Part shown: positions 1 through 64,000 of the stretch, in pieces | Numbering within the stretch: the first letter of the stretch is position 1 | How the letters are laid out: the number at the start of each line of letters is the position of its first letter | Assembly: GCF_038632915.1 (NCBI RefSeq) | Contig: NZ_CP152050.1 | Coordinates: forward strand, 3,409,501-3,473,500 | Source: Paenisporosarcina sp. FSL H8-0542 | GTDB lineage: Bacteria; Bacillota; Bacilli; Bacillales_A; Planococcaceae | Reading direction: 5' to 3' | Length of the DNA: 64,000 nucleotides | Translations under genes and position numbers: made by a program | Notes under the pieces: generated by a model | What the model saw: only the letters and a program-made list of their open reading frames with translations | The model's database searches: none | What the model was told of the DNA's origin: nothing

Positions 1-2
1 TA

Positions 3-290
3 ACACTCGTCCAGACAATGTCGGGCTTCTTCCTGTCAGGCGTCGTGTTGCTGCTGTTCAATTTATTGTTGGAACAGTCTCCTGAAGAATCACGTACGTA
101 TTGCATCACGACCTACAATGTCCTGCTTGCATTTATGGCGTTCCTTGCACCGCAAATCGGTATTTGGATGTTGAACAGTTGGGGTGTCGAGACGGCAATG
201 TATCTAAACTCTGGACTGAGATTGTTGAGTGCCGCGCTGTTTTATGCCGTGTATGTCCGCTATGGAAGAACGCCTAAAACGATCACCTGA
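3..290 (+). CDS. MFS transporter, C-terminal fragment cut by the window edge
   Basis: The reading frame is open from the first bases of the window, so the gene starts outside it. About 95 residues remain. They form two or three hydrophobic segments (GFFLSGVVLLLFNLLL, YNVLLAFMAFLAPQIGIWML, and LLSAALFYAVYV near the end), as in the last helices of a 12-helix major facilitator transporter. The basic, polar last residues fit a cytoplasmic tail. A strong terminator follows within 25 bases, so this is the end of its transcription unit. The substrate cannot be judged from this part. The family assignment is inferred from helix pattern and composition, not from a diagnostic motif. Confidence 0.55.
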   Translation, partial: TLVQTMSGFFLSGVVLLLFNLLLEQSPEESRTYCITTYNVLLAFMAFLAPQIGIWMLNSWGVETAMYLNSGLRLLSAALFYAVYVRYGRTPKTIT

Positions 291-312
291 TGTGGATGCA
301 AATATAATTTTC

Positions 313-358
313 AAGTAAAACACCGCTAATCCATCATTGAATTAGCAGTGTTTTACTT
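313..358 (+). terminator. Intrinsic terminator of the MFS gene
   Basis: An 18-bp stem (arms 313-330 and 341-358, one G-T pair) encloses a 10-base loop. The arms begin and end in A/T runs, so it could stop transcription on either strand. Confidence 0.8.
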
Positions 359-441
359 GTTGTGGTATGGAAGTTATTCAGATTCACAACGCCTTTATGT
401 AAAAAATTACTCAAATGACTTTCATTAATAGGAGGATTCTT

Positions 442-960
442 ATGCAACGCTATACATACAAAGTGCCTGGAACTGTGTTCCTTTCTACAACAATGCCCAT
501 CAATCATGAGCTAGGCGGCACCAGTTTTGCGATGCAAAAGCAGCCCCATGGCTTTGTTGCCAAAATCGTCAACGATGCCCTGATCACTGGCTTGCCCTAC
601 TGTTATAAAATCGTAAATGAGTACGAGCAACCTTTATATAGTGTAGATTGTACATTTCCAGGCATTGGCTACACATTTACCGATCATGTATCATCACAGA
701 CCGTGTCGATAAAGAGCCATAGAGTGCAATTGATGGAAAAAGCCTATTCGATTACACTTGCCAACCACGAATATTATATTGAAAACGATTATACAGGTGT
801 CGGTCACTTGAAATGCAACAATACACACGTTGCCACTGTTTCGAGACTTTCTGCGACTAAAATCTCAACAATTGATACCGTTGTCATTCAAGCAACGACA
901 CAGGAAATTGCAGTTATCGCGGCCGTACTATATCATACGTTTTACTATTTGGGTGCTTAA
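442..960 (+). CDS. Tubby C-terminal-domain-like protein
   Basis: Start chosen at the ATG behind GGAGG (431-435); a longer reading from 415 has no ribosome binding site. The protein has 172 residues. It is rich in short beta strands with alternating hydrophobic residues and ends in a hydrophobic helix (VVIQATTQEIAVIAAVLYHT). This matches the tubby/LURP-one fold found in many Bacillales single-domain proteins, where a beta barrel wraps a C-terminal helix. The family may bind membrane lipids or act as a scaffold; no activity is established for the bacterial members. The assignment rests on pattern recognition and is moderate. It is a single-gene unit between two terminated neighbours. Confidence 0.5.
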   Translation: MQRYTYKVPGTVFLSTTMPINHELGGTSFAMQKQPHGFVAKIVNDALITGLPYCYKIVNEYEQPLYSVDCTFPGIGYTFTDHVSSQTVSIKSHRVQLMEKAYSITLANHEYYIENDYTGVGHLKCNNTHVATVSRLSATKISTIDTVVIQATTQEIAVIAAVLYHTFYYLGA

Positions 961-1026
961 TATTGGTTGTTGGATGGTGTTTTTCATTTTGATTTCTTTC
1001 CATACATTTATCGTTAACTAGTCCAA

Positions 1027-1179
1027 TTAAAATAAATTCCTTACTACACGAATGATTAGTCTCGGGATAAAGGTGAGGATGCCTAAAATAATTTCAATTA
1101 GGATCGAATCTCGAATCTCCCTGTCCATCTGTCCATGTCTCTTAAAAACCATTTCTTTTTTCCTAGGATTATTCTTCAT
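1027..1179 (-). CDS. Small basic membrane-associated protein (50 aa)
   Basis: This short frame has an ATG at 1179 with an AGGGG ribosome binding site just upstream (about 1186-1190). It encodes 50 residues: a very basic N-terminus (MKNNPRKKEMVFKRHGQMDR), then a hydrophobic stretch (ILIEIILGILTFIPRLIIRVV) ending in an Arg-rich tail. That looks like a small peripheral or single-span membrane protein. It lies 31 bases downstream of the Nudix gene on the same strand and is probably co-transcribed with it. I do not recognise a family. The good ribosome binding site and protein-like composition support it, but its size leaves doubt. Confidence 0.55.
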   Translation of the reverse strand: MKNNPRKKEMVFKRHGQMDREIRDSILIEIILGILTFIPRLIIRVVRNLF

Positions 1180-1210
1180 TCTTATCCCCTCTGTATCTTT
1201 AATCATGACT

Positions 1211-1651
1211 TTAAAAATTTACTATTGTATGTTGTTGAGCTAATCTATCCGCAAGTTTGATATTGTCCTTCAAGTAACCCGGTACATCATGATGATTTAC
1301 GATTTGTTCAGTGGTCATCCACAGAACGACGTCCACTTCATCTGGACTCTTAGCATACGCTTCTCCCGAATGGTGGTCGCAAAGAAATACAATATCTACT
1401 ACATGGATGCCTGAATCCGTAACAAATGATGAGCTATTCACATACCGAAGATTTGAAACTTCAATGCCCACTTCTTCCGCAATTTCTCTTTTTAGTGTTC
1501 TTTCTAAAATATCCGATGAAACTCCTTCTATTTCTACCTTGCCCCCAACCAAAGACAGCGATCCACCCGCATGTTCTTCTTTTTCACTGCGTCTGATTAA
1601 CAACCACTTTCCATCGTGATAAATTGCGCCCTCTACATTTACAATAAACAA
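1211..1651 (-). CDS. Nudix hydrolase
   Basis: This 146-residue protein has the Nudix fold: an N-terminal strand (MFIVNVEGAIYHDGKWLLIRR), a glycine-rich turn (LVGGKVEIEG) and the catalytic helix KREIAEEVGIEV that supplies the metal-binding glutamates. The spacing between the GG turn and the RE pair is about four residues longer than the usual G-x5-E-x7-RE pattern, and the glutamate normally seen after the turn is not obvious. Substrates of the family are nucleoside diphosphates linked to another group; the actual one cannot be predicted. The start is TTG at 1651, six bases after a GAGGAGGGG ribosome binding site. It probably forms a transcription unit with the small gene downstream. Confidence 0.85.
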   Translation of the reverse strand: MFIVNVEGAIYHDGKWLLIRRSEKEEHAGGSLSLVGGKVEIEGVSSDILERTLKREIAEEVGIEVSNLRYVNSSSFVTDSGIHVVDIVFLCDHHSGEAYAKSPDEVDVVLWMTTEQIVNHHDVPGYLKDNIKLADRLAQQHTIVNF

Positions 1652-1857
1652 AAGTTCCCCTCCTCAGATTTCATCTATAAATCAATTTATTTTGCCTTAT
1701 ACTCACTTTTTAAAAGAATGTCGTCTGCAGGCAGTTGCGTCCATTCTACAAGGAATACATAAAGATATTAAACGATTCAAGATTAAATTAACGCATGTGT
1801 CTCTTTATACGTACTGAAAGTAAAAAAGTTCCAATTCAAGAGTGTCTTTTCATTCCA

Positions 1858-1882
1858 TTAAAAAACACCCCAAAATGGAGTG
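1858..1882 (-). terminator. Intrinsic terminator after the YiaA-like gene
   Basis: A short GC-rich hairpin (arms 1866-1871 and 1877-1882) is followed on the minus strand by a run of six T. It lies 26 bases beyond the stop of the YiaA-like gene. Between it and the Nudix gene (1652-1857) I see no gene. Confidence 0.7.
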
Positions 1883-1908
1883 CAATTTGTTAACTATTTC
1901 AGTTTTCA

Positions 1909-2193
1909 TTACGATTCCTTCGACCCACTTGGAATTCGTGTATTGTTAAATTGTCTCTCTTGTTCTGCCAAAATATCGTTATCTTCCGCATTATCACGTG
2001 TCACTTTTTGTGTTAGGATTGCACCCACTGCCACCAAGATCATGACTGCGATGTAATAGCCTTTTTCATTTAGTTGTAAATTATCCGCATTGTAAAGACC
2101 GATTGCGAACATGACTACACCTGCAAAGAATGTGAAATAAGCAAGCACGGTAAAAGCGACGGTATTGCGTCTTCTGTATTTCGTTGGATACAT
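1909..2193 (-). CDS. YiaA/YiaB-like two-helix membrane protein
   Basis: This 94-residue protein has a short basic N-terminus (MYPTKYRRRNT), two transmembrane helices (about residues 13-33 and 48-62), then a charged tail containing TRDNAEDNDILAEQERQF. The arrangement FTVLAYFTFFAGVVMFAIGLYNA followed by LNEKGYYIAVMILVAVGAI is typical of the YiaA/YiaB two-helix domain. The function of that family is unknown. AGGGTG precedes the ATG at a proper distance. It is a single gene with its own terminator. Confidence 0.75.
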   Translation of the reverse strand: MYPTKYRRRNTVAFTVLAYFTFFAGVVMFAIGLYNADNLQLNEKGYYIAVMILVAVGAILTQKVTRDNAEDNDILAEQERQFNNTRIPSGSKES

Positions 2194-2362
2194 AGAACAC
2201 CCTACTTTTCTCTTTATTTGTACTTCTTATTATATGATATGAGTGGAAATTCTAGGTATTTCGCAAGAAAAAAATGCATTTTCCCATTTTTCAGACCGTT
2301 ATCGCTTTTTTTACTAGAGTGAGACATATTATGGGCAACCCTGTATAACTTGAAAAATAGGC

Positions 2363-2446
2363 TATTCGCGGTTTTTCTGGTTGTATTCGCGTTTCCAGCC
2401 GGTCTATTCACGCTTTTGACACTTCTATTCGCAGCCCCATACAAAA
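2363..2446. repeat. 21-bp tandem array, locus A (4 units)
   Basis: The motif TATTC followed by GC, AC or GC-rich bases begins at 2363, 2384, 2405 and 2426, exactly 21 bp apart. The rest of each unit is poorly conserved, usually with a T-rich block in the middle. Further decayed units may reach left to about 2290. The array abuts the T-run of the Spo0E-gene terminator at 2443. A 76-codon open frame over it (2214-2444, minus) is judged spurious. See findings for the family. Confidence 0.75.
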
Positions 2447-2484
2447 AAAAGCGAAGCGAAGTGACATGATCACCTTGCTTCGCA
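2443..2484 (-). terminator. Intrinsic terminator of the Spo0E-like gene
   Basis: A GC-containing stem of about 14 bp (from 2451 to 2484, built from GCGAAGC-type arms) is followed on the minus strand by a run of eight T (2443-2450). It lies just beyond the Spo0E-like stop codon. Confidence 0.85.
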
Positions 2485-2506
2485 CTCTTTATTGGCTAAT
2501 CTTAAG

Positions 2507-2692
2507 CTATACGACAAAATTGAATTGATAAATCCCTTGATAGTGGTTGAGTAACTCATCCAACTCTTGACTGCACATGACGACGTTGGGATGACTCATA
2601 CCCAAGTGCTTTGCTTTCTTATACATTTCTCTTTTTTTACTGTTGATTTGTTTCAACGTTACGTTCGTTTTACCTATCGTTGGCGTATTCAT
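2507..2692 (-). CDS. Spo0E family aspartyl-phosphate phosphatase
   Basis: This 61-residue protein carries the Spo0E family signature SQELDELLNHY near the C-terminus, in a two-helix hairpin layout (an N-terminal helix around NSKKREMYKKAKHLG, a short loop, then the SQELD helix). Known members dephosphorylate Spo0A-P and so delay sporulation. Which response regulator this one acts on is not visible. Start chosen at the internal ATG 2692 because GGAGG sits 9-13 bases upstream; the longer frame from 2731 lacks a site. It has its own terminator and a 300-base AT-rich region upstream that should hold its promoter. Confidence 0.85.
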   Translation of the reverse strand: MNTPTIGKTNVTLKQINSKKREMYKKAKHLGMSHPNVVMCSQELDELLNHYQGIYQFNFVV

Positions 2693-2998
2693 ATTTCCCT
2701 TCCTCCATACCCATATGATTTTTGAGAGCACATAAGTTCTAGCGGTCAGTCAGAAAAGCGTTTTAAACACAGGGCTATGGTTGCGATAAGCTTGATTGAA
2801 GGGTTTTTCCTTCTTAATTATTACCATTTACTTTACATTTTTATTATATAACGCAAATCCATTTAAATCAATATATGGTGTTAACTTTATTTTTCGACAC
2901 TACATATTGTGAAAATAAATCATTTTTTTCATAAAATAAGCCATAAAAAGCTATGTGCTTTCTGTGGCTTATTTAGCACTAATATTGCATTTAGTTAA
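2693..2998. other. Intergenic region without a gene
   Basis: AT-rich stretch between the MutS2-like and Spo0E-like genes, both read on the minus strand. It should contain the Spo0E-gene promoter. The only clear structure is the hairpin at 2934-2974. No open frame with a credible ribosome binding site was found. Confidence 0.6.
2934..2974 (-). terminator. Hairpin after the MutS2-like gene, probable weak terminator
   Basis: A perfect 10-bp stem (AAATAAGCCA at 2934-2943, TGGCTTATTT at 2965-2974) lies 25 bases after the stop codon. No T-run follows on either strand, so termination may be weak or the hairpin may protect the 3' end. Confidence 0.5.
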
Positions 2999-4933
2999 TT
3001 ACTCCTCATCCTCGAGACTTAACCCTTTAACATGCTTGCGATTGAGCTGCTTCTTCACTTTCCGATAATTTTTGGATTTGAAAATGATATCGTAATCATA
3101 GTTTTCAGGATACAGTTCACTTCCTTTAATGTGAAGCTGCAATCTTTTATGGTTAAAGGCTTTCTTTTCGCCTTTCACTTGCACGATGTAATTCCCATTG
3201 CTGTCAGGTCCTTTATATACAATCCCCGTCTCATTCGCAGCGGGTATCGTGACATTGTCTCCTTGTTCAAACTGCGCTACCTTTTCTTCAATGGCTTCCT
3301 TATTTTGTCGAGTTTTTCTGGCGTATTTATTTGTCGTGATTTGCTGCACATAATGAAGGTCCTTCAAATCAGCCTCGCTTGCATCATGAGGATATGTCTG
3401 CTCTCCTTTATACGATATGTCGTGTGCTTTTCTGATTAACTGCGGGTGCAATCCAAGCTTCAATGCAATATCAAACGCCTGACTTTTCCCGCTTTCCCCC
3501 AATAACAAACGATACGTTGGTCGCAGTGTCTCGAGATTGAACTCCATCGAGCCATTCACAAACCCTTCTTTCCGATCGGCAAAATCTTTCATTTCACTGT
3601 AATGGGTCGTTGCAAAGAGTGTTGCTCCTTTTTCAAACAATTGCTCCAAAATGACGATGGCCAACGCCATCCCTTCACTCGGATCCGTTCCAGAACCAAG
3701 CTCATCTAGCAGTACAAGTGATTGATTATCGGTTTTCTTTAAAATGTCGATAATGTTCAAAAGGCGTGAACTGAATGTGCTTAAATTCGCTTCGATGCTC
3801 TGGCCATCTCCTATATCCACATAGATTCGATGGAAAATGTGGAGTGAACTTCCCTTTTCCGCCGGAATGAACAAACCTGTTTGTGCCATCATGGTCAGCA
3901 GTCCGATGGTTTTTAGCGTGACGGTTTTCCCGCCAGTATTCGGACCCGTAATGACCAGTGCCCGATCTTTTTCTCCGAAATGGATGGATAAAGGAACTGC
4001 ATTCCCTTTCAGCATAGGGTGCCTCGCCCCATTCAAATGAATGATATAGTCCTCGTTCAACGTCGGACGTTCCCCATCAATGGAGACGCTGTACTTTGCT
4101 TTCGCAAAAATAATGTCATAATGATGCATCGTGTCCATAGCAATGTTGATTGCTAGTTCTTGTTCTAAGAATTTTTCGGTCAGTTCGTACAATATCTTCT
4201 CCACTTCATGCTCTTCTGAAATTCTCAAGTACTCGATCGATTCCTGCATTTCTTCCAGTTCTTTCGGCTCCATGAATAACGTTGCGCCTGATGCAGAGGA
4301 ATCAATAACAGTCCCTTTCACTTTAGTTCGGTATTCCCTTTTGACGGCAAACACATAACGACCATTTCTTTCGGAAACCATCGCTTCCTGCAAAAACTGC
4401 GCAAACGTTTTTGACTTCACCATCGTTTGTGCTCGTTCCTTCACCTTAGCCAGTTGCATGGATAACTGTCTTCGAACAGTTGAAAGTTCTTTCGTAGCAT
4501 AATCGTCTACTTGACCGTGTCTCAAGCAGCGCGTCAGTTCAGCTTCCAACTCATTTAAATCCCCTATTGATTCCGCATACAAATGTATAGTAGGTGCTGC
4601 GTACTGTTTATCTTTCATAAAGCGCTTCAGTTTATTACAGTGATCCAGGAAAGAAAGGACACGGGTAAATTGATCAGCCCGAATGTACAATCCTTTCTTT
4701 GCCTGTTCGATGTATTGCTCCATATCACTTAATGTATGAATCGGCACACTGGCACTAATTTTCATAATTTGCAGTGCTTCATGCACCTCACCTAATCCAT
4801 GTTCAATACTTTTCTTATTCGTGGTCGGTCGCAATCCCTCGATTGAGTTCTTCGCCCGCTCCGTAATCGCAAAGCTCCCTACTTCCTGTAAAATTTCTTG
4901 ATATCCCAATACATCAATTGTTTGTTGATTCAT
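2999..4933 (-). CDS. MutS2-like DNA-binding ATPase without Smr domain
   Basis: 644 residues. The N-terminal half is a helical core and clamp (to about residue 280, including the KREYRTKVKGTVIDSSASGA segment typical of MutS2). An ABC-type ATPase follows, with Walker A GPNTGGKT (330-337), Walker B LVLLDELGSGTDP (406-418) and the His-loop motif ATTHYSE (441-447). True MutS2 is about 780 residues and ends in an Smr endonuclease domain. Here the protein stops after a KOW-like region and a basic tail. It is therefore a MutS2 paralogue, likely to bind branched DNA or stalled structures but without the Smr nuclease. ATG preceded by GGGAGG. Single-gene unit. Confidence 0.85.
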   Translation of the reverse strand: MNQQTIDVLGYQEILQEVGSFAITERAKNSIEGLRPTTNKKSIEHGLGEVHEALQIMKISASVPIHTLSDMEQYIEQAKKGLYIRADQFTRVLSFLDHCNKLKRFMKDKQYAAPTIHLYAESIGDLNELEAELTRCLRHGQVDDYATKELSTVRRQLSMQLAKVKERAQTMVKSKTFAQFLQEAMVSERNGRYVFAVKREYRTKVKGTVIDSSASGATLFMEPKELEEMQESIEYLRISEEHEVEKILYELTEKFLEQELAINIAMDTMHHYDIIFAKAKYSVSIDGERPTLNEDYIIHLNGARHPMLKGNAVPLSIHFGEKDRALVITGPNTGGKTVTLKTIGLLTMMAQTGLFIPAEKGSSLHIFHRIYVDIGDGQSIEANLSTFSSRLLNIIDILKKTDNQSLVLLDELGSGTDPSEGMALAIVILEQLFEKGATLFATTHYSEMKDFADRKEGFVNGSMEFNLETLRPTYRLLLGESGKSQAFDIALKLGLHPQLIRKAHDISYKGEQTYPHDASEADLKDLHYVQQITTNKYARKTRQNKEAIEEKVAQFEQGDNVTIPAANETGIVYKGPDSNGNYIVQVKGEKKAFNHKRLQLHIKGSELYPENYDYDIIFKSKNYRKVKKQLNRKHVKGLSLEDEE

Positions 4934-4996
4934 TATTAATCCTCCCTTTTTTTATAAGGCACTGTTAATTTCTATAGTTAAATTTTATAAAAAAGT

Positions 4997-5100
4997 GGGA
5001 ATCTACTCCCTTTCCGCGGACGAACCGGCAAGCCTCCTCGCTCGTGCCTCGCTGCGGGGTCTTGCCAGCCCGTTTTTCCGCAGGAGTGTCGCAGATTCCC
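4997..5100. repeat. Dispersed palindromic intergenic repeat (104 bp)
   Basis: The element begins with GGGAATCT (4997-5004) and ends with its exact complement AGATTCCC (5093-5100). Further complementary pairs lie inside (CTCC/GGAG, GGCAAG/CTTGCC), around a GC-rich centre. It stands out by GC content from flanking AT-rich DNA. From memory, similar palindromic repeats recur in intergenic DNA of many Bacillales. No protein is encoded. Confidence 0.65.
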
Positions 5101-5176
5101 TTGCTATCAAATACATCGTTTAGCAGACGGCTAGTGCAAATTTACAATCAATAAGGTGTAACAAAACCTTTTCCAA

Positions 5177-5212
5177 ATAAAAAAGCCGACATGAAAACAC
5201 TCATGACGGCTT
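5177..5212 (-). terminator. Orphan intrinsic terminator
   Basis: A 12-bp stem with one mismatch (arms 5183-5194 and 5201-5212) is followed on the minus strand by a T-rich run. No gene on the minus strand leads into it within 500 bases. Confidence 0.6.
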
Positions 5213-5399
5213 AGAAGATATTGCATATAATGGAATCCCTGATTTGTGCACAAAATCGGCTTTGGTTGACGAAAATCAAACAAATGACCGTTTATAGACA
5301 CAAAAAAAGCGATGACAAATACATGCCATAGCTGGAAATTCCATTCTTCTTTGCTATGATGCTTGTTCTTAACAATTCTTGAAAAGCGCAACCTAAATA

Positions 5400-5423
5400 A
5401 ACCAAGCATTTTCTTGGTTTTTT
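5400..5423 (+). terminator. Terminator-like hairpin in intergenic DNA
   Basis: The 7-bp arms AACCAAG (5400-5406) and CTTGGTT (5413-5419) are followed by six T. No plus-strand gene precedes it, so its role is unclear. Confidence 0.4.
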
Positions 5424-5761
5424 GCTACTTTCAAGACCGTATTAAAATGACGGATTAGTTAAGAACTGCCACACTCATAAATAAACTCCTCTTTCGGATC
5501 TTTCTTTTACAAATTCAGAATATGCGAATTTCAGAATTTTGTCAATTATAGGAACTCATTTCGGCAGGACTTTTCATCTATTTATAGAATAACCTCATGA
5601 CAAGATACTATTATTGAACTTTTCATTCTTCCAGCATATCAATCTTCATTGCTACATACGTATTATCGTCGCATCTTTTGTCAAAACTAGTTACTAATTT
5701 GCGATACAAGTTGTTATCACTCTTTTTATATCGTAGCTAATGAATATTTTGGAGGAACGTC

Positions 5762-6949
5762 GTGAAAAAGTACTATTTATTAATCGCCTTATGTATGTTA
5801 ATCGTTGGCTGTTCACATTTTTCGGCCCCTGAATTGCCAATCGACAGTATACCTGTCGCCAATGCAATGGAAACTGAAATGGCAAAAAGACCTGTAAAGC
5901 CAATTACAGTCAAAGCATTCAAAATTGAAAAACCCGTGGTAACAACCGCGAAACTTGTTGCAATTGGCGATATCCTGCTACATCAACCCGTATATAAAGA
6001 TGCAAAAACGACTGACGGAACATATGATTTTACGGCCATGTTCGAAAAAGTGAAGCCTTTTATCGAAAGTGCCGATATTGCAGTTGCCAATCAAGAAACG
6101 ATGATTGGGGGTCCAGAGCTGGGGCTTTCCAGTTACCCCAAGTTCAACAGTCCTTATGAAATTGGAGATGCGTTGAAGTACTCGGGAATCGATTTAGTGA
6201 CCATCGCAAACAATCACACGCTGGATAGGGGTGAAAAAGCCATTCTTAACGCCATAGACTATTGGGATCAGATTGAGATGCCATATACGGGTGCTTTCAA
6301 ATCGCCAGACGACCGGAATATGGTACGGACTGTCACGAAGAATGACATCACTTTCTCTTTCCTGTCCTATAGTTATGGCACGAACGGCATGCCAGTTCCT
6401 GAAGGCAAACCTTATTTGATTAATTTGATTGACTTGCCGTTAATTGAACAGGACGTGAAAAAGGCGAAAACCATTTCGGACGTGGTGGTCGTATCCATGC
6501 ACTGGGGAAATGAATATGAAAAAACACCAAACGACACACAAATTAATTTAGCCAATGAGCTTTCAAGCATGGGCGTTGATATTATCATTGGCCATCATCC
6601 TCACGTTCTTCAACCCGTTGATTGGATTGAACGGCCGGACGGAACGCGAACATTCGTCATGTATAGTTTAGGAAACTTTTTATCTAGCCAAGAGGGCTTG
6701 GAGAAATTGACAGGTGGCATTGGTGGCGTGGAAATAACGAAGGTCGTGGATTCGGAGAAAACGGTTATCAAATTGGATCACCCTAGTTTCGTACCGACTT
6801 ATGGTTACTACAAAAACAAGCGTGACTTCGAAGTCATCCCTATGCATTTGTTAACGGAATCTTATTTACCTGGCTATCAAACGCACTATGAGAACACCCA
6901 AAGACACCTGAACGTATTAACGAATGAACTGACGTTTATTGAAAAATAA
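5762..6949 (+). CDS. CapA-family lipoprotein (poly-gamma-glutamate synthesis type)
   Basis: 395 residues. The N-terminus is a lipoprotein signal with lipobox LIVGC (Cys17). A CapA/PgsA-type metallophosphatase fold follows, with metal-site motifs in order: AIGDILLHQPV, ANQETMIGG, IANNHTLDRG, MHWGNEYE and IGHHPHV. Family members are linked to capsule or poly-gamma-glutamate synthesis and attachment on the outer membrane face. Here no pgsB/pgsC genes are adjacent, so it is a stand-alone member whose substrate is unknown. Start is GTG at 5762, six bases after GGAGG. A good terminator follows. Single-gene unit. Confidence 0.85.
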   Translation: MKKYYLLIALCMLIVGCSHFSAPELPIDSIPVANAMETEMAKRPVKPITVKAFKIEKPVVTTAKLVAIGDILLHQPVYKDAKTTDGTYDFTAMFEKVKPFIESADIAVANQETMIGGPELGLSSYPKFNSPYEIGDALKYSGIDLVTIANNHTLDRGEKAILNAIDYWDQIEMPYTGAFKSPDDRNMVRTVTKNDITFSFLSYSYGTNGMPVPEGKPYLINLIDLPLIEQDVKKAKTISDVVVVSMHWGNEYEKTPNDTQINLANELSSMGVDIIIGHHPHVLQPVDWIERPDGTRTFVMYSLGNFLSSQEGLEKLTGGIGGVEITKVVDSEKTVIKLDHPSFVPTYGYYKNKRDFEVIPMHLLTESYLPGYQTHYENTQRHLNVLTNELTFIEK

Positions 6950-6960
6950 TCGGTAAATGA

Positions 6961-6992
6961 AAGAGGACGGCTCTAAAGCCATCCTCTTTTTT
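6961..6992 (+). terminator. Intrinsic terminator of the capA-like gene
   Basis: AAGAGGA...TCCTCTT stem directly followed by six T, 11 bases after the stop. Confidence 0.85.
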
Positions 6993-7154
6993 GTGATTTG
7001 TTCCCTATGCCTTATCTTTTGGATTCATTTTTTATCTAGTAGCTAACTTGGTGCAACTGAGGATTGTTTGTAGCTTCAATTTTGTCTAAATTAAAGCATG
7101 TTTGACAAAGCCTGGCATACAATTATTTGTAGGCAGACGAACGGAGGCGAATTG

Positions 7155-7961
7155 ATGTCGAACGAGTTTGTGGTAAGGTCATTAGACGAAATTCGATTTT
7201 GGGCAAGAATTATGAAAGAACATGCTCTATTTTTAAGTTTAGGATTTTCTGCAAATGACAAAAAGCTTATTGAGGAAGCTCTACAGTTCATTGCTGTCTT
7301 TGAAAGAATTGAAGAGCAATTAGCCGGTTACTCAGTGCATACCGATCCACGACAGATTAAAGCTTTCAACACGCAGGTGTATCAAGCAGTTGCATCCATT
7401 TGGGCGTATAAGCGAAAAGTATTAGGACTCATTCTTCGTTGTGAAATCACGTCAAATAACTACCCTTTACTGGTTGATCATACGAGTAGAGAAGCCGCTT
7501 ATTTTGCTAATCGATTAAAAGATTTGAATGAAGGTAAATTACAGCCTTTACCCGAGGCCATCATTGAAGAAAATGTATTCTTCCTTAAGATTATGGCGGA
7601 CCATGCGAAGTTTATCGGGCATTTATTAGACCCAAGCGAACGAAAATTGGTCGATCAGGCAAGAGAATTTAGCAACGATTTTGATCAGTTAATGTTCCAG
7701 GCAATTGACTTGGATAGCATGAGACCACAATCAGAAACGACCCCTCTACTCGATCATTTTTTAGATCAAAATCGGGTGTCCGTCGTTGCATTAAGGGACT
7801 TCAAGAAAACAGCCCGTGATTTAATTGAAGCATGCCGGATTAAGAGTGATATTCATCCTCTTTTAGCGGATCATGTTTTTAGAGAAGCCGAACGGTTTAT
7901 TGAAATCATTGATATTTTCGAGGTAAGTCTTTTAAACCCTAAGCCAGAAGTCAGTTTATAA
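7155..7961 (+). CDS. DUF2935 protein with two helical-bundle domains
   Basis: The 268-residue protein consists of two similar all-helical halves. Both contain the pattern F/FLKIMxxHAxFI or FWARIMKEHALFLSLG, and both end in LxDHxxREAxxF (LLVDHTSREAAYFANRL and LLADHVFREAERFIEII). The repeated His and Glu positions fit the metal-binding ferritin-like bundle known for DUF2935. Its biological role is unknown. Start chosen at ATG 7155 with GGAGG at 7143-7147; the longer frame from 7098 lacks a site. A terminator follows directly after the stop. Confidence 0.8.
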   Translation: MSNEFVVRSLDEIRFWARIMKEHALFLSLGFSANDKKLIEEALQFIAVFERIEEQLAGYSVHTDPRQIKAFNTQVYQAVASIWAYKRKVLGLILRCEITSNNYPLLVDHTSREAAYFANRLKDLNEGKLQPLPEAIIEENVFFLKIMADHAKFIGHLLDPSERKLVDQAREFSNDFDQLMFQAIDLDSMRPQSETTPLLDHFLDQNRVSVVALRDFKKTARDLIEACRIKSDIHPLLADHVFREAERFIEIIDIFEVSLLNPKPEVSL

Positions 7962-7963
7962 AT

Positions 7964-7992
7964 AAGCCGTCAGCTTTAACGGCTTCTTTTTG
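7964..7992 (+). terminator. Intrinsic terminator of the DUF2935 gene
   Basis: AAGCCGT (7964-7970) pairs with ACGGCTT (7979-7985), followed by a T-rich run. Confidence 0.8.
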
Positions 7993-8044
7993 TTTTCTTT
8001 TTAGTTTAGATTATTCAGGCATCATGAATGCAAGATTACCCACA

Positions 8045-8332
8045 TTATTTGAACGAGCGAAAAGTATCGATAAAGGTTTGCGGATTGCTGTGAATGTTAA
8101 ATGGAATAACGCCTTGATTGGTATGGAGGTATAAAATTCCCGCTTCTGAAGAAAAAGGCCTGTAGGAAACATCCAGTACCTGATTAAGCGTGAATTTTGT
8201 TCTGGCTGTCGTCACGTTTTCAGATGTGATGGTTAGTTCATGATGCGTGGCGATTTTCTGTAGCTTGTAATAAAAGTCGATTTTTCGTTCTACTTCCGTG
8301 TAAACAATCATGGCGTGTTGTTCTTTATTCAT
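8045..8332 (-). CDS. Small PH-domain-like protein
   Basis: 95 residues from the ATG at 8332; a GTG one codon upstream (8335) is equally possible and lies better spaced from GGAGG. A helical N-terminus (MNKEQHAMIVYTEVERKIDFYYKLQKI) is followed by strands with the pattern LTITSENVTTARTKFTLNQV and GILYLHTNQGVIPFNI, then a last helix (PQTFIDTFRSF). This strand-strand-helix order resembles bacterial pleckstrin-homology-like domains. No function is known. It follows ku on the same strand with an 84-base gap, so co-transcription with ku is possible. Confidence 0.45.
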   Translation of the reverse strand: MNKEQHAMIVYTEVERKIDFYYKLQKIATHHELTITSENVTTARTKFTLNQVLDVSYRPFSSEAGILYLHTNQGVIPFNIHSNPQTFIDTFRSFK

Positions 8333-8416
8333 CACCCGACAACCCTCCTTTGCTTTAATGGTACAGGAGATACGCCAGAAAAAGCAAAACATACAAAGGA
8401 CCAGGTCCAATGTATG

Positions 8417-9241
8417 TTAAGACGTTTTTGCCGCTTTCTTCTTTCGGGGAACCGGCTTTTTCTTTTTGGTTTTATCCAGCGACGCTTGAAGTGCAGACAT
8501 TAAATCGGTCACATTTGAAGGTGCTACAGCTTGTTTTTCACTCGCCGTTACGGTCTTGTTGCCAGTTTTCTTCTCTTCAATCAATTCCATCAGTGCAGTA
8601 CGGTAGTCATCCGTGTATTTTTCGGGTTCAAACGTCGTCGTTAATTGCTCCACCAATAACAAGGCAGTATCAAGTTCTTTCTGAACGATAGCCGGTTCAC
8701 TCGGGATATTTGGGACTTCTTTCGCACTTCGTACTTCATCTGGAAAATGAATCGTTTCCATAATTAAAATTTCGTCGTAAACTCGCACTACTGCTAGCTG
8801 TTCTTTTGAACGGATCATGATTTTGGCAACGCCAATTTTCCCGGATTCAGTTAATGCTTTTTGCAGAAGGGAATACGCTTTCCCTCCTCCCCCATCCGGC
8901 GCCATGTAGTAGCTTCTTTCAAAGTAAATGGGGTCGATTTCTTCCAATTTCACGAAATCAATAATTTCCACTGCTTTGTCTTCATTTTCCTTTTTCAATT
9001 TCTCCAGTTCATCGTCGTCCAACACCACAAATTTATTTTTCGAATACTCGTAAGCTTTTACAATGTCTTCGCTTTGTACTTCTTTTTTACAACCGGCACA
9101 TACCTTTTGGTAATTGATTGGCGTGTTGCACTCTTTGTGTAATTGTCGTAATTTAATATCCTTATTTTCTGTCGCAGCGTGAAGCTTAACTGGAATATTG
9201 ACCAGTCCAAAGCTGATACTTCCTTTCCAAACAGTATGCAT
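8417..9241 (-). CDS. ku: Ku, DNA double-strand-break end-binding protein
   Basis: 274 residues. It starts with MHTVWKGSISFGLVNIPVKL, the hallmark of bacterial Ku, followed by the beta-barrel ring (with CAGCKKEVQSEDIVKAYEY) and a very basic tail rich in Lys (KKKKPVPRKKKAAK). Ku homodimers thread onto DNA ends and recruit LigD for non-homologous end joining. The divergent neighbour is ligD, as in the ykoV-ykoU pair of B. subtilis, where the genes act in spores and stationary cells. In the 114-base shared region I see only weak resemblance to a sporulation-type promoter (CATAGTA read on the minus strand) and cannot assign regulation. AGGTGGTGA precedes the ATG. Confidence 0.95.
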   Translation of the reverse strand: MHTVWKGSISFGLVNIPVKLHAATENKDIKLRQLHKECNTPINYQKVCAGCKKEVQSEDIVKAYEYSKNKFVVLDDDELEKLKKENEDKAVEIIDFVKLEEIDPIYFERSYYMAPDGGGGKAYSLLQKALTESGKIGVAKIMIRSKEQLAVVRVYDEILIMETIHFPDEVRSAKEVPNIPSEPAIVQKELDTALLLVEQLTTTFEPEKYTDDYRTALMELIEEKKTGNKTVTASEKQAVAPSNVTDLMSALQASLDKTKKKKPVPRKKKAAKTS

Positions 9242-9355
9242 ATTCGATTCACCACCTACATTTCTTTTTCTTACTATGCTTTTTTTGCCTATATTTATGT
9301 ATCAGGTTCGGAAAATTACAAAAGCTAGGAAAAACAATCGAGAGTAGGATAAAAA

Positions 9356-11200
9356 TTGAAGCCGATGCTTTTAACTACTGCAACAGAAATTCCAACAGGA
9401 AAAGACTGGTTGTACGAAGTGAAATACGATGGCTTTCGTTGCCTTCTTGAATGGGTGGATGAAACGCCCACTCTCAAAAGCCGGAATGGCAAAGTGCTCA
9501 ATCCGATGTTTCCGGAAATCATTGATTATTGTCAGGACATTTATGAGAATATCCGCTCCTTTTTGCCCTTGATGCTTGACGGAGAACTGGTTTATTTGGT
9601 GAATGACCAACAAAGTAACTTTTCCATTGTACAAATGAGAAGCCGCATGCGAACACAAAGCGTCATCAGTAAACATGCTCAGGAATTCCCTTGTCATTAT
9701 GTTGCATTTGATTTGTTAACCTGCAAAGGCGAAACGCAACAAAGTGTTCCTTTTTCAAAGCGTAAGCAGCTTATGCGTAAGGTGTTTAAATCCCTCAACT
9801 TGCCACATTCCGTCGATTATCAGGATTTTGCACGAATTCAAATGGTTGAGGAAAACAAACACAGCAAGAAATTGTGGAATGAAGTAAAAGTAAGTAATGG
9901 TGAAGGTATCGTTGCCAAAGAAAAAATGAGCAAATGGCAAAGTGATAAACGCACCAGCAACTGGATGAAAATTAAAAACTGGAGATATGTCACGGTCATT
10001 TTATTCAAATACGATCACAACAATGGTTTTTTCCATGGATCCATTTATGGCAAAGGACAGTTGATTGAAGTTGTTACTTTTCGCCACGGGCTGAAAAAAG
10101 AAGAAATGAATACATTAAGGACGTTATTCGAATCAAATGGCACCTTAATTTCTTCGAATGTATGGGAACTTGAACCATCCATTTGCGTAGAAATTGCATG
10201 CATTGATTTCGATGGCAAACACCTAAGGGAACCGCGATTTCATGCATTCGTCTTTGACAAAGACCCTGCCGATTGCGATTGGAAACAAATGCAACGTCAG
10301 CTTTATCCTTTACCCGAAAATGTAAAAATCACTAATCCGGACAAGCCCGTGTGGCCATTATTAGGTTTGAACAAAGATGATTACTTACTTTACTTGCAAC
10401 ATGTCTCTCCCCATATGTTGCCTTTCTTGCAGGATAGACAACTGACCGTCATCCGCTTCCCGCATGGTGCTGAAGGTGAAAGTTTTTATCAAAAAAATGC
10501 ACCTGATACATTTCCGGATTTTCTTGCGACCTCATCAGGAGATGACATCACACATATGGTGTGCAATAACCTGGAATCCTTACTATGGCTTGGGAATCAG
10601 TTGGCATTAGAGTTACATATTCCTTTCCAGACAATAGGAACAGAAAAGCCGACTGAGATTGTGTTTGACTTGGACCCTCCATCCGTTCAAGAGTTTTCAT
10701 TGGCCATAGAAGCCGCGCAGCGAATGAAAGCTATCTTTGATCAATTTGGTCTTGAATCCTTTGTGAAAACTTCTGGTCGCAAAGGTTTGCAAGTTTACAT
10801 TCCTTTGCCTTTTGATCGTTTTTCTTATACCGAAACACGCGTGTTCACAAAATTTGTTTGTGATTTTTTATGCGAACAGGAACCTCAATGGTTTACAACA
10901 GAGCGCTTGATTAAGAACCGCCACAACAAATTGTATTTGGACTATGTGCAGCACCATGAAGGGAAAACCATCATCGCACCCTATTCTGCTAGAGGAACTG
11001 AAAAAGGTTTGATTGCCACACCGTTAACTTGGAATGAAGTAGACGATTCTTTGAAACCTGATCTATTTTCCATACCCGCCGTATTGGAACGCCTGAAAAA
11101 CAAAGGGAATCCTTTTCGGGATTTCCGGGATACAGCAGACGAAATGAAGTTTGCCGATGTTCTGAGTCAACTGCAAGAATTCGTGAAAAATAAGGCATAA
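9356..11200 (+). CDS. ligD: DNA ligase D (ligase and polymerase domains)
   Basis: 614 residues. The N-terminal ATP-dependent ligase domain has nucleotidyl-lysine motif YEVKYDG (Lys23) and motif IV EGIVAKEKMSKW. An OB-fold segment follows, then a C-terminal primase-polymerase domain from about residue 325 with the metal motif FDLDPPS and SGRKGLQVYIPL. The order ligase-polymerase and the lack of a 3'-phosphoesterase domain match Bacillus-type LigD. With Ku it fills in and seals broken DNA ends. Start is TTG at 9356, supported by AGTAGGA seven bases upstream; an ATG three codons later is possible. Divergent from ku. Confidence 0.95.
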   Translation: MKPMLLTTATEIPTGKDWLYEVKYDGFRCLLEWVDETPTLKSRNGKVLNPMFPEIIDYCQDIYENIRSFLPLMLDGELVYLVNDQQSNFSIVQMRSRMRTQSVISKHAQEFPCHYVAFDLLTCKGETQQSVPFSKRKQLMRKVFKSLNLPHSVDYQDFARIQMVEENKHSKKLWNEVKVSNGEGIVAKEKMSKWQSDKRTSNWMKIKNWRYVTVILFKYDHNNGFFHGSIYGKGQLIEVVTFRHGLKKEEMNTLRTLFESNGTLISSNVWELEPSICVEIACIDFDGKHLREPRFHAFVFDKDPADCDWKQMQRQLYPLPENVKITNPDKPVWPLLGLNKDDYLLYLQHVSPHMLPFLQDRQLTVIRFPHGAEGESFYQKNAPDTFPDFLATSSGDDITHMVCNNLESLLWLGNQLALELHIPFQTIGTEKPTEIVFDLDPPSVQEFSLAIEAAQRMKAIFDQFGLESFVKTSGRKGLQVYIPLPFDRFSYTETRVFTKFVCDFLCEQEPQWFTTERLIKNRHNKLYLDYVQHHEGKTIIAPYSARGTEKGLIATPLTWNEVDDSLKPDLFSIPAVLERLKNKGNPFRDFRDTADEMKFADVLSQLQEFVKNKA

Positions 11201-11244
11201 CTCATTTTCAGAGAAACTAAATACTAAAAACAAGGAGGATTTGG

Positions 11245-11469
11245 ATGCAAATTGAAAATCCAATGATTACAGGTGCAGGACTGCCTAGTGATCCACAACA
11301 AGCGATCGTGATCTATAACTGCGATTTCTGTAACGGGGAAATTTATGAAGAAGATATCTGCGTGGTGTACGAAGGGTTGATTTTTTGTAGCAGCGACCAT
11401 CTGGGCGAACATTTGGTGAAACATGACCTTGCCGAAGAAATCACCGCACATACTGAAACTTCACATTGA
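11245..11469 (+). CDS. Small cysteine-containing protein, possible zinc site
   Basis: 74 residues with CDFCNGEIYEEDICVVYEG, a CxxC pair and a third Cys 11 residues later, then FCSSDHLGEHLVKH. The pattern CxxC...C...H suggests a small zinc-binding fold, but no named family is recognised. It lies 44 bases after ligD behind its own AAGGAGG site and before a shared terminator, so it is probably co-transcribed with ligD. No functional link is proven. Confidence 0.65.
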   Translation: MQIENPMITGAGLPSDPQQAIVIYNCDFCNGEIYEEDICVVYEGLIFCSSDHLGEHLVKHDLAEEITAHTETSH

Positions 11470-11483
11470 ATGGATTTAACAAA

Positions 11484-11508
11484 AGAGCATCGGCTTAGCC
11501 GATGCTCT
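11484..11508. terminator. Bidirectional terminator between convergent genes
   Basis: A perfect 11-bp stem (AGAGCATCGGC and its complement) with a 3-base loop and A/T runs on both sides serves the small gene on the plus strand and the cyclodeaminase gene on the minus strand. Confidence 0.85.
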
Positions 11509-11525
11509 TATACTGTTATAAGATA

Positions 11526-12509
11526 TTAAACTTCTACAACCATACCAATCCCTGCTTCTTTTGCTTTAGAATAGACGCCTTTTGCAACAGCAAGGTCGAA
11601 ATAGGCAGCTCCTACGCATTTGAAGAAGGTGATTTCTTCTTGTACTTCTCTTCCCGACTTCGTTCCAACAACAAGTTCTCCGAGTTGGGCATGAACGTCT
11701 TCAAATGACCAGTTTCCACTATCTGCTGCGTGCATCAATTCACCAGCTTCATCTTTTACGCCAGCAAGGTCGTCCACCACAATTTTGCCTGCACTCAACA
11801 CTGTTGTTTCGTCCACTTCACGCATATGAGGCAAGTAGGAACCTACGCCATTTATATGGGTTCCTGGTTGTAAATCACATCCCATGAATACAGGTTCGTT
11901 TGATCGGGTGGCACAGCAAATAATGTCCGCATGCTTCACCGCTTTTGAAACATCAATTTCGATTTCAAAAGGCACGTTCACTCCAAATGTACGTAATTTC
12001 TCGCCAAATGCTTGCGCTTTTTCCGGTGTCCGATTAACCAAGATGATTTTCTCGATGGTACGAACCGCCAGCACGCCAAGAACTTGTTCAAAAGCCATTG
12101 CACCTGTTCCGATGACTATTAGGATTCGGCTATCTTTTTTTGCCAATAAATCCGTTGCGATGCCACTAAGTGCACCTGTTCGCAGTCGTGTCAAATACGA
12201 TGCGTTCATCATTGCGACATGCTCGCCATTGGTCGCATCGGAAAGTAGCACGACCCCTTGTGTTGTTGGCTTTCCTTCGGTCGGATTTCCTGGAAAAATC
12301 GTTACTACTTTGACCGCTGTTACTTCGCCAGCCATATCGGCACTCGGCATATATAATGCGGATGCTTCGTGTTGAGGAAATTCGAGTACTGTGCGATGGG
12401 GGTTATTGATTTTCCCTGCTTCTTTAGCCTTTAATACCGCTGCGATATCTTCAATGGCATCAACCATTTTATAGAGTTGTTGAATCTGTTGTTCGTTGAT
12501 GATTAACAT
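11526..12509 (-). CDS. Ornithine cyclodeaminase / mu-crystallin family oxidoreductase
   Basis: 327 residues. The N-terminal part forms the substrate and dimer domain. The Rossmann region has the nucleotide loop IVIGTGAMAFEQVLGVLAVR, and the conserved HINGVGSYLPHMREVDE and VVDDLAGVKDEAGEL follow. Family members act on amino or imino acids (ornithine cyclodeaminase, alanine dehydrogenase, ketimine reductase); sequence alone does not decide which. Start chosen at ATG 12509 behind AGGAGG. It follows an MHS-type transporter on the same strand after an 87-base gap with a hairpin, so transporter and enzyme probably handle the same compound under the divergent XRE-cupin regulator. Confidence 0.8.
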   Translation of the reverse strand: MLIINEQQIQQLYKMVDAIEDIAAVLKAKEAGKINNPHRTVLEFPQHEASALYMPSADMAGEVTAVKVVTIFPGNPTEGKPTTQGVVLLSDATNGEHVAMMNASYLTRLRTGALSGIATDLLAKKDSRILIVIGTGAMAFEQVLGVLAVRTIEKIILVNRTPEKAQAFGEKLRTFGVNVPFEIEIDVSKAVKHADIICCATRSNEPVFMGCDLQPGTHINGVGSYLPHMREVDETTVLSAGKIVVDDLAGVKDEAGELMHAADSGNWSFEDVHAQLGELVVGTKSGREVQEEITFFKCVGAAYFDLAVAKGVYSKAKEAGIGMVVEV

Positions 12510-12581
12510 GGTCTTCCTCCTAACAAAAAACATTACTTCCCACACTAATAAATGATTTCGTGTGGTGAGCTGAACTTAAGA

Positions 12582-12610
12582 GAAAAAAAGAGCCGCTTAC
12601 GCGCGACTCT
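12582..12610 (-). terminator. Terminator/attenuator overlapping the transporter stop codon
   Basis: AGAGCCGC (12589-12596) pairs with GCGACTCT (12603-12610), one G-T pair, and a run of T follows on the minus strand. It sits on the transporter stop codon and before the cyclodeaminase gene, so it may reduce expression of the second gene. Confidence 0.65.
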
Positions 12611-13904
12611 CTTTTCCTACCACGATTCGTTTAGATTGTTGTCGACTGCGATCTTTCACAGCCCAAATTGCAACTAGTGAAATAAGTGCAGTGAACACGA
12701 TGTAAAGTGCAACCGGTACATACGAATTATCAAAACGTGCTAGTAATGCCGTAGCCACAAGTGGAGCTGTACCACCCGCTAATGCTGCACCGATTTGATA
12801 GCCTAATGAAATGCCCGTATAGCGTACTTTTGCATCAAAGATTTCCGAAAACATCGTGCCAAGAACCGCTGTAATCGGTGCCCAAATGATTCCGAGTCCA
12901 ATAACTGTTGCGATGATCAATAATGCAACTGACCCTTGTTTAATCATCCAGAAGTATGGGAAAGCAAAGAGTGCCATGCCGACCGTACCAGCAACGTATA
13001 ACTTTTTGCGTCCTACTTTATCCGATAAGTTCCCCATGATTGGGATTAATATCGTCGTAACGACGGTAGCAATCATAACGGCAGTTAATGTAGATGTTCG
13101 TGTATATCCTAAATTTGTTGTTGCATACGACACCACGAATGTGCTGAAAATATAGAAAGGTGCAGTCTCCACCACTTTTGCTCCAATAGCTATCAACACT
13201 TCACGCCAGTGGTATTTCAGTGTATCTGCAATCGGCAATTTTGGAATATCGCCAGATTCCTGCACTTTTTTGAATTCAGGTGTTTCATCAATGCCTTTAC
13301 GAATCCATAAACCAAAAATAACTAATAAAGCACTTAAAATAAATGGCACACGCCATCCCCAGGTCATGAATGACTCTTCAGGAAGTAACGTCATCACCCA
13401 TAAAGCGATCGTTCCCATCAACATCCCGATTGTTACGCCCATTTGCGGGATACTACCAAACAATCCACGTTTTTCAGGTGGTGCATATTCTACTGCGAGT
13501 AAAAGTGCGCCTCCCCATTCCCCACCGATTCCCAAACCTTGCACTAAGCGAAGTGTAATCAATAAGATAGGAGCCCAAACGCCTATTGCTTGGTAAGTTG
13601 GCAATAAGCCCATTCCAAACGTAGCAATCCCCATTAAGCTTAACGTTAAGACGAGTGTTTTCTTGCGCCCAATGCGGTCACCGATATGACTGAATATCAC
13701 GCCGCCAAACGGACGGATGAAAAAAGCTAAAGCAAATGACGCATATGCTAATAAAAGTCCTACAGTCGGATCTTCATTAACGAAAAATAGTTGGTTGAAA
13801 ACAAGTGCAGCAACTGTTCCGTATAAGAAATAGTCAAACCACTCGATTGAACTCCCTACTAAACTCGCAATCAAGATGCGACGGGTTTGTTTTTTATCCA
13901 TCAT
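12597..13904 (-). CDS. MFS transporter of the metabolite:H+ symporter (MHS) family
   Basis: 435 residues with 12 predicted helices. The N-terminus RRILIASLVGSSIEWFDYFLYG is the MHS-family signature, and the loop between helices 2 and 3 is HIGDRIGRKKTLVLTL. The second loop motif GNLSDKVGRKKLYV follows helix 8. Known MHS members carry small organic acids, shikimate, 2-oxoglutarate, proline or betaine with protons. The adjacent cyclodeaminase-family gene makes an amino acid or a related compound the likely substrate; this is inference. A strong sigma-A promoter (13964-13992) lies upstream, and the start has AGGGGGAT in front. Confidence 0.85.
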   Translation of the reverse strand: MMDKKQTRRILIASLVGSSIEWFDYFLYGTVAALVFNQLFFVNEDPTVGLLLAYASFALAFFIRPFGGVIFSHIGDRIGRKKTLVLTLSLMGIATFGMGLLPTYQAIGVWAPILLITLRLVQGLGIGGEWGGALLLAVEYAPPEKRGLFGSIPQMGVTIGMLMGTIALWVMTLLPEESFMTWGWRVPFILSALLVIFGLWIRKGIDETPEFKKVQESGDIPKLPIADTLKYHWREVLIAIGAKVVETAPFYIFSTFVVSYATTNLGYTRTSTLTAVMIATVVTTILIPIMGNLSDKVGRKKLYVAGTVGMALFAFPYFWMIKQGSVALLIIATVIGLGIIWAPITAVLGTMFSEIFDAKVRYTGISLGYQIGAALAGGTAPLVATALLARFDNSYVPVALYIVFTALISLVAIWAVKDRSRQQSKRIVVGKESRA

Positions 13905-13963
13905 AAATCCCCCTTGTGAAAAATGAAAATTGAAGTGACACTTTAATTTATCTTCCGAGATTC

Positions 13964-13992
13964 ATTTTAGACAGTTATAAATTTTCTGTCAA
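13964..13992 (-). promoter_or_regulatory. Sigma-A promoter of the transporter gene with a palindrome in the spacer
   Basis: On the minus strand TTGACA (13992-13987) and TAAAAT (13969-13964) are separated by exactly 17 bases. The spacer region carries the inverted repeat GACAG-N11-CTGTC (13970-13990). Its position between -35 and -10 fits a repressor operator, most simply for the divergently encoded XRE-cupin protein. Confidence 0.7.
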
Positions 13993-14073
13993 TACTTTGT
14001 CACAATTTATATTTCATTGCTGTTTGAGTGATGTATTATGAGAGTAAGAGATTAGATGAAGCGAGGAATTCTT

Positions 14074-14589
14074 ATGCCACAAGAATCAATTGGGGATACA
14101 TTAAAAAGTCTTCGCAAAGAACGGAAAATGACGTTAAAGGCTTTGTCTGAACAAACCGGGGTATCCATTAGTTTTTTATCACAGGTGGAACGGGGAAAAT
14201 CGAGTGTTACGCTTGAATCGCTAAAGAAAATTGCAGACGCATTAGGTGTAAATCCGAGTGTATTTTTTGCAGAAGAATATTCACATGACAATTTGGCTAT
14301 CCGAAGAGAGCGTTTTTATTACAAGGACTTATCCCATGGAGTTCGAGATGCCAGCTTTTCCCCTATTTTAGTCACACTTCAACCAGGAGAAAATGAAGGG
14401 AATGCATTTTCACACGGTGGACATGAATTTCTGTTCGTAGTAGAAGGCGTATTAACGGTCGAAATGGATGGCAATCGAGCGGAACTCCGTGAACAAGAAT
14501 CCATTTTATTCGATGCACGTAAGACACATTATTGGTTCAACCATACCGAAAACGATGTACGATTTTTGGTCGTTTCATCGAAAAATTAA
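14074..14589 (+). CDS. XRE-family transcriptional regulator with cupin sensor domain
   Basis: 171 residues. The N-terminal helix-turn-helix (IGDTLKSLRKERKMTLKAL, then SISFLSQVERGKSSVTLESL) belongs to the XRE type. The C-terminal cupin barrel (about residues 100-170) includes HGGHEFLFVVEGVLTVEMDG and SILFDARKTHYWFNH. Such regulators usually sense a small metabolite in the cupin and control an adjacent transport or catabolic gene. The divergent MHS transporter and cyclodeaminase gene are the obvious targets. Start chosen at ATG 14074 with GCGAGGA upstream; the ATG at 14056 lacks a site. A -10-like TATTAT lies about 35 bases upstream. Terminated at 14593-14624. Confidence 0.85.
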   Translation: MPQESIGDTLKSLRKERKMTLKALSEQTGVSISFLSQVERGKSSVTLESLKKIADALGVNPSVFFAEEYSHDNLAIRRERFYYKDLSHGVRDASFSPILVTLQPGENEGNAFSHGGHEFLFVVEGVLTVEMDGNRAELREQESILFDARKTHYWFNHTENDVRFLVVSSKN

Positions 14590-14592
14590 CCA

Positions 14593-14624
14593 AACCTCCT
14601 CAGAAATCCAGAGGAGGTTTTTTG
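14593..14624 (+). terminator. Intrinsic terminator of the XRE-cupin gene
   Basis: AACCTCCTC / GAGGAGGTT stem followed by T-run. Confidence 0.9.
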
Positions 14625-14733
14625 TGTAGCTTTTCGGTCAATTGGTATGGCAACACACTTTGTTAAATATTATGTTTTATAGACGGAGGTTGTTGTTATA
14701 CTAGAAAAGGAAATCTCAAGGAGGATATTAAAA

Positions 14734-15663
14734 GTGACTTTTAGTTTCAAAAATAAATTAACATGCTTGATTGTAGGTAGTGCCCTTATTTTTTCTGGTT
14801 GTGGCACGACAAGCATGGACGATGAGAAATATGAGCCTGTTGTAAAAGAGACGACAGACGAAGATTCCGGTTCTGCAGATCAAGAAAGCGTCGTGGACGA
14901 TTCAAAGCAAGACGAAAAGCCTGCCGATAAAGCAACTACCGGAAAGACAGCGGAAACTAAGTCCGTTACGAAAATCATAACAGCACCTCAACAAGGTACG
15001 ACGGATCAAATCCCGGTGACATTGGTCTCGACGACGGACGGGGATACGATTCGCGTGATGTATAAAGGCGTGGACGAACCGGTCCGTTACTTGTTAATCG
15101 ATACACCGGAGACGAGTCACCCACGTTTAGGAAAACAACCTTTCGGGCCTGAAGCCAAGGAGCGAAATCGTGCTCTCGTAAACAGTGGAAAGTTAACACT
15201 TGAATTTGATATTGGTGAAAAACGCGATAAATACGGACGTCTATTGGCTTATGTATACGTCGACGGCAAAAGTGTACAGGAAACATTGATCCGTGAAGGA
15301 TTGGCACGCGTTGCGTATGTCTATCCACCAAATACTCGTCATTTAAATCCTTATGAAGAAGCACAAAAAGAAGCTCAGTCGAAGAAAGCCGGATTCTGGG
15401 CAATTGAGGACTACGCCACGGATTCAGGATTTGCAAGCTCATCAAAGACTTCTTCAAAGAGCAGTTCCAGCAGCGATAACTCTTCAAGTTCAACTGGAGG
15501 AGCTTCAAATAGTTCTGCGACTACCAATCCCGCAGGAACAACGGAGTGGTTCGATAATTGTACGCACCTCCGTACCAAGTATCCGAACGGAGTGCCGAGT
15601 GACCATCCGGCCTATCAACCGAAAATGGACCGTGATAAAGACCAATTTGCATGCGAGCGATAG
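14734..15663 (+). CDS. Secreted thermonuclease lipoprotein with excalibur domain
   Basis: 309 residues. Lipoprotein signal with lipobox FSGC; an acidic Ser/Thr/Asp/Lys-rich linker to about residue 90; a staphylococcal-nuclease domain (about 95-225) with TDGDTIRVMY, RYLLIDTPET and KYGRLLAYVYVDGKSVQETL, corresponding to the catalytic Arg-Glu-Arg region; a Ser-rich linker; and a C-terminal excalibur calcium-binding motif (FDNCTHLRTKYPNGVP ... DRDKDQFACER). It should cut DNA or RNA outside the membrane, tethered by lipid. Start GTG at 14734 with AAGGAGG at 14718-14724. Single gene. Confidence 0.92.
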   Translation: MTFSFKNKLTCLIVGSALIFSGCGTTSMDDEKYEPVVKETTDEDSGSADQESVVDDSKQDEKPADKATTGKTAETKSVTKIITAPQQGTTDQIPVTLVSTTDGDTIRVMYKGVDEPVRYLLIDTPETSHPRLGKQPFGPEAKERNRALVNSGKLTLEFDIGEKRDKYGRLLAYVYVDGKSVQETLIREGLARVAYVYPPNTRHLNPYEEAQKEAQSKKAGFWAIEDYATDSGFASSSKTSSKSSSSSDNSSSSTGGASNSSATTNPAGTTEWFDNCTHLRTKYPNGVPSDHPAYQPKMDRDKDQFACER

Positions 15664-15706
15664 GTTGAATAGTTGCGTGAGTTCAAGATATTCACTGTAA
15701 TCTAAG

Positions 15707-15769
15707 ATTTGTGCAACCTGGAATGGGATTCTGTCTACCTGGATCGCAATTCTGTCTACCTTGACATCT
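15707..15769. repeat. 21-bp tandem array, locus B (3 units)
   Basis: Units begin at 15707, 15728 and 15749 with ATTTGTGCAACCTGG, ATTCTGTCTACCTGG and ATTCTGTCTACCTTG. Spacing is exactly 21 bp, and the six bases after each of these blocks are not conserved. The array lies between the nuclease gene stop and the hairpin at 15797-15835. Confidence 0.7.
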
Positions 15770-15796
15770 AATTTTACTAGTAACTCATTTCAACCT

Positions 15797-15835
15797 AAAA
15801 ATGACCTTTCCATTCATTCGGAAAGGTCATTTTTG
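15797..15835. terminator. Bidirectional terminator between nuclease and permease genes
   Basis: A perfect stem AAAAATGACCTTTCC / GGAAAGGTCATTTTT with an 8-base loop and A/T ends on both sides serves convergent genes. Confidence 0.9.
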
Positions 15836-15843
15836 TTTGTCGA

Positions 15844-17031
15844 TTATAGGAATCCAACGAATATACCTGCTAATATAACGGAAACAATCGTTACGGTGAT
15901 GAAGCCGGCAACCAACATTGGTGGTAACATGTGACTTGTTAACACTTCCCGTTCTCTTTCATCCTGAGTTAACGCATTGATGACTTCGTTAGTGATGATG
16001 TAGTCCGCCGGGAATCCGTATAGGGCCGTTAAAGATACGGCAAACGCCATTTCTTTGCTTACTTTTAACACCTTGCCCATGATGAACGAAAACACGTACA
16101 TGCCAGCTACACCGATGACAATACAGCCAATCAACGGATAGATTAGATCAATCATCATATCTGGCGTTGCTGCTTTCAGGCCGTCCAAAATGAACAGCAT
16201 TAACCCTAAAACGGCGAATCCGAATCCGTTCGCTTTTTTCAACGGGTGTTTTTCCAAGAATCCTACGCTTCTCGCGATTACTCCAAATAGTAAACAGAGA
16301 ACAAATGGACTGATGGTCACAAATGGTGCAAGCCATGTAGATACTTGGTACGCTAAAAATCCGACAAAAGCCAAGCGGAAAAATTTGAAGAATTCCGTAT
16401 TGTATTTTTCAGGCATCCAGTTAAATAATTTTAATTCTCTTGAATGTGTCTCTTCATTTTCTTCCCCTACTTGCTTCAAATCAATTTCCCCATTGCGCAA
16501 TTGTTGAAGCAAACGTTTTCCTTCTTTTTTCAACATGACTGATGTCAAAGGATACCCTGCGAACCCTTGCATCACGTAAATAACGATGGCGAAAACAGCT
16601 AAGCTTGGAAGTCCTGCCTCTGCGGCGCCTTCAGACATAATAAGTGCCGATACAAGCCCGCCCACTAAAGGTGGAATGGCTACAATTATTGTTTCACTGC
16701 CGAATAGGAAAGTACCGATTCCAAATAATCCAGCAATGATTCCTAGAATTCCTGCCAATGCAATCAAAATGGTTTTCCACTGGTTTATCAGTTCCTGCAA
16801 AGATAGCAAGGTGCCCATATTGGTAATTAACAAGTAAATTAACATGACTGCTACAACTGATGGAATTCCTGATAACTCTACAATGTTTGCGGGAAAGAAT
16901 GTCCAATAGCCGATTAAGAAAAGAACGGCACTGATAAAAATTGAAGGAACCCACGCTTTCGTACGGATCGCGACGACATCCCCAATAAAAAGAATGAAAA
17001 CTAAAATACTTAAAGCTAGCATCTGTGACAT
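15844..17031 (-). CDS. Integral membrane permease, GltS-like topology
   Basis: 395 residues, almost entirely hydrophobic: about 10-11 membrane helices with one cytoplasmic charged loop near the middle (KKEGKRLLQQLRNGEIDLKQ, then NEETHSRELKLF). Two halves of similar helix pattern and glycine-rich re-entrant stretches (PPLVGGLVSALIMSEGAAEAG; AVSLTALYGFPADY) resemble sodium-coupled glutamate/organic-anion permeases of the GltS type. I do not recognise the exact family, and the substrate is unknown. GTAGGG precedes the ATG. A terminator-like hairpin lies far upstream in its 5' region (17272-17303). It shares a terminator with the nuclease gene. Confidence 0.6.
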   Translation of the reverse strand: MSQMLALSILVFILFIGDVVAIRTKAWVPSIFISAVLFLIGYWTFFPANIVELSGIPSVVAVMLIYLLITNMGTLLSLQELINQWKTILIALAGILGIIAGLFGIGTFLFGSETIIVAIPPLVGGLVSALIMSEGAAEAGLPSLAVFAIVIYVMQGFAGYPLTSVMLKKEGKRLLQQLRNGEIDLKQVGEENEETHSRELKLFNWMPEKYNTEFFKFFRLAFVGFLAYQVSTWLAPFVTISPFVLCLLFGVIARSVGFLEKHPLKKANGFGFAVLGLMLFILDGLKAATPDMMIDLIYPLIGCIVIGVAGMYVFSFIMGKVLKVSKEMAFAVSLTALYGFPADYIITNEVINALTQDEREREVLTSHMLPPMLVAGFITVTIVSVILAGIFVGFL

Positions 17032-17450
17032 ATTGATTCCCTACCCCCATTACTTTTCTCTTTCACTTCGTTGCACGAAGTAATGTGTACTACAGTAACA
17101 CGATTCGACACGATAAATATATAGAATAAATAGAATTTAAAGAATATTCATCCATTTATAGCAAATAACATGCATGTAAGCGGATAAATAATGTCTGAAC
17201 GATTATTTATCGTCATTATGGATTTTGTGGTTTTTGGAATTAAATGGACACTGAAACGATTAAATTTACATAAAAAAACTTCCTCACGTTTTTGGAGGAA
17301 GTTGAATGTTTATCGATAACTAGACAGAATAATTAGAGTCAATAAATGCACTTAACCATTTCTCTTAAAATATGACTAATTTCTTTATTTCTTTTATGCT
17401 ACATATATCAGAAAAATTTTATAACCCAAAACACATTTGAGGTGCCATTG
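17032..17450. other. Divergent intergenic region with a minus-strand terminator-like hairpin
   Basis: This 419-base AT-rich region separates the permease and MBL hydrolase genes and must hold both promoters. A small hairpin (ACTTCG-TTGCA-CGAAGT) lies near 17065-17085 just upstream of the permease. The hairpin at 17272-17303 is described separately. No credible gene is present. Confidence 0.5.
17272..17303 (-). terminator. Terminator-like hairpin far upstream of the permease gene
   Basis: The 9-bp arms AACTTCCTC (17277-17285) and GAGGAAGTT (17295-17303) are followed on the minus strand by seven T. No minus-strand gene precedes it, so it is either a leader attenuator of the permease gene or the end of a short RNA starting near 17400. 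Confidence 0.6.
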
Positions 17451-18548
17451 ATGAAAAAAACTTTATTCGGAGTGGCAGCATTTGCTACTGCTTCCACTCT
17501 CTTTTTGCAGCATTATCCGGCATTTGGGAAAGCTCCGAACGCCAAGAAGAAATTAACATTAATAGCATCCCCCAACTATGAAAAAAACAAATTCAAGAAT
17601 ACCTCAGATACGACTATGTCTAATGATTTAAAAACTTTAGGCTCCATGATTAAAGATTATGTTCAAAAAAATCCTGATCTGACACCAGTTCGATCGCTTC
17701 CGATGGAGAATTTCCAATGGAATCACCTTCTTGATTCACAAGCAAATGTGACATGGTTCGGACATTCAACTATATTACTGAACCTTCATGGTAAAACCAT
17801 CTTCATCGATCCTATGCTTGGTAGCTCTCCTTCCCCTTTTCCTCAGATCGGTGGAAAGAGATATAGTGAGAAATTGCCATTTGACATTAATGATATACCT
17901 GCTATTGATATCGTCCTTTACTCTCATGATCATTATGATCATTTGGATATCGATTCTGTTCATTTGCTGAAGCACAAAGTCGGGCAATTTATCGTCCCTC
18001 TTGGTGTCGGGAGTAGATTGGAAGGTTGGGGTGTAGCACCTGAAAAAATTAAAGAACTCGATTGGTGGGACACTTTTGACCATTTAGACATTGAATTTAT
18101 CAGTACTCCTGCACGTCACTTCTCTGGCCGCAATCTGTTCGATCACAATTCTACTTTATGGGGTTCTTGGGTCATTCGCAGTGGAGAAACGAGTATTTTT
18201 TATAGTGGGGATAGCGGGTATGATACGCATTTTAAAAAAATTGGCGAAAAGTATGGTCCATTTGATTTCACTATGATGGAATGTGGCCAGTATGACGATC
18301 GTTGGGCAACCATTCATATGAAACCCGAAGAAACGGTACAAGCCCATCTCGATTTAAATGGTAAATTGATGATGCCAATCCACTGGTCCGCTTTTACACT
18401 TGCGTTTCACGCATGGACCGATCCTATTGAGCGCGTCACAAAAGCTGCGAAAGCACGTGACGTAGCTATTACGACACCAAAAATTGGACAGTCTGTTGTA
18501 ATTGGTTCTGATGACTATCCTGTTGCGGAATGGTGGAATTTGGTATAA
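17451..18548 (+). CDS. Exported metallo-beta-lactamase-fold hydrolase (NAPE-PLD-like)
   Basis: 365 residues. An N-terminal signal-like segment (MKKTLFGVAAFATASTLFLQ) is followed by an MBL fold: VTWFGHSTILLNLHGKTIFI, zinc motif SHDHYDHLD, PARHFSGR, YSGDSGYD and PIHWSAF supply the usual metal ligands. The overall pattern is that of the NAPE-phospholipase-D/UlaG-like branch. The substrate is unknown; phospholipids or phosphodiesters are typical for relatives. Start chosen at ATG 17451, six bases after TGAGGTG; a GTG three codons earlier overlaps the binding site. Single gene ended by 18606-18667. Confidence 0.85.
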   Translation: MKKTLFGVAAFATASTLFLQHYPAFGKAPNAKKKLTLIASPNYEKNKFKNTSDTTMSNDLKTLGSMIKDYVQKNPDLTPVRSLPMENFQWNHLLDSQANVTWFGHSTILLNLHGKTIFIDPMLGSSPSPFPQIGGKRYSEKLPFDINDIPAIDIVLYSHDHYDHLDIDSVHLLKHKVGQFIVPLGVGSRLEGWGVAPEKIKELDWWDTFDHLDIEFISTPARHFSGRNLFDHNSTLWGSWVIRSGETSIFYSGDSGYDTHFKKIGEKYGPFDFTMMECGQYDDRWATIHMKPEETVQAHLDLNGKLMMPIHWSAFTLAFHAWTDPIERVTKAAKARDVAITTPKIGQSVVIGSDDYPVAEWWNLV

Positions 18549-18605
18549 TTGTTTTTATCAGCAGTCCGGTTATCCGTTATCGATAACCTTAAAATATATT
18601 AATAA

Positions 18606-18667
18606 AAAACCCTTTTTCATCGCTTGATCTTATCTTCTGATAAGAACGAGCTTTGAAAAAGGGTTTT
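18606..18667. terminator. Bidirectional terminator between convergent genes
   Basis: Long stem AAAACCCTTTTTCA / TGAAAAAGGGTTTT with a second small hairpin (CTTATC-TTCT-GATAAG) in the loop. Serves the MBL gene and the acidic small gene that ends at 18671. Confidence 0.8.
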
Positions 18668-18670
18668 ATT

Positions 18671-18952
18671 TTATGCCAATGTATTTTTGCAATACGCGAG
18701 AATTTCTGCCTCTTCATCATCTTCTAAAGCAAAATCCAAAACTTCATTTGAAGCTTTATCGGTAAAATGATACTGCACGATGCGATGTACATCCTCTTCG
18801 ACAGCCAAAATGACACGCAATTCTAATCCGCCTTCTGTATATAACTCATCATCTTCATCAACTTCAACGGCAAGCAGAAACTCAAAACGGTCTCCAACAA
18901 TAATGCCCGTAGGGTCGTTCATTTTTTCAACCATGTGATTTGTAATTTCCAT
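18671..18952 (-). CDS. Small acidic protein, DUF6509-like
   Basis: 93 residues, strongly acidic: MEITNHMVEKMNDPTGIIVG, then RFEFLLAVEVDEDDELYTEG and EVLDFALEDDEEAEILAYC. It resembles a short Bacillales family that I recall as DUF6509. No function is known. The start has AAGGAGAA in front. It is a single gene ending at a bidirectional terminator. Confidence 0.6.
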   Translation of the reverse strand: MEITNHMVEKMNDPTGIIVGDRFEFLLAVEVDEDDELYTEGGLELRVILAVEEDVHRIVQYHFTDKASNEVLDFALEDDEEAEILAYCKNTLA

Positions 18953-19037
18953 GTGGCATTCTCCTTTGTCAGTTCATTGAACTTCCCTCATTGTATACTG
19001 ACCTGTAGCCACTAAACAACTCTATCGATTATCTTTC

Positions 19038-19141
19038 CTATTCTTCCCACACATTAAAGACCATTCCGAATGGATCGCGGACATAACAAACTCGTCCTTT
19101 TCCTTCCCAGCGAACAATTTCACAGCCAAAACATATGTGTA
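19038..19141 (-). pseudogene. Remnant of a VOC (glyoxalase-type) gene, 3' end only
   Basis: Read on the minus strand to a TAG at 19038-19040, the frame gives about 30 residues including GKGRVCYVRDPFGMVFNVWE. This is the typical last strand of vicinal-oxygen-chelate proteins with the DPFG metal-site context. Upstream the frame is closed by a stop at about 19142 and no other part of the gene is found. The gene has therefore been cut away, with an unrelated small gene next to the break. Confidence 0.65.
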
Positions 19142-19177
19142 TCTAGGTATGGCTAATTACAGCTAATAGCCTCTTTT

Positions 19178-19411
19178 TCATTTGCCCTCAAAGTCCTCAG
19201 GATTTAAAGCCCTGTGACGATTACTGTCTATATCCTCATCTTCGTCTTCGTCACCGTAAAAGGCTATATAGTTTAGTCTAGCTATTTCCTCTATTGTAGG
19301 TGGTTTCCTTCCAAAATGTTTTACAGCTAATACTGTTAATAGTTTAATACGTTCCCCATTATCCATTTCTTCCATAGCTTTTAATATTTCCTCAGCAGTC
19401 ATTTTTGACAT
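19178..19411 (-). CDS. Hypothetical 77-residue protein
   Basis: The protein MSKMTAEEILKAMEEMDNGE... is predicted to start with two helices (TAEEILKAMEEM, GERIKLLTVLAVKHF), followed by a Pro-rich turn, a third helix (IEEIARLNYIAFYG) and an acidic tail (DEDEDEDIDSNRH). I do not recognise a family. The helix-rich, acidic small form would suit an antitoxin or phage-derived regulator, but no toxin partner is adjacent. Start chosen at ATG 19411 with GGGGG upstream. It sits beside the broken VOC remnant, which suggests it arrived with an insertion or deletion. Confidence 0.55.
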   Translation of the reverse strand: MSKMTAEEILKAMEEMDNGERIKLLTVLAVKHFGRKPPTIEEIARLNYIAFYGDEDEDEDIDSNRHRALNPEDFEGK

Positions 19412-19523
19412 AGCGGCTACCCCCAACTTTACATTAAATACTTTGTTACCCGTAATATACCATATTCAGTCGACATGATGAACGAGGTTTGATTACAATG
19501 AAAGTAGTTAGGGGTGAGCGGAA

Positions 19524-20393
19524 ATGTCCTGGATAAAACAATTGATTGAAACTGAAAACAGTGTTTTTGAAGTATTTTCAAAAGGTTCTGGAGCCCCTCT
19601 TTGTGTCACACATCATTACTCCGAGTTTACTTCTGAAGGTGATCTATTTGCAGAGAGCTTTGTACATAGCCATCAAGTATATTTAGTAAATTTGCGTGGT
19701 GCTGGCTCATCCGCGGATGCTTCGTCTGAAGTTGAATTGAGTATGATTGATGCCGTGATGGATCTGGAAGCCATTCGAAAAGCATTGGGCTATGAAACGT
19801 GGACATTTGCAGGTCATTCAACCGGCGGAATGATTGGTTTATTATACGGAATTCATTTTTCGAAACGGTTAGATGCGCTTCTTTTGGTAGGTACAGCAGG
19901 TCGTTATTACGGTGACGCAAAGTCGTGTATTTACAACGCCGCTCACCCTCAGTTTCAGTACATGCAAGATTTGATAGAACGGTTGAAAGTTTCAGGGATG
20001 GCAAAGGATGAACGAATGAAACTTTCAAAAGAACGAACGAAGCTATCTCTTCATCTACCTGAACACTATGATGTGTATTTTGCCGATGCACCGCAAAAAT
20101 CGATGGCCACTGGTCGCATGAATATGTTTGCAAGAGAATATGCAATCTATGACGTGACAAGAAGAATAGACAAAATTACTTGCCCGGTGTGGATTGGCTG
20201 TGGAACTCATGACGTACAATGTCCCATCGAGTTTTCAAAAGAAATTTATGAATCAATTAGTGGCAGTAAGTTCATACAGTTTTATGCCAGCAATCACTAT
20301 CCATTCCTGGAAGAGCAAGATAAATTCCAACAAGAACTACACGCTTTTTTCAAGGAGGTAACAGCATCTTGCAACCATTCACGGCAGAAGTAG
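19524..20393 (+). CDS. Alpha/beta hydrolase
   Basis: 289 residues with the alpha/beta hydrolase core: oxyanion region VTHHYSEFTSEGD, NLRGAGSSADAS, nucleophile elbow AGHSTGGMIG (Ser in GHSTGG), acid DVQCP and catalytic His in NHYPFLEEQ near the C-terminus. It resembles the proline-iminopeptidase/haloperoxidase branch; the substrate is unknown. GGGGTGAGCGGAA precedes the ATG. The last 25 bases overlap the alkyltransferase-like gene, so the two are translated from one message. Confidence 0.85.
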   Translation: MSWIKQLIETENSVFEVFSKGSGAPLCVTHHYSEFTSEGDLFAESFVHSHQVYLVNLRGAGSSADASSEVELSMIDAVMDLEAIRKALGYETWTFAGHSTGGMIGLLYGIHFSKRLDALLLVGTAGRYYGDAKSCIYNAAHPQFQYMQDLIERLKVSGMAKDERMKLSKERTKLSLHLPEHYDVYFADAPQKSMATGRMNMFAREYAIYDVTRRIDKITCPVWIGCGTHDVQCPIEFSKEIYESISGSKFIQFYASNHYPFLEEQDKFQQELHAFFKEVTASCNHSRQK

Positions 20394-20665
20394 TTCGGAT
20401 ATTAAAAGAAATACCAGAGGGATACGTCTTTACCTACGGACAAGTCGCGCGCATGGCGGGGAGCCCCCGCGCAGCAAGACAAGTGGTACGGATTTTACAT
20501 ACGATGAGTGAAAAACATGGCTTGCCATGGCACCGCGTGGTCAATGCACGTGGTGAAATTGCTGTGCCCAATGAAGAATCGAAAGAGTTGCAACGTATGT
20601 TACTTCAGGGTGAAGACGTTGCGTTCTTAAGTGATGGACGGGTGGATTTGAGTGTTTTTGAGTAA
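20369..20665 (+). CDS. Alkyltransferase-like protein (MGMT homologue without the active Cys)
   Basis: 98 residues matching the DNA-binding C-terminal domain of O6-methylguanine-DNA methyltransferase: a helix-turn-helix (VFTYGQVARMAGSPRAARQV with the arginine finger) and the active-site loop. There the usual PCHR is PWHRVV, so the acceptor cysteine is a tryptophan. Such proteins (ATL) bind O6-alkylguanine and signal nucleotide excision repair instead of repairing directly. Start TTG at 20369, nine bases after AAGGAGG, overlapping the upstream hydrolase gene in another frame. Confidence 0.92.
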   Translation: MQPFTAEVVRILKEIPEGYVFTYGQVARMAGSPRAARQVVRILHTMSEKHGLPWHRVVNARGEIAVPNEESKELQRMLLQGEDVAFLSDGRVDLSVFE

Positions 20666-20723
20666 AATTTTTGAGTAAACCTTTCAAAAAACTATTAAAT
20701 CGAGCTGTGCGGAGGGGAAATAA

Positions 20724-21248
20724 ATGAAAGTTCGACTTACTGACTTCAGTGAAAACTGGGCACTTATGTTTCAAAAAGAAGTTTATTTTTTAAGTGAAAT
20801 TTTCGGAGATGAAATCATTAAATTTGAACATTTCGGCAGTACTTCTGTTCATGGTCTAAAAGCAAAACCAGTAATCGATATGATGTGTCTCGTAAAAGAC
20901 ATTCATCAAATTGATTCCTTAAATGAGAAAATGGATTCTTTAGGATACGATGTGGTCGGAGAATACGGTATTGATGGAAGAAGGTTATTCCGAAAAGGCG
21001 GAGAAAACAGAACTCATCATATTCATTTCTATCAATACGACAATCCACAAATAGCTCGCCACTTAATTTTCCGCGACTATTTGCGTTCTCATCCAGAAGA
21101 TGTGGTTAAATATAGTCACTTTAAAGAAAAGTTAGCTCAACAGTTTGAGAATACCAGCGAATATAGTCCGGCAAAAAATTTATTCGTCAAAGAAATGGAA
21201 CAGAAAGCAATACAATGGTTTGCTGAAAATGAGGATAAATTAACTTAA
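20724..21248 (+). CDS. GrpB-family protein (UPF0157)
   Basis: 174 residues. It begins MKVRLTDFSENWALMFQKEV and contains IKFEHFGSTSVHGLKAKPVIDM and THHIHFYQYDNPQIARHLIF, the conserved GrpB/UPF0157 signatures. The fold is nucleotidyltransferase-like; some relatives are fused to CoaE. No reaction is established for the stand-alone form. It lies 58 bases after the ATL gene behind GGAGGGGAAA and may be the third gene of that unit. A terminator is not evident until the hairpin at 21345. Confidence 0.85.
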   Translation: MKVRLTDFSENWALMFQKEVYFLSEIFGDEIIKFEHFGSTSVHGLKAKPVIDMMCLVKDIHQIDSLNEKMDSLGYDVVGEYGIDGRRLFRKGGENRTHHIHFYQYDNPQIARHLIFRDYLRSHPEDVVKYSHFKEKLAQQFENTSEYSPAKNLFVKEMEQKAIQWFAENEDKLT

Positions 21249-21344
21249 AGACTGTCTAAAAAAGAGTTGAGGAGATAGGAAGAAGAAGAAATTATTGGAG
21301 GCTGTCGAAATAGTAAAGTAATTTTGGCTGTTTTATAGAACCTT

Positions 21345-21376
21345 AAAACCCTCCTCAAGACTTTCGAGGAGGGCTA
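21345..21376. terminator. Terminator between convergent genes
   Basis: CCCTCCTC (21349-21356) and GAGGAGGG (21366-21373) form a perfect stem. Four T follow on the minus strand; the plus side is less T-rich. Confidence 0.75.
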
Positions 21377-21388
21377 TTTGATTCTATT

Positions 21389-21946
21389 TCATTTTTCCAC
21401 CTTATCCTCTGGCCGCCAGCCGTTTTGCAAGTCACTGATCGATAAGCCGAAAGTATATTCTAAATGTGGGTAGTCCTTGAAGCTAGGCCAGTCTCCGCCC
21501 CATTCAAAGCCTAAGTCTTTGCCAATGCTTGCAACTTCGTACCAGTCCGCTTCCCCGTTGCCATTCAAATCACGCTGTAAATCGTAACTAATCGTCCCGT
21601 CACTGTTTTGCAGGACGAAATCGATGGCGAGTCCGTAGTTATGATAGCTTTCACCGCCGCGTGCATACGTGACGATGTCACCTTCAATCGAGCGTCCTTT
21701 TTCATAAAGGACATCTTGAGATTCGACGGAACGGAAGCTATCACTGATTAATATCGGAATACCGATTTCCTCAGCTTTTCCGATCAATTGATTGCTCTTT
21801 TCTGCCACGATGGGATGCAAACCTTCCGGTAAAGGGCGTTCTTGAAGTTCTTCTCTAAATTCTAGTTCCTTGTGGACCCAAACAAAGAAGAGTCCGCCGA
21901 TGACGAGCCACAATATAATATTCAAAACGGTCCATAATCGTTTCAC
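21389..21946 (-). CDS. M15-family peptidoglycan endopeptidase, CwlK-like
   Basis: 185 residues. One N-terminal membrane anchor (LWTVLNIILWLVIGGLFFVWV), then a D,D-/L,D-peptidase domain with ISDSFRSVESQ, zinc ligands in SYHNYGLAIDF (HxxxxxxxD) and HLEYT, and a conserved WGGDW. This matches B. subtilis CwlK, an L-alanyl-D-glutamate endopeptidase acting on cell-wall peptides outside the membrane. Start is GTG at 21946 behind AAGGAGGAG. Terminated at 21345-21376. Confidence 0.85.
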   Translation of the reverse strand: MKRLWTVLNIILWLVIGGLFFVWVHKELEFREELQERPLPEGLHPIVAEKSNQLIGKAEEIGIPILISDSFRSVESQDVLYEKGRSIEGDIVTYARGGESYHNYGLAIDFVLQNSDGTISYDLQRDLNGNGEADWYEVASIGKDLGFEWGGDWPSFKDYPHLEYTFGLSISDLQNGWRPEDKVEK

Positions 21947-22036
21947 ACGAACTCCTCCTTTCCCACACGCTGCTTTTCATCTTACGTAAATTCTCCAGAG
22001 CTTTCAATGATTCAAACTGACGATTAGGCGAATGAA

Positions 22037-22068
22037 TAAAAAAGTCGCTCCTCCGAAAAGGAACGACT
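22037..22068 (-). terminator. Intrinsic terminator of the ABC transporter operon
   Basis: AGTCGCTCCT (22043-22052) pairs with AGGAACGACT (22059-22068), one G-T pair, followed by T on the minus strand. Confidence 0.8.
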
Positions 22069-22077
22069 CTACCATAA

Positions 22078-23025
22078 TTAAGCTGTAACGTCTCGCTTTG
22101 TAAACGACCAATAGCTGATGAATAAGAACAATACGACATATACAGTCAACACAGCGGCTGACAATGGCCAGGTGATGCCTGAAATGAACATATTGCCTGT
22201 AATGTAACCAGTTAAATCAGTATGCGCAAACAGGATGTATTTCGTAATTTCGTATTTACTTAAGAAAAAGACAATATTTGGACCCATAAACATCAGAAAG
22301 ATCGATAATCCGATGGCAAGTGAACTTGTACGGAAAACACTTCCAATCATAAATGCAAATGTCGTGAATACCATGATTCCGATATAAGTTAAGCCATATA
22401 AGGCTAAAACCCGTCCCCAGTAAGATACTTCAACTACTTCCCCGCCACGAACATCCAGCATCGCACCGCTTCCAGCATCAAAGAATATATATCCAGCAAC
22501 TACGTTCGCAATTAAGGCAATGATGGATAATACTAATGCATAAAGCAATGATGTGATGTATTTGGACGTTAGGATTTTCCACCGTTTCACAGGTCTGCTT
22601 AACAACATTTTAATCGTTCCTTGAGAAAATTCAGCTGCCACTATACTAGCGGCCGCAATGACGGCAAACATCAGAACCAATGTAAGCATCGTATGGGAAT
22701 CCATCAAATTTTGTTCTCTATCACCGGGACTGAACGGTGCCACGTTTTCCGCTAAGCGGTATTCAGTGATGGCCAGTTCTTCTTTTAACTGTTTTTTAGT
22801 CTCGGCATCAAGATTTGGCTTTGCCAGTTCAGCTGTTAAATTTGCTTGATTTACAGCCGCATCCTCTTCCCAAGTGGGTTGGTCTGACGGTTGTACCGTT
22901 CGGTCAATCGCCCAATTAATGATGCCTGTAATCCCGATTAATATGAGGACCAATAACCCAGCCATTATCCAAGTGGCTTTTTTATGCCACAGTTTCATCC
23001 ATTCATTTCTTATGAGATTCAGCAA
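22078..23025 (-). CDS. ABC-2 type transporter permease (YhcI-like)
   Basis: About 315 residues. One N-terminal helix (ATWIMAGLLVLILIGITGI) is followed by a long charged extracellular loop (to about residue 110), then five further helices. This is the layout of the single-gene ABC-2 permeases partnered with one ATPase. The segment EFSQGTIKMLLSRPVKRWKI is the coupling region. It probably works with the ATPase immediately upstream as an exporter for an antibiotic peptide or lipid. Start chosen at TTG 23025, eight bases after GGAGG; GTG at 23034 would overlap that site. It overlaps the ATPase gene by 23 bases. Confidence 0.8.
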   Translation of the reverse strand: MLNLIRNEWMKLWHKKATWIMAGLLVLILIGITGIINWAIDRTVQPSDQPTWEEDAAVNQANLTAELAKPNLDAETKKQLKEELAITEYRLAENVAPFSPGDREQNLMDSHTMLTLVLMFAVIAAASIVAAEFSQGTIKMLLSRPVKRWKILTSKYITSLLYALVLSIIALIANVVAGYIFFDAGSGAMLDVRGGEVVEVSYWGRVLALYGLTYIGIMVFTTFAFMIGSVFRTSSLAIGLSIFLMFMGPNIVFFLSKYEITKYILFAHTDLTGYITGNMFISGITWPLSAAVLTVYVVLFLFISYWSFTKRDVTA

Positions 23026-23926
23026 TTTGGCCACCTCCAGTCATTTCGAGGAATTGATCTTCCAATGTTTTACGGAACGGGTGCACAGCGAACACTTGAA
23101 GATTTGCCGAGACCATCGCCTGAATGATGGAAGGAATCTGGTCCTGTTCAACTTTGACAATGAAGCCAGCCCCACTATTTTCAAGAGTTAATCCTTGTGT
23201 TGATAATAGTTCACGTGCCTGGTCAGCCGGTTGCGCCTCAATATAATAATGAGCTTCTTCTTCTTGATTAATTTCACGGATATTAATAAGTTGTCCGTTT
23301 TGAATAATGGCGATTCGATCACACATCAGTTCAATTTCTGAAAGCAAGTGACTCGATACGAATACTGACACGCCATCTTCAACAGCGATTTTACGCAAGT
23401 ATGTACGGAATTCACGTATTCCGGCAGGATCCAGACCATTGGTTGGTTCATCCAAAATCAAAAACTTCGGACGATGCAGCAATGCTTGTGCAAGGCCTAG
23501 ACGCTGACGCATACCTAGCGAATAAGTAGAAACCCTTTCATGAATACGATTTTGCATGCCTACTTGATCGACGACTTCAGCGATGCGTTCTTTTGAAATG
23601 GTTTTGTTCATGCGTGCGAAATGCAGTAAGTTTTTCCACCCCGACATGTACTTGTACATTTCCGGATTTTCGACGATTACCCCTACTTTGCTCATTGTTT
23701 CTTCAAAGTGGTCTGTCAGTGTTTGACCTTCCACCACTACTTCTCCGCTTGTCGGCCTCATTAAACCGGCCATCATGCGAATCGTTGTTGTTTTACCAGC
23801 ACCATTTGGCCCCAGAAAACCCGTAATTTGACCAGGGAATAATTGCAGGTTCAAATTATCGATAATTTTCTTTTTGCCAATGGTTTTTGACAAGTTCTTT
23901 AATTCAACGATTGGTTGTTGTTCCAC
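23003..23926 (-). CDS. ABC transporter ATP-binding protein (YhcH-like)
   Basis: 307 residues. Walker A GPNGAGKTT, Q-loop region VGVIVENPEMYKYMSG (here Glu-Asn in place of the usual Gln), signature YSLGMRQRLGLAQ, Walker B FLILDEPTNGLDP and H-loop SSHLLSE. A C-terminal domain of about 90 residues follows, as in drug or peptide exporters. Start chosen at GTG 23926 with GGAAGG eight bases upstream. It forms an operon with the permease gene. No two-component regulator is adjacent. Confidence 0.9.
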   Translation of the reverse strand: MEQQPIVELKNLSKTIGKKKIIDNLNLQLFPGQITGFLGPNGAGKTTTIRMMAGLMRPTSGEVVVEGQTLTDHFEETMSKVGVIVENPEMYKYMSGWKNLLHFARMNKTISKERIAEVVDQVGMQNRIHERVSTYSLGMRQRLGLAQALLHRPKFLILDEPTNGLDPAGIREFRTYLRKIAVEDGVSVFVSSHLLSEIELMCDRIAIIQNGQLINIREINQEEEAHYYIEAQPADQARELLSTQGLTLENSGAGFIVKVEQDQIPSIIQAMVSANLQVFAVHPFRKTLEDQFLEMTGGGQIAESHKK

Positions 23927-24117
23927 GCTTTTCACCTTCCTTAATATGAGACATCCTTCATTTACTTACTAAGACGAAATGACTAGTTAAAAAGTTCTAT
24001 CCAATCTACGTCCATATTTATATACGAAACACATGACTCTTGGTTTCGTTTTTATTTCATATTAAGGATTTATTTGGAAAAGTTTTTGAATTAAACTAGT
24101 AGAAAGGAGGGGTTCAG

Positions 24118-24834
24118 ATGGGCTTTACATTATTTCCCGAGAAATATTGTTTACATATGGAGTATCCAGTTGGAGTCGTTCGTTATTCGAAAAATATTGA
24201 TGAAATCTTCAAATCAGCAAGCGTCATAAAGCTTCCTATTTTCTTATATGGTTTGCACCATGCAAAGGATTCAAATGAAGAGATGGAAGTATCCCCAGAA
24301 GCCATCGTGGATGGATCAGGCGTATTGCAAACACTTGTTACACAACCAAGATTATTTTCAATTCGTGATTTACTTGCTCTCATGATGGTGGTTTCGGATA
24401 ATACGGCAACTAACATACTAATCAGACGCTACGGGTTGAAACGGCTCAATTCTTATATACAACATCTCGGAATGACAAAAACCGTATTGGGTCGGGAAAT
24501 GCGAGATCTGGTTGCTATTTCGGAGGGCCGGGACAATGTCACATGTGGTCGCGATATGGTTGCCTGCTTAAGACATATGGTCAGCTCACACGCTTTTCAC
24601 GACATGCTTCAAATCCTTGAAAAGCAGCAATTTCAGAATAAAGTTCCAGCTGGTGTCAAAAGCGATCAATTTGTTTTCTTCAACAAAACAGGCGAATTGG
24701 ATGATGTCGAGCATGATGTGGGCTTATTTATGTACAAAGGCCAAGTGGGGTTGTTTGTCGGTTTAACTGAGGGCAGTAATTCTAGTGGACGTACATTGTT
24801 ACACGAGTTTGGACATATGTTAGACGAATTGTAA
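24118..24834 (+). CDS. Beta-lactamase-fold serine hydrolase without signal peptide
   Basis: 238 residues with class A beta-lactamase-type motifs: SVIK (Ser-x-x-Lys, about residue 40), SDN (SDNTATNIL, about 97) and KTG (NKTGELDD, about 193). The protein is shorter than secreted beta-lactamases and has no signal peptide, so it should be cytoplasmic. Related proteins in Bacillales are annotated as beta-lactamase-like or serine hydrolases of unknown substrate. AGGAGGGG precedes the ATG. Terminated at 24838-24868. Confidence 0.85.
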   Translation: MGFTLFPEKYCLHMEYPVGVVRYSKNIDEIFKSASVIKLPIFLYGLHHAKDSNEEMEVSPEAIVDGSGVLQTLVTQPRLFSIRDLLALMMVVSDNTATNILIRRYGLKRLNSYIQHLGMTKTVLGREMRDLVAISEGRDNVTCGRDMVACLRHMVSSHAFHDMLQILEKQQFQNKVPAGVKSDQFVFFNKTGELDDVEHDVGLFMYKGQVGLFVGLTEGSNSSGRTLLHEFGHMLDEL

Positions 24835-24837
24835 ATG

Positions 24838-24868
24838 AGCGAACCGTCATCGGTCCGCTCTTTTTATT
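24838..24868 (+). terminator. Intrinsic terminator of the serine hydrolase gene
   Basis: GAGCGAACCG / CGGTCCGCTC stem (one mismatch) followed by five T. It reaches the stop codon of the convergent DUF1232 gene. Confidence 0.8.
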
Positions 24869-25295
24869 TTTTAGGCAACATAAGGTCTTCTATACTATTG
24901 TCAGTTGTTCCAAACCAGGATTTCATTTTCTCGTATGCCTGTTGTTTCGTTGGTTCATCGATATGGGAAATCACTTGATATAAAGCATAAGCAATTACAC
25001 TTGCATCATCTACCAAACCGACAACTGGAATGAAATCTGGAAGTACGTCTGCCGGGAAGATTAGGTAGCCAAGTGCTCCCGCAATGGTCAGCTTAGCAGA
25101 TTTCGGCACCGCTGGATTTTGAGCTGTGAAATAAAGCAACAAGCTTGTATACACTGTTTTTTCTCCTGCTTTTTTGCCATACTTCACAATTTTATTCCAA
25201 AATTTTTCTTCATCATAATGCTCATGCGAGCTCTCTATTTGCTCTTGTGGATCCACGTTTTTTACCCAATTCTCTTGAATATCTTGCTTGTTCAT
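24864..25295 (-). CDS. DUF1232 (YkvA-like) membrane protein
   Basis: 143 residues. A charged N-terminal half (QEQIESSHEHYDEEKFWNKI) is followed by the DUF1232 core TIAGALGYLIFPADVLPDFIPVVGLVDDA, with its conserved Pro-x-Asp pattern, then an amphipathic C-terminal helix. No function is known; members sit in the membrane. Start chosen at ATG 25295 with GGAG eight bases upstream; two ATG codons further upstream are less well placed. Single gene. Confidence 0.85.
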   Translation of the reverse strand: MNKQDIQENWVKNVDPQEQIESSHEHYDEEKFWNKIVKYGKKAGEKTVYTSLLLYFTAQNPAVPKSAKLTIAGALGYLIFPADVLPDFIPVVGLVDDASVIAYALYQVISHIDEPTKQQAYEKMKSWFGTTDNSIEDLMLPKK

Positions 25296-25349
25296 GGTCA
25301 TCACTCCTTTTTATCAGTATGTCGGTTTGAAAGAAAGTTTTCAATGATA

Positions 25350-26084
25350 CTATAGGATGTTTTCAACAACCAATTGCAAAATGAGTAACGCAGTCACGAC
25401 ACGTAAGATGGGCTTTACGTATTGAGGTTTTATTTTCTCTGCGATACGGACTCCAAGCTGAGCTCCGGTAATAGACCCCGCCATCAAAGCAAGGGTCAAT
25501 GGCCAAATAATAGCTCCTGATATAATATAACTGATTGCTGCGCCGAAACAGCTTGAAAAAGTAGCCAGCCTGACCAATCCCACTGATTTCACATACGCAA
25601 TGTTCAAGTAGCTGAACAAATATAGCATTAACGTACCTTGTCCCGGACCAAAAAGTCCATCATAAATTCCAATACCAAACAGCCCTGGTCCACTGACCTT
25701 TGTTAATTTCAATGGTTCTTCGCCTGTGAAATTACCTTTGCCAATAAATGAAGTAACAAATGCAAATGCCAAAAGAAAAATTGCCAGTACATACAAATTA
25801 TTTGCGGACAGCTGTGAAGCAATAAATCCCCCGGTCACGCCTCCACCCAAACTGATTGGGATTAGCCAAAGAGAATCCTTCAACGATATTTGTTTTCGTT
25901 TATACAATGTAAAGAAACTTGAGAATGAACTTACCGTGTTGGATACTTTATTTGCCCCAATAGCTGAATGAATCGGCATGCCGAGCAACAACATCGTTGG
26001 CAAACTGATAAGGCCCCCGCCACCTGCCAATGTGCCGATTGTCGTTGCGGTTACCCCTATAAAATACAATAGAAAATAATCCAA
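25350..26084 (-). CDS. TSUP-family permease (TauE/SafE type)
   Basis: About 244 residues with eight membrane helices and the two TSUP repeats: GTLAGGGGLISLPTMLLLGMP in the first, IGIYDGLFGPGQGTLMLYLF in the second. The family moves sulfur-containing or small organic anions (sulfite, sulfoacetate, thiosulfate); the substrate is not visible here. Start chosen at TTG 26084 behind AGGTGAT; the track of GTG at 26093 overlaps that site. It is a single-gene unit with no sulfur gene nearby. Confidence 0.85.
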   Translation of the reverse strand: MDYFLLYFIGVTATTIGTLAGGGGLISLPTMLLLGMPIHSAIGANKVSNTVSSFSSFFTLYKRKQISLKDSLWLIPISLGGGVTGGFIASQLSANNLYVLAIFLLAFAFVTSFIGKGNFTGEEPLKLTKVSGPGLFGIGIYDGLFGPGQGTLMLYLFSYLNIAYVKSVGLVRLATFSSCFGAAISYIISGAIIWPLTLALMAGSITGAQLGVRIAEKIKPQYVKPILRVVTALLILQLVVENIL

Positions 26085-26197
26085 CTTAATCACCTGTCTT
26101 TCTTATTAACTGTATTGTACTTCGTGTCTCGAATTAAGAAAATGACGATGATATAATGAAGTACAATAAGAAAAACTTATGATAAGGAGAATATTCG

Positions 26198-26713
26198 ATG
26201 TTTATTGGCTCTAAAATTCGTTTGACTGCAATGAGAAAAGAAGATTTGCCAACGTATCGACTGTGGAATGGCTTGGAATCTTTTGGACGTTTTTATAATG
26301 CCTTTCCCATTCGTGAAGAATCAGAAAAAAATGCAGAACAGTTAATGGACCATTCTGATCGTAGTTTTCGCTTTGCCATTCGACCGATTGATTCGGAGCA
26401 ATTTTTAGGTGTTTGTGCCATCGAAGATATTTTATGGTCGCATCGTGTAGGCTGGCTGTCCATAGCTCTTGGGCCAGAATTTCACGGCAAAGGATTTGGG
26501 AAAGAAGCCATGCAATTGTTGATGAATTATGGTTTCAATGAACTGAATCTTCATCGTTTGCAGCTGACGGTATTCGGCTATAACGTAGGTGCCATCAAAC
26601 TTTATGAATCTCTTGGTTTTAAGCCCGAAGGAACGTTCCGAGAGTTTTTACAACGTAACGGGAAGCGTCATGACATGTACTTATATGGTTTGCTTGTTTC
26701 TGAATTTCACTAA
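26198..26713 (+). CDS. GNAT acetyltransferase, RimJ/RimL type
   Basis: 171 residues with GNAT motifs. Strand 4 is SIALGPEFHGKGFGKEAM, containing the acetyl-CoA loop GKGFGKEA, and motif B is NLHRLQLTVFGYNVGAIKLYESLGF, ending in the RNGKRHDMYLYGLL strand typical of the RimL branch. It should transfer acetyl groups to an amine (ribosomal protein or small molecule); the target is unknown. AAGGAG precedes the ATG. Single gene. Confidence 0.88.
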   Translation: MFIGSKIRLTAMRKEDLPTYRLWNGLESFGRFYNAFPIREESEKNAEQLMDHSDRSFRFAIRPIDSEQFLGVCAIEDILWSHRVGWLSIALGPEFHGKGFGKEAMQLLMNYGFNELNLHRLQLTVFGYNVGAIKLYESLGFKPEGTFREFLQRNGKRHDMYLYGLLVSEFH

Positions 26714-26884
26714 TCAGCAAAACTTAAGCGTGTTGATTCAGTTAATTTTCGTTCAATAAACGAAGTCGCAAATTTACTAAATCTCTGATAAGTATGAAGG
26801 TGAATACGATGGCTAGGAAACAATTGTAATTAAAGAGTATTATTTATTAAAAAGTAATTTTATCAACTTTATTAAACTAATAGA

Positions 26885-26916
26885 AAAGGATGCCCTCTGA
26901 TAAAGGCATCCTTTTT
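26885..26916. terminator. Bidirectional terminator
   Basis: AAAGGATGCC / GGCATCCTTT stem with T-run. It lies just before the stop of the convergent membrane gene and 170 bases after the acetyltransferase gene. Confidence 0.85.
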
Positions 26917-26917
26917 T

Positions 26918-27304
26918 CTATACTTTTGACTGGGTAAAACGTTGATATAAATTACGCATGATTGCACTCACAGTTAAGATAAACAAAATAATCAAGGTAA
27001 TTTGAAGGACCATGATCATCCAGTCAGGAAATGACAGAATACCTGCACCGATTAAATGATTCAAACTCATGAAAATCAGTACCAGTGCAACAATAGAACC
27101 CGCCAATATACCGAAGAGTGCGAGTAATTGTACAAAGGACAATTGCTTAATATAATTTCTCAAACGGATGATTTGCATGAGGATTACCAGTATGAACAAC
27201 ATTAAGGATAATCCATCAGAACCTATGTAGATGGAATTAACGATGTAGAAAACTAAGATAATGCTGATAATGATGTTTTGGTATTTATCGAAGATTGCTA
27301 GCAT
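26918..27304 (-). CDS. Hypothetical membrane protein with four helices
   Basis: 128 residues with four hydrophobic segments: IIISIILVFYIVNSIYIG, LSLMLFILVILMQIIRL, LLALFGILAGSIVALVLIFM and VLQITLIILFILTVSAIM. The positive residues RLRNYIKQ between helices 2 and 3 suggest a cytoplasmic loop. I recognise no family. AGGAGCG precedes the ATG. It is a single gene ended by 26885-26916. Confidence 0.7.
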   Translation of the reverse strand: MLAIFDKYQNIIISIILVFYIVNSIYIGSDGLSLMLFILVILMQIIRLRNYIKQLSFVQLLALFGILAGSIVALVLIFMSLNHLIGAGILSFPDWMIMVLQITLIILFILTVSAIMRNLYQRFTQSKV

Positions 27305-27404
27305 GTATGTTTCGCTCCTTTATATGTACTACGCAAAACCTGATAAAAAGTTTCACATTTGGTAAAATAAGAGATATATTCGATTAAAAGGAATGAGGAA
27401 TTGG

Positions 27405-28040
27405 ATGCTAACCCTATATATTACACGCCATGGACAAACAGAATGGAACGTACAATCGCGCATGCAAGGCTGGGCAGACTCACCTTTAACTGACATAGGA
27501 ATGGCAGCGGCGTCTCAACTAGGAACGCGTCTTAATGATGTCCCACTCGACGCTGTATATAGTAGTACAAGTGGACGTACGGTTCATACAGCTCAACTCA
27601 TTATTGGGGAACGTAACATTCCTCTTATTCAAAAAGAAGATTTACGTGAAATCCATGTAGGTGAATGGCAAGGAATGCTATCTTCGGATATTGATCGTGA
27701 TTATGCGGAGCAAGTCAAAACCTATTATGAACGCCCGAGCCAATATGAATCGACTTCCGGGGAAAGTTTTCACATGTTGAAAGAACGCGTATTACGTGCA
27801 GTGGAAGAAATTGCTGCAGCTCACCCAAATGGTCACGTCCTAATTGTCACGCATGGCGTCGTTAAGAAATGCTTGATTAATCACTTCAGTGGAGCTGATC
27901 TTGATTTATTGTGGAATCCACCTTTCATTCACGGAACGAGTCTGACAGTGTTAGAAATCGATACTGATAGACGCGAATTGACTATGATTGGCGACATGTC
28001 CCATGCAGAAGAAGCGAAGGGACCTTTAATGGTTCAATAA
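27405..28040 (+). CDS. Histidine phosphatase family protein
   Basis: 211 residues. The catalytic motif LYITRHGQTEWN (His in RHG) opens the protein; GMAAASQLGTRL, YSSTSGRTVHTA, the acid residue region LREIHVGEWQG and the second His in VTHGVVKK follow. This is the phosphoglycerate-mutase-like phosphatase fold. Relatives include broad phosphatases and alpha-ribazole phosphatase; no cobalamin genes are adjacent, so the substrate is open. Start chosen at ATG 27405 with GAGG six bases upstream; the ATG at 27393 has no spacing to its site. Confidence 0.9.
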   Translation: MLTLYITRHGQTEWNVQSRMQGWADSPLTDIGMAAASQLGTRLNDVPLDAVYSSTSGRTVHTAQLIIGERNIPLIQKEDLREIHVGEWQGMLSSDIDRDYAEQVKTYYERPSQYESTSGESFHMLKERVLRAVEEIAAAHPNGHVLIVTHGVVKKCLINHFSGADLDLLWNPPFIHGTSLTVLEIDTDRRELTMIGDMSHAEEAKGPLMVQ

Positions 28041-28256
28041 AGTAGTAAATATGCTGACTGTGCTCTAATATTTTCACTAAAATAACATCTTCCCACCGAA
28101 CGCCCGTATTTGGGATTAATTTATCTCACAGGTGAATCACTAAAGTGATTCACCTTACCAAATAACCATGTATTTCTTTAACTAATTTCCTCGGTTATTT
28201 GATAAGTCAAACTATCCTTCTTTTTTGAAGAATCGCTATAGATAGCTACGAGCTAT

Positions 28257-28712
28257 TTATAAATTCTTTTCCATAAATACGCTATTTGGGTCCTCCTTGT
28301 AATCGGAAAATGGGTTACAATAGTTGAACCCAAACCTTGCATAAAATCTTCTTGCCGGATCGAAAGAATCCATTGATCCCGTTTCCAAACTTAACTTCCG
28401 ATAGCCACGTCGTGTGGCTTCTCCAATTATGTGATGAAGTAGTCTTTTTGCAACCCCCTTGCGAAGATGGAATGAAGAGGTTCGCATTGATTTGATCTCT
28501 CCATGCTGACCATCAATTTCTTTAAGTGCCCCACATCCAACCAATTCATTTCCTTCCCATGCACTCCAAAATGTAATATCTTGTTGTTGCAACTGCTCAA
28601 GATTGAGAGCATGTATACTTTCTGGTGGTGAATGCAGTGTCATACCATGAAGATGCTCGTTTATCAATTTAGTAATTTCAGAGCCCGATAAATCATCTAT
28701 TTTAATATCCAA
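28257..28712 (-). CDS. GNAT acetyltransferase
   Basis: 151 residues. A central strand with MRTSSFHLRKGVAKRLLHHI supplies the acetyl-CoA loop (RKGVAKRL), followed by YRKLSLETGSMDSFDPARRFYARFGF. This belongs to the PhnO/ElaA-like subset of acetyltransferases; the acceptor is unknown. Start is TTG at 28712 behind GGGAGG. Upstream lies a long 13-bp inverted repeat (28753-28807). The 215 bases downstream hold hairpins but no gene. Confidence 0.85.
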   Translation of the reverse strand: MDIKIDDLSGSEITKLINEHLHGMTLHSPPESIHALNLEQLQQQDITFWSAWEGNELVGCGALKEIDGQHGEIKSMRTSSFHLRKGVAKRLLHHIIGEATRRGYRKLSLETGSMDSFDPARRFYARFGFNYCNPFSDYKEDPNSVFMEKNL

Positions 28713-28752
28713 AACTATGCCTCCCTAGTTGTTAATTACCTTCTTTTACTAT

Positions 28753-28807
28753 CCTGACCACTTCAGTTTAGCTTGCCTGATTATATGGAAAAAGTGAAGT
28801 GGTCAGG
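28753..28807. repeat. Long inverted repeat upstream of an acetyltransferase gene
   Basis: CCTGACCACTTCA (28753-28765) is perfectly complementary to TGAAGTGGTCAGG (28795-28807), with a 29-base loop. No T-run follows on either strand. It lies 40 bases upstream of the start of the acetyltransferase gene, so it could be a leader structure, an operator pair or a relic. Confidence 0.6.
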
Positions 28808-28962
28808 CTATCTTTATTCATAGTTATAGAAGAATGTAGGATAACCAAACTTATTGTGTAAGGAACTATTTATAGAGCACCAAATAGGTAGGATAGAGCA
28901 TTGCCCCCTTGTATACCTGTCTTGATTCTAGGACTTTTTCGCTTATCGTATTAAAAGGATTT

Positions 28963-29427
28963 TTAAATTGACTTCGCCATGACTATATTGGTGATTTCGT
29001 AGCCCATCTTCTCGTATAAGCCCCGCGCGACTTGGTTGTGACCAAAAACATGAAGTCCAATTTTGCACATTCCTAGTTCTTTCGCAATTGTTTCAATTTC
29101 TCTCATTGCTTCCTTGCCATATCCTTTTCCTTGATATTCATCTAAAATACTAAAATCATAAATATAACCTTCATCAGCTTTTTCAGGAGATTTTTGTGCC
29201 ATCCATATCATTCCGACTATTTGTTGATCATGGAAGATAGAAAATATGTAATTCCCTTTCGATTTTTCACCGTCAGGCAACAGACGGTTAAATTCATTTT
29301 TGGAAAGCTCCGATGCTTCCGCTTCGCTCCAATTCCCTGAAGCTACTTTGTCTTTAGCATAGTCCTCTACTGCAATTTCAAGGTATTGCTGAAAATCCTC
29401 TTGTCTCATAGGTTTTAATGTGACCAT
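28963..29427 (-). CDS. GNAT acetyltransferase
   Basis: 154 residues. Key segment FSILDEYQGKGYGKEAMREI with the QGKGYGKEA acetyl-CoA loop, then IGLHVFGHNQVARGLYEKMGY, which is the typical N-acetyltransferase motif B. The acceptor is unknown. Its ATG follows directly after the stop of the small membrane gene upstream, with GGGAGGG as binding site, so the two are translationally linked. Confidence 0.88.
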   Translation of the reverse strand: MVTLKPMRQEDFQQYLEIAVEDYAKDKVASGNWSEAEASELSKNEFNRLLPDGEKSKGNYIFSIFHDQQIVGMIWMAQKSPEKADEGYIYDFSILDEYQGKGYGKEAMREIETIAKELGMCKIGLHVFGHNQVARGLYEKMGYEITNIVMAKSI

Positions 29428-29679
29428 TTATTTCCCTCCCAGTTGTGGTGATTCGTCGTTATTCATCTCTTCTAACAATCGCTTCTTTTTCAAAATGAAA
29501 ATCTCTCGGATAAATGCTCCGATTACTCCAGACAGAAAGACGATAGCGATCAAGTTGACTACTTTTAAAACTGTAGATGGTGTGTACATGACTTGTAAGC
29601 ATTGGCTAATGACAAATAGACTGTACGCCACGCACATTATTATTAAGAATTTAGGTGTTACTTCTTTTCGCATCTTCAT
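29428..29679 (-). CDS. Small hypothetical membrane protein (83 aa)
   Basis: 83 residues with two transmembrane helices (FLIIMCVAYSLFVISQCLQVM and VVNLIAIVFLSGVIGAFI) and a charged C-terminal tail (KKKRLLEEMNNDES). I recognise no family. Two ATG codons lie at the start; GGGGGAATT is upstream. It is the first gene of a two-gene unit with the acetyltransferase, whose start codon abuts its stop. Confidence 0.65.
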   Translation of the reverse strand: MKMRKEVTPKFLIIMCVAYSLFVISQCLQVMYTPSTVLKVVNLIAIVFLSGVIGAFIREIFILKKKRLLEEMNNDESPQLGGK

Positions 29680-29922
29680 CCTGGAATTCCCCCTTCAAAA
29701 CTGAATGATGTTATATGCATATTTTACCTATAAATTCCATAAGAATCACATTTATTCCTTCTTTACTTAAACACGTCAAATATGAAAACCGTATACTTCT
29801 GGGTCTCACGCTTCTCGCTCTGCGGCTTGCTAGTCGCAAATGTACTCTCTCGTTTTTCATTAAATATCACCGTTTTGATTTAAATCACTTTTTATTAGTG
29901 GGAAATTAGGAGGGAAATGGTT

Positions 29923-29985
29923 AGTTGCCCCAGTTACATGAAAAGTTGCCCCAATCAAGCCAATAGTTGCCCCAGTCAGCAAGAA
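29923..29985. repeat. 21-bp tandem array, locus C (3 units)
   Basis: AGTTGCCCCA begins at 29923, 29944 and 29965, exactly 21 bp apart. The remaining 11 bases of each unit vary. The array ends at the T-run of the thioesterase-gene terminator. The 240 bases to its left (29680-29922) show no gene. Confidence 0.85.
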
Positions 29986-30015
29986 AAAAAAGCGGCAGCC
30001 TGTAAGCCACCGCTT
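29984..30015 (-). terminator. Intrinsic terminator of the thioesterase gene
   Basis: AGCGGCAGC (29991-29999) pairs with GCCACCGCT (30006-30014), one mismatch, with seven T following on the minus strand. Confidence 0.8.
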
Positions 30016-30020
30016 TCTTT

Positions 30021-30494
30021 CTATAATTTCATTTGAATTCGTTGTTTCCGATGTTCTCTTCTTGCAGGACCTGATTCAAATAGGCGGTGTTCGTTTTCAG
30101 TTTCAGGCAGTATTCCTGGGACAGGCATTGGAACTCCATTTTCTACCGCTACAAACGTCAAGAAGGATTCCGTCGTTAACTTTGTTTCTCCTGTCAACAA
30201 GTTCATCGATTGCACACGTACATACACTTCCATGGAAGTGCGGCCAGTTGAGCTCACGATTGCTTCCATCTCCAACACATCCCCAACTCGAGCGGATGAT
30301 AGAAAATCTACTGAATCGATTGAAGCCGTAACAACAGGCTTATTGCAATGTTTCATCGCAGTAATAGCACCTATTTCATCTATAAAAGATAGAACTCTAC
30401 CCCCGAAAATCGTTTCGTGGTGATTCGTATCGGGCGGTAAAACCAAATGTGTTTGGATTGTTCGCGACTGGCTCATGGGTACTGTATTTGTCAT
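30021..30494 (-). CDS. Acyl-CoA thioesterase, hotdog fold (YkhA-like)
   Basis: 157 residues. The hotdog motif NHHETIFGGRVLSFIDEIGA includes the catalytic Asp region, followed by SIDSVDFLSSARVGDVLEME and GRTSMEVYVRVQS. It matches the acyl-CoA hydrolase family (BACH/YciA; YkhA in B. subtilis) that releases CoA from medium and long acyl chains. Start chosen at ATG 30494 with AAGGGGAG upstream; the longer frame is not supported. It ends with a terminator, followed by a 21-bp array. Confidence 0.88.
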   Translation of the reverse strand: MTNTVPMSQSRTIQTHLVLPPDTNHHETIFGGRVLSFIDEIGAITAMKHCNKPVVTASIDSVDFLSSARVGDVLEMEAIVSSTGRTSMEVYVRVQSMNLLTGETKLTTESFLTFVAVENGVPMPVPGILPETENEHRLFESGPARREHRKQRIQMKL

Positions 30495-30578
30495 GATGTT
30501 CTCCCCTTCATTGCTGGATAGTCTCATCATACAAAACACTACTGCGAATGAAAAGTTTCAAGCTTTATACAATCGCAG

Positions 30579-31541
30579 TTACTCGTACAAGTGACATGCC
30601 ACAAAATGGCCTGGTTCCTGTTCTTGCCAAGCGGGTTTAACATTCGCACAGACTTCCATCGCCATCGGGCAACGCGTTCTGAACACACAGCCTGAAGGTG
30701 GATTAATTGGACTCGGCAATTCCCCTTCGAGCAAAATACGTTCGCGTGATTCTTCAATGTCCGGATCTGGAATCGGAATGGCGGATAACAACGCTTGCGT
30801 ATAAGGATGAAGTGGATTTGCATACAGTTGTTCACTCGTCGTCAATTCAACCATATGTCCTAAGTACATTACACCAATACGGTCCGAGATGTATTTGACC
30901 ATCGACAAGTCATGCGCAATGAACAAGTACGTCAGGCCTTTTTCGCTTTGCAGTTTTTGCAGTAGCTTAACGACTTGGGCTTGAACGGATACATCGAGTG
31001 CCGAAATTGGTTCATCGGCAATGATGAAGTCTGGATCCAGTGCCAGCGCACGCGCGATGCCGATTCGTTGACGTTGTCCTCCCGAGAATTCATGCGGATA
31101 ACGGTTGGCGTGGTCGCGATTGAGTCCAACATCCTCCAATAACTGATAAACCCGTCGTTGCATATCTTCTTTTTTCTTATGTAACCCATGGACTTCCATC
31201 GGTTCTGCAATGATTTCAAAAACAGTTGAACGAGGATTAAGTGATGCATACGGATCTTGGAATATCATTTGCATGTTGCGCAAAAATGCATAACGATCGT
31301 TTTCGCCCATCGTATGTACATTTTTCCCACCGTACGTTACTTCCCCTTCCGTCCGATTATATAAACCCATAATCGTCCGTCCTGCAGTTGATTTGCCACA
31401 GCCCGATTCACCAACAAGTCCGAATGTTTCTCCTTGGTAAATTTCAAAACTGATGCCGTCCACAGCTTTTAATGTTTGATTCTTGCCTATATCAAAATGG
31501 CGTTTCAGATCTTTTACTTCAAGCAATACTTGACCAGTCAT
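30579..31541 (-). CDS. ykfD: Oligopeptide ABC transporter ATP-binding protein (OppF/YkfD type)
   Basis: 320 residues. Walker [13 protein letters not shown], signature [16 protein letters not shown], Walker [15 protein letters not shown]-loop FIAHDLSM and a C-terminal oligopeptide domain with CxxxCP-like Cys residues ([15 protein letters not shown]). It is the second ATPase for the peptide importer and is encoded last in the operon, as in B. subtilis. It overlaps ykfC by four bases. A weak hairpin (CTGCGA / TCGCAG) follows the stop at about 30544-30577. Confidence 0.9.
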
Positions 31542-32479
31542 GACGCTTCCCCCTCAGCTCTTGCGTAGCGTCTTACGGCGCACAATTCTTTTACGAACTT
31601 TGTTCCTTCAAGTTCTATTACTTCAATGTGTTGTCCAGTGGAAGGCGAATGAATCATTTGCCCGTTGCCTGTGTAAATACCGACGTGCCGAACATTGCTA
31701 GACCCTACGTTCGCAAAGAACAATAAATCGCCAATCTCCCACTGAGTCATGTTGGCCATATCCACTTCTTCACCATTTCTTGCTTGATCATCCGCATCCC
31801 GAGGGATGAAATAACCATGCGCTTTTAACATATTGTAGCTAAACCCTGAACAATCGTAGCCGTACGAAGACATTCCGCCCCAGAAGTATGGAAGCTCCAA
31901 AAATCGCATGGCACTCGCCACTACGTCATCCCCTGAACGTTCAATGAAAGCTTCAATTCCTGGCCCATGCTCGATTTCTTCGCTTGAAATAAGGGCTTCA
32001 CCATGAGGTGTTGAAACTAAAGTAAATTGTTCATTATTATCGAGTATAGGAAGAATCGTGTTGAAAGGAACCACCAGCAAAGGCTTTAAATCTTTCGTCC
32101 AAAGTTGCGCTCTATACTGTGTCACTTTGGCAAAGCCGAAATCTGAGATGCGTTCCATTTCTTTTAATTGAGCAACGGGTATCCATCCCGGATAGCCACG
32201 GCCGTCCTTTTTGGAAGGTTGCCATGTGCAGATTACTTTTGCCCAGTCACCAACGATCTCTTCAATCAATACAGGTTCCCCGTAAAGGACTTGTGTTTGC
32301 ACGCGGTTACCGTTGCACAAATCAAGCAAATCCTCATACTTCATTGCTTCCAGCCATTTTGTGAAACGGACTGGATTTTCAAGCCCATGGGTGTCTTGAG
32401 TACGTGCAGACTCAGGCGAAGTCCATACTGTCGCAACCGCTACCGAACAAGCCCAAGTCGTGGATGATTGAACTAGCAT
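31538..32479 (-). CDS. ykfC: NlpC/P60 gamma-D-glutamyl dipeptidyl-peptidase (YkfC-like)
   Basis: 313 residues. Two N-terminal SH3-like segments (about residues 55-170) are followed by an NlpC/P60 domain with catalytic Cys in SSYGYDCSGFSYN, His in VRHVGIYTGN and HSPSTGQHIEV. There is no signal peptide, as expected for an enzyme that splits imported murein peptides (L-Ala-gamma-D-Glu from the diamino acid) inside the cell. It lies between the epimerase and ATPase genes with tight spacing. GGGGGAT precedes the ATG. Confidence 0.9.
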   Translation of the reverse strand: MLVQSSTTWACSVAVATVWTSPESARTQDTHGLENPVRFTKWLEAMKYEDLLDLCNGNRVQTQVLYGEPVLIEEIVGDWAKVICTWQPSKKDGRGYPGWIPVAQLKEMERISDFGFAKVTQYRAQLWTKDLKPLLVVPFNTILPILDNNEQFTLVSTPHGEALISSEEIEHGPGIEAFIERSGDDVVASAMRFLELPYFWGGMSSYGYDCSGFSYNMLKAHGYFIPRDADDQARNGEEVDMANMTQWEIGDLLFFANVGSSNVRHVGIYTGNGQMIHSPSTGQHIEVIELEGTKFVKELCAVRRYARAEGEAS

Positions 32480-32492
32480 ATGAAAATCCCCC

Positions 32493-33596
32493 TTACCCTT
32501 TACGATGAAATCGTTTATTCATTAAATCTGTATGTATTCCGAGCCCTGACTCACGAGAGAAACGAATATGTCGACCGTCATAAACAATGCCACCTTCGAC
32601 GATATCTTCTGCAAGCATCAACGGCGCATCAAAATCAAAGCGTGTCACGTTTGGCTGGCTTGCAGCAAAATGAGCCGCTGCGGAAATTCCGAGTTTCGTC
32701 TCGATCATGCTCCCAGTCATGCATTCCACTCCATAACTTTCTGCTAAAGCATTGATTTTCAACGCTTGATAAATGCCACCAGCTTTCATCAGTTTGATAT
32801 TGATTAAATCCGCTGCTCGAAGCTGAAGAACGCGTATTGCGTCATTCGGTGTGAAAATACTTTCATCCGCCATAATTGGCGTATGTGTATGCAAGGTCAC
32901 ATGCTGTAAACCTTCGATATCATTCGCTTTCACGGGCTGCTCGATGAGTTCGATTTCAAGCCCGGCATCTTCCATCTGCCCAATTGCTCGGACCGCTTCT
33001 TTCGCTTCCCAGCCTTGATTAGCGTCCAGTCTAAGCTTCGTTTCATAGCCGATTTTTTCACGGATCGCACGAATTCGTTCAACGTCTTTCTCGATATCAT
33101 CGATGCCTACTTTTATCTTCAATACATTAAATCCTTTTTTTACATAACGAGCTGCGTCTTCAGCCATTTCTTCCGCATCATTGACACTGACCGTGAAATC
33201 CGTTTCTAGTGTATCTCGGTATCCACCAAGCAATGTGACAAGCGGAATCCCTGCAAGTTGGCCAAGCAAATCATGGAGGGCCATATCAAGTGCTGCTTTA
33301 GCACTTGAATTCCCTACCATGGAGCGATGCAATTTTTGGAATACCCGCTCCGAATGATGTAAATCAAGTCCAATCAGTTGGGGGCCTATCACATGATCGA
33401 TAGCAAACTGAATACTCCCAAGCGAATCACCTGTGATGACGTGGGTAGGGGGTGCTTCCCCCCAACCGACACTTCCATCTTCAGTTGTAATTTTCACAAA
33501 TATGGATTCAGCAATCGTCACGGTACGAAGTGCGGTTTTAAACGGTTTTGTGAGCGGTACCGCAACCGAAAAGGTTTCAATTGAATGTAGAATCAT
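32493..33596 (-). CDS. ykfB: L-Ala-D/L-Glu epimerase (enolase superfamily)
   Basis: 367 residues. N-terminal capping domain, then a barrel with the second-strand lysine pair VLKIKVG, metal ligands in RLDANQGW, IELIEQPV and MADESIF, and the opposite lysine in INIKLMKAGG. These are the marks of the dipeptide epimerases that turn L-Ala-D-Glu from murein into L-Ala-L-Glu. In the operon it follows the LD-carboxypeptidase and precedes the NlpC/P60 peptidase. GGGAGGGG precedes the ATG. Confidence 0.93.
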   Translation of the reverse strand: MILHSIETFSVAVPLTKPFKTALRTVTIAESIFVKITTEDGSVGWGEAPPTHVITGDSLGSIQFAIDHVIGPQLIGLDLHHSERVFQKLHRSMVGNSSAKAALDMALHDLLGQLAGIPLVTLLGGYRDTLETDFTVSVNDAEEMAEDAARYVKKGFNVLKIKVGIDDIEKDVERIRAIREKIGYETKLRLDANQGWEAKEAVRAIGQMEDAGLEIELIEQPVKANDIEGLQHVTLHTHTPIMADESIFTPNDAIRVLQLRAADLINIKLMKAGGIYQALKINALAESYGVECMTGSMIETKLGISAAAHFAASQPNVTRFDFDAPLMLAEDIVEGGIVYDGRHIRFSRESGLGIHTDLMNKRFHRKG

Positions 33597-33614
33597 GGTA
33601 GTTTCCCCTCCCGA

Positions 33615-34538
33615 TTATTTAACTCCTGGTAAGATGGTCAATGTTTTGGCATCGCCATCGAGTCTTGCTTCCACTCCTAGTGGAACGGCAAAGTGTGGTT
33701 CACAATGACCGATTTTAAAACCAGAAACGACTGGTTTTCCTAAATCACCCAAGTAATGTTCCAATACTTCACCAAGTGTCAATGTCGTTTTTCGTTTTTT
33801 AGGTACTGCTCGGGCAAAATCCCCAACTACGATGCCAACTGCATCTTGAAGTTTCCCAGCCAATCGTAATTGATTCAACATGCTGTCTACTTTATATGGT
33901 TCTTCATCCACGTCTTCAATCAACAGTAACTTGCCACGAGTATCGATTTCATATTTAGAGCCCAGTGCACTCACTAGCAATGAAAGATTCCCACCGACAA
34001 GTTCCCCTTGTGCATTCCCACCACCTAATGTGGTCAATGGAGAAATATCTTCGGTATAATGCAGTTCGATTGGTTCAAACAGCTGATTGAACATACGTGC
34101 GGACAAATCATGGAACGTATCTTTCCCTACATCCGATGCAAGCATCGGTCCATGGAATGTCACTACATTGGCGAATTGGCCGATTGTTGTATGGAGGAAT
34201 GTGATGTCGCTATAGCCCCATAAAATTTTCGGTTGTTCCGCCATTAATTGAAAGTCGATTCGGTCAGCGTAACGCCCTGCCCCGTAACCGCCTCCTGCAC
34301 AAATGATCCCTTTTATGCTTGGATCAGCAAGCATAGCTTGTAAATCTTCCAGACGTTCATCATCGGTACCAGCCAAATAGCCGTGCACGTTCTCGATATA
34401 TTTGCCCATTTTTACGTTTAATCCCAGTTGTTCTAAAAATGTGAGTGAGCGTTGCAAGCTTTCTAAGTTGGGAGGACTTGACGGGGCTATAATGCCAATC
34501 GTATCCCCTTTTTGTAATCGTGTTGGTCGTATGCGCAT
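33615..34538 (-). CDS. ykfA: LD-carboxypeptidase, family S66 (YkfA)
   Basis: 307 residues. S66 motifs: IGIIAPSSPP at the start, IICAGGGYGAGRYADRIDF, ILWGYSDITFLH (Ser nucleophile within GYSD), VGGNLSLLVSALGS, Glu in LLIEDVDEEPY and the last His in KIGHCEPHFAVPLG. It removes D-Ala from murein tetrapeptides. Start chosen at ATG 34538 with GAGGAG upstream. It is separated from dppE by a 342-base gap containing a dispersed repeat, unlike the tight spacing elsewhere in the operon. Confidence 0.9.
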   Translation of the reverse strand: MRIRPTRLQKGDTIGIIAPSSPPNLESLQRSLTFLEQLGLNVKMGKYIENVHGYLAGTDDERLEDLQAMLADPSIKGIICAGGGYGAGRYADRIDFQLMAEQPKILWGYSDITFLHTTIGQFANVVTFHGPMLASDVGKDTFHDLSARMFNQLFEPIELHYTEDISPLTTLGGGNAQGELVGGNLSLLVSALGSKYEIDTRGKLLLIEDVDEEPYKVDSMLNQLRLAGKLQDAVGIVVGDFARAVPKKRKTTLTLGEVLEHYLGDLGKPVVSGFKIGHCEPHFAVPLGVEARLDGDAKTLTILPGVK

Positions 34539-34700
34539 GCTTATATTGCTCCTCTCTTCTATTTTCAAAAAAAGTTATTCGCCTAAGTATAACTTCTTTT
34601 GAAAACAGAAGGGTGCGGCGCCAGATTGAGACGCCGCAACTTCTTGTTTTTATTGTCTTGAAAGTATAAATTTATGGGTATTTCATTCGAAATCAGTTGT

Positions 34701-34857
34701 GTCTAGCTTCCAGCGCCAGCTCGCACTTAAGCTTAGGGCCACAGGATGTGGGTCATGAAAGCGTGGCGACAGGACGTCGCGTTCTTAGCTTTCCCTCCTG
34801 CCTCAGGCGAAAGCAATGCTTTCGCATCGGTTCTTCCAGCGCCAGTGTCGAGCTAGA
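34701..34857. repeat. Dispersed intergenic repeat inside the dpp-ykf operon (157 bp)
   Basis: The element is bounded by TCTAGCT (34702-34708) and AGCTAGA (34851-34857). CCAGCGCCAG occurs near both ends in direct orientation. Inside are the hairpin GCGAC-AGGAC-GTCGC and a second one GAAAGC-AAT-GCTTTC. From memory the core (GGGCCACAGGATGTGGGTCAT ... split here by position 34737-34756) closely resembles a high-copy intergenic repeat seen in many Bacillales genomes. GC content is higher than in flanking DNA. Confidence 0.7.
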
Positions 34858-34880
34858 GTGGCGCATTCCGCTTTTCTCAA

Positions 34881-36524
34881 TTATTCCGCTTTTTTGTCTA
34901 CCCATTTAAGGTCTAGGTAACCTACTGGGTGACGCACAATTCCAGAAACGCTTGGTTTTTGCAATGCCACTTGGTTATAGAAGTGGATTGGGAAAATCGG
35001 CATTTCTTTCATTAATACTTTCTCAGCATTCATCAATAACTGCCAGCGAGCTTCTGCATCTGTTTCTTTTTTTGCATCGGCAATCAGTTTATCGAATTCT
35101 GCATTTGACCAACCAGTACGGTTCATTGATGAACCTGTAACGAAGCTTTCAATCGCGTTCACTGGATCTGCATAGTCGTGTAAGAATGAAGAACGGGACA
35201 ATTGGTATTTCAATTCTTTTTGTTCAGAAGAGAATACACTTCCTTCTACGTTCGCTAATTCCACGTCCACGCCTAAAGCTTCTTTAAACTGCGCTTGCAA
35301 AGCAACCGCAATGTTTTGATGTGTATCTGAAGTTGAGTACGTTAAAGTAACAGTCGGTAATTTATCGTAGCCTTCTTCTTTCATACCTTCTTCTAACAAT
35401 TTCTTCGCTTCTTCAGCGTTGAATTCTACCAAATTACCAACCGTGTCACGGAATTCAGAACCGTCCGGACCTTGGAAGCCGTAAGAAACGAAACCATGCG
35501 CTGGTTTTTCACCGTTTTTCGTTACGAATTCAACAATCTCTTCTTGGTTGACTGCTGTTGCGAAAGCTTTACGAATTTTTTCGTTCGTGAAAGGCTCCAT
35601 TGTTGTGTTGAAACGGTAGAAATAAGTACCTGCCTGGTCTTGAATTGATACTTCTTCGCTGTCCATTAAATCAGCAGCCAATTCAGATGGAACGTCAGAT
35701 ACATCTAGTTCATTCGCTTGGTACATTTGGTACTCTGTATTGGAGTCGTTGACCATTGCCCACTCTACTTTATCTAGCTTCACAGTTTTAGCATCCCAAT
35801 ACTCTGGGTTTTTCTCAAATACCATTTTCACGTCATGTTCCCATGATGCTAATTGGAATGGACCGTTTCCTACGAATGATTCTGATTCAGTGAACCATTG
35901 TGCGTTTTCTGTTGCCACTTTTTCATTGATTGGGAAAAAGCTTGGGTTTGTAATGATATTCAAAAATGCATCAGTTGGTGCAGTTAATTTTACTTCAAAT
36001 GTTTTTTCATCCAATGCCTTCATTGCTACCTCTTCAATCTTACCTTCACCTGTGTTGAATGCTTCTGCACCTTCGATGAAGTAACCAAGGAAAGCCGCTG
36101 GTGAAGCTGTGTTCGGATCCAACATGCGTGTCCAGCCATATACGAAGTCTTTAGCAGTAACTGCGTCTCCATTAGACCATTTTGCATCTTCACGAATGTG
36201 GAATGTATATGTCAAACCATCTTCAGATACTTCAATTTTTTCAGCCGTTGCTTCTTCTGGCTGATGGTCTTCGCCTAAACGAGTTAACCCTTCCATCAAG
36301 TTGTTCAATGCATTCCAAGAAACAGCATCAAAGCCGACCGATGGATCGAATGATGTTGGCTCGGTGCCGTTGTTCAAGTAAAGCACTTTTTCTTCAGCTG
36401 TTTCTGTTTCTTTGTCGTCTCCGCCTTTGTCAGCTGGCTTTTCGCCTGCATCATTATTCGCTGTACATGCTGATAGTACAAGTGCGAACACGGCTGTCAG
36501 TAAAAACAAGAGCCATTTCTTCAT
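34881..36524 (-). CDS. dppE: Peptide-binding lipoprotein of the dpp/opp importer (DppE)
   Basis: 547 residues. Lipoprotein signal with lipobox LSAC, an acidic linker, then an SBP family 5 domain: VLYLNNGTEPTSFDPSVGFD at the start, YTFHIREDAKWSNGDAVTAK, DFVYGWTRMLDP and a late segment LMNAEKVLMKEMPIFPIHFY. It captures peptides outside the membrane and hands them to the DppB/DppC channel. Start chosen at ATG 36524 with AGGGGGAAA upstream. The gene is followed by the large gap before ykfA, where expression could drop. Confidence 0.92.
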   Translation of the reverse strand: MKKWLLFLLTAVFALVLSACTANNDAGEKPADKGGDDKETETAEEKVLYLNNGTEPTSFDPSVGFDAVSWNALNNLMEGLTRLGEDHQPEEATAEKIEVSEDGLTYTFHIREDAKWSNGDAVTAKDFVYGWTRMLDPNTASPAAFLGYFIEGAEAFNTGEGKIEEVAMKALDEKTFEVKLTAPTDAFLNIITNPSFFPINEKVATENAQWFTESESFVGNGPFQLASWEHDVKMVFEKNPEYWDAKTVKLDKVEWAMVNDSNTEYQMYQANELDVSDVPSELAADLMDSEEVSIQDQAGTYFYRFNTTMEPFTNEKIRKAFATAVNQEEIVEFVTKNGEKPAHGFVSYGFQGPDGSEFRDTVGNLVEFNAEEAKKLLEEGMKEEGYDKLPTVTLTYSTSDTHQNIAVALQAQFKEALGVDVELANVEGSVFSSEQKELKYQLSRSSFLHDYADPVNAIESFVTGSSMNRTGWSNAEFDKLIADAKKETDAEARWQLLMNAEKVLMKEMPIFPIHFYNQVALQKPSVSGIVRHPVGYLDLKWVDKKAE

Positions 36525-36586
36525 GTGTGTTTTCCCCCTTGGAATTGTGTTCATGATTTATGATTATGCACCTAAGTGCGTTCATC

Positions 36587-37714
36587 CTATTTTTGAGCTA
36601 TTTCCAAAAACGCTTGTGCACGTTCGTCCTGTAACCAACAATCGACGCGATGAGTAGCTGTTTTAATCGTTGTTTCTGGATGTACGTGTTCACAAACTTC
36701 CATTGCAAATGGACATCTCGCTGTAAATGCACACCCTGTAGGCGGCGCAAATAAATCAGGTGGTGTCCCTTCAATTGGCTGCAGTTCTTCCGCAATCAAA
36801 TCGAGACGCGGAACCGAATTGAGCAAGCCTTGCGTATACGGATGCTGTGGCGTATAGAAAATCTCACGCTTCGTACCGAGTTCAATGATTTTGCCGGCAT
36901 ACATCACCGCAATACGATCTGCGATTTTTGCTACAACTCCCAGGTCATGAGTGATCAGAACAATCGATACCCCTGTTTTCGCTTGAATTTCTTCAAACAA
37001 TTCGAGAATTTGCGCTTGAATCGTTACATCTAGTGCTGTTGTCGGTTCATCCGCGATTAATAACTCCGGTTCGCAAATGAGCGCAATGGCAATAACAATC
37101 CGTTGACGCATTCCGCCTGAAAACTGGTGAGGATACTGTTTTAAACGTTCTTGCGGATTTGGGATACCTACTAAGCGAAGCATGCCTAGCGCTTTTTCTT
37201 TCGCTTCCGCTTTGCTTGCTTTGGTATGTGTGAGCACACCCTCCATCAACTGCTCGCCAATGGTAAGTGTCGGATTGAGTGCCGTCATCGGATCTTGGAA
37301 AATCATTGAGATGTCGACACCCTGTATTTTGCGAAGTTCTTTTTTCGTCATATTCGTAAGATTGACATCTTTGAACATCACTTTGCCATCTGAAATACGC
37401 CCCGGCGGCTGTGGAATAAGCCCCATAATGGCATTGGATGTCACGGATTTTCCGCAACCCGATTCGCCTACAATTGCAAGCGTCTCTCCTTTTCGGAGAG
37501 CAAAGGACACACCACGGACGGCATGTACATTTCCACCATATGTTTTGAATGACACATGTAAATTGTCTACCGACAAAATGATGTCCTCGGTTATGACTTT
37601 TTTACGTTTCATTTTTTGCGTGTGCGCCGTCACAACCGCTTGTTGAGTACGACCGACTTCCGCGCGTCTTTCTCTCGCCAATTCCCGGGCGTTTTCTAGT
37701 TGCTGTTCGTTCAT
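36587..37714 (-). CDS. dppD: Peptide ABC transporter ATP-binding protein (DppD)
   Basis: 375 residues. An N-terminal extension of about 45 residues (basic, helical) precedes the ATPase: Walker [15 protein letters not shown]-loop FQDPMTALNP, signature QFSGGMRQRIVIA, Walker B LLIADEPTTALDV, H-loop ITHDLGVV. A C-terminal oligopeptide/dipeptide domain with GCAFTARCPFAMEVC follows. Start chosen at ATG 37714 behind AAGGGGG; GTG at 37723 overlaps dppC more. It lies directly downstream of dppC. Confidence 0.92.
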   Translation of the reverse strand: MNEQQLENARELARERRAEVGRTQQAVVTAHTQKMKRKKVITEDIILSVDNLHVSFKTYGGNVHAVRGVSFALRKGETLAIVGESGCGKSVTSNAIMGLIPQPPGRISDGKVMFKDVNLTNMTKKELRKIQGVDISMIFQDPMTALNPTLTIGEQLMEGVLTHTKASKAEAKEKALGMLRLVGIPNPQERLKQYPHQFSGGMRQRIVIAIALICEPELLIADEPTTALDVTIQAQILELFEEIQAKTGVSIVLITHDLGVVAKIADRIAVMYAGKIIELGTKREIFYTPQHPYTQGLLNSVPRLDLIAEELQPIEGTPPDLFAPPTGCAFTARCPFAMEVCEHVHPETTIKTATHRVDCWLQDERAQAFLEIAQK

Positions 37715-37719
37715 ATGTG

Positions 37720-38673
37720 TCACCCCCTTAACTTCGGATCAAGTGCGTCTTGTAGTCCGTCACCAAGGACGTTAAATGCAAACATAGTTAATGAAATGAA
37801 GAATGCCGGGAAGAATAGTCTCCACCAGTGACCTGATAGGATAACTGGCAAGGCATCATTCGCCATAACACCCCAACTTGCAAATGGGGCTTGAATACCG
37901 AGTCCAAGGAAACTCAGGAAGGCTTCCGCGAAAATGGCACTCGGAACCGTCAAGGTCATTTGGACAATGATTGGACCCATGGTGTTCGGCAATAAGTTTC
38001 GTCGAATGATTCGTGGTGTTTTTGCTCCAAATGATTTGGACGCTGTCACGAATTCATAGTTTTTGATTTGCAGTACTTGTCCCCTTACAATTCGGGCCAT
38101 TCCGACCCATCCGGTAACGGTCAGAGCGACAATAATTGTCGTTAAACTTGGACCCATTACAACCAATAATAAAATAACAACTAATAAATGCGGCAAGCCA
38201 TACAGGACTTCAATGATACGCATCATTATGGCATCTGTACGTCCACCTTTGTAGCCACTAAAACCGCCGTAAATCACACCGATAAAGAAGTCAATCAATG
38301 CTGCGGCAAGTCCCACAAACAATGAAATACGAGCGCCATACCAGGTGCGTGTAAAGACATCGCGTCCCATTTCATCCGTCCCAAACCAGTGTTCACTTGA
38401 AGGTGCTTTGTTTTGGTTCGGCAAATCCATGCCATCCACGGGATGCGGAGAGAAAATCGGACCAAAAATCGCAAGTAACGTCAAAAGAACTAAGAAAATT
38501 AAACCCGTCATTGCCAGCTTATTTGTGCGAAGTCGACGCCATGCATCTTTCCAATAGGATAATGAAGGTCGAACAACGGCTTCCGCTTCGACTAAATCTC
38601 TATCTTTCTTACGGAACCATTCATCAGGTACTCGGTTGGGTGATACGGGTGTCGATTCGTGGTTGATAGTCAT
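37720..38673 (-). CDS. dppC: Peptide ABC transporter permease (DppC)
   Basis: 317 residues. The N-terminal cytoplasmic segment is followed by six helices. TDEMGRDVFTRTWYGARISL is the conserved motif after the first periplasmic-side loop, and SFGAKTPRIIRRNLLPN is the EAA coupling motif. With DppB it forms the membrane channel of the peptide importer. Its ATG (38673) overlaps the dppB stop (TGATG), which suggests coupled translation. Confidence 0.92.
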   Translation of the reverse strand: MTINHESTPVSPNRVPDEWFRKKDRDLVEAEAVVRPSLSYWKDAWRRLRTNKLAMTGLIFLVLLTLLAIFGPIFSPHPVDGMDLPNQNKAPSSEHWFGTDEMGRDVFTRTWYGARISLFVGLAAALIDFFIGVIYGGFSGYKGGRTDAIMMRIIEVLYGLPHLLVVILLLVVMGPSLTTIIVALTVTGWVGMARIVRGQVLQIKNYEFVTASKSFGAKTPRIIRRNLLPNTMGPIIVQMTLTVPSAIFAEAFLSFLGLGIQAPFASWGVMANDALPVILSGHWWRLFFPAFFISLTMFAFNVLGDGLQDALDPKLRG

Positions 38674-39608
38674 CACGCATCCCCCTCTTTCTTATGCAAT
38701 TTAATACGTGGATCTAGGAATCCATAAACCAAATCGACAATGAATAACATAACTACGAGAATCGTGCTGTAGAATACGGTCGTTCCCATAATGACCGGAT
38801 AATCCCGGTTGTTGATACTTTCAACGAAGTATTTTCCCATCCCGGGAATTGCGAATATTTTCTCGATGACGAACGTTCCTGTCAGAATCCCAGCAAGCAT
38901 CGTCCCCATAATTGTGACAACTGGCATTAAGGCATTGCGCAACGCATGTCGTGCAACAATGCGAAACGGTGACAATCCTTTTGCTCTCGCCATTTTTATG
39001 TAATCCTGCGTCAATACTTCAAGCATCGACGAACGCGTTAAACGTGCAATGATGGCCATTGGACCCGTAGCAAGAGCGAGCACCGGAAGTACCATATGCA
39101 TCGGGCTCGACCAGGTGGCTGGTGGGAAAATATTATAATCTACTGCCAGTTTTTGAATAAGCAATGTAGCCAGTACGAAGCTTGGTACGGAAATTCCGAT
39201 TACCGCAAATGTCATTGCAAAGTAATCAATAATCCCGTTATGACGCAGTGCTGCAAAGGTTCCGAGTAAAACACCCGAAATTACTGCTACCAAAATGGTT
39301 ACCATCCCGAGCTCAAAGGATATCGGGAAGCCACGAGAGAGCAGTTCATTAACCGTTTCATTCGGTTTTTTGATTGAAGGTCCAAAATCCAACGTGACAA
39401 TGGATTTTAGGTAGTACAAATATTGGACCGGAAGTGGTTCATCCAGCTTGTAAAAGCGTTCTAAATTGGCTTGAATCGTTTCATTTGTCGTACGTTCTTC
39501 ATTGAACGGCGATCCTGGAATTGAGTGCATCAAGATAAATGTCAGGGTCGCAATGATCAGAATGGTCATGATCATCATAAAGAAACGTTTGATGGTATAT
39601 GAGAACAT
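38673..39608 (-). CDS. dppB: Peptide ABC transporter permease (DppB)
   Basis: 311 residues. The N-terminal helix IKRFFMMIMTILIIATLTFI and motif MHSIPGSPF open the protein; six helices follow, with EAA-type coupling motif ARAKGLSPFRIVARHALRNA. This is the OppB/DppB-type permease subunit. AGGGGGAC precedes the ATG. It is the second gene of the operon, 12 bases after dppA. Confidence 0.92.
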   Translation of the reverse strand: MFSYTIKRFFMMIMTILIIATLTFILMHSIPGSPFNEERTTNETIQANLERFYKLDEPLPVQYLYYLKSIVTLDFGPSIKKPNETVNELLSRGFPISFELGMVTILVAVISGVLLGTFAALRHNGIIDYFAMTFAVIGISVPSFVLATLLIQKLAVDYNIFPPATWSSPMHMVLPVLALATGPMAIIARLTRSSMLEVLTQDYIKMARAKGLSPFRIVARHALRNALMPVVTIMGTMLAGILTGTFVIEKIFAIPGMGKYFVESINNRDYPVIMGTTVFYSTILVVMLFIVDLVYGFLDPRIKLHKKEGDA

Positions 39609-39620
39609 ATTAAGTCCCCC

Positions 39621-40445
39621 TTAACAGAACGTCGTTTGCATCGCCAGTTCCACTTGAACTAACATTGCTCGATACGCTTCCAAAATATCTTTTGCTTCAA
39701 ATTTCACAATCGTTGTTCCAGGTTCTATTTCACAGCCAGGCATAATGGCTGCCCATTCGGCTTGACCATAGTTGGTAAATTCAATTCGCAACGTTGGGGT
39801 TTTTGGTGGGGTAAGTGGTTTAACCAAATGACGATTGTCCACTGCTTTTTGGATTTGTTCAGTCAACAGTGCATGTGATTTTTCCGGATGCATCGTTTTG
39901 ACCGCTTGGCGAGTGATTGACTCTTTTACTGCAACTGTTGTGATGTTTGGAATGAGTGCCGCTGCTTCACGACATGCTCCGTCATCTCCAGCAACCATGA
40001 TGACCGGTACACCAAAATGACCCGCCACATATGCATTGAACCCAAGCTCTCCAATTTCCACGTCATTGATGAACATGTTTCGCACTCCAAAAATCATCGA
40101 GTGACTCATTACACCTGGTTGTCCTGCACGTGAATGATAGCCTGCGAAAATCGCACCATCATAAGTTTCATCGAGTGCCTGTACCATTGAGTAAGGTTTC
40201 ACTCCACCCGTGATCAGCATGGCTTCAGGATTCAAATCTTCAACAAGTAAGTTGTTCATTTGTGAATGGCTATCGTTCACCAAAATATCGGTAGCCCCTT
40301 TTTTCAGTAAGCCTTCAATAATGGCATTTGCTTCGTTTGTCATGATACGACGGGCGCGTTCATAGTTGTGTTTCTTCGAATCTACGAAAGTGTGATCAGG
40401 TAAACCTGTAATCCCTTCCATATCGATCGAGATAAAAAATTTCAT
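39621..40445 (-). CDS. dppA: D-aminopeptidase, family M55 (DppA)
   Basis: 274 residues. Zinc-site motifs in order: FISIDMEGITGL (Asp8, Glu10), DILVNDSHSQMNNLL, IFAGYHSRAGQPGVMSHS and VAGDDGACREAAAL. The B. subtilis enzyme forms a decameric barrel and cuts D-Ala-D-Ala and other D-amino-acid peptides. As first gene of dppABCDE-ykfABCD it fits recycling of cell-wall peptides. Start chosen at ATG 40445 with GAGGGGG upstream. A possible CodY-like site lies about 80-100 bases upstream. Confidence 0.93.
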   Translation of the reverse strand: MKFFISIDMEGITGLPDHTFVDSKKHNYERARRIMTNEANAIIEGLLKKGATDILVNDSHSQMNNLLVEDLNPEAMLITGGVKPYSMVQALDETYDGAIFAGYHSRAGQPGVMSHSMIFGVRNMFINDVEIGELGFNAYVAGHFGVPVIMVAGDDGACREAAALIPNITTVAVKESITRQAVKTMHPEKSHALLTEQIQKAVDNRHLVKPLTPPKTPTLRIEFTNYGQAEWAAIMPGCEIEPGTTIVKFEAKDILEAYRAMLVQVELAMQTTFC

Positions 40446-40526
40446 ATTCTTGATGTCCCCCTCATGCCATTGACTCATATTTTTATTATTATGAATTTTT
40501 ACTTATTGTTATTATTAAAAGATATC

Positions 40527-40544
40527 AAATTTTTTAGAATATTT
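40527..40544. promoter_or_regulatory. Possible CodY-like site upstream of dppA
   Basis: On the minus strand the sequence AATATTCTAAAAAAT matches the CodY consensus AATTTTCWGAAAATT at 12 of 15 positions. CodY represses dpp in B. subtilis. The surrounding DNA is very AT-rich, so chance matches are easy. Weak call. Confidence 0.3.
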
Positions 40545-40734
40545 CAATATAGTTTGAGGGTTTTTTTCGTTTCCCGAAATGATTTGACGGAGAGAAATTC
40601 CACTTCCAACAAAATACTTGAAGACCACAAAATATATCCGAAGGGACCCCAATTAAATTGCTAGTCCCCACGGATAAAATGGCATAGACACCGACACACA
40701 TCTGCCCTCAATTTTTTCTACAAAAAGATTTCAG

Positions 40735-40763
40735 TTGACATCTTCTTTCATGCGTACTACGAT
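40735..40763 (+). promoter_or_regulatory. Sigma-A promoter of the trp operon
   Basis: TTGACA (40735-40740) and TACGAT (40758-40763) are spaced by 17 bases. Transcription should begin near 40770. A small palindrome (GAACAA-CTTTTT-TTGTTC) lies directly at or after the start point. Confidence 0.8.
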
Positions 40764-40854
40764 AGGAACAACTTTTTTGTTCGGGATTTAGGCAGAAGGT
40801 GTCGGGAGCGACATCGCCGGTGAGAACACCAAGAGTTGAGATGAGTTGAGTTGA

Positions 40855-41104
40855 GAAAAATCGATGACAAAGAATAGTAGCACAAGTACGTCTTCATAGA
40901 GAGTCAGCGGCTGGTGGAAGCTGATAGGCAACTTGGTGTGAATGGTCTTTGGAGAGTTTCCCAGAATGTCAGTACGGGAAAACGTGTGATCTACGTTACA
41001 GGTCCTAAAGCGAAAGCCGTTATTGGCTTTTAATTTGAGGTGGCACCGCGGTCATTCCGTCCTCTGTACATGAACTCTTCTGTTCATGTACAGGGGATTT
41101 TTTT
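40855..41104 (+). ncRNA. T-box leader, tryptophan-specific, controlling trpEGDCFBA
   Basis: The leader shows the Stem I AGTA turn (GAATAGTAGC), the distal-loop block GAGAGTCAGCGGCTGGTGG, and the T-box AGGTGGCACCGCGG (41038-41051). A terminator stem of about 15 bp (41060-41096) with seven T (41098-41104) follows. The specifier is read as TGG at 40943-40945, in context GAA-TGG-TC, that is tryptophan. Uncharged tRNA-Trp would stabilise the antiterminator and open the operon. An extra 80 bases of leader lie between the promoter and the T-box proper. Confidence 0.9.
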
Positions 41105-41144
41105 GTTTCCTGGTGCAAATGAGCTGAGCAGAGGAGAGATTTAC

Positions 41145-42509
41145 ATGCAAACACATTCAGTAAAAACAGCACGAATTACCATCAACGGGGACACTTTATC
41201 GCCCATCGCCATTTTCAAAAGGTTACAGGGAACGCGGAAATTCCTGCTGGAAAGTTCTTTGAAACATGAAGCGTCGGGTCGCTATTCTTTCATCGGCGCA
41301 AATCCAGTGAAAGAATTTCGTGGTTCAGCCAACGATTTGATAGAGCATTCACTTCTAACAGGTGAAATCACCGTGCACTGCGGAAAGCCTATCGAATTAT
41401 TGAAAACGTTACTTCCCATTGTTGACGATGATCTGGAATTCCCTTTCAATGGTGGTGCAATTGGCTACATTGGCTATGACGTCATCGCACACTATGAAGA
41501 CATTGGGCCAGCCCTCCCTGACGAACGTGATATGCCCGATATCCATTTGCTCGTTTATGAAACCGTCGTTGTATATGACCATCAAAAACAAGATGTCACC
41601 ATTTTGCATAACGGCACAGCCCTTTCTCTTATCAATGATGTTGTACGCCAACTGGCAGTAAAGGAATGTGAAGAAGAATGTGTACAATCTACCCTTCCCT
41701 TCACATCCAATGTGAGCAAACAAGCGTTTATCGATAACGTAGTGCGCGCAAAAGAATGTATCCGGGCGGGAGAAATTTTTCAAATTGTGTTATCTCAACG
41801 ATTGCAGGCAACGTATACAGGTGACCCTTTCATGCTTTACCGGAAATTACGGAAAGACAATCCTTCCCCCTATATGTTTTACGTAGATTTTGATGAACAT
41901 GTAGTGCTCGGTGCATCTCCAGAAAGTTTAATGAGCATTCAAGGTAATCGGGTGACGACAAATCCGATTGCTGGAACTAGACGACGAGGTCACACACCTG
42001 GAGAAGATGCACAACTTGAAAAAGAATTGCTCGCCGATCCGAAAGAACTTGCCGAACACCGGATGCTGGTGGACTTGGGAAGAAATGATTTGGGTCGTAT
42101 TACCGAAGTGGGCAGCGTCCATCTAACGAAATACATGAGCATTGAAAAATACCAGCACGTCATGCACATCGTTTCCGAAGTTGCTGGCACGTTGCGTAAT
42201 AATCAGCATCCTCTTGATGCACTAGTCGCTTGTTTACCTGCAGGAACGGTATCGGGTGCACCGAAAATTCGTGCCATGCAAATCATTCAAGAGTTGGAAA
42301 ATGTAAAACGAGGCGTTTATGCCGGAGCAGTTGGTTATATCGGTTTTAATGGCAATATCGATATCGCGTTAGCCATTCGAACATTGGTCATCAAAAATCA
42401 AACCGCTTATGTCCAGGCAGGTGCAGGCATTGTCTATGATTCCAATCCACTAGCAGAATTCGAAGAGACGTTGCACAAAGCGAAGTCGTTATTGGAGGTG
42501 CTGTCATGA
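41145..42509 (+). CDS. trpE: Anthranilate synthase component I
   Basis: 454 residues. It contains GAIGYIGYDVIAHYED, FQIVLSQRL, the chorismate-site motifs NPIAGTRRRGHTPGED and LPAGTVSGAPKIRAM, and GRNDLGR. It makes anthranilate from chorismate with ammonia supplied by TrpG. Start chosen at ATG 41145 with GAGGAGAG upstream; the longer open frame from 41040 runs through the T-box terminator and is not translated. Its stop overlaps trpG by four bases. Confidence 0.95.
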   Translation: MQTHSVKTARITINGDTLSPIAIFKRLQGTRKFLLESSLKHEASGRYSFIGANPVKEFRGSANDLIEHSLLTGEITVHCGKPIELLKTLLPIVDDDLEFPFNGGAIGYIGYDVIAHYEDIGPALPDERDMPDIHLLVYETVVVYDHQKQDVTILHNGTALSLINDVVRQLAVKECEEECVQSTLPFTSNVSKQAFIDNVVRAKECIRAGEIFQIVLSQRLQATYTGDPFMLYRKLRKDNPSPYMFYVDFDEHVVLGASPESLMSIQGNRVTTNPIAGTRRRGHTPGEDAQLEKELLADPKELAEHRMLVDLGRNDLGRITEVGSVHLTKYMSIEKYQHVMHIVSEVAGTLRNNQHPLDALVACLPAGTVSGAPKIRAMQIIQELENVKRGVYAGAVGYIGFNGNIDIALAIRTLVIKNQTAYVQAGAGIVYDSNPLAEFEETLHKAKSLLEVLS

Positions 42510-43087
42510 TTTTGCTGCTAGACCACTACGATTCGTTTACGTACAACTTGTATCAAAGCTTATCGATGCTCGGTGAAGAAGTAAAAGTTGTCAGATATGA
42601 TGAAATTTCGATAGATGAAATCCGTCAGTTGAACCCAAAAGCAATCGTGCTATCGCCCGGTCCTGGGTCACCAAATGACAAGTTGCACTCTTTATCAATC
42701 ATCAATGAATTCCATCAAACCATCCCAATGCTCGGGGTGTGCTTGGGTCACCAACTTCTTGGAGTGGCATTTGGTGGCAAAATCAAACGGGCAACGCTGG
42801 TCATGCATGGAAAAGTTTCTGCCATTCGGCATTCACATGCAGGAATGTTTGCCTACCTGCCGCAACCCTTACCCGTCATGCGCTACCATTCGCTCGTCTT
42901 GGAGGATCTGCCTTCATGTTTTAAGACAACAGCCATTTCGATGGACGATCAAAGTATTATGGCAATTCAACATTTGGATTACCCGCTTTACGGCTTGCAG
43001 TTCCATCCAGAATCAATTGGAACGCGTGATGGGGATAAAATCCTTCAAGCCTTTTTAACAGATATAGCTCAGCCTATAGAGATTTAG
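42506..43087 (+). CDS. trpG: Anthranilate synthase component II (glutamine amidotransferase)
   Basis: 193 residues of class I glutamine amidotransferase: ILLLDHYDSFTYNL at the start, oxyanion PGPGSP, nucleophile Cys in GVCLGHQLLG and the His-Glu pair in LQFHPESIGT. It sits within the trp operon between trpE and trpD, whereas B. subtilis uses the PabA from its folate operon. It may also serve aminodeoxychorismate synthase. ATGA overlap with trpE. Confidence 0.94.
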   Translation: MILLLDHYDSFTYNLYQSLSMLGEEVKVVRYDEISIDEIRQLNPKAIVLSPGPGSPNDKLHSLSIINEFHQTIPMLGVCLGHQLLGVAFGGKIKRATLVMHGKVSAIRHSHAGMFAYLPQPLPVMRYHSLVLEDLPSCFKTTAISMDDQSIMAIQHLDYPLYGLQFHPESIGTRDGDKILQAFLTDIAQPIEI

Positions 43088-43104
43088 TCAGAGGAGAGAT
43101 TGAG

Positions 43105-44136
43105 ATGAGACGATTTACAGTGAGTGTACGTAGTGGAACGTCACTGACGTACAGTGAGATGAGAGAAGCAACGAACGCCATGTTTTCAGAAGATATTGCA
43201 GGCGTGGATATCGCGAATTTTTTAAGTGCCCTATCAAAAAAAGGCGAAACTACCGAAGAAATAACTGCACTTGTTGAAGTGTTACGTGAAAATGCTACAC
43301 AGATTCCTGTTACCTCTTCCCATGTATTCGATAATTGCGGAACTGGAGGCGATGGTTCCCAAAGTTTTAATATCAGCACCACTTCGGCCTTTGTCTTGGC
43401 GGGAGCAGGACTGAAAATCGCAAAGCACGGGAACCGTAGCATTTCGAGCAGAACGGGCAGCGCGGATGTACTCGAAGAGCTCGGCATTGCTTTGGATTTC
43501 CAACCACGCGAAGTGGAAGACTTATTAAATCAAAAGAATATCGCTTTCCTATTCGCCCCATATGTCCATCCGAAAATGAAACGGATTCAATCCATTCGTA
43601 AGTCTCTGGGAAAACCGACGATTTTCAATATGATTGGCCCATTAACCAATCCCGTGACATTAACATCCCAAATGGTCGGCGTATATCGCCAGGATAAATT
43701 GATGGATATTGCAGCAGCCCTATATCGTCTGGGCCGAAAAAGAGCAATCGTCTTGAGTGGTGCCGATGGAATGGATGAAGCTTCTTTATCCGGAGACAAC
43801 CACCTCGTACTTATGAAGAACGGCGACTACATCCCTTTTACATTGAATGCCGAAGAAATGGGCTTGTCATTTGCTCCACTTGAAGCGATTCGCGGTGGGG
43901 ACGCCAAGGTTAACGCAGCCATTTTAAAAAGCGTGCTACGGGGTGAATCTTCACCTTATATGGATACCGTATTGTTGAATGCAGGAATCGGTTTGTTTGC
44001 GGCAGACATCGTTTCTACCATTCAAGAAGGCGTTCACCAGGCACGAAAGAGCATTGAAACAGGTAGTGCGCTCAGTGTGTTGGAATCAGTCGTCACTTAC
44101 AGTCAAAATCGAAGTCATTTGGAGGTGAACGCATGA
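43105..44136 (+). CDS. trpD: Anthranilate phosphoribosyltransferase
   Basis: 343 residues. PRPP-binding motif CGTGGDGSQSFNISTTSA, then KHGNRSISSRTGSADVLEEL, APYVHPKMK and PTIFNMIGPLTNP. It attaches phosphoribose to anthranilate. GAGGAGAG precedes the ATG, 17 bases after trpG, and its end overlaps trpC by four bases. Confidence 0.95.
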   Translation: MRRFTVSVRSGTSLTYSEMREATNAMFSEDIAGVDIANFLSALSKKGETTEEITALVEVLRENATQIPVTSSHVFDNCGTGGDGSQSFNISTTSAFVLAGAGLKIAKHGNRSISSRTGSADVLEELGIALDFQPREVEDLLNQKNIAFLFAPYVHPKMKRIQSIRKSLGKPTIFNMIGPLTNPVTLTSQMVGVYRQDKLMDIAAALYRLGRKRAIVLSGADGMDEASLSGDNHLVLMKNGDYIPFTLNAEEMGLSFAPLEAIRGGDAKVNAAILKSVLRGESSPYMDTVLLNAGIGLFAADIVSTIQEGVHQARKSIETGSALSVLESVVTYSQNRSHLEVNA

Positions 44137-44921
44137 CGATTTTAGAGAAGATTTTAGAAGTAAAAAAACTGGAAGTGATAGAGTTATTGGAACAAGAAGG
44201 ACAATTTGAATTTTCTAAAACACTTACTGACAAGCCTTCTTTATTTGAGACTTTATATAACACGCAGCACTTACAGGTCATCTCTGAAATTAAACGCGCC
44301 TCCCCTTCGAAAGGTTTGATTGATGGTAATGTCGATCCCGTACAGCAGGCACTCGCTTATGAAAAAGCTGGTGCAGCTGCAATTTCTGTATTGACTGATC
44401 AACAATTTTTCAAAGGCTCGATGGATGATTTACATGCAGTATCATCAGCCGTCAATCTTCCCGTCCTCTGCAAGGACTTTATCATTCACCCTTTGCAGAT
44501 TGAAGAGGCAAAACGTGCTGGCGCATCTATCATTCTGTTGATTGTCGCTGCGCTTGATCAACAGAGTCTTAGCGAATTATTTGACTATGCTAGTAAGTTG
44601 GATTTGGAGGTTTTGGTTGAAGTTCATAATGTCGAAGAATTGCAGAGAGCCTTAGCAATCGATGCAAAAATCATCGGCGTAAATAATCGTAATCTCAAAA
44701 CGTTCGAAGTAGATTTAGCAAACACTTCGCAAATTGCCGCTCACTTCCCTTTTCATGAACAACGCGTATTGATTAGTGAAAGTGGGATTGGAAACATCTC
44801 AGATGCTGTTTTAGTTGCGGATGCTGGAGCGCACGGAGTGCTGGTTGGAGAAACGTTAATGCGTAGTGAAAATATTGACGAAATATTGCGTTCGTTTCAC
44901 GTGAAACGTGGTGAATTGTGA
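44133..44921 (+). CDS. trpC: Indole-3-glycerol-phosphate synthase
   Basis: 262 residues. Barrel enzyme with VISEIKRASPSKGLI, ISVLTDQQFFKGS, LCKDFIIHPLQIEEA, GVNNRNLKTFEVDL and LISESGIGNISDA, the standard catalytic and phosphate-site motifs. It closes the pyrrole ring of indole. ATG overlaps trpD; the stop overlaps trpF as TGATG. Confidence 0.95.
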   Translation: MTILEKILEVKKLEVIELLEQEGQFEFSKTLTDKPSLFETLYNTQHLQVISEIKRASPSKGLIDGNVDPVQQALAYEKAGAAAISVLTDQQFFKGSMDDLHAVSSAVNLPVLCKDFIIHPLQIEEAKRAGASIILLIVAALDQQSLSELFDYASKLDLEVLVEVHNVEELQRALAIDAKIIGVNNRNLKTFEVDLANTSQIAAHFPFHEQRVLISESGIGNISDAVLVADAGAHGVLVGETLMRSENIDEILRSFHVKRGEL

Positions 44922-45535
44922 TGACAAGAGTCAAAATTTGCGGATTGATGGAACTGGAAGATGTAAAAACAGCAGTTGATTCTGGAGCAGACGCAATTGG
45001 TTTTGTATTCGCTCCTAGTCGACGCCAGCTAACGGTTGAAACCGCCAAGAAACTTGCTAGTTCAGTTCCAAATGATGTGTTGAGAATTGGTGTATTCGTC
45101 AATGAAACAACGGATGAAGTGAATCGCATCGCAGGAGAAGTATCATTGGATATGGTTCAACTGCATGGAGATGAAGCACCCGAATATGTTCGACAAATAT
45201 TCCTTCCTACCATTAAATCCTTATCGATAAAAAGTTTTGAAGATGTGCGAAAGGCTTCGCAATTTGAAGTCGATTATTTCTTGTTTGATGCACCAGGCGT
45301 GGAGTTTCGCGGAGGATCGGGTCAGTCATTTGACTGGAAACTCCTTGAAAAAGCTAATATTCCACTTGAGAAAGTCATATTAGCCGGTGGTCTGAATGAA
45401 AGAAACGTAAGAGAAGCAATTAAAACCGTCAATCCTTTTATGGTGGATGTATCCAGTGGTGTCGAGACGGAGCAAAGAAAAGATGCAGTAAAAATCCGCA
45501 CGTTTATCCGTGCAGTTCGAGGTGAGGAGAGATGA
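44921..45535 (+). CDS. trpF: Phosphoribosylanthranilate isomerase
   Basis: 204 residues. Begins [18 protein letters not shown] (catalytic Cys7 region CGL), then [32 protein letters not shown] and [12 protein letters not shown]. It catalyses the Amadori isomerisation before TrpC. ATG chosen at 44921, overlapping the trpC stop; GTG one codon earlier is possible. Confidence 0.95.
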
Positions 45536-46746
45536 GCATGCAAACTACCTACAACCAACCAAACACTACCGGTCATTATGGCAGATTCGGCGGTCGATTC
45601 GTCCCCGAGACATTAATGCAAGCCGTGATTGAACTTGAGGAAGCTTACGACTTAGCTATCAAGGACGAAGCATTTCTTGAGGAATTCCGCTACTACTTGA
45701 AAGATTATGTGGGACGGGAAAATCCCCTTTACTTTGCTGAACGTTTGACGAAAAAAATGGGCGGCGCCAAGATCTACTTGAAACGTGAAGATCTCAATCA
45801 TACAGGCGCTCACAAAATCAACAACACAATCGGACAGGCACTTCTTGCGGTCCGTATGGGTAAACCAAAAGTCGTTGCTGAAACAGGCGCTGGCCAGCAT
45901 GGTGTGGCAACCGCAACGGTTTGTGCACTGCTGGATTTAGAGTGTGTGATTTTCATGGGAGAAGAAGACGTCCGTCGTCAGCAACTGAATGTATTCCGCA
46001 TGGAGCTGCTTGGTGCGAAAGTTATTTCCGTAACCCAAGGCAGTCGAACGTTGAAGGATGCGGTTAATGAAGCGCTGCGTTATTGGGTGACAAATGTCGA
46101 GGATACTCATTACATTATGGGTTCGGTTTTAGGACCACACCCCTTCCCTAAAATTGTGCGTGATTTCCAGCGTGTCATTGGGGATGAAACGCGTAAGCAA
46201 ATCGTTGAAAAAGAAGGCCGTCTGCCAGATGCGATTGTTGCTTGTATTGGTGGAGGCAGTAATGCCATGGGAATGTTTTATCCCTTCATAGAAGACAAAG
46301 ACGTGAAATTATTCGGCGTCGAAGCTGCTGGTGCAGGACTGGATACCGATAAGCACGCCGCCACATTGACGAAAGGTTCTGTAGGAGTTTTGCACGGAGC
46401 ACTAATGTATTTACTGCAGGATGATGCAGGTCAGATTCAAGAAGCACACTCTATTTCAGCAGGACTCGATTATCCAGGAATAGGACCCGAGCATAGCTAC
46501 TTACATGAAAATGGCCGTGTTGAATACACATCAGTAACAGACGAACAGGCTTTGGCGGGTGTTCAACTGTTAGCTCGTACGGAGGGCATCCTCCCCGCTC
46601 TCGAATCAGCTCATGCGATTCATTTTGCCGCTGAACTGGCTGCTGATTTGGATAAAGATGAAATTGTCGTGATTTGTTTATCTGGTCGTGGAGATAAAGA
46701 TGTTGTCACAGTGCGTGATGCACTTGGAGGTGGAACGAATGACTAA
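45532..46746 (+). CDS. trpB: Tryptophan synthase beta chain
   Basis: 404 residues. [19 protein letters not shown] at the N-terminus, PLP lysine in HTGAHKINN (Lys95), [15 protein letters not shown], phosphate loop [12 protein letters not shown] and [16 protein letters not shown]. It joins indole to serine. Two ATG codons lie at the start, with GAGGTGAGGAG ahead; it overlaps the trpF stop. Confidence 0.96.
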
Positions 46747-47527
46747 ACTGAAGTTGCAAACTGCCATAGAACAACAAGTCGAAACAGGTGGAAAAGCATT
46801 TATTCCTTATGTCATGGCCGGTGACGGAGGGTTATCAAAACTCCGTGAACAATTACTGTTTCTTCAAGATGCTGGTGCTACTGCGGTAGAACTAGGAATT
46901 CCTTTTTCAGATCCCGTTGCAGATGGCCCGACCATTCAAGAGGCTGGGAAACGTGCGTTGGCTGAAGGTGTGACCTTGCGTGGTGTATTGGAAGAAATCG
47001 AACGAGTTCATAGTGAAGTTACGATTCCGATTGTCTTGATGACCTATTTGAATCCGGTGTTCCGTTATGGCATAGAGGCATTCGCTAAGGATTGTGCAAA
47101 TGTCGGCGTGAGTGGATTGATTGTTCCAGATTTGCCACTTGAAGAAAGTGGGATGGTGAAGGATGAGTTCTCAAAACACGATTTGGCTCTCATTCAATTG
47201 GTCAGTTTAACAAGCCCTCCCGAGCGTATTGAACGAATTGCAAAAGCTTCAGAAGGATTTCTGTACGCCGTTACGGTGACGGGCATTACGGGTGCGCGCG
47301 CAGAGTTTGCTATGAACGTCGGAGACCATTTGGCGAAGCTTAAAGAAGTGAGCCCAGTTCCAGTCATGGCAGGCTTCGGGATTTCCACGCCTGAGCAGGT
47401 TCGGGAAATGGGTAAACTGGCAGACGGCGTCATTGTGGGAAGCCGTATAGTTGATGCATTGCATGAAGGAAATCTTGATAGTATCAGAGAGTTGATTGCT
47501 GCATCGAAATCAGTGGAAATCGTATAA
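46739..47527 (+). CDS. trpA: Tryptophan synthase alpha chain
   Basis: 262 residues. Barrel with [12 protein letters not shown], catalytic Glu in [19 protein letters not shown], catalytic Asp in [22 protein letters not shown] and [14 protein letters not shown]. It cleaves indole-3-glycerol phosphate and passes indole to TrpB. Start chosen at ATG 46739 behind GGAGG (46726-46730), overlapping the end of trpB. Last gene of the operon, terminated at 47538-47570. Confidence 0.95.
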
Positions 47528-47537
47528 AACTAGTTTG

Positions 47538-47570
47538 GACCTCATGCGCATTCGTATGTGGTCTTTTTTC
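47538..47570 (+). terminator. Intrinsic terminator of the trp operon
   Basis: GACCTCATGCG (47538-47548) pairs with CGTATGTGGTC (47553-47563), followed by six T. Confidence 0.85.
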
Positions 47571-47640
47571 AGGAGAGAGTTGGGGGAAACGGAATAAATA
47601 CTAGTTGAGGCCGAATAAAACTCGTGCGTTACAGTTTAAA
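47571..47640. repeat. 21-bp tandem array, locus E (2 clear units)
   Basis: GAATAAA begins at 47592 and 47613, exactly 21 bp apart. Decayed neighbours may begin at 47571 and 47634. The array follows the trp terminator directly. This is the weakest member of the family. Confidence 0.45.
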
Positions 47641-47715
47641 TTTTTTCATCTTCCTTAGGAAAGTGAAACACTTATGTTTCCTTACTCGTCAAAGTTATAT
47701 AAAGGAGGAAGAAAT

Positions 47716-48201
47716 TTGAAAATGAAACCTTTGTTAATTGCCATTTTATTATTTACTTCGCTTTGGATTACTGGATGTTCGAACGATACGGTTACCGCAG
47801 GAAAAGAAGTTAAGGTCAATGAAAATGAATTTCCTCCATCTATTTCTGGAGTCGTTAGAGTTAATAATGCACAACATGAAATGGTAGTTGGAGGTTATAA
47901 ATGGGAAAGAAAACAAGGTTCTGAAACTCAGGTTGTCCAAACTGACTCCGCTTCCCCATACCAAATCGCTGAAGATTTCAAAGCCATTGCTTTAGAACAG
48001 AATCAAAAAGTGACGATTGATGTTGAAGAAAATCCCGAACTATATGTTTACTTATGGAATAAGGATGGAAGAGAAAAAGAAATTACATTGAAAGATAATC
48101 AAATAACGGTTCCTGCAAGTAAAGGTCAATATATATATGAAGTGTTAGCAAAATGGAAAAACGGTGAAGTTTCCTACACCTTTGTGGCTGAAGTGAAATA
48201 A
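47716..48201 (+). CDS. Hypothetical lipoprotein
   Basis: 161 residues. Start TTG at 47716, seven bases after GGAGG (47704-47708). Lipoprotein signal MKPLLIAILLFTSLWITGC with lipobox ITGC, then a beta-rich domain with NEFPPSISGVVRVNNAQHEM and a last strand YEVLAKWKNGEVSYTFVAEV. The layout suggests an immunoglobulin-like exported domain. No family recognised. Single gene. Confidence 0.7.
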   Translation: MKMKPLLIAILLFTSLWITGCSNDTVTAGKEVKVNENEFPPSISGVVRVNNAQHEMVVGGYKWERKQGSETQVVQTDSASPYQIAEDFKAIALEQNQKVTIDVEENPELYVYLWNKDGREKEITLKDNQITVPASKGQYIYEVLAKWKNGEVSYTFVAEVK

Positions 48202-48415
48202 AAATTCACTTTTACGTAATTGAAAATTACATTTTGACGATCAGTACAGCAAAGTTATAACGTTGTTTTAACATAGAAAAATCTTTCTCATGATGTGATT
48301 TTATTGCCCGATTCCTGTTTATTGGATTTGGTTATTTCGATTGGTTGCACGGGCTTCTGGAAATAAAAATATCAACTATTATTAAACGAATAAATGTTAT
48401 CACTGGCACCTTTGT

Positions 48416-48613
48416 CTATTTTCCAGCTATCCTTTGTGCATCTTGTTCAGCATTTATTTTCATGAGCTCGTTTGCAAATATTGAAATACCTGTTGCAATT
48501 AATCCTACTGCCAACCATCGAATACCAATTGGTTCCATAAAAGTATTAAAATAAGTCAACGTCAATATAAGGCACCCGAACAATAAAAACAGTGTTGCGA
48601 TTAAACTATTCAT
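48416..48613 (-). CDS. Small membrane protein (65 aa)
   Basis: 65 residues with two transmembrane helices (LIATLFLLFGCLILTLTYF and IRWLAVGLIATGISIFANEL) and a short polar tail (KINAEQDAQRIAGK). The ATG follows GAGGTGAAAG. No family recognised. The 214 bases downstream to 48202 hold a small hairpin but no gene. Confidence 0.65.
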   Translation of the reverse strand: MNSLIATLFLLFGCLILTLTYFNTFMEPIGIRWLAVGLIATGISIFANELMKINAEQDAQRIAGK

Positions 48614-48759
48614 CTTTCTTTCACCTCGCTCTAATTAGTAATACTCACACCGATAAAACTACATTCAATCATTCAAGTTTAATTTAACTAATTCTCTTTT
48701 ATTCCCGTTACTCCTTCTCCTTTAATAAAACAGGAATGGTGATGTGTCTTTCTGAAGAA

Positions 48760-48906
48760 GAATCGTGTCCATTCCACAGCGAATGGTCAGAAACTGAGAT
48801 TGAGTGGACGAAAAACCATTTTGAATGGACAAAAACCTTGATTGAGTTGTCATAAAACCAAATTGAATGGACGAAAACCCACAGCGAATGGTCAGAAAAA
48901 AAGCAA
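48760..48906. repeat. 21-bp tandem array, locus D (7 units)
   Basis: Units start with GAATGG, GAGTGG, GAGTTG or GAATCG at 48760, 48781, 48802, 48823, 48844, 48865 and 48886, all exactly 21 bp apart. Most carry a GxC then an A-run near position 12-17. The second and last units share a 19-base identical block (48775-48793 and 48880-48898). The array runs straight into the terminator of the aldehyde dehydrogenase gene. Read on the minus strand it gives heptads such as FVHSIWF and SDHSLWV, but no binding site or start supports a protein. Confidence 0.92.
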
Positions 48907-48935
48907 CCCAATTGAGCTTTACAATTGGGTTGCTT
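48896..48935 (-). terminator. Intrinsic terminator of the aldehyde dehydrogenase gene
   Basis: Perfect 13-bp stem (48901-48913 with 48923-48935), followed on the minus strand by seven T that belong to the first bases of the 21-bp array. Confidence 0.9.
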
Positions 48936-48943
48936 CGTCACTT

Positions 48944-50371
48944 CTAAAATACGGTTTTCATCGTAATAAATTTCAGTTCGGTCATTTCATCGACGGCAAA
49001 CTTAATGCCTTCACGCCCATATCCACTCATCTTGATGCCACCATACGGCATGTTGTCTGTACGGAAAGTAGGAATGTCGTTTATGATGACGGCTCCCGCT
49101 TCAATTTCATCTGCGGCCTTCATAGCATCCGTTAAGACATTGGTGTAAATCGCTGCATTCAATCCAAATTGTGAAGCATTCACCCACTCAATTGCTTCAT
49201 CCAGTGTATCGTAAGGAATGACGGAAACAATGGGTGCAAAGACTTCCTCACATACAACTTTCATGTCTTCTTTAGCACCTGTCAAAATAGTTGGATGCAA
49301 CTGACGCTCTGTAAATTCGCCACCTGTGGCAACAGTTGCTCCTTGCGATTTGGCTTCTTCAATCCAGCCGACGATGCGTTTTACTTCGTCCGGATGGATC
49401 ATGGAACCTATATCGGTTTGTTCATCCAGTGGATCACCCACTATTAATTTTTTCGTTTCTTCCACGAATCCTTGCACGAATTCATCGTACACTTCGCGGT
49501 TTACGTAAATGCGTTGTAAAGAAATACATACTTGTCCTGAAAAGCTGAATGCCCCTTCCGCACAACGTTTAACAATTTTTTCGATTGGCACACTTGGCTC
49601 CACAATCAAGGCTGCGTTTGAACCCAGCTCAAGCGTAATTTTGCGTAGACCTACTTTTTCTTTAATTTTCAATCCGACAGGAACACTTCCGGTAAATGTC
49701 ACTTTTTTGACCGCTGGATGTGTAATGAGTGAGTCACTTAAATCACTCCCGCTCCCTGTTATAATTTGAAGGGCACCATCCGGCAAACCAGCTTCCTTGA
49801 AAATATCAGCCATAACCAATGCACTCAATGGTGTTTGTGTTGCCGGCTTTAAGACTACCGTATTTCCAACTGCAAAAGCAGGTCCCAGTTTATGCGCCAC
49901 TAAATTGAATGGGAAATTAAAGGGCGTGATTGCCGCAACAACGCCGATAGCCTCTTTTTTTGTCCATCCGATTCGGTTCGCACCTCCAGGGGCAGCATCC
50001 ATCGGAATGGTTTCCCCACGGTACTGCTTCGCTTCTTCTGCAGCAAATTGATAGGTCGCAATCGTGCGATCTACTTCACCACGTGCCGTTTTCAACGGTT
50101 TTCCCGCTTCTTGTGCCAATGTCATTGCGAGTTCTTCTTTACGCTCTCGCATAATGTTGACCACTTTATATAAAATTTCTGCCCGATCATATGCCGTCCA
50201 TTTTTTGAAGGAATGAAAAGCCTGTTCGGCACCAGCAATTGCTACTTTCACATCATCCGGTGATCCCTTTGCCACTTTTGCAAGTAATTTTCCATCATAG
50301 GGAGCTTTCAAATCATATGTTTCACTTGCTTCGCGCCAATCTCCATTAATCCAAAGTCCGGTTTCTTTCAA
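48944..50371 (-). CDS. NAD(P)-dependent aldehyde dehydrogenase
   Basis: 475 residues. Cofactor segment AITPFNFPFNLVAHKLGPA and VVLKPATQTPLSA, FTGSVPVGLKIKEK, general base in TLELGSNAALIV (Glu), catalytic Cys in FSFSGQVCISLQRIYV, and late EEVFAPIVSVIPY. Features fit the lactaldehyde/succinate-semialdehyde/glyceraldehyde-3-phosphate branch; the aldehyde cannot be named. Start chosen at TTG 50371 right after AGGAGGTG; the ATG at 50404 lies upstream of that site. Single gene ended by a terminator that runs into the 21-bp array. Confidence 0.9.
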   Translation of the reverse strand: MKETGLWINGDWREASETYDLKAPYDGKLLAKVAKGSPDDVKVAIAGAEQAFHSFKKWTAYDRAEILYKVVNIMRERKEELAMTLAQEAGKPLKTARGEVDRTIATYQFAAEEAKQYRGETIPMDAAPGGANRIGWTKKEAIGVVAAITPFNFPFNLVAHKLGPAFAVGNTVVLKPATQTPLSALVMADIFKEAGLPDGALQIITGSGSDLSDSLITHPAVKKVTFTGSVPVGLKIKEKVGLRKITLELGSNAALIVEPSVPIEKIVKRCAEGAFSFSGQVCISLQRIYVNREVYDEFVQGFVEETKKLIVGDPLDEQTDIGSMIHPDEVKRIVGWIEEAKSQGATVATGGEFTERQLHPTILTGAKEDMKVVCEEVFAPIVSVIPYDTLDEAIEWVNASQFGLNAAIYTNVLTDAMKAADEIEAGAVIINDIPTFRTDNMPYGGIKMSGYGREGIKFAVDEMTELKFITMKTVF

Positions 50372-50418
50372 AAGAAACACCTCCTGAGGTTGATATATAT
50401 ACATTCGTCATTATTCTA

Positions 50419-51396
50419 TCATTCTCCTCCAACACTTGACGCGACTGCCGCATTCGTTGCTGCCATCGTAGCAATCATGGCGGCTTGTTGCGCTTGCAAC
50501 ATTAGTTCAATGGTAGTGGCAAAACTGACTGAGGTTGTTCCTTCATTATCGATAATGTGTTTCGTTTCGAGTTGGACTGCGATAGGTAAAATCATATCTT
50601 TGTACCAATTGAAAAGCTTCATTGTTTCCAGTTGACGGTACGTATCAATGACATGTTGCAATTCTACATCTTTAATTTCCAAGGCAGCCAAAAATCCGAT
50701 CATGACATAGTGCATGGATTTCACTTTGATTCCGGCACTTTTCAGCTGATCTCGTATATGCACAGCTTGCCCAACCAGATTAGCTTGATAGCTCGAACTC
50801 TTGTATGTAAGAACTTGCGACATCCATTGAAGTTCATTCCCCATATAAAAACCTTGTGGTCTAAGTTCCGTATAATAGCGATTCATAGTGGCTGCTCTTT
50901 CTTTCGTATCTCCCGGTAATTTCCCAAGCATGACTGCATACGGCACATCATCAGGCTGCGTCAGGAATGGGTGATGTGATTTCATCGCATCATATAAGTG
51001 TTTTGCTTGTTCCGCATGTAGTCCTTGTAGAGTTGCATCATCGCTCATCAAAAGTGCTGCTAAATAACTGTATACATTGTTTTTGAACCCTGCTGATTTT
51101 AATTTAACTTGCTTCGTCAATAAGTTATCAATTGAAATGGCAGGATCTTCATCTTCCTTCGCCAAAAATGCAACCATCATGTAGTGAATGTGTGAGCGGA
51201 GTGGAGATGTCCAACCCGTTTTTTGTTTGATTGCGTCCGAGGTTGCCAAGAAGCGTTTGCCGTCAAACGTTTTACCTGTCGTGACAAAGTAATTTGCTAT
51301 CGATAACGTAATTCGTTTATCGGTAGTCCATCCAACTGCGTTCTTTACTTGTTCAAATGTTGTTTGCAAATCTTGTTTCACTTTATCCATCGTCAT
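50419..51396 (-). CDS. DUF4003 protein
   Basis: 325 residues, all helical, beginning MTMDKVKQDLQTTFEQVKNA and with repeats of the pattern SxxHYMMVAFLA / SMHYVMIGFLAAL. It belongs to a Bacillales family that I recall as DUF4003. No function is established. The C-terminus is Ala/Met-rich (MLQAQQAAMIATMAATNAAV). Start chosen at ATG 51396 with GGGAG upstream. It follows the phosphotransferase gene closely and is probably in one unit with it. Confidence 0.75.
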   Translation of the reverse strand: MTMDKVKQDLQTTFEQVKNAVGWTTDKRITLSIANYFVTTGKTFDGKRFLATSDAIKQKTGWTSPLRSHIHYMMVAFLAKEDEDPAISIDNLLTKQVKLKSAGFKNNVYSYLAALLMSDDATLQGLHAEQAKHLYDAMKSHHPFLTQPDDVPYAVMLGKLPGDTKERAATMNRYYTELRPQGFYMGNELQWMSQVLTYKSSSYQANLVGQAVHIRDQLKSAGIKVKSMHYVMIGFLAALEIKDVELQHVIDTYRQLETMKLFNWYKDMILPIAVQLETKHIIDNEGTTSVSFATTIELMLQAQQAAMIATMAATNAAVASSVGGE

Positions 51397-51420
51397 ATCA
51401 TCCACTCCCTTTACCAACAT

Positions 51421-52440
51421 TTACGAAGAATGATGATTAAAAGTTTCATTCATCCACATTCTCAATTCTTGTTCATATGGAATTTTCTTTTGACGCAAGT
51501 TCTCTTCAAGTTCGATTAACTTGTCTGATTGCCATTGCTCCAAGTGATCATGGTCCCAGGATTTCTGAAATAACAAATACAAAAATACTTCCCTTATTTG
51601 TAGGAACAGTGTGAGTTGGGTTAAATCGGCTTCTGTGAGTGACCGACTACTTGTATATCCTTTCAGAAAATGCTTCAAAAATTCTTGTTGGAACGTGATC
51701 CATTCTGGATGATACGAGCTTCCCGTCCACAGGGCATGATAAATAGAAGTCGATAAATCTTGGACGAACCAATTGTAAGCACAATCATCGAAATCAAAAA
51801 TAATGAGTTGTTGAGCTTTCACGAAAAAATTCCCTTGATGCAAATCATTGTGAATCAATCCGAAGCGTTCTTTGGTTTTTGGAAAAGTAGCCAATCTTGA
51901 CTTGTAGTCATCGTAAATTTCCTTTAGCCAAGGTTCACTCTCTTCCAACATGGATGGCATTGGATTTATTTCTTCATCATCCATCCAAACAGGGCGATTG
52001 ATTTTCTCTTCCATGTTTTCACTGATGCCATGCAATTTTGCAATTGTTTTTCCCCACTCGTAAAAGAATGCATTGTTCCACTGAGAGAGATCCGACACAT
52101 CTATTTCTTTATCTTCTACATATTGAAATACCGTCAGCCAATAGCTTTCATTGTCGATTATTAATGTTGATATGCATTTGCCATTAATCGTGATTACGTC
52201 TGGGGTATATATTTGATTTCTTTTTAGTAAATCGATATATCCTAGTTCAGCCTCTATCAATGCTTTTGACCTTTTAAGAAATGGTGTCAAACGGGCAATA
52301 TAAGGTCGATTATTCATCTGAAAGTGAAACACAACATTTTGGAAACCACCCGATAATCGTTTTACATTTGTAATGTCCTGATTGGTTAACTTCGATAAGC
52401 TTAATAAAATTTTATGACTATCCATACTGTTTACTTCCAT
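51421..52440 (-). CDS. APH-type phosphotransferase
   Basis: About 335-339 residues. Kinase-like fold of the aminoglycoside/choline/homoserine kinase group: nucleotide loop LSGGFQNVVFHFQ, catalytic loop FGLIHNDLHQGNFF (Asp in HNDLHxxN) and metal motif IIFDFDDCAYN. The small molecule phosphorylated is unknown; chromosomal Bacillales members are rarely drug-resistance enzymes. The start is uncertain: the ATG at 52440 has no site, the one at 52425 has a weak GGAAG. It precedes the DUF4003 gene. Confidence 0.8.
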   Translation of the reverse strand: MEVNSMDSHKILLSLSKLTNQDITNVKRLSGGFQNVVFHFQMNNRPYIARLTPFLKRSKALIEAELGYIDLLKRNQIYTPDVITINGKCISTLIIDNESYWLTVFQYVEDKEIDVSDLSQWNNAFFYEWGKTIAKLHGISENMEEKINRPVWMDDEEINPMPSMLEESEPWLKEIYDDYKSRLATFPKTKERFGLIHNDLHQGNFFVKAQQLIIFDFDDCAYNWFVQDLSTSIYHALWTGSSYHPEWITFQQEFLKHFLKGYTSSRSLTEADLTQLTLFLQIREVFLYLLFQKSWDHDHLEQWQSDKLIELEENLRQKKIPYEQELRMWMNETFNHHSS

Positions 52441-52530
52441 TTCTTATTTAAATTTGCATAGAAAAAACGGATATTTAGAGAATTTTGGGATATACCAACT
52501 ACAAAGAATTATAGCGAAAGGATGATATAC

Positions 52531-53022
52531 ATGAAATCGAAAAAGACATTCACCGTGGCAAGTTTATTGCTCTCTTCTGCCCTCTTCCTTGGGGCTTGTG
52601 GAGATAAGGACGAGATTACAAAAGATGTGACCAATAACAATACGGAAAATGATATCGAGGATAATGCTCCAGGTGATAATCCAGCAGATACCGGTGAATC
52701 ATTTGAATTTAGGAAGTTTGAACTGGAAGTAGATTATCCTGACCAACCAGAAGCGCTTGATGTAAATTATGAGGAAAAAAAAGACTCTACCGACGCGGAA
52801 TACAAAAATGTAGCAGATGGTAGTAGTGAGGTCACTGGTAAGGAAGCCATGGCAAAATTGAAGCCTTTATTGGTAAAAATGCGATTAAAAGAAAACATGT
52901 CTGAAGAAGTAATTATTGACCAAATTGTTAGCGCTTTTGGCATTGAAGATAATTACACATTACTTGAAGCAAGTATCACGTGGCAAAATGATGAGAAAAA
53001 AGAAATTGTAGTAACAAAATAA
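52531..53022 (+). CDS. YusW-like lipoprotein
   Basis: 163 residues. Lipoprotein signal MKSKKTFTVASLLLSSALFL with lipobox LGAC, an Asn/Asp-rich linker, then a domain with FEFRKFELEVDYPDQPEALD and MRLKENMSEEVIIDQIVSAF. This pattern matches the YusW family of exported Bacillales lipoproteins with unknown role. Start ATG 52531 behind AAAGG. Terminated at 53033-53062. Confidence 0.75.
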   Translation: MKSKKTFTVASLLLSSALFLGACGDKDEITKDVTNNNTENDIEDNAPGDNPADTGESFEFRKFELEVDYPDQPEALDVNYEEKKDSTDAEYKNVADGSSEVTGKEAMAKLKPLLVKMRLKENMSEEVIIDQIVSAFGIEDNYTLLEASITWQNDEKKEIVVTK

Positions 53023-53032
53023 AATTTAATTT

Positions 53033-53062
53033 GAGTCCTTGACCTTCGTTGAGGGCTCTTTT
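53033..53062 (+). terminator. Terminator of the yusW-like gene
   Basis: GAGTCCT (53033-53039) and AGGGCTC (53052-53058) pair with one G-T, then four T. Modest strength. Confidence 0.6.
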
Positions 53063-53128
53063 CATGTAGAAACCTCCAATGTAAGGTACATTACTACATA
53101 CAAGAAAATATAAAATGGAGGTAAGATA

Positions 53129-54133
53129 ATGCAAAAACAAATAAAATTAATCAATCGACCAACGGGGACACCAACTAAAGAGAATTTCGAAATTCTCACT
53201 GCACCAATTGACAGTGCGTCTGAAGGTGAAGTAGTAGTAAAAACTGTTTACATTTCAGTGGATCCATATTTACGTGGTCGGATGAATGATGCGAAATCCT
53301 ATATTCCACCGTTTGAGTTGAATGAAATGATATCAAGCGGAATCATAGGACAAGTCGTTCAATCGACGTCCTCACTTTTCGAAAAAGGCGATGTCGTTCT
53401 CGGATCATTGCCATGGCAAGAATATAGTGTGGTAAAAGAAAGTGCGGTTCGTAAAATTGATCACCGTATTGCGCCTGCCTCTGCTTATTTGAGTGTGCTG
53501 GGCATGACTGGTTTGACAGCTTACTTTGGCTTATTGGATATCGGGAAACCTAAAGAAGGAGAAACGGTGGTTGTGTCAGGAGCTGCAGGTGCTGTAGGGT
53601 CCATCGTGGGACAAATTGCGAAAATTAAAGGCATGCGTGTCGTTGGAATTGCTGGTTCTGATGAGAAAGTGAAGTTTTTGGTCGAGGAACTGGGTTTTGA
53701 TGCTGCAATAAATTATAAAACTCAGGATGTTGCTCAAGCGTTACGCGAAGCTTGTCCAAATGGAATTGATGTTTACTTCGAAAACGTGGGTGGGGAAATT
53801 TCAGATGCTATCTTCCCTCTTTTGAATAATTTTGCGCGTATTCCTGTATGTGGCGCAATTTCTTCTTATAATAATAAACAAGCTGACATTGGACCTCGTG
53901 TTCAAGGATACTTAATCAAGACGAGCTCATTGATGCAAGGCTTCACTGTTGGCAATTACTCTTCTCGTTTTGGAGAAGGCGCAAAAGAATTGGCAACTTG
54001 GCTCAAAGAAGGCAAACTGAAATACGAGGAAACGATTACGGAAGGTTTCGATCATACGATTGACGCATTTCTCGATCTTTTCAAAGGAGCAAACCTTGGG
54101 AAAGCGATTGTGAAAGTATCGGAAATCGAATAA
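53129..54133 (+). CDS. Zinc-free MDR-type NADPH oxidoreductase (YfmJ-like)
   Basis: 334 residues. Conserved SVDPYLRGRMNDAKSY near the N-terminus, Rossmann motif VVVSGAAGAVGSIVGQIAKI, and VYFENVGGEISDAIFPLL. This is the leukotriene-B4-dehydrogenase/curcumin-reductase-like branch that reduces the double bond of enones with NADPH (YfmJ in B. subtilis). No zinc-binding cysteines are present. ATG behind GGAGGTAAG. Terminated at 54143-54171. Confidence 0.92.
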   Translation: MQKQIKLINRPTGTPTKENFEILTAPIDSASEGEVVVKTVYISVDPYLRGRMNDAKSYIPPFELNEMISSGIIGQVVQSTSSLFEKGDVVLGSLPWQEYSVVKESAVRKIDHRIAPASAYLSVLGMTGLTAYFGLLDIGKPKEGETVVVSGAAGAVGSIVGQIAKIKGMRVVGIAGSDEKVKFLVEELGFDAAINYKTQDVAQALREACPNGIDVYFENVGGEISDAIFPLLNNFARIPVCGAISSYNNKQADIGPRVQGYLIKTSSLMQGFTVGNYSSRFGEGAKELATWLKEGKLKYEETITEGFDHTIDAFLDLFKGANLGKAIVKVSEIE

Positions 54134-54142
54134 CAATTTTAG

Positions 54143-54171
54143 CCGTTCTGGTTTATTCCAGAATGGTTTTT
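54143..54171 (+). terminator. Intrinsic terminator of the yfmJ-like gene
   Basis: CCGTTCTGG / CCAGAATGG stem followed by T-run; it overlaps the 3' end of the convergent membrane gene. Confidence 0.8.
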
Positions 54172-54647
54172 CTTTCTCTTTTTACGGGACGATATTTCTT
54201 ACCGATTTTAAATATAATTGGTGTTCCGATGATGGTTGGCAAGTACCAGAAGATAAGCACAGGCAATTCGTTAAGAAGTGGTATTCGAGGAATGTTTACA
54301 ACAAGTGTGGCTGTGAATATCCCTATGTAAGATCCCAACATCCCTCCGATATGGATACGCAGCCAGTTTTTCCATCTGATTTTTGCAGATATATAGCCAA
54401 GCAATGCAAGACCGTATGAAAATATACCGATATAAAAGAGATAGGCACTTTCTTTCCAGTGCATAATAGACATCACGACAGTAGTGATAAATACAAACAC
54501 GAAAAATCCATGATAAATCTCTCCACTGATTGTATGTCTGCCTTTTCTCTTTTTAGAAATACCAGCCAGCAAACCAGTAATCAAACAAATGCATCCAGCT
54601 GCAATATGAATCATTAAAAACAGGTTGAACAAATTCAACACCTCCAA
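54153..54647 (-). CDS. DUF2306-like membrane protein
   Basis: 164 residues with four to five helices. IHIAAGCICLITGLLAGISK carries the conserved His and Gly-rich helix, and HTISGEIYHGFFVFVFITTVV and IHIGGMLGSYIGIFTATLVV follow; regularly placed His residues in the helices suggest heme or metal contacts. It resembles DUF2306 proteins, whose function is unknown. Its last codons overlap the terminator of the convergent reductase gene. Confidence 0.65.
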   Translation of the reverse strand: MEVLNLFNLFLMIHIAAGCICLITGLLAGISKKRKGRHTISGEIYHGFFVFVFITTVVMSIMHWKESAYLFYIGIFSYGLALLGYISAKIRWKNWLRIHIGGMLGSYIGIFTATLVVNIPRIPLLNELPVLIFWYLPTIIGTPIIFKIGKKYRPVKRERKTILE

Positions 54648-54781
54648 TTATTTACATTTTATTTCTAATTATAGTAACATACATAAAATTCCATTTCATT
54701 CATTCGAAAAAATATTCCGATTGTTAATCTTATCTCTACTCTTATATGATTAAGTTATTAAAGATTTCGGAGGTCACCCAC

Positions 54782-55603
54782 ATGAGTGAATTTGATCTTG
54801 TACAAGAAACTACATCTTTCCAATCAGTTGAAACGTTGAAACAACAGTTGCAAACACTTGGCATCAAAGCAGGAGATGCTATCATGGTTCATTCATCTAT
54901 CAAATCGATGGGGTGGATTGCCGGTGGAGCAAAAGCTGTTATCGACGCATTGATGGAAACCATCACGGAAAAAGGGACCATTATCATGCCAGCCCAATCT
55001 GCCGAGAACTCAGAGCCTTCCTATTGGATGCTACCGCCAGTTCCAAAAGAATGGCATGCGCCTATCCGAGAACATACTCCAGCTTACGATCCACATTTGA
55101 CCCCACTACGTGGAATGGGCAAAATAGCGGAATGCTTTCATCGCCATCCTAAAACCATTCGCAGCTATCACCCTGTTCACAGCTTTATGGCCTGGGGCAA
55201 GGATGCTGAAAAATGGATGATGGAACATCCACTTGAGGATTCATTTGGAATGACTTCCCCACTCGGTTCATTTTTAAATGAAAATGTTAAAATCCTGTTA
55301 ATTGGAGTCGGATATGATTCGTGTACAGCTTTGCACCTATCGGAGAATTTAATTGAAAAGAAGACTTACATGAATCAGGGTGCAGCGATGCTGGTGGACG
55401 GTGAGCGTCAGTGGATTGAGTACCAAACACTTGATGTAGACTCGGATCGTTTCCCTGACCTTGGAGAAGCATTTGAAAAAGAACATCCCGATGCCTATCA
55501 TGTTGGAAAATTAGGTCAAGCCGACTGCCGCATCATTCAAATGAAACAGCTAGTTGATTTTGGTGTGGAGTGGTTAAAAGCAAATCCTGTAGAGGAAGAT
55601 TAA
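54782..55603 (+). CDS. AAC(3)-type aminoglycoside N-acetyltransferase family (YokD-like)
   Basis: 273 residues. GDAIMVHSSIKSMGWIAGGA opens the acetyl-CoA fold, then GTIIMPAQSAENSEPSYW, REHTPAYDPHLTPLRGMGKI and a histidine-rich site RSYHPVHSFMAWG. It matches the antibiotic N-acetyltransferase family that includes B. subtilis YokD. Chromosomal members often have weak or other activity, so resistance is not implied. Start ATG 54782 with GGAGGT upstream. Confidence 0.88.
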   Translation: MSEFDLVQETTSFQSVETLKQQLQTLGIKAGDAIMVHSSIKSMGWIAGGAKAVIDALMETITEKGTIIMPAQSAENSEPSYWMLPPVPKEWHAPIREHTPAYDPHLTPLRGMGKIAECFHRHPKTIRSYHPVHSFMAWGKDAEKWMMEHPLEDSFGMTSPLGSFLNENVKILLIGVGYDSCTALHLSENLIEKKTYMNQGAAMLVDGERQWIEYQTLDVDSDRFPDLGEAFEKEHPDAYHVGKLGQADCRIIQMKQLVDFGVEWLKANPVEED

Positions 55604-55670
55604 AAAAATTTTATTAGTAAAATTCTCATTTTTGTTCATCCTAATGGAACTAACATGATGGAGGAACAAA

Positions 55671-57008
55671 ATGAAAAATAAATTTTTAAAATTTGCGATT
55701 GCAGCTATTCTTTGCCTAAGTGTCATAGCTCCTATCGCCACTTTCGCAACTCATTACACGTCTACCCAGAATGAAAAAGAAACCAATCTTGAAACAAAAA
55801 TACTTCAGTCTCTTGATGCAGATAACATGTATAACAATATTAAATTTTTATCCAAAACACCTAGGGTAGCTGGGACCCAGCAAGAAGATGCTGCAGTTGC
55901 TTATATCAAAAAGCAATTCGAATCTTACGGGTATAAAACCGAAGTTCAAGCATTCACTTTCAATGACTATACAGTCCCTAATTCCATCGGGTTGGATGTC
56001 GAGCGATTTTCGAAAAAACTGAATCCGCAGGCTTTAGAATATTCGGTTAGTGGAAAAGCTACCGCGGAAGTTATCTTCGCGGGACTTGGTCAGAAAAACG
56101 ACATCGCACAATTGGACCTTACCGGAAAAATCGTACTCCTGCAACGTGGCGTCATCAGCTTCAAGGAGAAAATGTTGAATGTGGCTGCGAAAGGTGCTGC
56201 CGGGGTCATATTTTACAACAATGCACCAGGAACCATCATGGGAAGTTTAGGTGAACCAAATAAGGCTTATGTTCCGTCTGTGCTGTTGACCCAGACAGAA
56301 GGAGAAGCGATATTGATTCATCTCAACAAAAACCCGCGTGCTGTTGTCTCATTGAACATTGAAGGTGCTAAATCCGCTCAAAATACATCGCACAATGTCA
56401 TTGCAACTAAAAAGCCCAACGTTTCCAACAAAGCATCTCATGATATATTGGTCATCGGTGCTCATCACGATTCAGTTGCAGGTGCGCCGGGTGCTAATGA
56501 CGATGCATCAGGAACTGCCATGACGCTTGAACTTGCACGTGTCTTGAAAACCATTCCAACCGACACAGAAATTCGTTTTATCACGTTCGGTGCTGAAGAG
56601 CTTGGATTACTTGGATCCAATCATTATGTCGAACAGTTACCGAAAAATGAAATCAGCCGAATCGTGGCAAATTTCAATTTGGACATGGTCGGAAGCAAAG
56701 ATGCCGGGGAATTAATCTTGCAAACGGTCGATAATAAGCCTAACCTTGTGACTGAACTCGCCCAGGATGCCAGCACACAGCTAAACGGTGAACCCACACC
56801 TTACAATCAAGGTGACAGCAGTGACCATGTACCCTTTTCAAATGCAGGCATTCCCGCTGCCCTATTCATCCACAATCCCGCTGAGCCTTGGTACCACAAG
56901 CCACAAGATACAATAGATAAAATCAGCAAAGAAAAACTGCAAGATGTTTCGGAAATCGTCAGTATAGCTGTATGGAATCAAATCAAAATCGATCGCCAAG
57001 TCAAATAG
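55671..57008 (+). CDS. Secreted M28 aminopeptidase with PA domain (YwaD-like)
   Basis: 445 residues. Signal peptide (MKNKFLKFAIAAILCLSVIA), then a PA domain (about 130-225; GKIVLLQRGVISFKEK and AAGVIFYNNAPG) inserted before the M28 zinc-peptidase. Zinc ligands lie in VIGAHHDSV, GANDDASGTA and GAEELGLLGS, and a late His in SSDHVPF. It releases N-terminal amino acids outside the cell, like YwaD. GGAGG precedes the ATG. Strong terminator downstream. Confidence 0.93.
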   Translation: MKNKFLKFAIAAILCLSVIAPIATFATHYTSTQNEKETNLETKILQSLDADNMYNNIKFLSKTPRVAGTQQEDAAVAYIKKQFESYGYKTEVQAFTFNDYTVPNSIGLDVERFSKKLNPQALEYSVSGKATAEVIFAGLGQKNDIAQLDLTGKIVLLQRGVISFKEKMLNVAAKGAAGVIFYNNAPGTIMGSLGEPNKAYVPSVLLTQTEGEAILIHLNKNPRAVVSLNIEGAKSAQNTSHNVIATKKPNVSNKASHDILVIGAHHDSVAGAPGANDDASGTAMTLELARVLKTIPTDTEIRFITFGAEELGLLGSNHYVEQLPKNEISRIVANFNLDMVGSKDAGELILQTVDNKPNLVTELAQDASTQLNGEPTPYNQGDSSDHVPFSNAGIPAALFIHNPAEPWYHKPQDTIDKISKEKLQDVSEIVSIAVWNQIKIDRQVK

Positions 57009-57019
57009 TGTAAACCTTT

Positions 57020-57064
57020 AACCCCACGTCACTGGATCGGATGATCTCGTTACGTGGGGTTTTT
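57020..57064 (+). terminator. Intrinsic terminator of the M28 gene
   Basis: AACCCCACGT (57020-57029) and ACGTGGGGTT (57052-57061), then T. Confidence 0.85.
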
Positions 57065-57084
57065 ACGTAACGTCTACTATACTT

Positions 57085-57162
57085 TCACAGAGCCTCCAAA
57101 AGGATTACTACGGCTGGGTGAGAGAGGACGATGAACTATGGATAGCACTCGTGGAAGATTAA
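57085..57162 (+). pseudogene. Coding remnant, C-terminal end of an unknown protein
   Basis: A frame ending in TAA at 57160-57162 reads KDYYGWVREDDELWIALVED at its end, which looks like real protein sequence. There is no start codon or ribosome binding site upstream, and the M28 terminator lies in front. It is followed by its own terminator at 57188-57223. Probably the tail of a deleted gene. Confidence 0.45.
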
Positions 57163-57187
57163 TCCTACTCAGGTCGTTGCACTAGCC

Positions 57188-57223
57188 AATCCTCCTAGGC
57201 TTTTCACTCTAGGAAGGATTTTT
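57188..57223 (+). terminator. Terminator after the coding remnant
   Basis: AATCCTCCTAG and CTAGGAAGGATT form a stem with one bulge, followed by five T. Its presence supports the view that a gene once ended here. Confidence 0.65.
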
Positions 57224-57447
57224 GATTATCTGACAGATTAGATTAATAATAAATCTTACAAGGCTCAGCCTTTTTTTAAAAAGTGTTTTCTGGGTCTACT
57301 TTAATTTGCTTTTTTTTGATTTTAATTTTCATGGGAGTTTAAGTACATTACTTCACAATGTTTAGTTTTTGATAGTCCAGTTAAATAATCCTTTTACTTC
57401 TTTTCAACATATAATATTTAGACCCTAAATTAAAGGAGTGAAATAAC

Positions 57448-57723
57448 ATGGGATTTTTCCAGCCCGAGGGAACAATGGCACCAACTTCCCCTCCCCCACC
57501 TCTCATACCAACAAAACCTTCTGTATCCTATATAATTGACTGTGTATATCAAAACACTTATGTATGGCTTATAAATGGGGACCAATTCTGGTTTTACCCA
57601 ACTCGCGTGGAATATGGTGAAGTATCTGGATATAGATGGAACGGTTCCTTCTGGCAATTCTACGGAATTGACCCAAGATTTATAGATGCTGTTGCCTGTT
57701 ATCCTACTCCTACCCTTTACTAA
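57448..57723 (+). CDS. Hypothetical protein, Pro-rich N-terminus and aromatic-rich core
   Basis: 91 residues. A Pro/Thr-rich start (APTSPPPPLIPTKPS) is followed by an aromatic-rich core: YVWLINGDQFWFYPTRVEYG, then YRWNGSFWQFYGIDPRFIDA. Similar short proteins occur in Bacillus genomes without known function. AAAGGAGTG precedes the ATG, and a terminator follows at once, so it is very likely expressed as a single gene. It marks the left side of the accessory segment. Confidence 0.65.
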   Translation: MGFFQPEGTMAPTSPPPPLIPTKPSVSYIIDCVYQNTYVWLINGDQFWFYPTRVEYGEVSGYRWNGSFWQFYGIDPRFIDAVACYPTPTLY

Positions 57724-57729
57724 AATCCA

Positions 57730-57770
57730 AAAAGCCTTTTGGTAATTAAAAACCCAAGGCTTTTTCTTTT
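57730..57770 (+). terminator. Intrinsic terminator
   Basis: AAAAGCCTT (57730-57738) and AAGGCTTTT (57756-57764) with T-run. Confidence 0.85.
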
Positions 57771-57832
57771 GTAATAGGCTTAAAGTGAATACACATTTTC
57801 GCGACATAATCCATTCAAAGTAGTATTATTTC

Positions 57833-57847
57833 ACTAACCCCGTTAGT
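57833..57847. repeat. Intergenic palindromic repeat, copy 1
   Basis: ACTAAC-CCC-GTTAGT, a short form of the repeat found six further times up to 63700. It lies six bases beyond the stop of the pseudogene 57853-58075. Confidence 0.6.
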
Positions 57848-57852
57848 TTTAC

Positions 57853-58075
57853 TTATTTGTTCTTCCTCGAAAATAAGCCTTCATCACAAATACCATCTTT
57901 CCAATGAATAGTCCCATCTCTATTATATGCTTCGATTTTAAGATGGTTTGGCTTGCCATTGTCGGATTGTTCTTAAATATCGAATGAACTAACCAGATTC
58001 TTTGCGTTCGATAACTCCCGACTTTACTTCTTTCCCTAAATGGTTTTGTTCTGCTGTACGCAAACATGAAACTCT
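57853..58075 (-). pseudogene. Decayed gene of unknown function, frames interrupted
   Basis: Two consecutive minus-strand frames read like protein. One gives AEQNHLGKEVKSGVIERKESG (split: NHLGKEVKSG, VIERKESG) and stops. The other, shifted, gives NHLKIEAYNRDGTIHWKDG and DEGLFSRKNK before TAA at 57853-57855, and is closed upstream by a stop. A third frame is open throughout (72 residues from 58064, after AAGGAGAG) but has an unlikely composition. Most simply, an old gene has lost its frame; a short unrelated protein in the third frame cannot be excluded. Confidence 0.55.
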
Positions 58076-58244
58076 CCTTAAAACATGGACTGAAAGTGAT
58101 TAATAGCAGAGAAAAACTGATTAATAATGCGGACAACCTGATTCAATATTTGTAACGATGAATGTGTAACCTAAAAAAGAAATACTTATTATTATTGAAG
58201 TATTCCGAAAACCATAATAGTAAAAAATAAAGGGGGATAGGGAA

Positions 58245-58706
58245 TTGAGAAAAGCAATGGGGATAATGTTGATTGGTGGCTTGCTAATAACAGGGTGTTC
58301 AGAAAAGGTTAAGTCCAGTGAAAATGAAAAATCAGACCCAATCACAGAACAGGAGTATGTGGGTAAGTTTGAAAACAACTATGATTTAATACATGAGAAT
58401 TTAAATAAAATATCTGCAGCATCAGCATCATCCTCACTAGACGATATGGAGGAATTATGTAAGGCTTTTTCACATACAACCAATATTAATTTGCAGGTAA
58501 TGAGTGAGGTAACACCTCCAAAGGAATACCAAGAAGCGAATGAGATGCTAATAGTGGCTCTTGAGAACTATATTGATTGGGGCTGGGCTATGGTGGAACT
58601 TTTGGATGATCCCAGTGATGAAGTAGGAGCAAAAGTGGATCACCACTTAGGTATAGCCTCTGAGAACTTGGAAAAGGCTCATGCTGAAGTAGAAAGCCTT
58701 AAATAA
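58245..58706 (+). CDS. Hypothetical helical lipoprotein
   Basis: 153 residues from TTG 58245 behind AGGGGGAT. Lipoprotein signal (MRKAMGIMLIGGLLITGC, lipobox ITGC), then a mostly helical, acidic domain with YDLIHENLNKISAASASS, MEELCKAFSHTTNINLQV and MLIVALENYIDWGWAMVELL. The amphipathic helices suggest a small exported helical bundle. No family recognised. Two copies of the palindromic repeat follow at 58723 and 58767. Confidence 0.7.
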   Translation: MRKAMGIMLIGGLLITGCSEKVKSSENEKSDPITEQEYVGKFENNYDLIHENLNKISAASASSSLDDMEELCKAFSHTTNINLQVMSEVTPPKEYQEANEMLIVALENYIDWGWAMVELLDDPSDEVGAKVDHHLGIASENLEKAHAEVESLK

Positions 58707-58722
58707 CCTAACCTATTCTGTG

Positions 58723-58790
58723 AACCTGCTCCGTTAATAGAAAAAGACATTACTCCTTCTTGAAGTAAAGCACCCGTTAGTTGAAGAAGG
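58723..58790. repeat. Intergenic palindromic repeat, copies 2 and 3
   Basis: Copy 2 is a decayed AACCTGCTCCGTTAA (58723-58737). Copy 3 is AAAGCACCCGTTAGTTGAAG (58768-58787), enclosed by the arms CCTTCTT (58755-58761) and AAGAAGG (58784-58790). No gene is seen in 58791-58964. Confidence 0.6.
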
Positions 58791-58964
58791 TTATTTAAAA
58801 TTATCAATATTAAAGTGGAACCAACTTTTATACTTTCAATCCACGCACTCACATGGTCCTCTCCAAATCTTCAAATTCCATTAGTTTATTTCATGCAGTT
58901 TATTGGATGCAATCAATTCAAAATTATAATGATGTATCCTACGGTCTGAATATTCGTTGGCAAT

Positions 58965-59198
58965 TTAATTCCCTTGATCCACCTTAGTCTTAAGTGCTCG
59001 CATCATTTCAATAGGAGTAAAAAATAGAATCCCACTTATTCCACCAACTAATAAGCTATTTGGAAGGATGAGTTTGAGAAACAAGCCTGGATGCTCCGAT
59101 AATCTAAAATACAACAAAATAAATAGAAAGGTTCCAATTAATGTAGCCCAGAAATATCGTTTGCATCTAGCGTGCGTTCGCTTCGTACTCAGTACCAT
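58965..59198 (-). CDS. Small membrane protein, C-terminal part of a probably frameshifted gene
   Basis: 77 codons from ATG 59198: a basic start (STKRTHARCKRYF), two transmembrane helices (WATLIGTFLFILLYFRL and LPNSLLVGGISGILFFTPI) and a charged tail. The first 10 or so residues overlap the 34-codon frame upstream. There is no ribosome binding site before 59198. The sequence from CKRYFWATLIG on continues the upstream frame's protein sense well, so the two frames are likely one gene with a frame change near 59170. Confidence 0.45.
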   Translation of the reverse strand: MVLSTKRTHARCKRYFWATLIGTFLFILLYFRLSEHPGLFLKLILPNSLLVGGISGILFFTPIEMMRALKTKVDQGN

Positions 59199-59271
59199 TC
59201 GCTGGAGCGACTTTTGTGTTCCAGATTAAAGATTTTTGTTCCTGTGTGAATGTGATTTCTTTTGTTGTCAT
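59167..59271 (-). CDS. N-terminal part of the same small membrane protein (34 codons)
   Basis: ATG 59271 follows AGGAGG at a spacing of eight bases, a strong start. The frame reads MTTKEITFTQEQKSLIWNTK and then VAPANGTEYEANAR before a stop, overlapping the membrane frame by 32 bases. By itself it would be a short leader peptide. Joined to the next frame it would give a 95-100-residue two-helix membrane protein. Confidence 0.5.
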   Translation of the reverse strand: MTTKEITFTQEQKSLIWNTKVAPANGTEYEANAR

Positions 59272-59314
59272 TTTGACAACCTCCTCTAATTTTTTTGGAT
59301 TGGTATTGCTATAT

Positions 59315-59350
59315 AAAAAAAAGCTCTCTAAACGTAGGTTTAAAGGGCTT
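59315..59350 (-). terminator. Terminator-like hairpin in the leader of the small membrane gene
   Basis: 12-bp stem with two G-T pairs (59323-59334 and 59339-59350), eight T on the minus strand. It lies about 45 bases upstream of the ATG at 59271, so it may attenuate that gene. Confidence 0.6.
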
Positions 59351-59382
59351 TTAGATATCGGACTTATCAAGTTTTTGGAAAC

Positions 59383-59432
59383 AAAAAAACGCCTGTACGC
59401 AGATGTCATAAAGACATAGGTATACAGACGTT
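59383..59432 (-). terminator. Second terminator-like hairpin upstream
   Basis: AACGCCTGTA (59388-59397) pairs with TACAGACGTT (59423-59432) with one G-T pair; GATGTC-ATAAA-GACAT pairs inside. Seven T follow on the minus strand. Confidence 0.65.
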
Positions 59433-59611
59433 TGGATTATAAACTAATTAATATTTTTTCATTTCCGTTAATTCTGCTCGTCAAAAGACGGGAATTGTTT
59501 TGGAAAACACAGACGCACACCTAGCTTTTTTCTGCTCATCTTAACGATGGGAAAATACAAAGGTTTTCGAAATAAAATAACTACTATTAGTATAGCGAAT
59601 TATTAAATAGT

Positions 59612-59698
59612 CAGCAAGTCATTCTTTTGATAATTTTTAGTTTTCCATCTTTATAGATATATTCAATTAATTTTTCATTTTTTGTTGTAATTTTTATT
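59612..59698 (-). CDS. Possible 28-residue protein with a non-standard start
   Basis: A strong ribosome binding site (AAAGGAGG) is followed, eight bases on, by the frame ATA AAA ATT ACA ACA, reading IKITTKNEKLIEYIYKDGKL then KIIKRMTC and a TGA stop. The peptide looks coding (Lys/Glu alternation, clear end), but no ATG, GTG or TTG lies at the right distance. It may be a decayed gene whose ATG became ATA. Two terminators follow downstream. Confidence 0.3.
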
Positions 59699-59746
59699 CT
59701 GAATCCTCCTTTTAGTAAATGTAAGACAAAAAAAGGAGATGGTAAA

Positions 59747-60367
59747 ATGGCAATTCATAATGGAAATCACGATTTTTACTTGTCAGTTCTTCAAAGTGCA
59801 ACACGACAACTTAAGATTAGTTTCAAAACACCTGCTAATGCGACCTCAGTGAGTTTGATTGTTCAACGTCCGGGGGATTCGGGAATTGTAAAAACACAAA
59901 CTATTTCTTCAAGCCCTGGTCAAAATCACACTGTATATGTAGAAGTTCCATATTACGGAGAATACTACGTCAAAGTTGATGCAGTTAGAGGTGCAATTTA
60001 CGATTATTTTATTAGACCAGTAAAACTGCTTGGCACACATACTCAAAAGAAAACCTTTACTCAAGCTGATGTCGATCAATTTAAGACTAGTAAACTTGTT
60101 GCTCTTTTCGTAGGAACAGCAATAGGGCTTACAGCAACTGGAGTTATAGCGAAATATGTAACACTTTTTACTGCTGCCTTTACTATGGCAGAAATTGGTG
60201 CTTTTGACACTGAAGACGAAGATTGGCCAGACCCACGCGTTGGTTGGGGGCTACGAACAACTATGTACGATAATGGAAGTGCCATTCAAATTAAATGGGA
60301 AGCACTTGATCAGTACGGTAATGTACAAAGGACTCAAAACGGTCAAATTAACTATATAAAATGGTAA
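59747..60367 (+). CDS. Hypothetical protein with beta domain and one membrane segment
   Basis: 206 residues. The N-terminal 90 are beta-rich (SVLQSATRQLKISFKTPANA, VYVEVPYYGEYYVKVDAVRG), like a small immunoglobulin or carbohydrate-binding fold. A hydrophobic stretch follows (KLVALFVGTAIGLTATGVIA, about 115-135, continuing YVTLFTAAFTMAEIG). The C-terminal 60 residues are polar and Trp-rich. No signal peptide. The segment order would fit a membrane-inserted or toxin-like protein, but no family is recognised. AAAAGGAGATGG precedes the ATG. Terminated at 60386-60422. Confidence 0.65.
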   Translation: MAIHNGNHDFYLSVLQSATRQLKISFKTPANATSVSLIVQRPGDSGIVKTQTISSSPGQNHTVYVEVPYYGEYYVKVDAVRGAIYDYFIRPVKLLGTHTQKKTFTQADVDQFKTSKLVALFVGTAIGLTATGVIAKYVTLFTAAFTMAEIGAFDTEDEDWPDPRVGWGLRTTMYDNGSAIQIKWEALDQYGNVQRTQNGQINYIKW

Positions 60368-60385
60368 TATTTATATAAAAAAATA

Positions 60386-60422
60386 AAAAAGGACGATAGC
60401 TACTAAGCTTCGTCCTTTTTAT
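60386..60422. terminator. Bidirectional terminator
   Basis: AAAAAGGACGA and TCGTCCTTTTT stem with A/T ends on both sides; serves the 206-residue gene and the convergent membrane gene. Confidence 0.85.
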
Positions 60423-60690
60423 TTGTTTTGATTATATCAAGTATAAGAGTAATGTGAATAATAATGAATATAACTATCAATAAATAGGTATTAAATTGGT
60501 TTATGAAAAATAATCGATATTGATCCGACAAGTAATAGGTAATTAAATTAAAAAGTAGAAGAATTCCAATGTTGACTACTGTTATATAAGCATTAATCTT
60601 CTTAAATCTTTCTTTTTTCTCTTTTAAAAAGATTCGAACTAGTATTAAACCAAATAAAATCAATGAGAAATAGTGAAACTCTATTGGCAT
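60403..60690 (-). CDS. Hypothetical membrane protein with three helices
   Basis: 95 residues from ATG 60690 behind GGGGGAGAGG. Helices FHYFSLILFGLILVRIFL, AYITVVNIGILLLFNLITYY and TYLLIVIFIIIHITLILDII, with a basic loop KEKKERFKKIN between the first two. No family recognised. Upstream (60691-60907) lies the promoter region of the sigma-factor operon. Confidence 0.65.
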   Translation of the reverse strand: MPIEFHYFSLILFGLILVRIFLKEKKERFKKINAYITVVNIGILLLFNLITYYLSDQYRLFFINQFNTYLLIVIFIIIHITLILDIIKTNKKDEA

Positions 60691-60907
60691 GAACCTCTCC
60701 CCCAATGCTTTGACTATCAAAATATATATGATTTTTTATGAAAATCATGTAAAATTAACCTAAGAAAAAGATTTTTTAGCATAAACTGGTTGTTATATTT
60801 ATACTATATATCCCTTTAATAATAAAGGACATGATTTTATTCATGTTCTATATTTTTTACCCAAAAAGCGAACATACATTCGTAGAAATGGGAGGTGGAA
60901 GTTTGAA

Positions 60908-61429
60908 ATGAATAAAAATCGACTACTTGCAGAGTTTTTTCAAGATGATAGGAATCGAAAGCTATATCAAGAGTATCTTAGGAATCCAACAGGCATTAAC
61001 CAAAAAATTTTAGATGAAAGATTTAAGGAGTTTTATTTTAGAATCCGTTCGATTGCTTATATACTAAAAAGTTTGCACTTTGAAAGTCAAAAATTAGATA
61101 GAAAAAATCGACTGTATAAGCAACGTTATCAATCAATTTTAGATAGACCAAACGAAGATAATTCTACGTTACTAGATTTAATTGAAGTACCACCTCCCAG
61201 AGAAGAAACTCATTCAAACAAGTTAGAGGATTATATAACAGATTTTAAATTGCATTCTTCGATAAAAAAATTAACCAATAAACAAAGAGAAATTTTATTT
61301 TATGTATTTGTAATGGAGTTAAAAGATGTTGAGATAGCGAAAACTTTAGCTGTCTCACAGCAGTTTGTTACTAATACGAAGAATGTAGCATTGAAGAAAC
61401 TAAGGGGGGAAATGAACGATGTTAGATGA
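60908..61429 (+). CDS. SigO-like sigma factor subunit (region 4 only)
   Basis: 173 residues. The C-terminal part (about 118-168) is a sigma-70 region 4 helix-turn-helix: IKKLTNKQREILFYVFVMEL, then KDVEIAKTLAVSQQFVTNTK. The N-terminal 110 residues are helical and highly charged but show no canonical region 2. This matches B. subtilis SigO (YvrI), which binds the -35 element and needs RsoA for the rest. The next two genes encode YvrJ-like and RsoA-like proteins with overlapping reading frames, which supports the reading. Start ATG 60908 after GGGAGGTGG. A palindrome (GGACATGA / TCATGTTC) lies 60 bases upstream. Confidence 0.75.
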   Translation: MNKNRLLAEFFQDDRNRKLYQEYLRNPTGINQKILDERFKEFYFRIRSIAYILKSLHFESQKLDRKNRLYKQRYQSILDRPNEDNSTLLDLIEVPPPREETHSNKLEDYITDFKLHSSIKKLTNKQREILFYVFVMELKDVEIAKTLAVSQQFVTNTKNVALKKLRGEMNDVR

Positions 61430-61580
61430 AGCGAGTATGATCCAATTAGTAGGCAACTTTGGTTTTCCGATTGTCATGACCATTTATTTATTGCATCGCT
61501 TTGAAAGAAAGATTGAATCTCTCGATAACACAATACAAAACTTAGCAAAAGTTGTTGGAAACAAAGGAGTGAATTCATAA
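61419..61580 (+). CDS. YvrJ-family small membrane protein
   Basis: 53 residues: MLDEASMIQLVGNFGFPIVM, then TIYLLHRFERKIESLDNTIQ, a single hydrophobic helix followed by an amphipathic coiled helix. VGNFGFPIVMTIYLL is the core of the YvrJ family. In B. subtilis yvrJ lies in the SigO regulon beside oxdC. Start ATG 61419 behind GGGGGG, overlapping the sigma gene by 11 bases; its stop overlaps the next start by one base. Too short for usual gene-length cut-offs. Confidence 0.8.
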   Translation: MLDEASMIQLVGNFGFPIVMTIYLLHRFERKIESLDNTIQNLAKVVGNKGVNS

Positions 61581-61819
61581 TGAATATTATTGAGGAAAAA
61601 GAAATAAGAGCAATAATAGAGTTAATTCAGCCTAAAATTAAAAGGTCACTCTTTCAGACATCTCTTGAAAATAGAGAAGATTTGGAACAAGAATTAATGT
61701 TATATATACTAAAAGTAATTAACAATAAGATAAGTAGAAACGTACCAGGTTTCTTTACCACTTTTGGACAATCATTCAACATAACAGAAAACGAATTATT
61801 GTCCTTTGAACTATCTTAG
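61580..61819 (+). CDS. RsoA-like co-sigma subunit (region 2 part)
   Basis: 79 residues, the same length as B. subtilis RsoA (YvrHa). EIRAIIELIQPKIKRSLFQT is followed by ENREDLEQELMLYILKVIN, the sigma region 2-like helix with the DLEQE motif that contacts core polymerase, and VPGFFTTF. RsoA joins SigO to form a working sigma factor. The ATG at 61580 shares a base with the YvrJ stop (TAATG), and AAAGGAGTG lies upstream, so all three are translated together. A weak terminator follows at 61884. Confidence 0.75.
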   Translation: MNIIEEKEIRAIIELIQPKIKRSLFQTSLENREDLEQELMLYILKVINNKISRNVPGFFTTFGQSFNITENELLSFELS

Positions 61820-61883
61820 TGTAACCATTGAAAAAAATTTTAATTAAAATTTAGCGAGCATAATCAATTTCTAGGTAAAAAAC

Positions 61884-61912
61884 AAACCTCGTATTTTGAA
61901 AATACGAGGTTT
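61884..61912 (+). terminator. Terminator of the sigma operon
   Basis: A 12-13-bp stem AAACCTCGTATT / AATACGAGGTTT; the T-run after it is short. Confidence 0.65.
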
Positions 61913-61973
61913 CACCTGTTTATTGCTATTCATTTTTATAAAAAAGATTGATTATTTCAGAAATCGAATCTTC

Positions 61974-61994
61974 AACTAAAGCACCCGTTAGTTT
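61974..61994. repeat. Intergenic palindromic repeat, copy 4
   Basis: AACTAAAGCACCCGTTAGTT, with AACTAA and TTAGTT as arms around AGCACCCG. Same variant as copy 3. Confidence 0.7.
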
Positions 61995-62218
61995 AAGTGA
62001 AATGTTTCACAAAATTGCTCTTTACAATCGATAAAAAAAATTCAAGCATAAATACTAATTCTGTGTTTAAACCAAATATCCAAATATTCACAATAACATT
62101 GAGGTAATAAAACGGTTGTACACATTGTTTTAGTACCCATAATAATTCACAAAATTATGAAACTCTCGCCATTCCAAAACGTATGTATATTTAACGATAC
62201 ATCAAAAGGGTGAAAAGG

Positions 62219-62614
62219 ATGTTAATAGCTTTTTACAGTACTCTCATAATCTTTCTAATTTTATTTATTGTCACGTTAAGTTATTTGGTCAGTCTTGTAA
62301 AGCGAAAAAAGGCAACAGGCGGCAATGTCCTAGCCTTATTCTTCCTGTTACTATTAACAGGAATTGTTTCAGGTATATATGGATTTGACTTTCTTAAATT
62401 GCAAGCTGGAAAAGTACAAATAGCACAAGGCGATTGCTTTATTGAGTTTAATGATAATGGGAGAAGTATTGCAACTACTACAATTGAAATAGACGATAGA
62501 GTCTATCAAATAAAAGGCGATACATACAACCATTTGCCAGATGGAACTTATCAATGTAAAGTTCATTATTTGCCAGTTACTAAAATTATTGAATCCCTTC
62601 ACTTAGAAAAATAA
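62219..62614 (+). CDS. Hypothetical membrane-anchored protein
   Basis: 131 residues from ATG 62219 with AAAGGG upstream; a GTG at 62210 is possible. Two N-terminal transmembrane helices (FYSTLIIFLILFIVTLSYLV and NVLALFFLLLLTGIVSGIYG) separated by basic residues KRKK, then a small beta domain (DCFIEFNDNGRSIATTTIEI, YHLPVTKIIESLHLEK region). No family recognised. It lies between repeat copies 4 and 5, like a cassette. Confidence 0.65.
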   Translation: MLIAFYSTLIIFLILFIVTLSYLVSLVKRKKATGGNVLALFFLLLLTGIVSGIYGFDFLKLQAGKVQIAQGDCFIEFNDNGRSIATTTIEIDDRVYQIKGDTYNHLPDGTYQCKVHYLPVTKIIESLHLEK

Positions 62615-62659
62615 TAGGAATCAGTCTGGAATTTGGCTGTTTCCTACTAATCCTTGTTC

Positions 62660-62681
62660 AACTAACCTGCCCCGTTAGTTT
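62660..62681. repeat. Intergenic palindromic repeat, copy 5
   Basis: AACTAACCTGCCCCGTTAGTT, perfect arms AACTAAC and GTTAGTT around CTGCCCC. The right arm runs into the stop codon of the minus-strand gene at 62680. Confidence 0.8.
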
Positions 62682-63165
62682 AATAAGACATACCAGCTTC
62701 TCTAAAGGCATTTCGATAAATCTCAGTGTTTATTCTTTGAACATCAATCTGCAATAATTCTTTTCTAATGGTACTAAATAGGTCACTTGGAATATTAGGA
62801 AATTTACCTTCAAGATCCTCTCTTTTATCTAAATGATTTAGCGTTTGAATAATAACAAAATAAATGTTTGGATATTGCTTTTTAATGTTGGAAGTATGTT
62901 TTAGAAACTCTTTGAGGTACTTATCAAAATAGTGACGGTTGTATCCTTCTATACCTATATAGAATGGAAATCCACTTCGGTCTTCCCACTCTATCAAAAG
63001 ACCCCAAAAAGCAATAAGGGAACCCCCCCTATATCTCAAATTATCGTCGTTAAAGTGTTCATAATAAGGGTAAAACAATTTTACACACCAATCAAAGTCT
63101 ACTATCCCATTCACTTCTTTTATCATATTATGTAATAGGTCTAATTTTTCTTTGATCGAATTCAT
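62680..63165 (-). CDS. Hypothetical soluble protein (161 aa)
   Basis: From ATG 63165 behind GAGGGGG. Helical N-terminus (MNSIKEKLDLLHNMIKEVNG), a segment rich in aromatic residues (VKLFYPYYEHFNDDNLRYRG), then WGLLIEWEDRSGFPFYIGIE and a helical C-terminal half. The size and the small charged soluble form recall immunity-type proteins found as orphans in Bacillus, but no family is recognised. Flanked on both sides by perfect copies of the palindromic repeat. Confidence 0.6.
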   Translation of the reverse strand: MNSIKEKLDLLHNMIKEVNGIVDFDWCVKLFYPYYEHFNDDNLRYRGGSLIAFWGLLIEWEDRSGFPFYIGIEGYNRHYFDKYLKEFLKHTSNIKKQYPNIYFVIIQTLNHLDKREDLEGKFPNIPSDLFSTIRKELLQIDVQRINTEIYRNAFREAGMSY

Positions 63166-63237
63166 TTGAAACCCCCTCTGGAACGTAATTAAAATTAACA
63201 ATATCTCTTATACCTATTTTTATCGCTTTTCTTATCG

Positions 63238-63258
63238 AACTAACCTGCCCCGTTAGTT
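63238..63258. repeat. Intergenic palindromic repeat, copy 6
   Basis: Identical to copy 5 over 21 bases (AACTAACCTG-CCCCGTTAGTT). Confidence 0.8.
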
Positions 63259-63281
63259 GAATAACGTTATTCTCATTATAT

Positions 63282-63638
63282 TTACATCTTTTTGTCTCTG
63301 TCTGGTTCCTTCATAAATATATTTTCATTCTCATCAAATCCTTCAGGTAGCCAGTAATCCTCTGGTAATCCTTTTTCCTCAAATAACTGTTCAATTGATT
63401 CGGACCACGTTAAAAAGACTTTGATAGAATATGGTGGTTGTCCTTCATCATTCCAAACTGCCCACTTTTTATTAGGGAGTTCTGTCGCATACCAACCTGC
63501 GTCTTCTCCTAGACGCCAAACATAAAACGTGTTTTCTTCAGCAACTTTCCAATCTTTGTAGCCCAAAACTTTCGCAAATTCATCGTAATTTTTATAGATG
63601 AGAGAGCGTAAAAACTTTTTCACTTGTTCCATTTTCAT
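63282..63638 (-). CDS. Hypothetical soluble protein (118 aa)
   Basis: From ATG 63638 with GAGGAGGAG upstream. A helical start (MEQVKKFLRSLIYKNYDEFA) is followed by strands WKVAEENTFYVWRLGEDAGW and KWAVWNDEGQPPYSIKVFLT, then a helix and an acidic tail. Acidic and tryptophan-rich, it resembles small orphan immunity-like proteins; no family recognised. Lies between repeat copies 6 and 7. Confidence 0.6.
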   Translation of the reverse strand: MKMEQVKKFLRSLIYKNYDEFAKVLGYKDWKVAEENTFYVWRLGEDAGWYATELPNKKWAVWNDEGQPPYSIKVFLTWSESIEQLFEEKGLPEDYWLPEGFDENENIFMKEPDRDKKM

Positions 63639-63684
63639 CCTCTCCTCCTCTTTTTCTTTACTAACAAAACTGCAACTTCTTATT

Positions 63685-63700
63685 GAACTAACCTCCCTCT
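63685..63700. repeat. Intergenic palindromic repeat, copy 7 (left half)
   Basis: GAACTAACCTCCCTCT, matching the left half of copies 5 and 6; the right arm is missing. Confidence 0.45.
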
Positions 63701-63931
63701 ATAAACATTGATGTATCAACGGTTTACATCACTTCGTGATGTGAGGAAAAATATTTTTGACGGTTTCAATAAACATAGATTTGAATATATAGTTTTTATT
63801 ACCAACTTAAGAGTACGCTTCGCTAAAACTAATGGAAATCATTAGCTTTTCTTTGCCATTATGTGATGCACAATGGATCTCTGCGAAACTTATGATGACG
63901 GACCCTCCCATGTCTCTTAGCGTCAGTGCGC

Positions 63932-64000
63932 TTACATTCCTTCGTTTGGTCTATTCATAAGGCAGAGGCCTGCTAAGCTGCCCCGGGGACTCATGGTCTT
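63932..64000 (-). CDS. Possible C-terminal end of a gene beyond the window edge
   Basis: The minus frame is open from the edge for 22 codons (ending MSPRGSLAGLCLMNRPNEGM, then TAA). The base composition (GC-rich) differs from the AT-rich DNA to its left. I cannot identify it. It could be the end of a mobile element or a structured RNA instead of a protein. Confidence 0.2.
   Translation of the reverse strand, partial: KTMSPRGSLAGLCLMNRPNEGM

Follow-up and report, generated by a model that had tools for sequence, protein, structure and literature searches.

Non-coding arrays of 21-bp units behind genes of Paenisporosarcina and its family, probably dispersed motif-spacer elements with a STAR-like plan

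What kind of element is the run of 21-bp units that reaches into the terminator of an aldehyde dehydrogenase gene in Paenisporosarcina sp. FSL H8-0542, and does it belong to something that recurs elsewhere? The stretch of DNA analyzed here (the window, 64,000 nt) comprises bases 3409501-3473500 of a single-contig genome of 3.63 Mb. The nearest named relative in our scan was Paenisporosarcina sp. HGH0030 with 98.7-99.7% identity over long aligned pieces, followed by P. quisquiliarum SK 55 with 82-90% identity. The initial annotation of the window had described seven units of exactly 21 bp, starting at position 48760 and running directly into the terminator. The locus has the following features:

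48760..48780, plus strand: opening 21 bp of the 48.8-kb array, with an inverted core and a possible start signature CGTGTYC...CGAATGG (tentative)
48781..48906, plus strand: six direct 21-bp units, each with core GARTGGACRAAAACC and about 6 free bases
48900..48936, minus strand: intrinsic terminator of the aldehyde dehydrogenase gene, into which the array runs
48944-50404, minus strand: aldehyde dehydrogenase gene (PF00171)

Location and period were as described, and the minus-strand terminator does overlap the end of the array. The number of direct units is six. The units in 48781-48906 agreed with GAATGGACAAAAACCAAGATT at 14-19 of 21 positions, the first 21 bp at only 9 of 21, and these harbor the inverted core TGTCCATTC at 48766-48774. 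Positions 48760-48780 are more aptly taken for the array's start than counted as a unit. The best lag-21 segment in the region 48202-48943 had a score of 25; 2000 first-order Markov resamples of this region gave a mean of 5.8 and a largest value of 15. With its six units the array belongs to the GARTGGACRAAAAC family, and it is set against the aldehyde dehydrogenase terminator.

A lag scan for segments matching themselves at a fixed lag (lags 12-60, with a score threshold) returned four segments at lag 21 and one at lag 42 from the whole window, the latter being the same array at double step, and no other lag exceeded the threshold. Further features in the window are listed below; the coordinates of the two hairpins were obtained by reading of the sequence.

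2362..2432, minus strand: four CGAATAGA-type cores in 21-bp steps, downstream of a same-strand terminator
2451..2483, minus strand: terminator-like hairpin, some 19 bp ahead of the 2.4-kb array
15707..15715, plus strand: start signature ATTTGTGCA of the ACCTGG family (15.7-kb array)
15716..15763, plus strand: two full units and one partial unit ACCTGGANNNCNAWWCTGTCT, above the lag-scan threshold
29902..29922, plus strand: leader GAAATTAGGAGGGAAATGGTT, the start signature of the AGTTGCCCC family (29.9-kb array)
29923..29985, plus strand: three 21-bp units AGTTGCCCCNNTNNNNNNNAA, above the lag-scan threshold
29988..30016, minus strand: terminator-like hairpin beside the 29.9-kb array
47590..47631, plus strand: decayed two-unit array (CGAATAAA), with five units at the orthologous place in L033
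58093..58143, plus strand: weak 21-bp array, lowest score among the four lag-21 segments

Besides the 48.8-kb array, 21-bp arrays of unrelated unit sequence had been noticed at four other places. Those at 29.9 and 15.7 kb exceeded the threshold, whereas those at 2.4 and 47.6 kb did not; the 2.4-kb array is nevertheless a member of the genome-wide CGAATAGA family. The units do differ between places, but the cores at 2.4, 15.7, 29.9 and 48.8 kb recur at other loci.

The excess of 21-bp periodicity expected for other intergenic regions was found. In a sample of the window's own genome (40 evenly spaced stretches and the window, 864 kb), 12 intergenic matches were at lag 21 and 4 at lag 20, compared to 8 for the 44 lags outside 20, 21, 40, 41 and 42 combined. 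Ten sets from the same family (383 kb intergenic) gave 37 matches at lag 21, which include orthologs (Bhargavaea L039-L041), and 9 at lag 20, one of which (L205) is a TGAAC microsatellite. Lag 21 was the commonest lag, alone or tied, in nine of these sets; the G008 set had no match. Single stretches from 20 Bacilli genomes of other families, 390 kb in total with 89 kb of intergenic DNA, gave no match at lag 20 or 21, where 8.6 lag-21 matches were expected in the intergenic DNA. Since these comparison stretches were few and 18 of the 20 were at contig starts, absence of the arrays outside the family is only likely. Chance or ordinary low-complexity sequence could be invoked for the cases at 47.6 and 58.1 kb, which are weak on their own; for the main arrays it is refuted by the lag scan together with the recurrence of the families, and as a general explanation it is hardly credible.

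The arrays have a fixed spacing of 20 or 21 bp, comprise several core families per genome and show start signatures that recur at unrelated loci. A unit consists of a core of about 9-15 fixed bp and 6-8 nearly random bases, and loci within one family have the core in common while the free bases are different. Three families were counted as follows:

AGTTGCCCCWAT-(6)-AAA family: 19 arrays, 72 units
CGAATAGAA-(7)-AANCG family: 15 arrays, 38 units
TGGACRAAAAC-(6-7)-GA family: 6 arrays, 24 units

All of the 152 spacings in four families (recorded up to 45, within arrays having at least one spacing of 20, 21, 22 or 42) were 21 (123), 20 (15), or 40 or 42 (14). Pairs of AGTTGCCCC cores were present in 5 of 151 genomes and were exactly 21 bp apart in 55 of 55 cases, with 11-39 allowed. 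In class-level genomes this pair pattern had two single matches with 16- and 18-bp steps, which look like chance. An exception to the strict spacing was seen behind a NUDIX gene in G047, where degraded cores are 20 and 19 bp apart. Solitary cores were few in the one family tested: 15 of 20 GGGGCAACTNY sites were within 6 arrays, and the remaining 5 equal the number of matches for the reversed control (5).

The leader GAATTAGGAGNNAATTGGTT or a close variant preceded 16 of the 18 AGTTGCCCC arrays inspected; L093 had none within the 70 bp inspected and L115 a degraded form. By pattern search the same leader was also found before AGTTGC arrays with other core tails, and this leader of the 21-bp AGTTGCCCC units also precedes the 20-bp units of the AGTTGCAACSAAA family in G082. 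ATTTTGTRCA was present before 18 of the 20 ACCTGG arrays inspected, with a shorter or changed form at the other two, one of which is the array in the window. Five of 9 genus genomes contained the pattern of ACCTGG signature plus unit, 48 times in all, and the reversed control had no match; this pattern, with two mismatches allowed, demanded TGTNCA, so ACCTGG arrays without TGTNCA would be missed. The 48.8-kb array and its orthologs L031 and L032 have GAATCRTGT with CGAATGG, which L285 also has at an unrelated locus, and looser versions were seen in L014 and L055; CGTGTYC...CGAATGG describes all of these. This start was not seen before the arrays of the same family in L003, L005 and L029, and we therefore regard it as tentative. 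None was recognized for CGAATAGA arrays.

A unit of 21 nt corresponds to seven codons, and the AGTTGC leader looks like a ribosome-binding site followed by a start codon: AGGAG stands before a TTG or ATG whose frame contains SCPxxxK repeats. We entertained short genes for peptides with seven-residue repeats for this reason and rejected them, as stops occur in frame and sister units of 20 bp exist. Stops are not avoided in the best frame of AGTTGCCCC (3 versus 4.8 expected). The GARTGGAC family has no open frame, the only CGAATAGA frame below 2% of controls holds 42 stops, and the fourth direct unit of the 48.8-kb array contains a stop as judged by reading. The 20-bp units of the sister family with the same leader break the frame. 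Coding repeats are thus very improbable.

A search for a motif common to all families (12 restarts each) gave a score of 6.17 for 34 arrays versus at most 5.67 in controls, above 60 of 60. When one array per visible family was kept (24 kept, 10 dropped), 1 of 60 controls reached the real value of 6.47, with a control mean of 5.96, and the unstable consensus shifted. For these two reasons the evidence for such a motif is treated as weak.

The arrays are located at the 3' ends of genes. Both neighbors were known for 54 of the 63 family arrays; the two genes were divergent in 1 case, convergent in 20 and tandem in 33. Without use of a core pattern 42 arrays were found, for which the corresponding numbers were 4, 15 and 23, one of the divergent cases being the microsatellite L205; a cruder gene calling with 39 arrays (12 convergent, 21 tandem, 4 divergent, 2 at edges) is superseded. 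The length-weighted expectation is 19% divergent, 15% convergent and 66% tandem. Convergent regions were in excess for the family arrays (p 7e-5) and for the 42 arrays found without a core pattern (p 9e-4). The deficit in divergent regions had a p of 3e-4 for the family arrays and was not significant for the 42 (0.17). Since orthologs are among the family arrays, these and the array pairs are not all independent. The recurring position claimed in the initial annotation was in this way confirmed for gene ends, with 1 of 54 family arrays between divergent genes.

The association with terminators was confirmed only in part. Within their own intergenic region the 42 arrays had a mean rank of 0.585 with 0.5 expected, a value biased upward because random placements may overlap terminators, and closeness was not below chance. 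Fifteen of the 42 were within 40 bp of a terminator. Such closeness is mostly explained by the position of the arrays at gene 3' ends. The CGAATAGA family did show an association: a same-strand terminator was present 19-65 bp upstream in 13 of 15 arrays (two ortholog pairs among them) versus 94 of 602 places chosen at random downstream of a sense gene (16%, terminator at 15-70 bp). For AGTTGC arrays this was the case in 3 of 20. In tandem settings all 12 CGAATAGA arrays were sense, while AGTTGC arrays were 6 sense and 5 antisense and ACCTGG arrays 6 sense and 2 antisense. Three genes, those for thiamine phosphate synthase and a NUDIX protein and a gene in L120, have the leader overlying the stop codon.

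Such positions are compatible with functional phased binding sites, at which a protein on cores every two turns would stop read-through or converging transcription or organize the chromosome. Protein-bound stops of transcription have a parallel in the Sal boxes of TTF-I. The strict two-turn spacing across unlike cores, the divergent deficit and convergent excess, and the orientation and terminator association of the CGAATAGA arrays are in favor of this explanation. However, AGTTGC arrays keep neither to one side of terminators nor to one orientation, and the all-family motif is weak. As described below, close species differ at the same gene, and cores are no better conserved than flanks. We consider functional binding sites unlikely as the main explanation.

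Between strains, whole units are gained and lost and the spacers change faster than the flanks. The array region of the 48.8-kb locus differed between the window and HGH0030 at 6 of about 126 positions, compared to 0 of about 170 flanking positions, and the array of P. quisquiliarum comprises three units, that of the window six. The initial annotation had suggested a comparison of unit number between strains. Among 12 same-species array pairs, four showed a difference of 21 or 42 bp, equal to one or two whole units, and one more had a gap of 18 bp. In one orthologous array of three genomes the unit sets were X1X2X3X5, X1X3X4X5 and X2X3X4X5. Substitutions in the 12 pairs amounted to 21/230 (9.1%) in spacers, 12/461 (2.6%) in cores and 74/3308 (2.2%) in flanks, which include some coding sequence. 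The difference between spacer and flank was significant (p 4e-7), although part of the spacer excess stems from units that are not true counterparts (AGTTGC pairs). The gapless pair L248/L259 had 7/21 differences in the spacer, 0/42 in the core and 15/280 in the flank (p 2.5e-4). Spacers differed in 7 of the 12 pairs, and 5 were without spacer difference in the aligned units. Cores were no better conserved than flanks (p 0.62), so selection on the core is unsupported. Exchange between units with common cores would give the fast change of spacers, and a mutator acting on spacers is another possibility.

Local amplification alone, a replication or repair process that duplicates 21-bp pieces beside gene ends with subsequent drift of the copies, was among the processes considered in the initial annotation. 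It accounts for strains that differ by whole units, and the five-unit array upstream of a trp-like operon in P. quisquiliarum (L032 18889-19000), of which the window has remnants only, would also fit. It does not account for the same core and the same start signature at many unrelated loci, and drift would not stay within fixed spacer columns. We regard it as improbable.

Comparison of orthologous gene ends argued for arrival of the arrays. In the window genome and in G011 the leader supplies the last codons and the stop (GIRR*) of the thiamine phosphate synthase gene (PF02581), and the orthologs in G047 and G072 have another gene end and no array within 330 bp. Behind the NUDIX gene (PF00293) a AGTTGCCCC array is present in the window genome, G011 and G030, and GAATGGAC-type cores with a GAATCGTGTC start in G047. 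In G061, G072, G082, G100 and G091 neither array type was seen within the 210 bp read. Different families at one place point to arrival and loss rather than to slow local growth. A defined far end, a clean insertion boundary or a target-site duplication was not found, and the far end is not conserved.

Five stretches from four arrays of the window, one array being taken on both strands, did not fold as RNA beyond the level of shuffles (z -1.06 to 0.84), and searches of the window and six loci against Rfam at gathering scores gave no family match at an array. Curvature of 33 arrays was slightly raised, with a mean percentile of 0.61 against column-permuted periodic controls and of 0.75 against shuffles. 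Strong bending is thus not supported, and the phased bending by A-tracts proposed in the initial annotation is suggested by the curvature model only weakly. The Y1 transposase (PF01797) had no match in the window genome (G000) and the same-species genome G011, both array-rich, and its presence in 5 of 9 genus genomes includes array-rich (G030, G082) and array-poor (G061, G100) ones alike. Given its absence from the window genome it is not supported as carrier, and this search for the Y1 transposase yielded no dispersing enzyme. BLASTN of the aldehyde dehydrogenase array against phages and plasmids, and of an AGTTGC array against plasmids, resulted in short matches, the best with E 0.01 to two Enterococcus phages. 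The two start-signature patterns had no match in viral contigs, and 12 contigs from the viral search with the GGGGCAACT pair pattern had no leader within 45 bp and contained long repeats or isolated pairs. A phage or plasmid origin was rejected, as no copy with leader was found in the phage, plasmid and viral collections.

The arrays are probably dispersed non-coding motif-spacer arrays with a STAR-like plan and a two-turn period of 21 bp, or 20 bp in some families. The element would consist of a start signature, recognized for two families and tentative for that of the 48.8-kb array, and mostly 2-7 units, each made up of fixed core and free spacer, and several arrays seem to be decayed at their far end. 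Copies would be carried by a trans-acting machine to gene ends, where harm is small, and the cores may be kept alike through exchange between units. The 21-bp period might be kept because a protein binds each core on the same face of the helix, and candidates for such a protein are the dispersing enzyme or a chromosome-binding protein. We tentatively propose, with some doubt, a more specific version: family-wide polar arrays with start signatures, a two-turn period and many core 'dialects' per genome, distinct from REP, CRISPR and STAR, would owe their place at gene 3' ends to an undescribed enzyme or protein able to read phased cores, and their diversity to unit exchange.

REP/BIME sequences are palindromic dispersed extragenic repeats that travel with the Y1 (RAYT) transposase. 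The arrays are likewise dispersed, extragenic and mostly behind genes, but the array stretches of the window show no folding beyond chance, and the window genome lacks PF01797. In the ends of Tn7-like elements direct transposase-binding sites of about 20 bp have fixed and free positions, as the units have; in an unsystematic look no paired ends or transposase were noticed in the array stretches read. CRISPR arrays have repeats and spacers of roughly 20-70 bp each, whereas the whole unit here is 20-21 bp with 6-8 free bases, which is below the unit size of CRISPR arrays.

The closest likeness in plan is to the STAR elements of Staphylococcus aureus, which are reported to have a 14-bp motif of one consensus with spacers of 40-44 bp and, as described for gapR, to carry a 'start signature' at one end (PMC3532100). 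They share with the arrays the intergenic fixed motif with spacers, the start signature, expanding and contracting loci, locus-specific spacers and different genomic places per species, and their function and dispersal were left open there (PMC3532100). STAR spacers are reported to be lineage-specific as well; the arrays have start signatures of other sequence, variable unit number and spacers that differ within a species in 7 of the 12 pairs. The STAR period is about 55 bp with one consensus, whereas the whole unit here has 20-21 bp and a genome contains several core families. The STAR motif T(G/A/T)TGTTG(G/T)GGCCC(C/A) had 1 match in the window at up to two mismatches, with 3.1 expected by chance, and no exact match in any of 289 loci searched. 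As motif and period differ and the STAR motif was not found, we call the arrays STAR-like in plan and not STAR elements.

TAACTGA direct repeats of Beggiatoaceae also form many intergenic sets with function left open, but they are a single seven-base sequence, which in the main genome mostly precedes start codons directly, in contrast to 21-bp units behind genes (PMC4679880). RemA of Bacillus reads weakly conserved direct repeats in helix phase; its binding regions have 7-bp protected stretches at 3-bp intervals in the promoter region and not 21-bp units behind genes (PMC8481266). The literature searched, with few subscription journals among it, brought up STAR elements and TAACTGA repeats but no description of such 21-bp arrays, which does not prove that none has been published.

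The two-turn phasing common to unlike cores points to an unnamed protein, and the arrays are a direct means to seek it. As they change faster than their flanks, the arrays could serve as strain markers. They also alter gene ends, for example the last codons of the thiamine phosphate synthase gene, and a comparison with them may help to explain STAR elements.

Some further observations were made. The longest array met was L200 7316-7621 (G010), with about 15 units of 21 bp and alternating unit types. In L120 1904-2830 (G082) a block of about 262 bp is repeated in tandem; every copy carries a terminator-like hairpin, the leader and, in most cases, 4-6 units of 20 bp, and leader matches at 174-343 bp steps suggest similar blocks on five other contigs of G082. 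A 20-bp family (TTTATAATAAAGTTTGATNA) is present in the window's own genome at L057 2024-2111 and L079 15981-16050. L159 has two near-identical arrays (1993-2053 and 4637-4693) with flanks in common, 2.6 kb apart. A reversed control pattern (AGATAAGC pairs) gave 28 matches in G012, perhaps another abundant array family. The window itself also contains a Bacillaceae-1 RNA (RF01690, 65 bits) at 34738-34804 on the minus strand and a T-box leader (RF00230, 133 bits) at 40855-41067 on the plus strand, before a gene with the anthranilate synthase component I domains PF04715 and PF00425.
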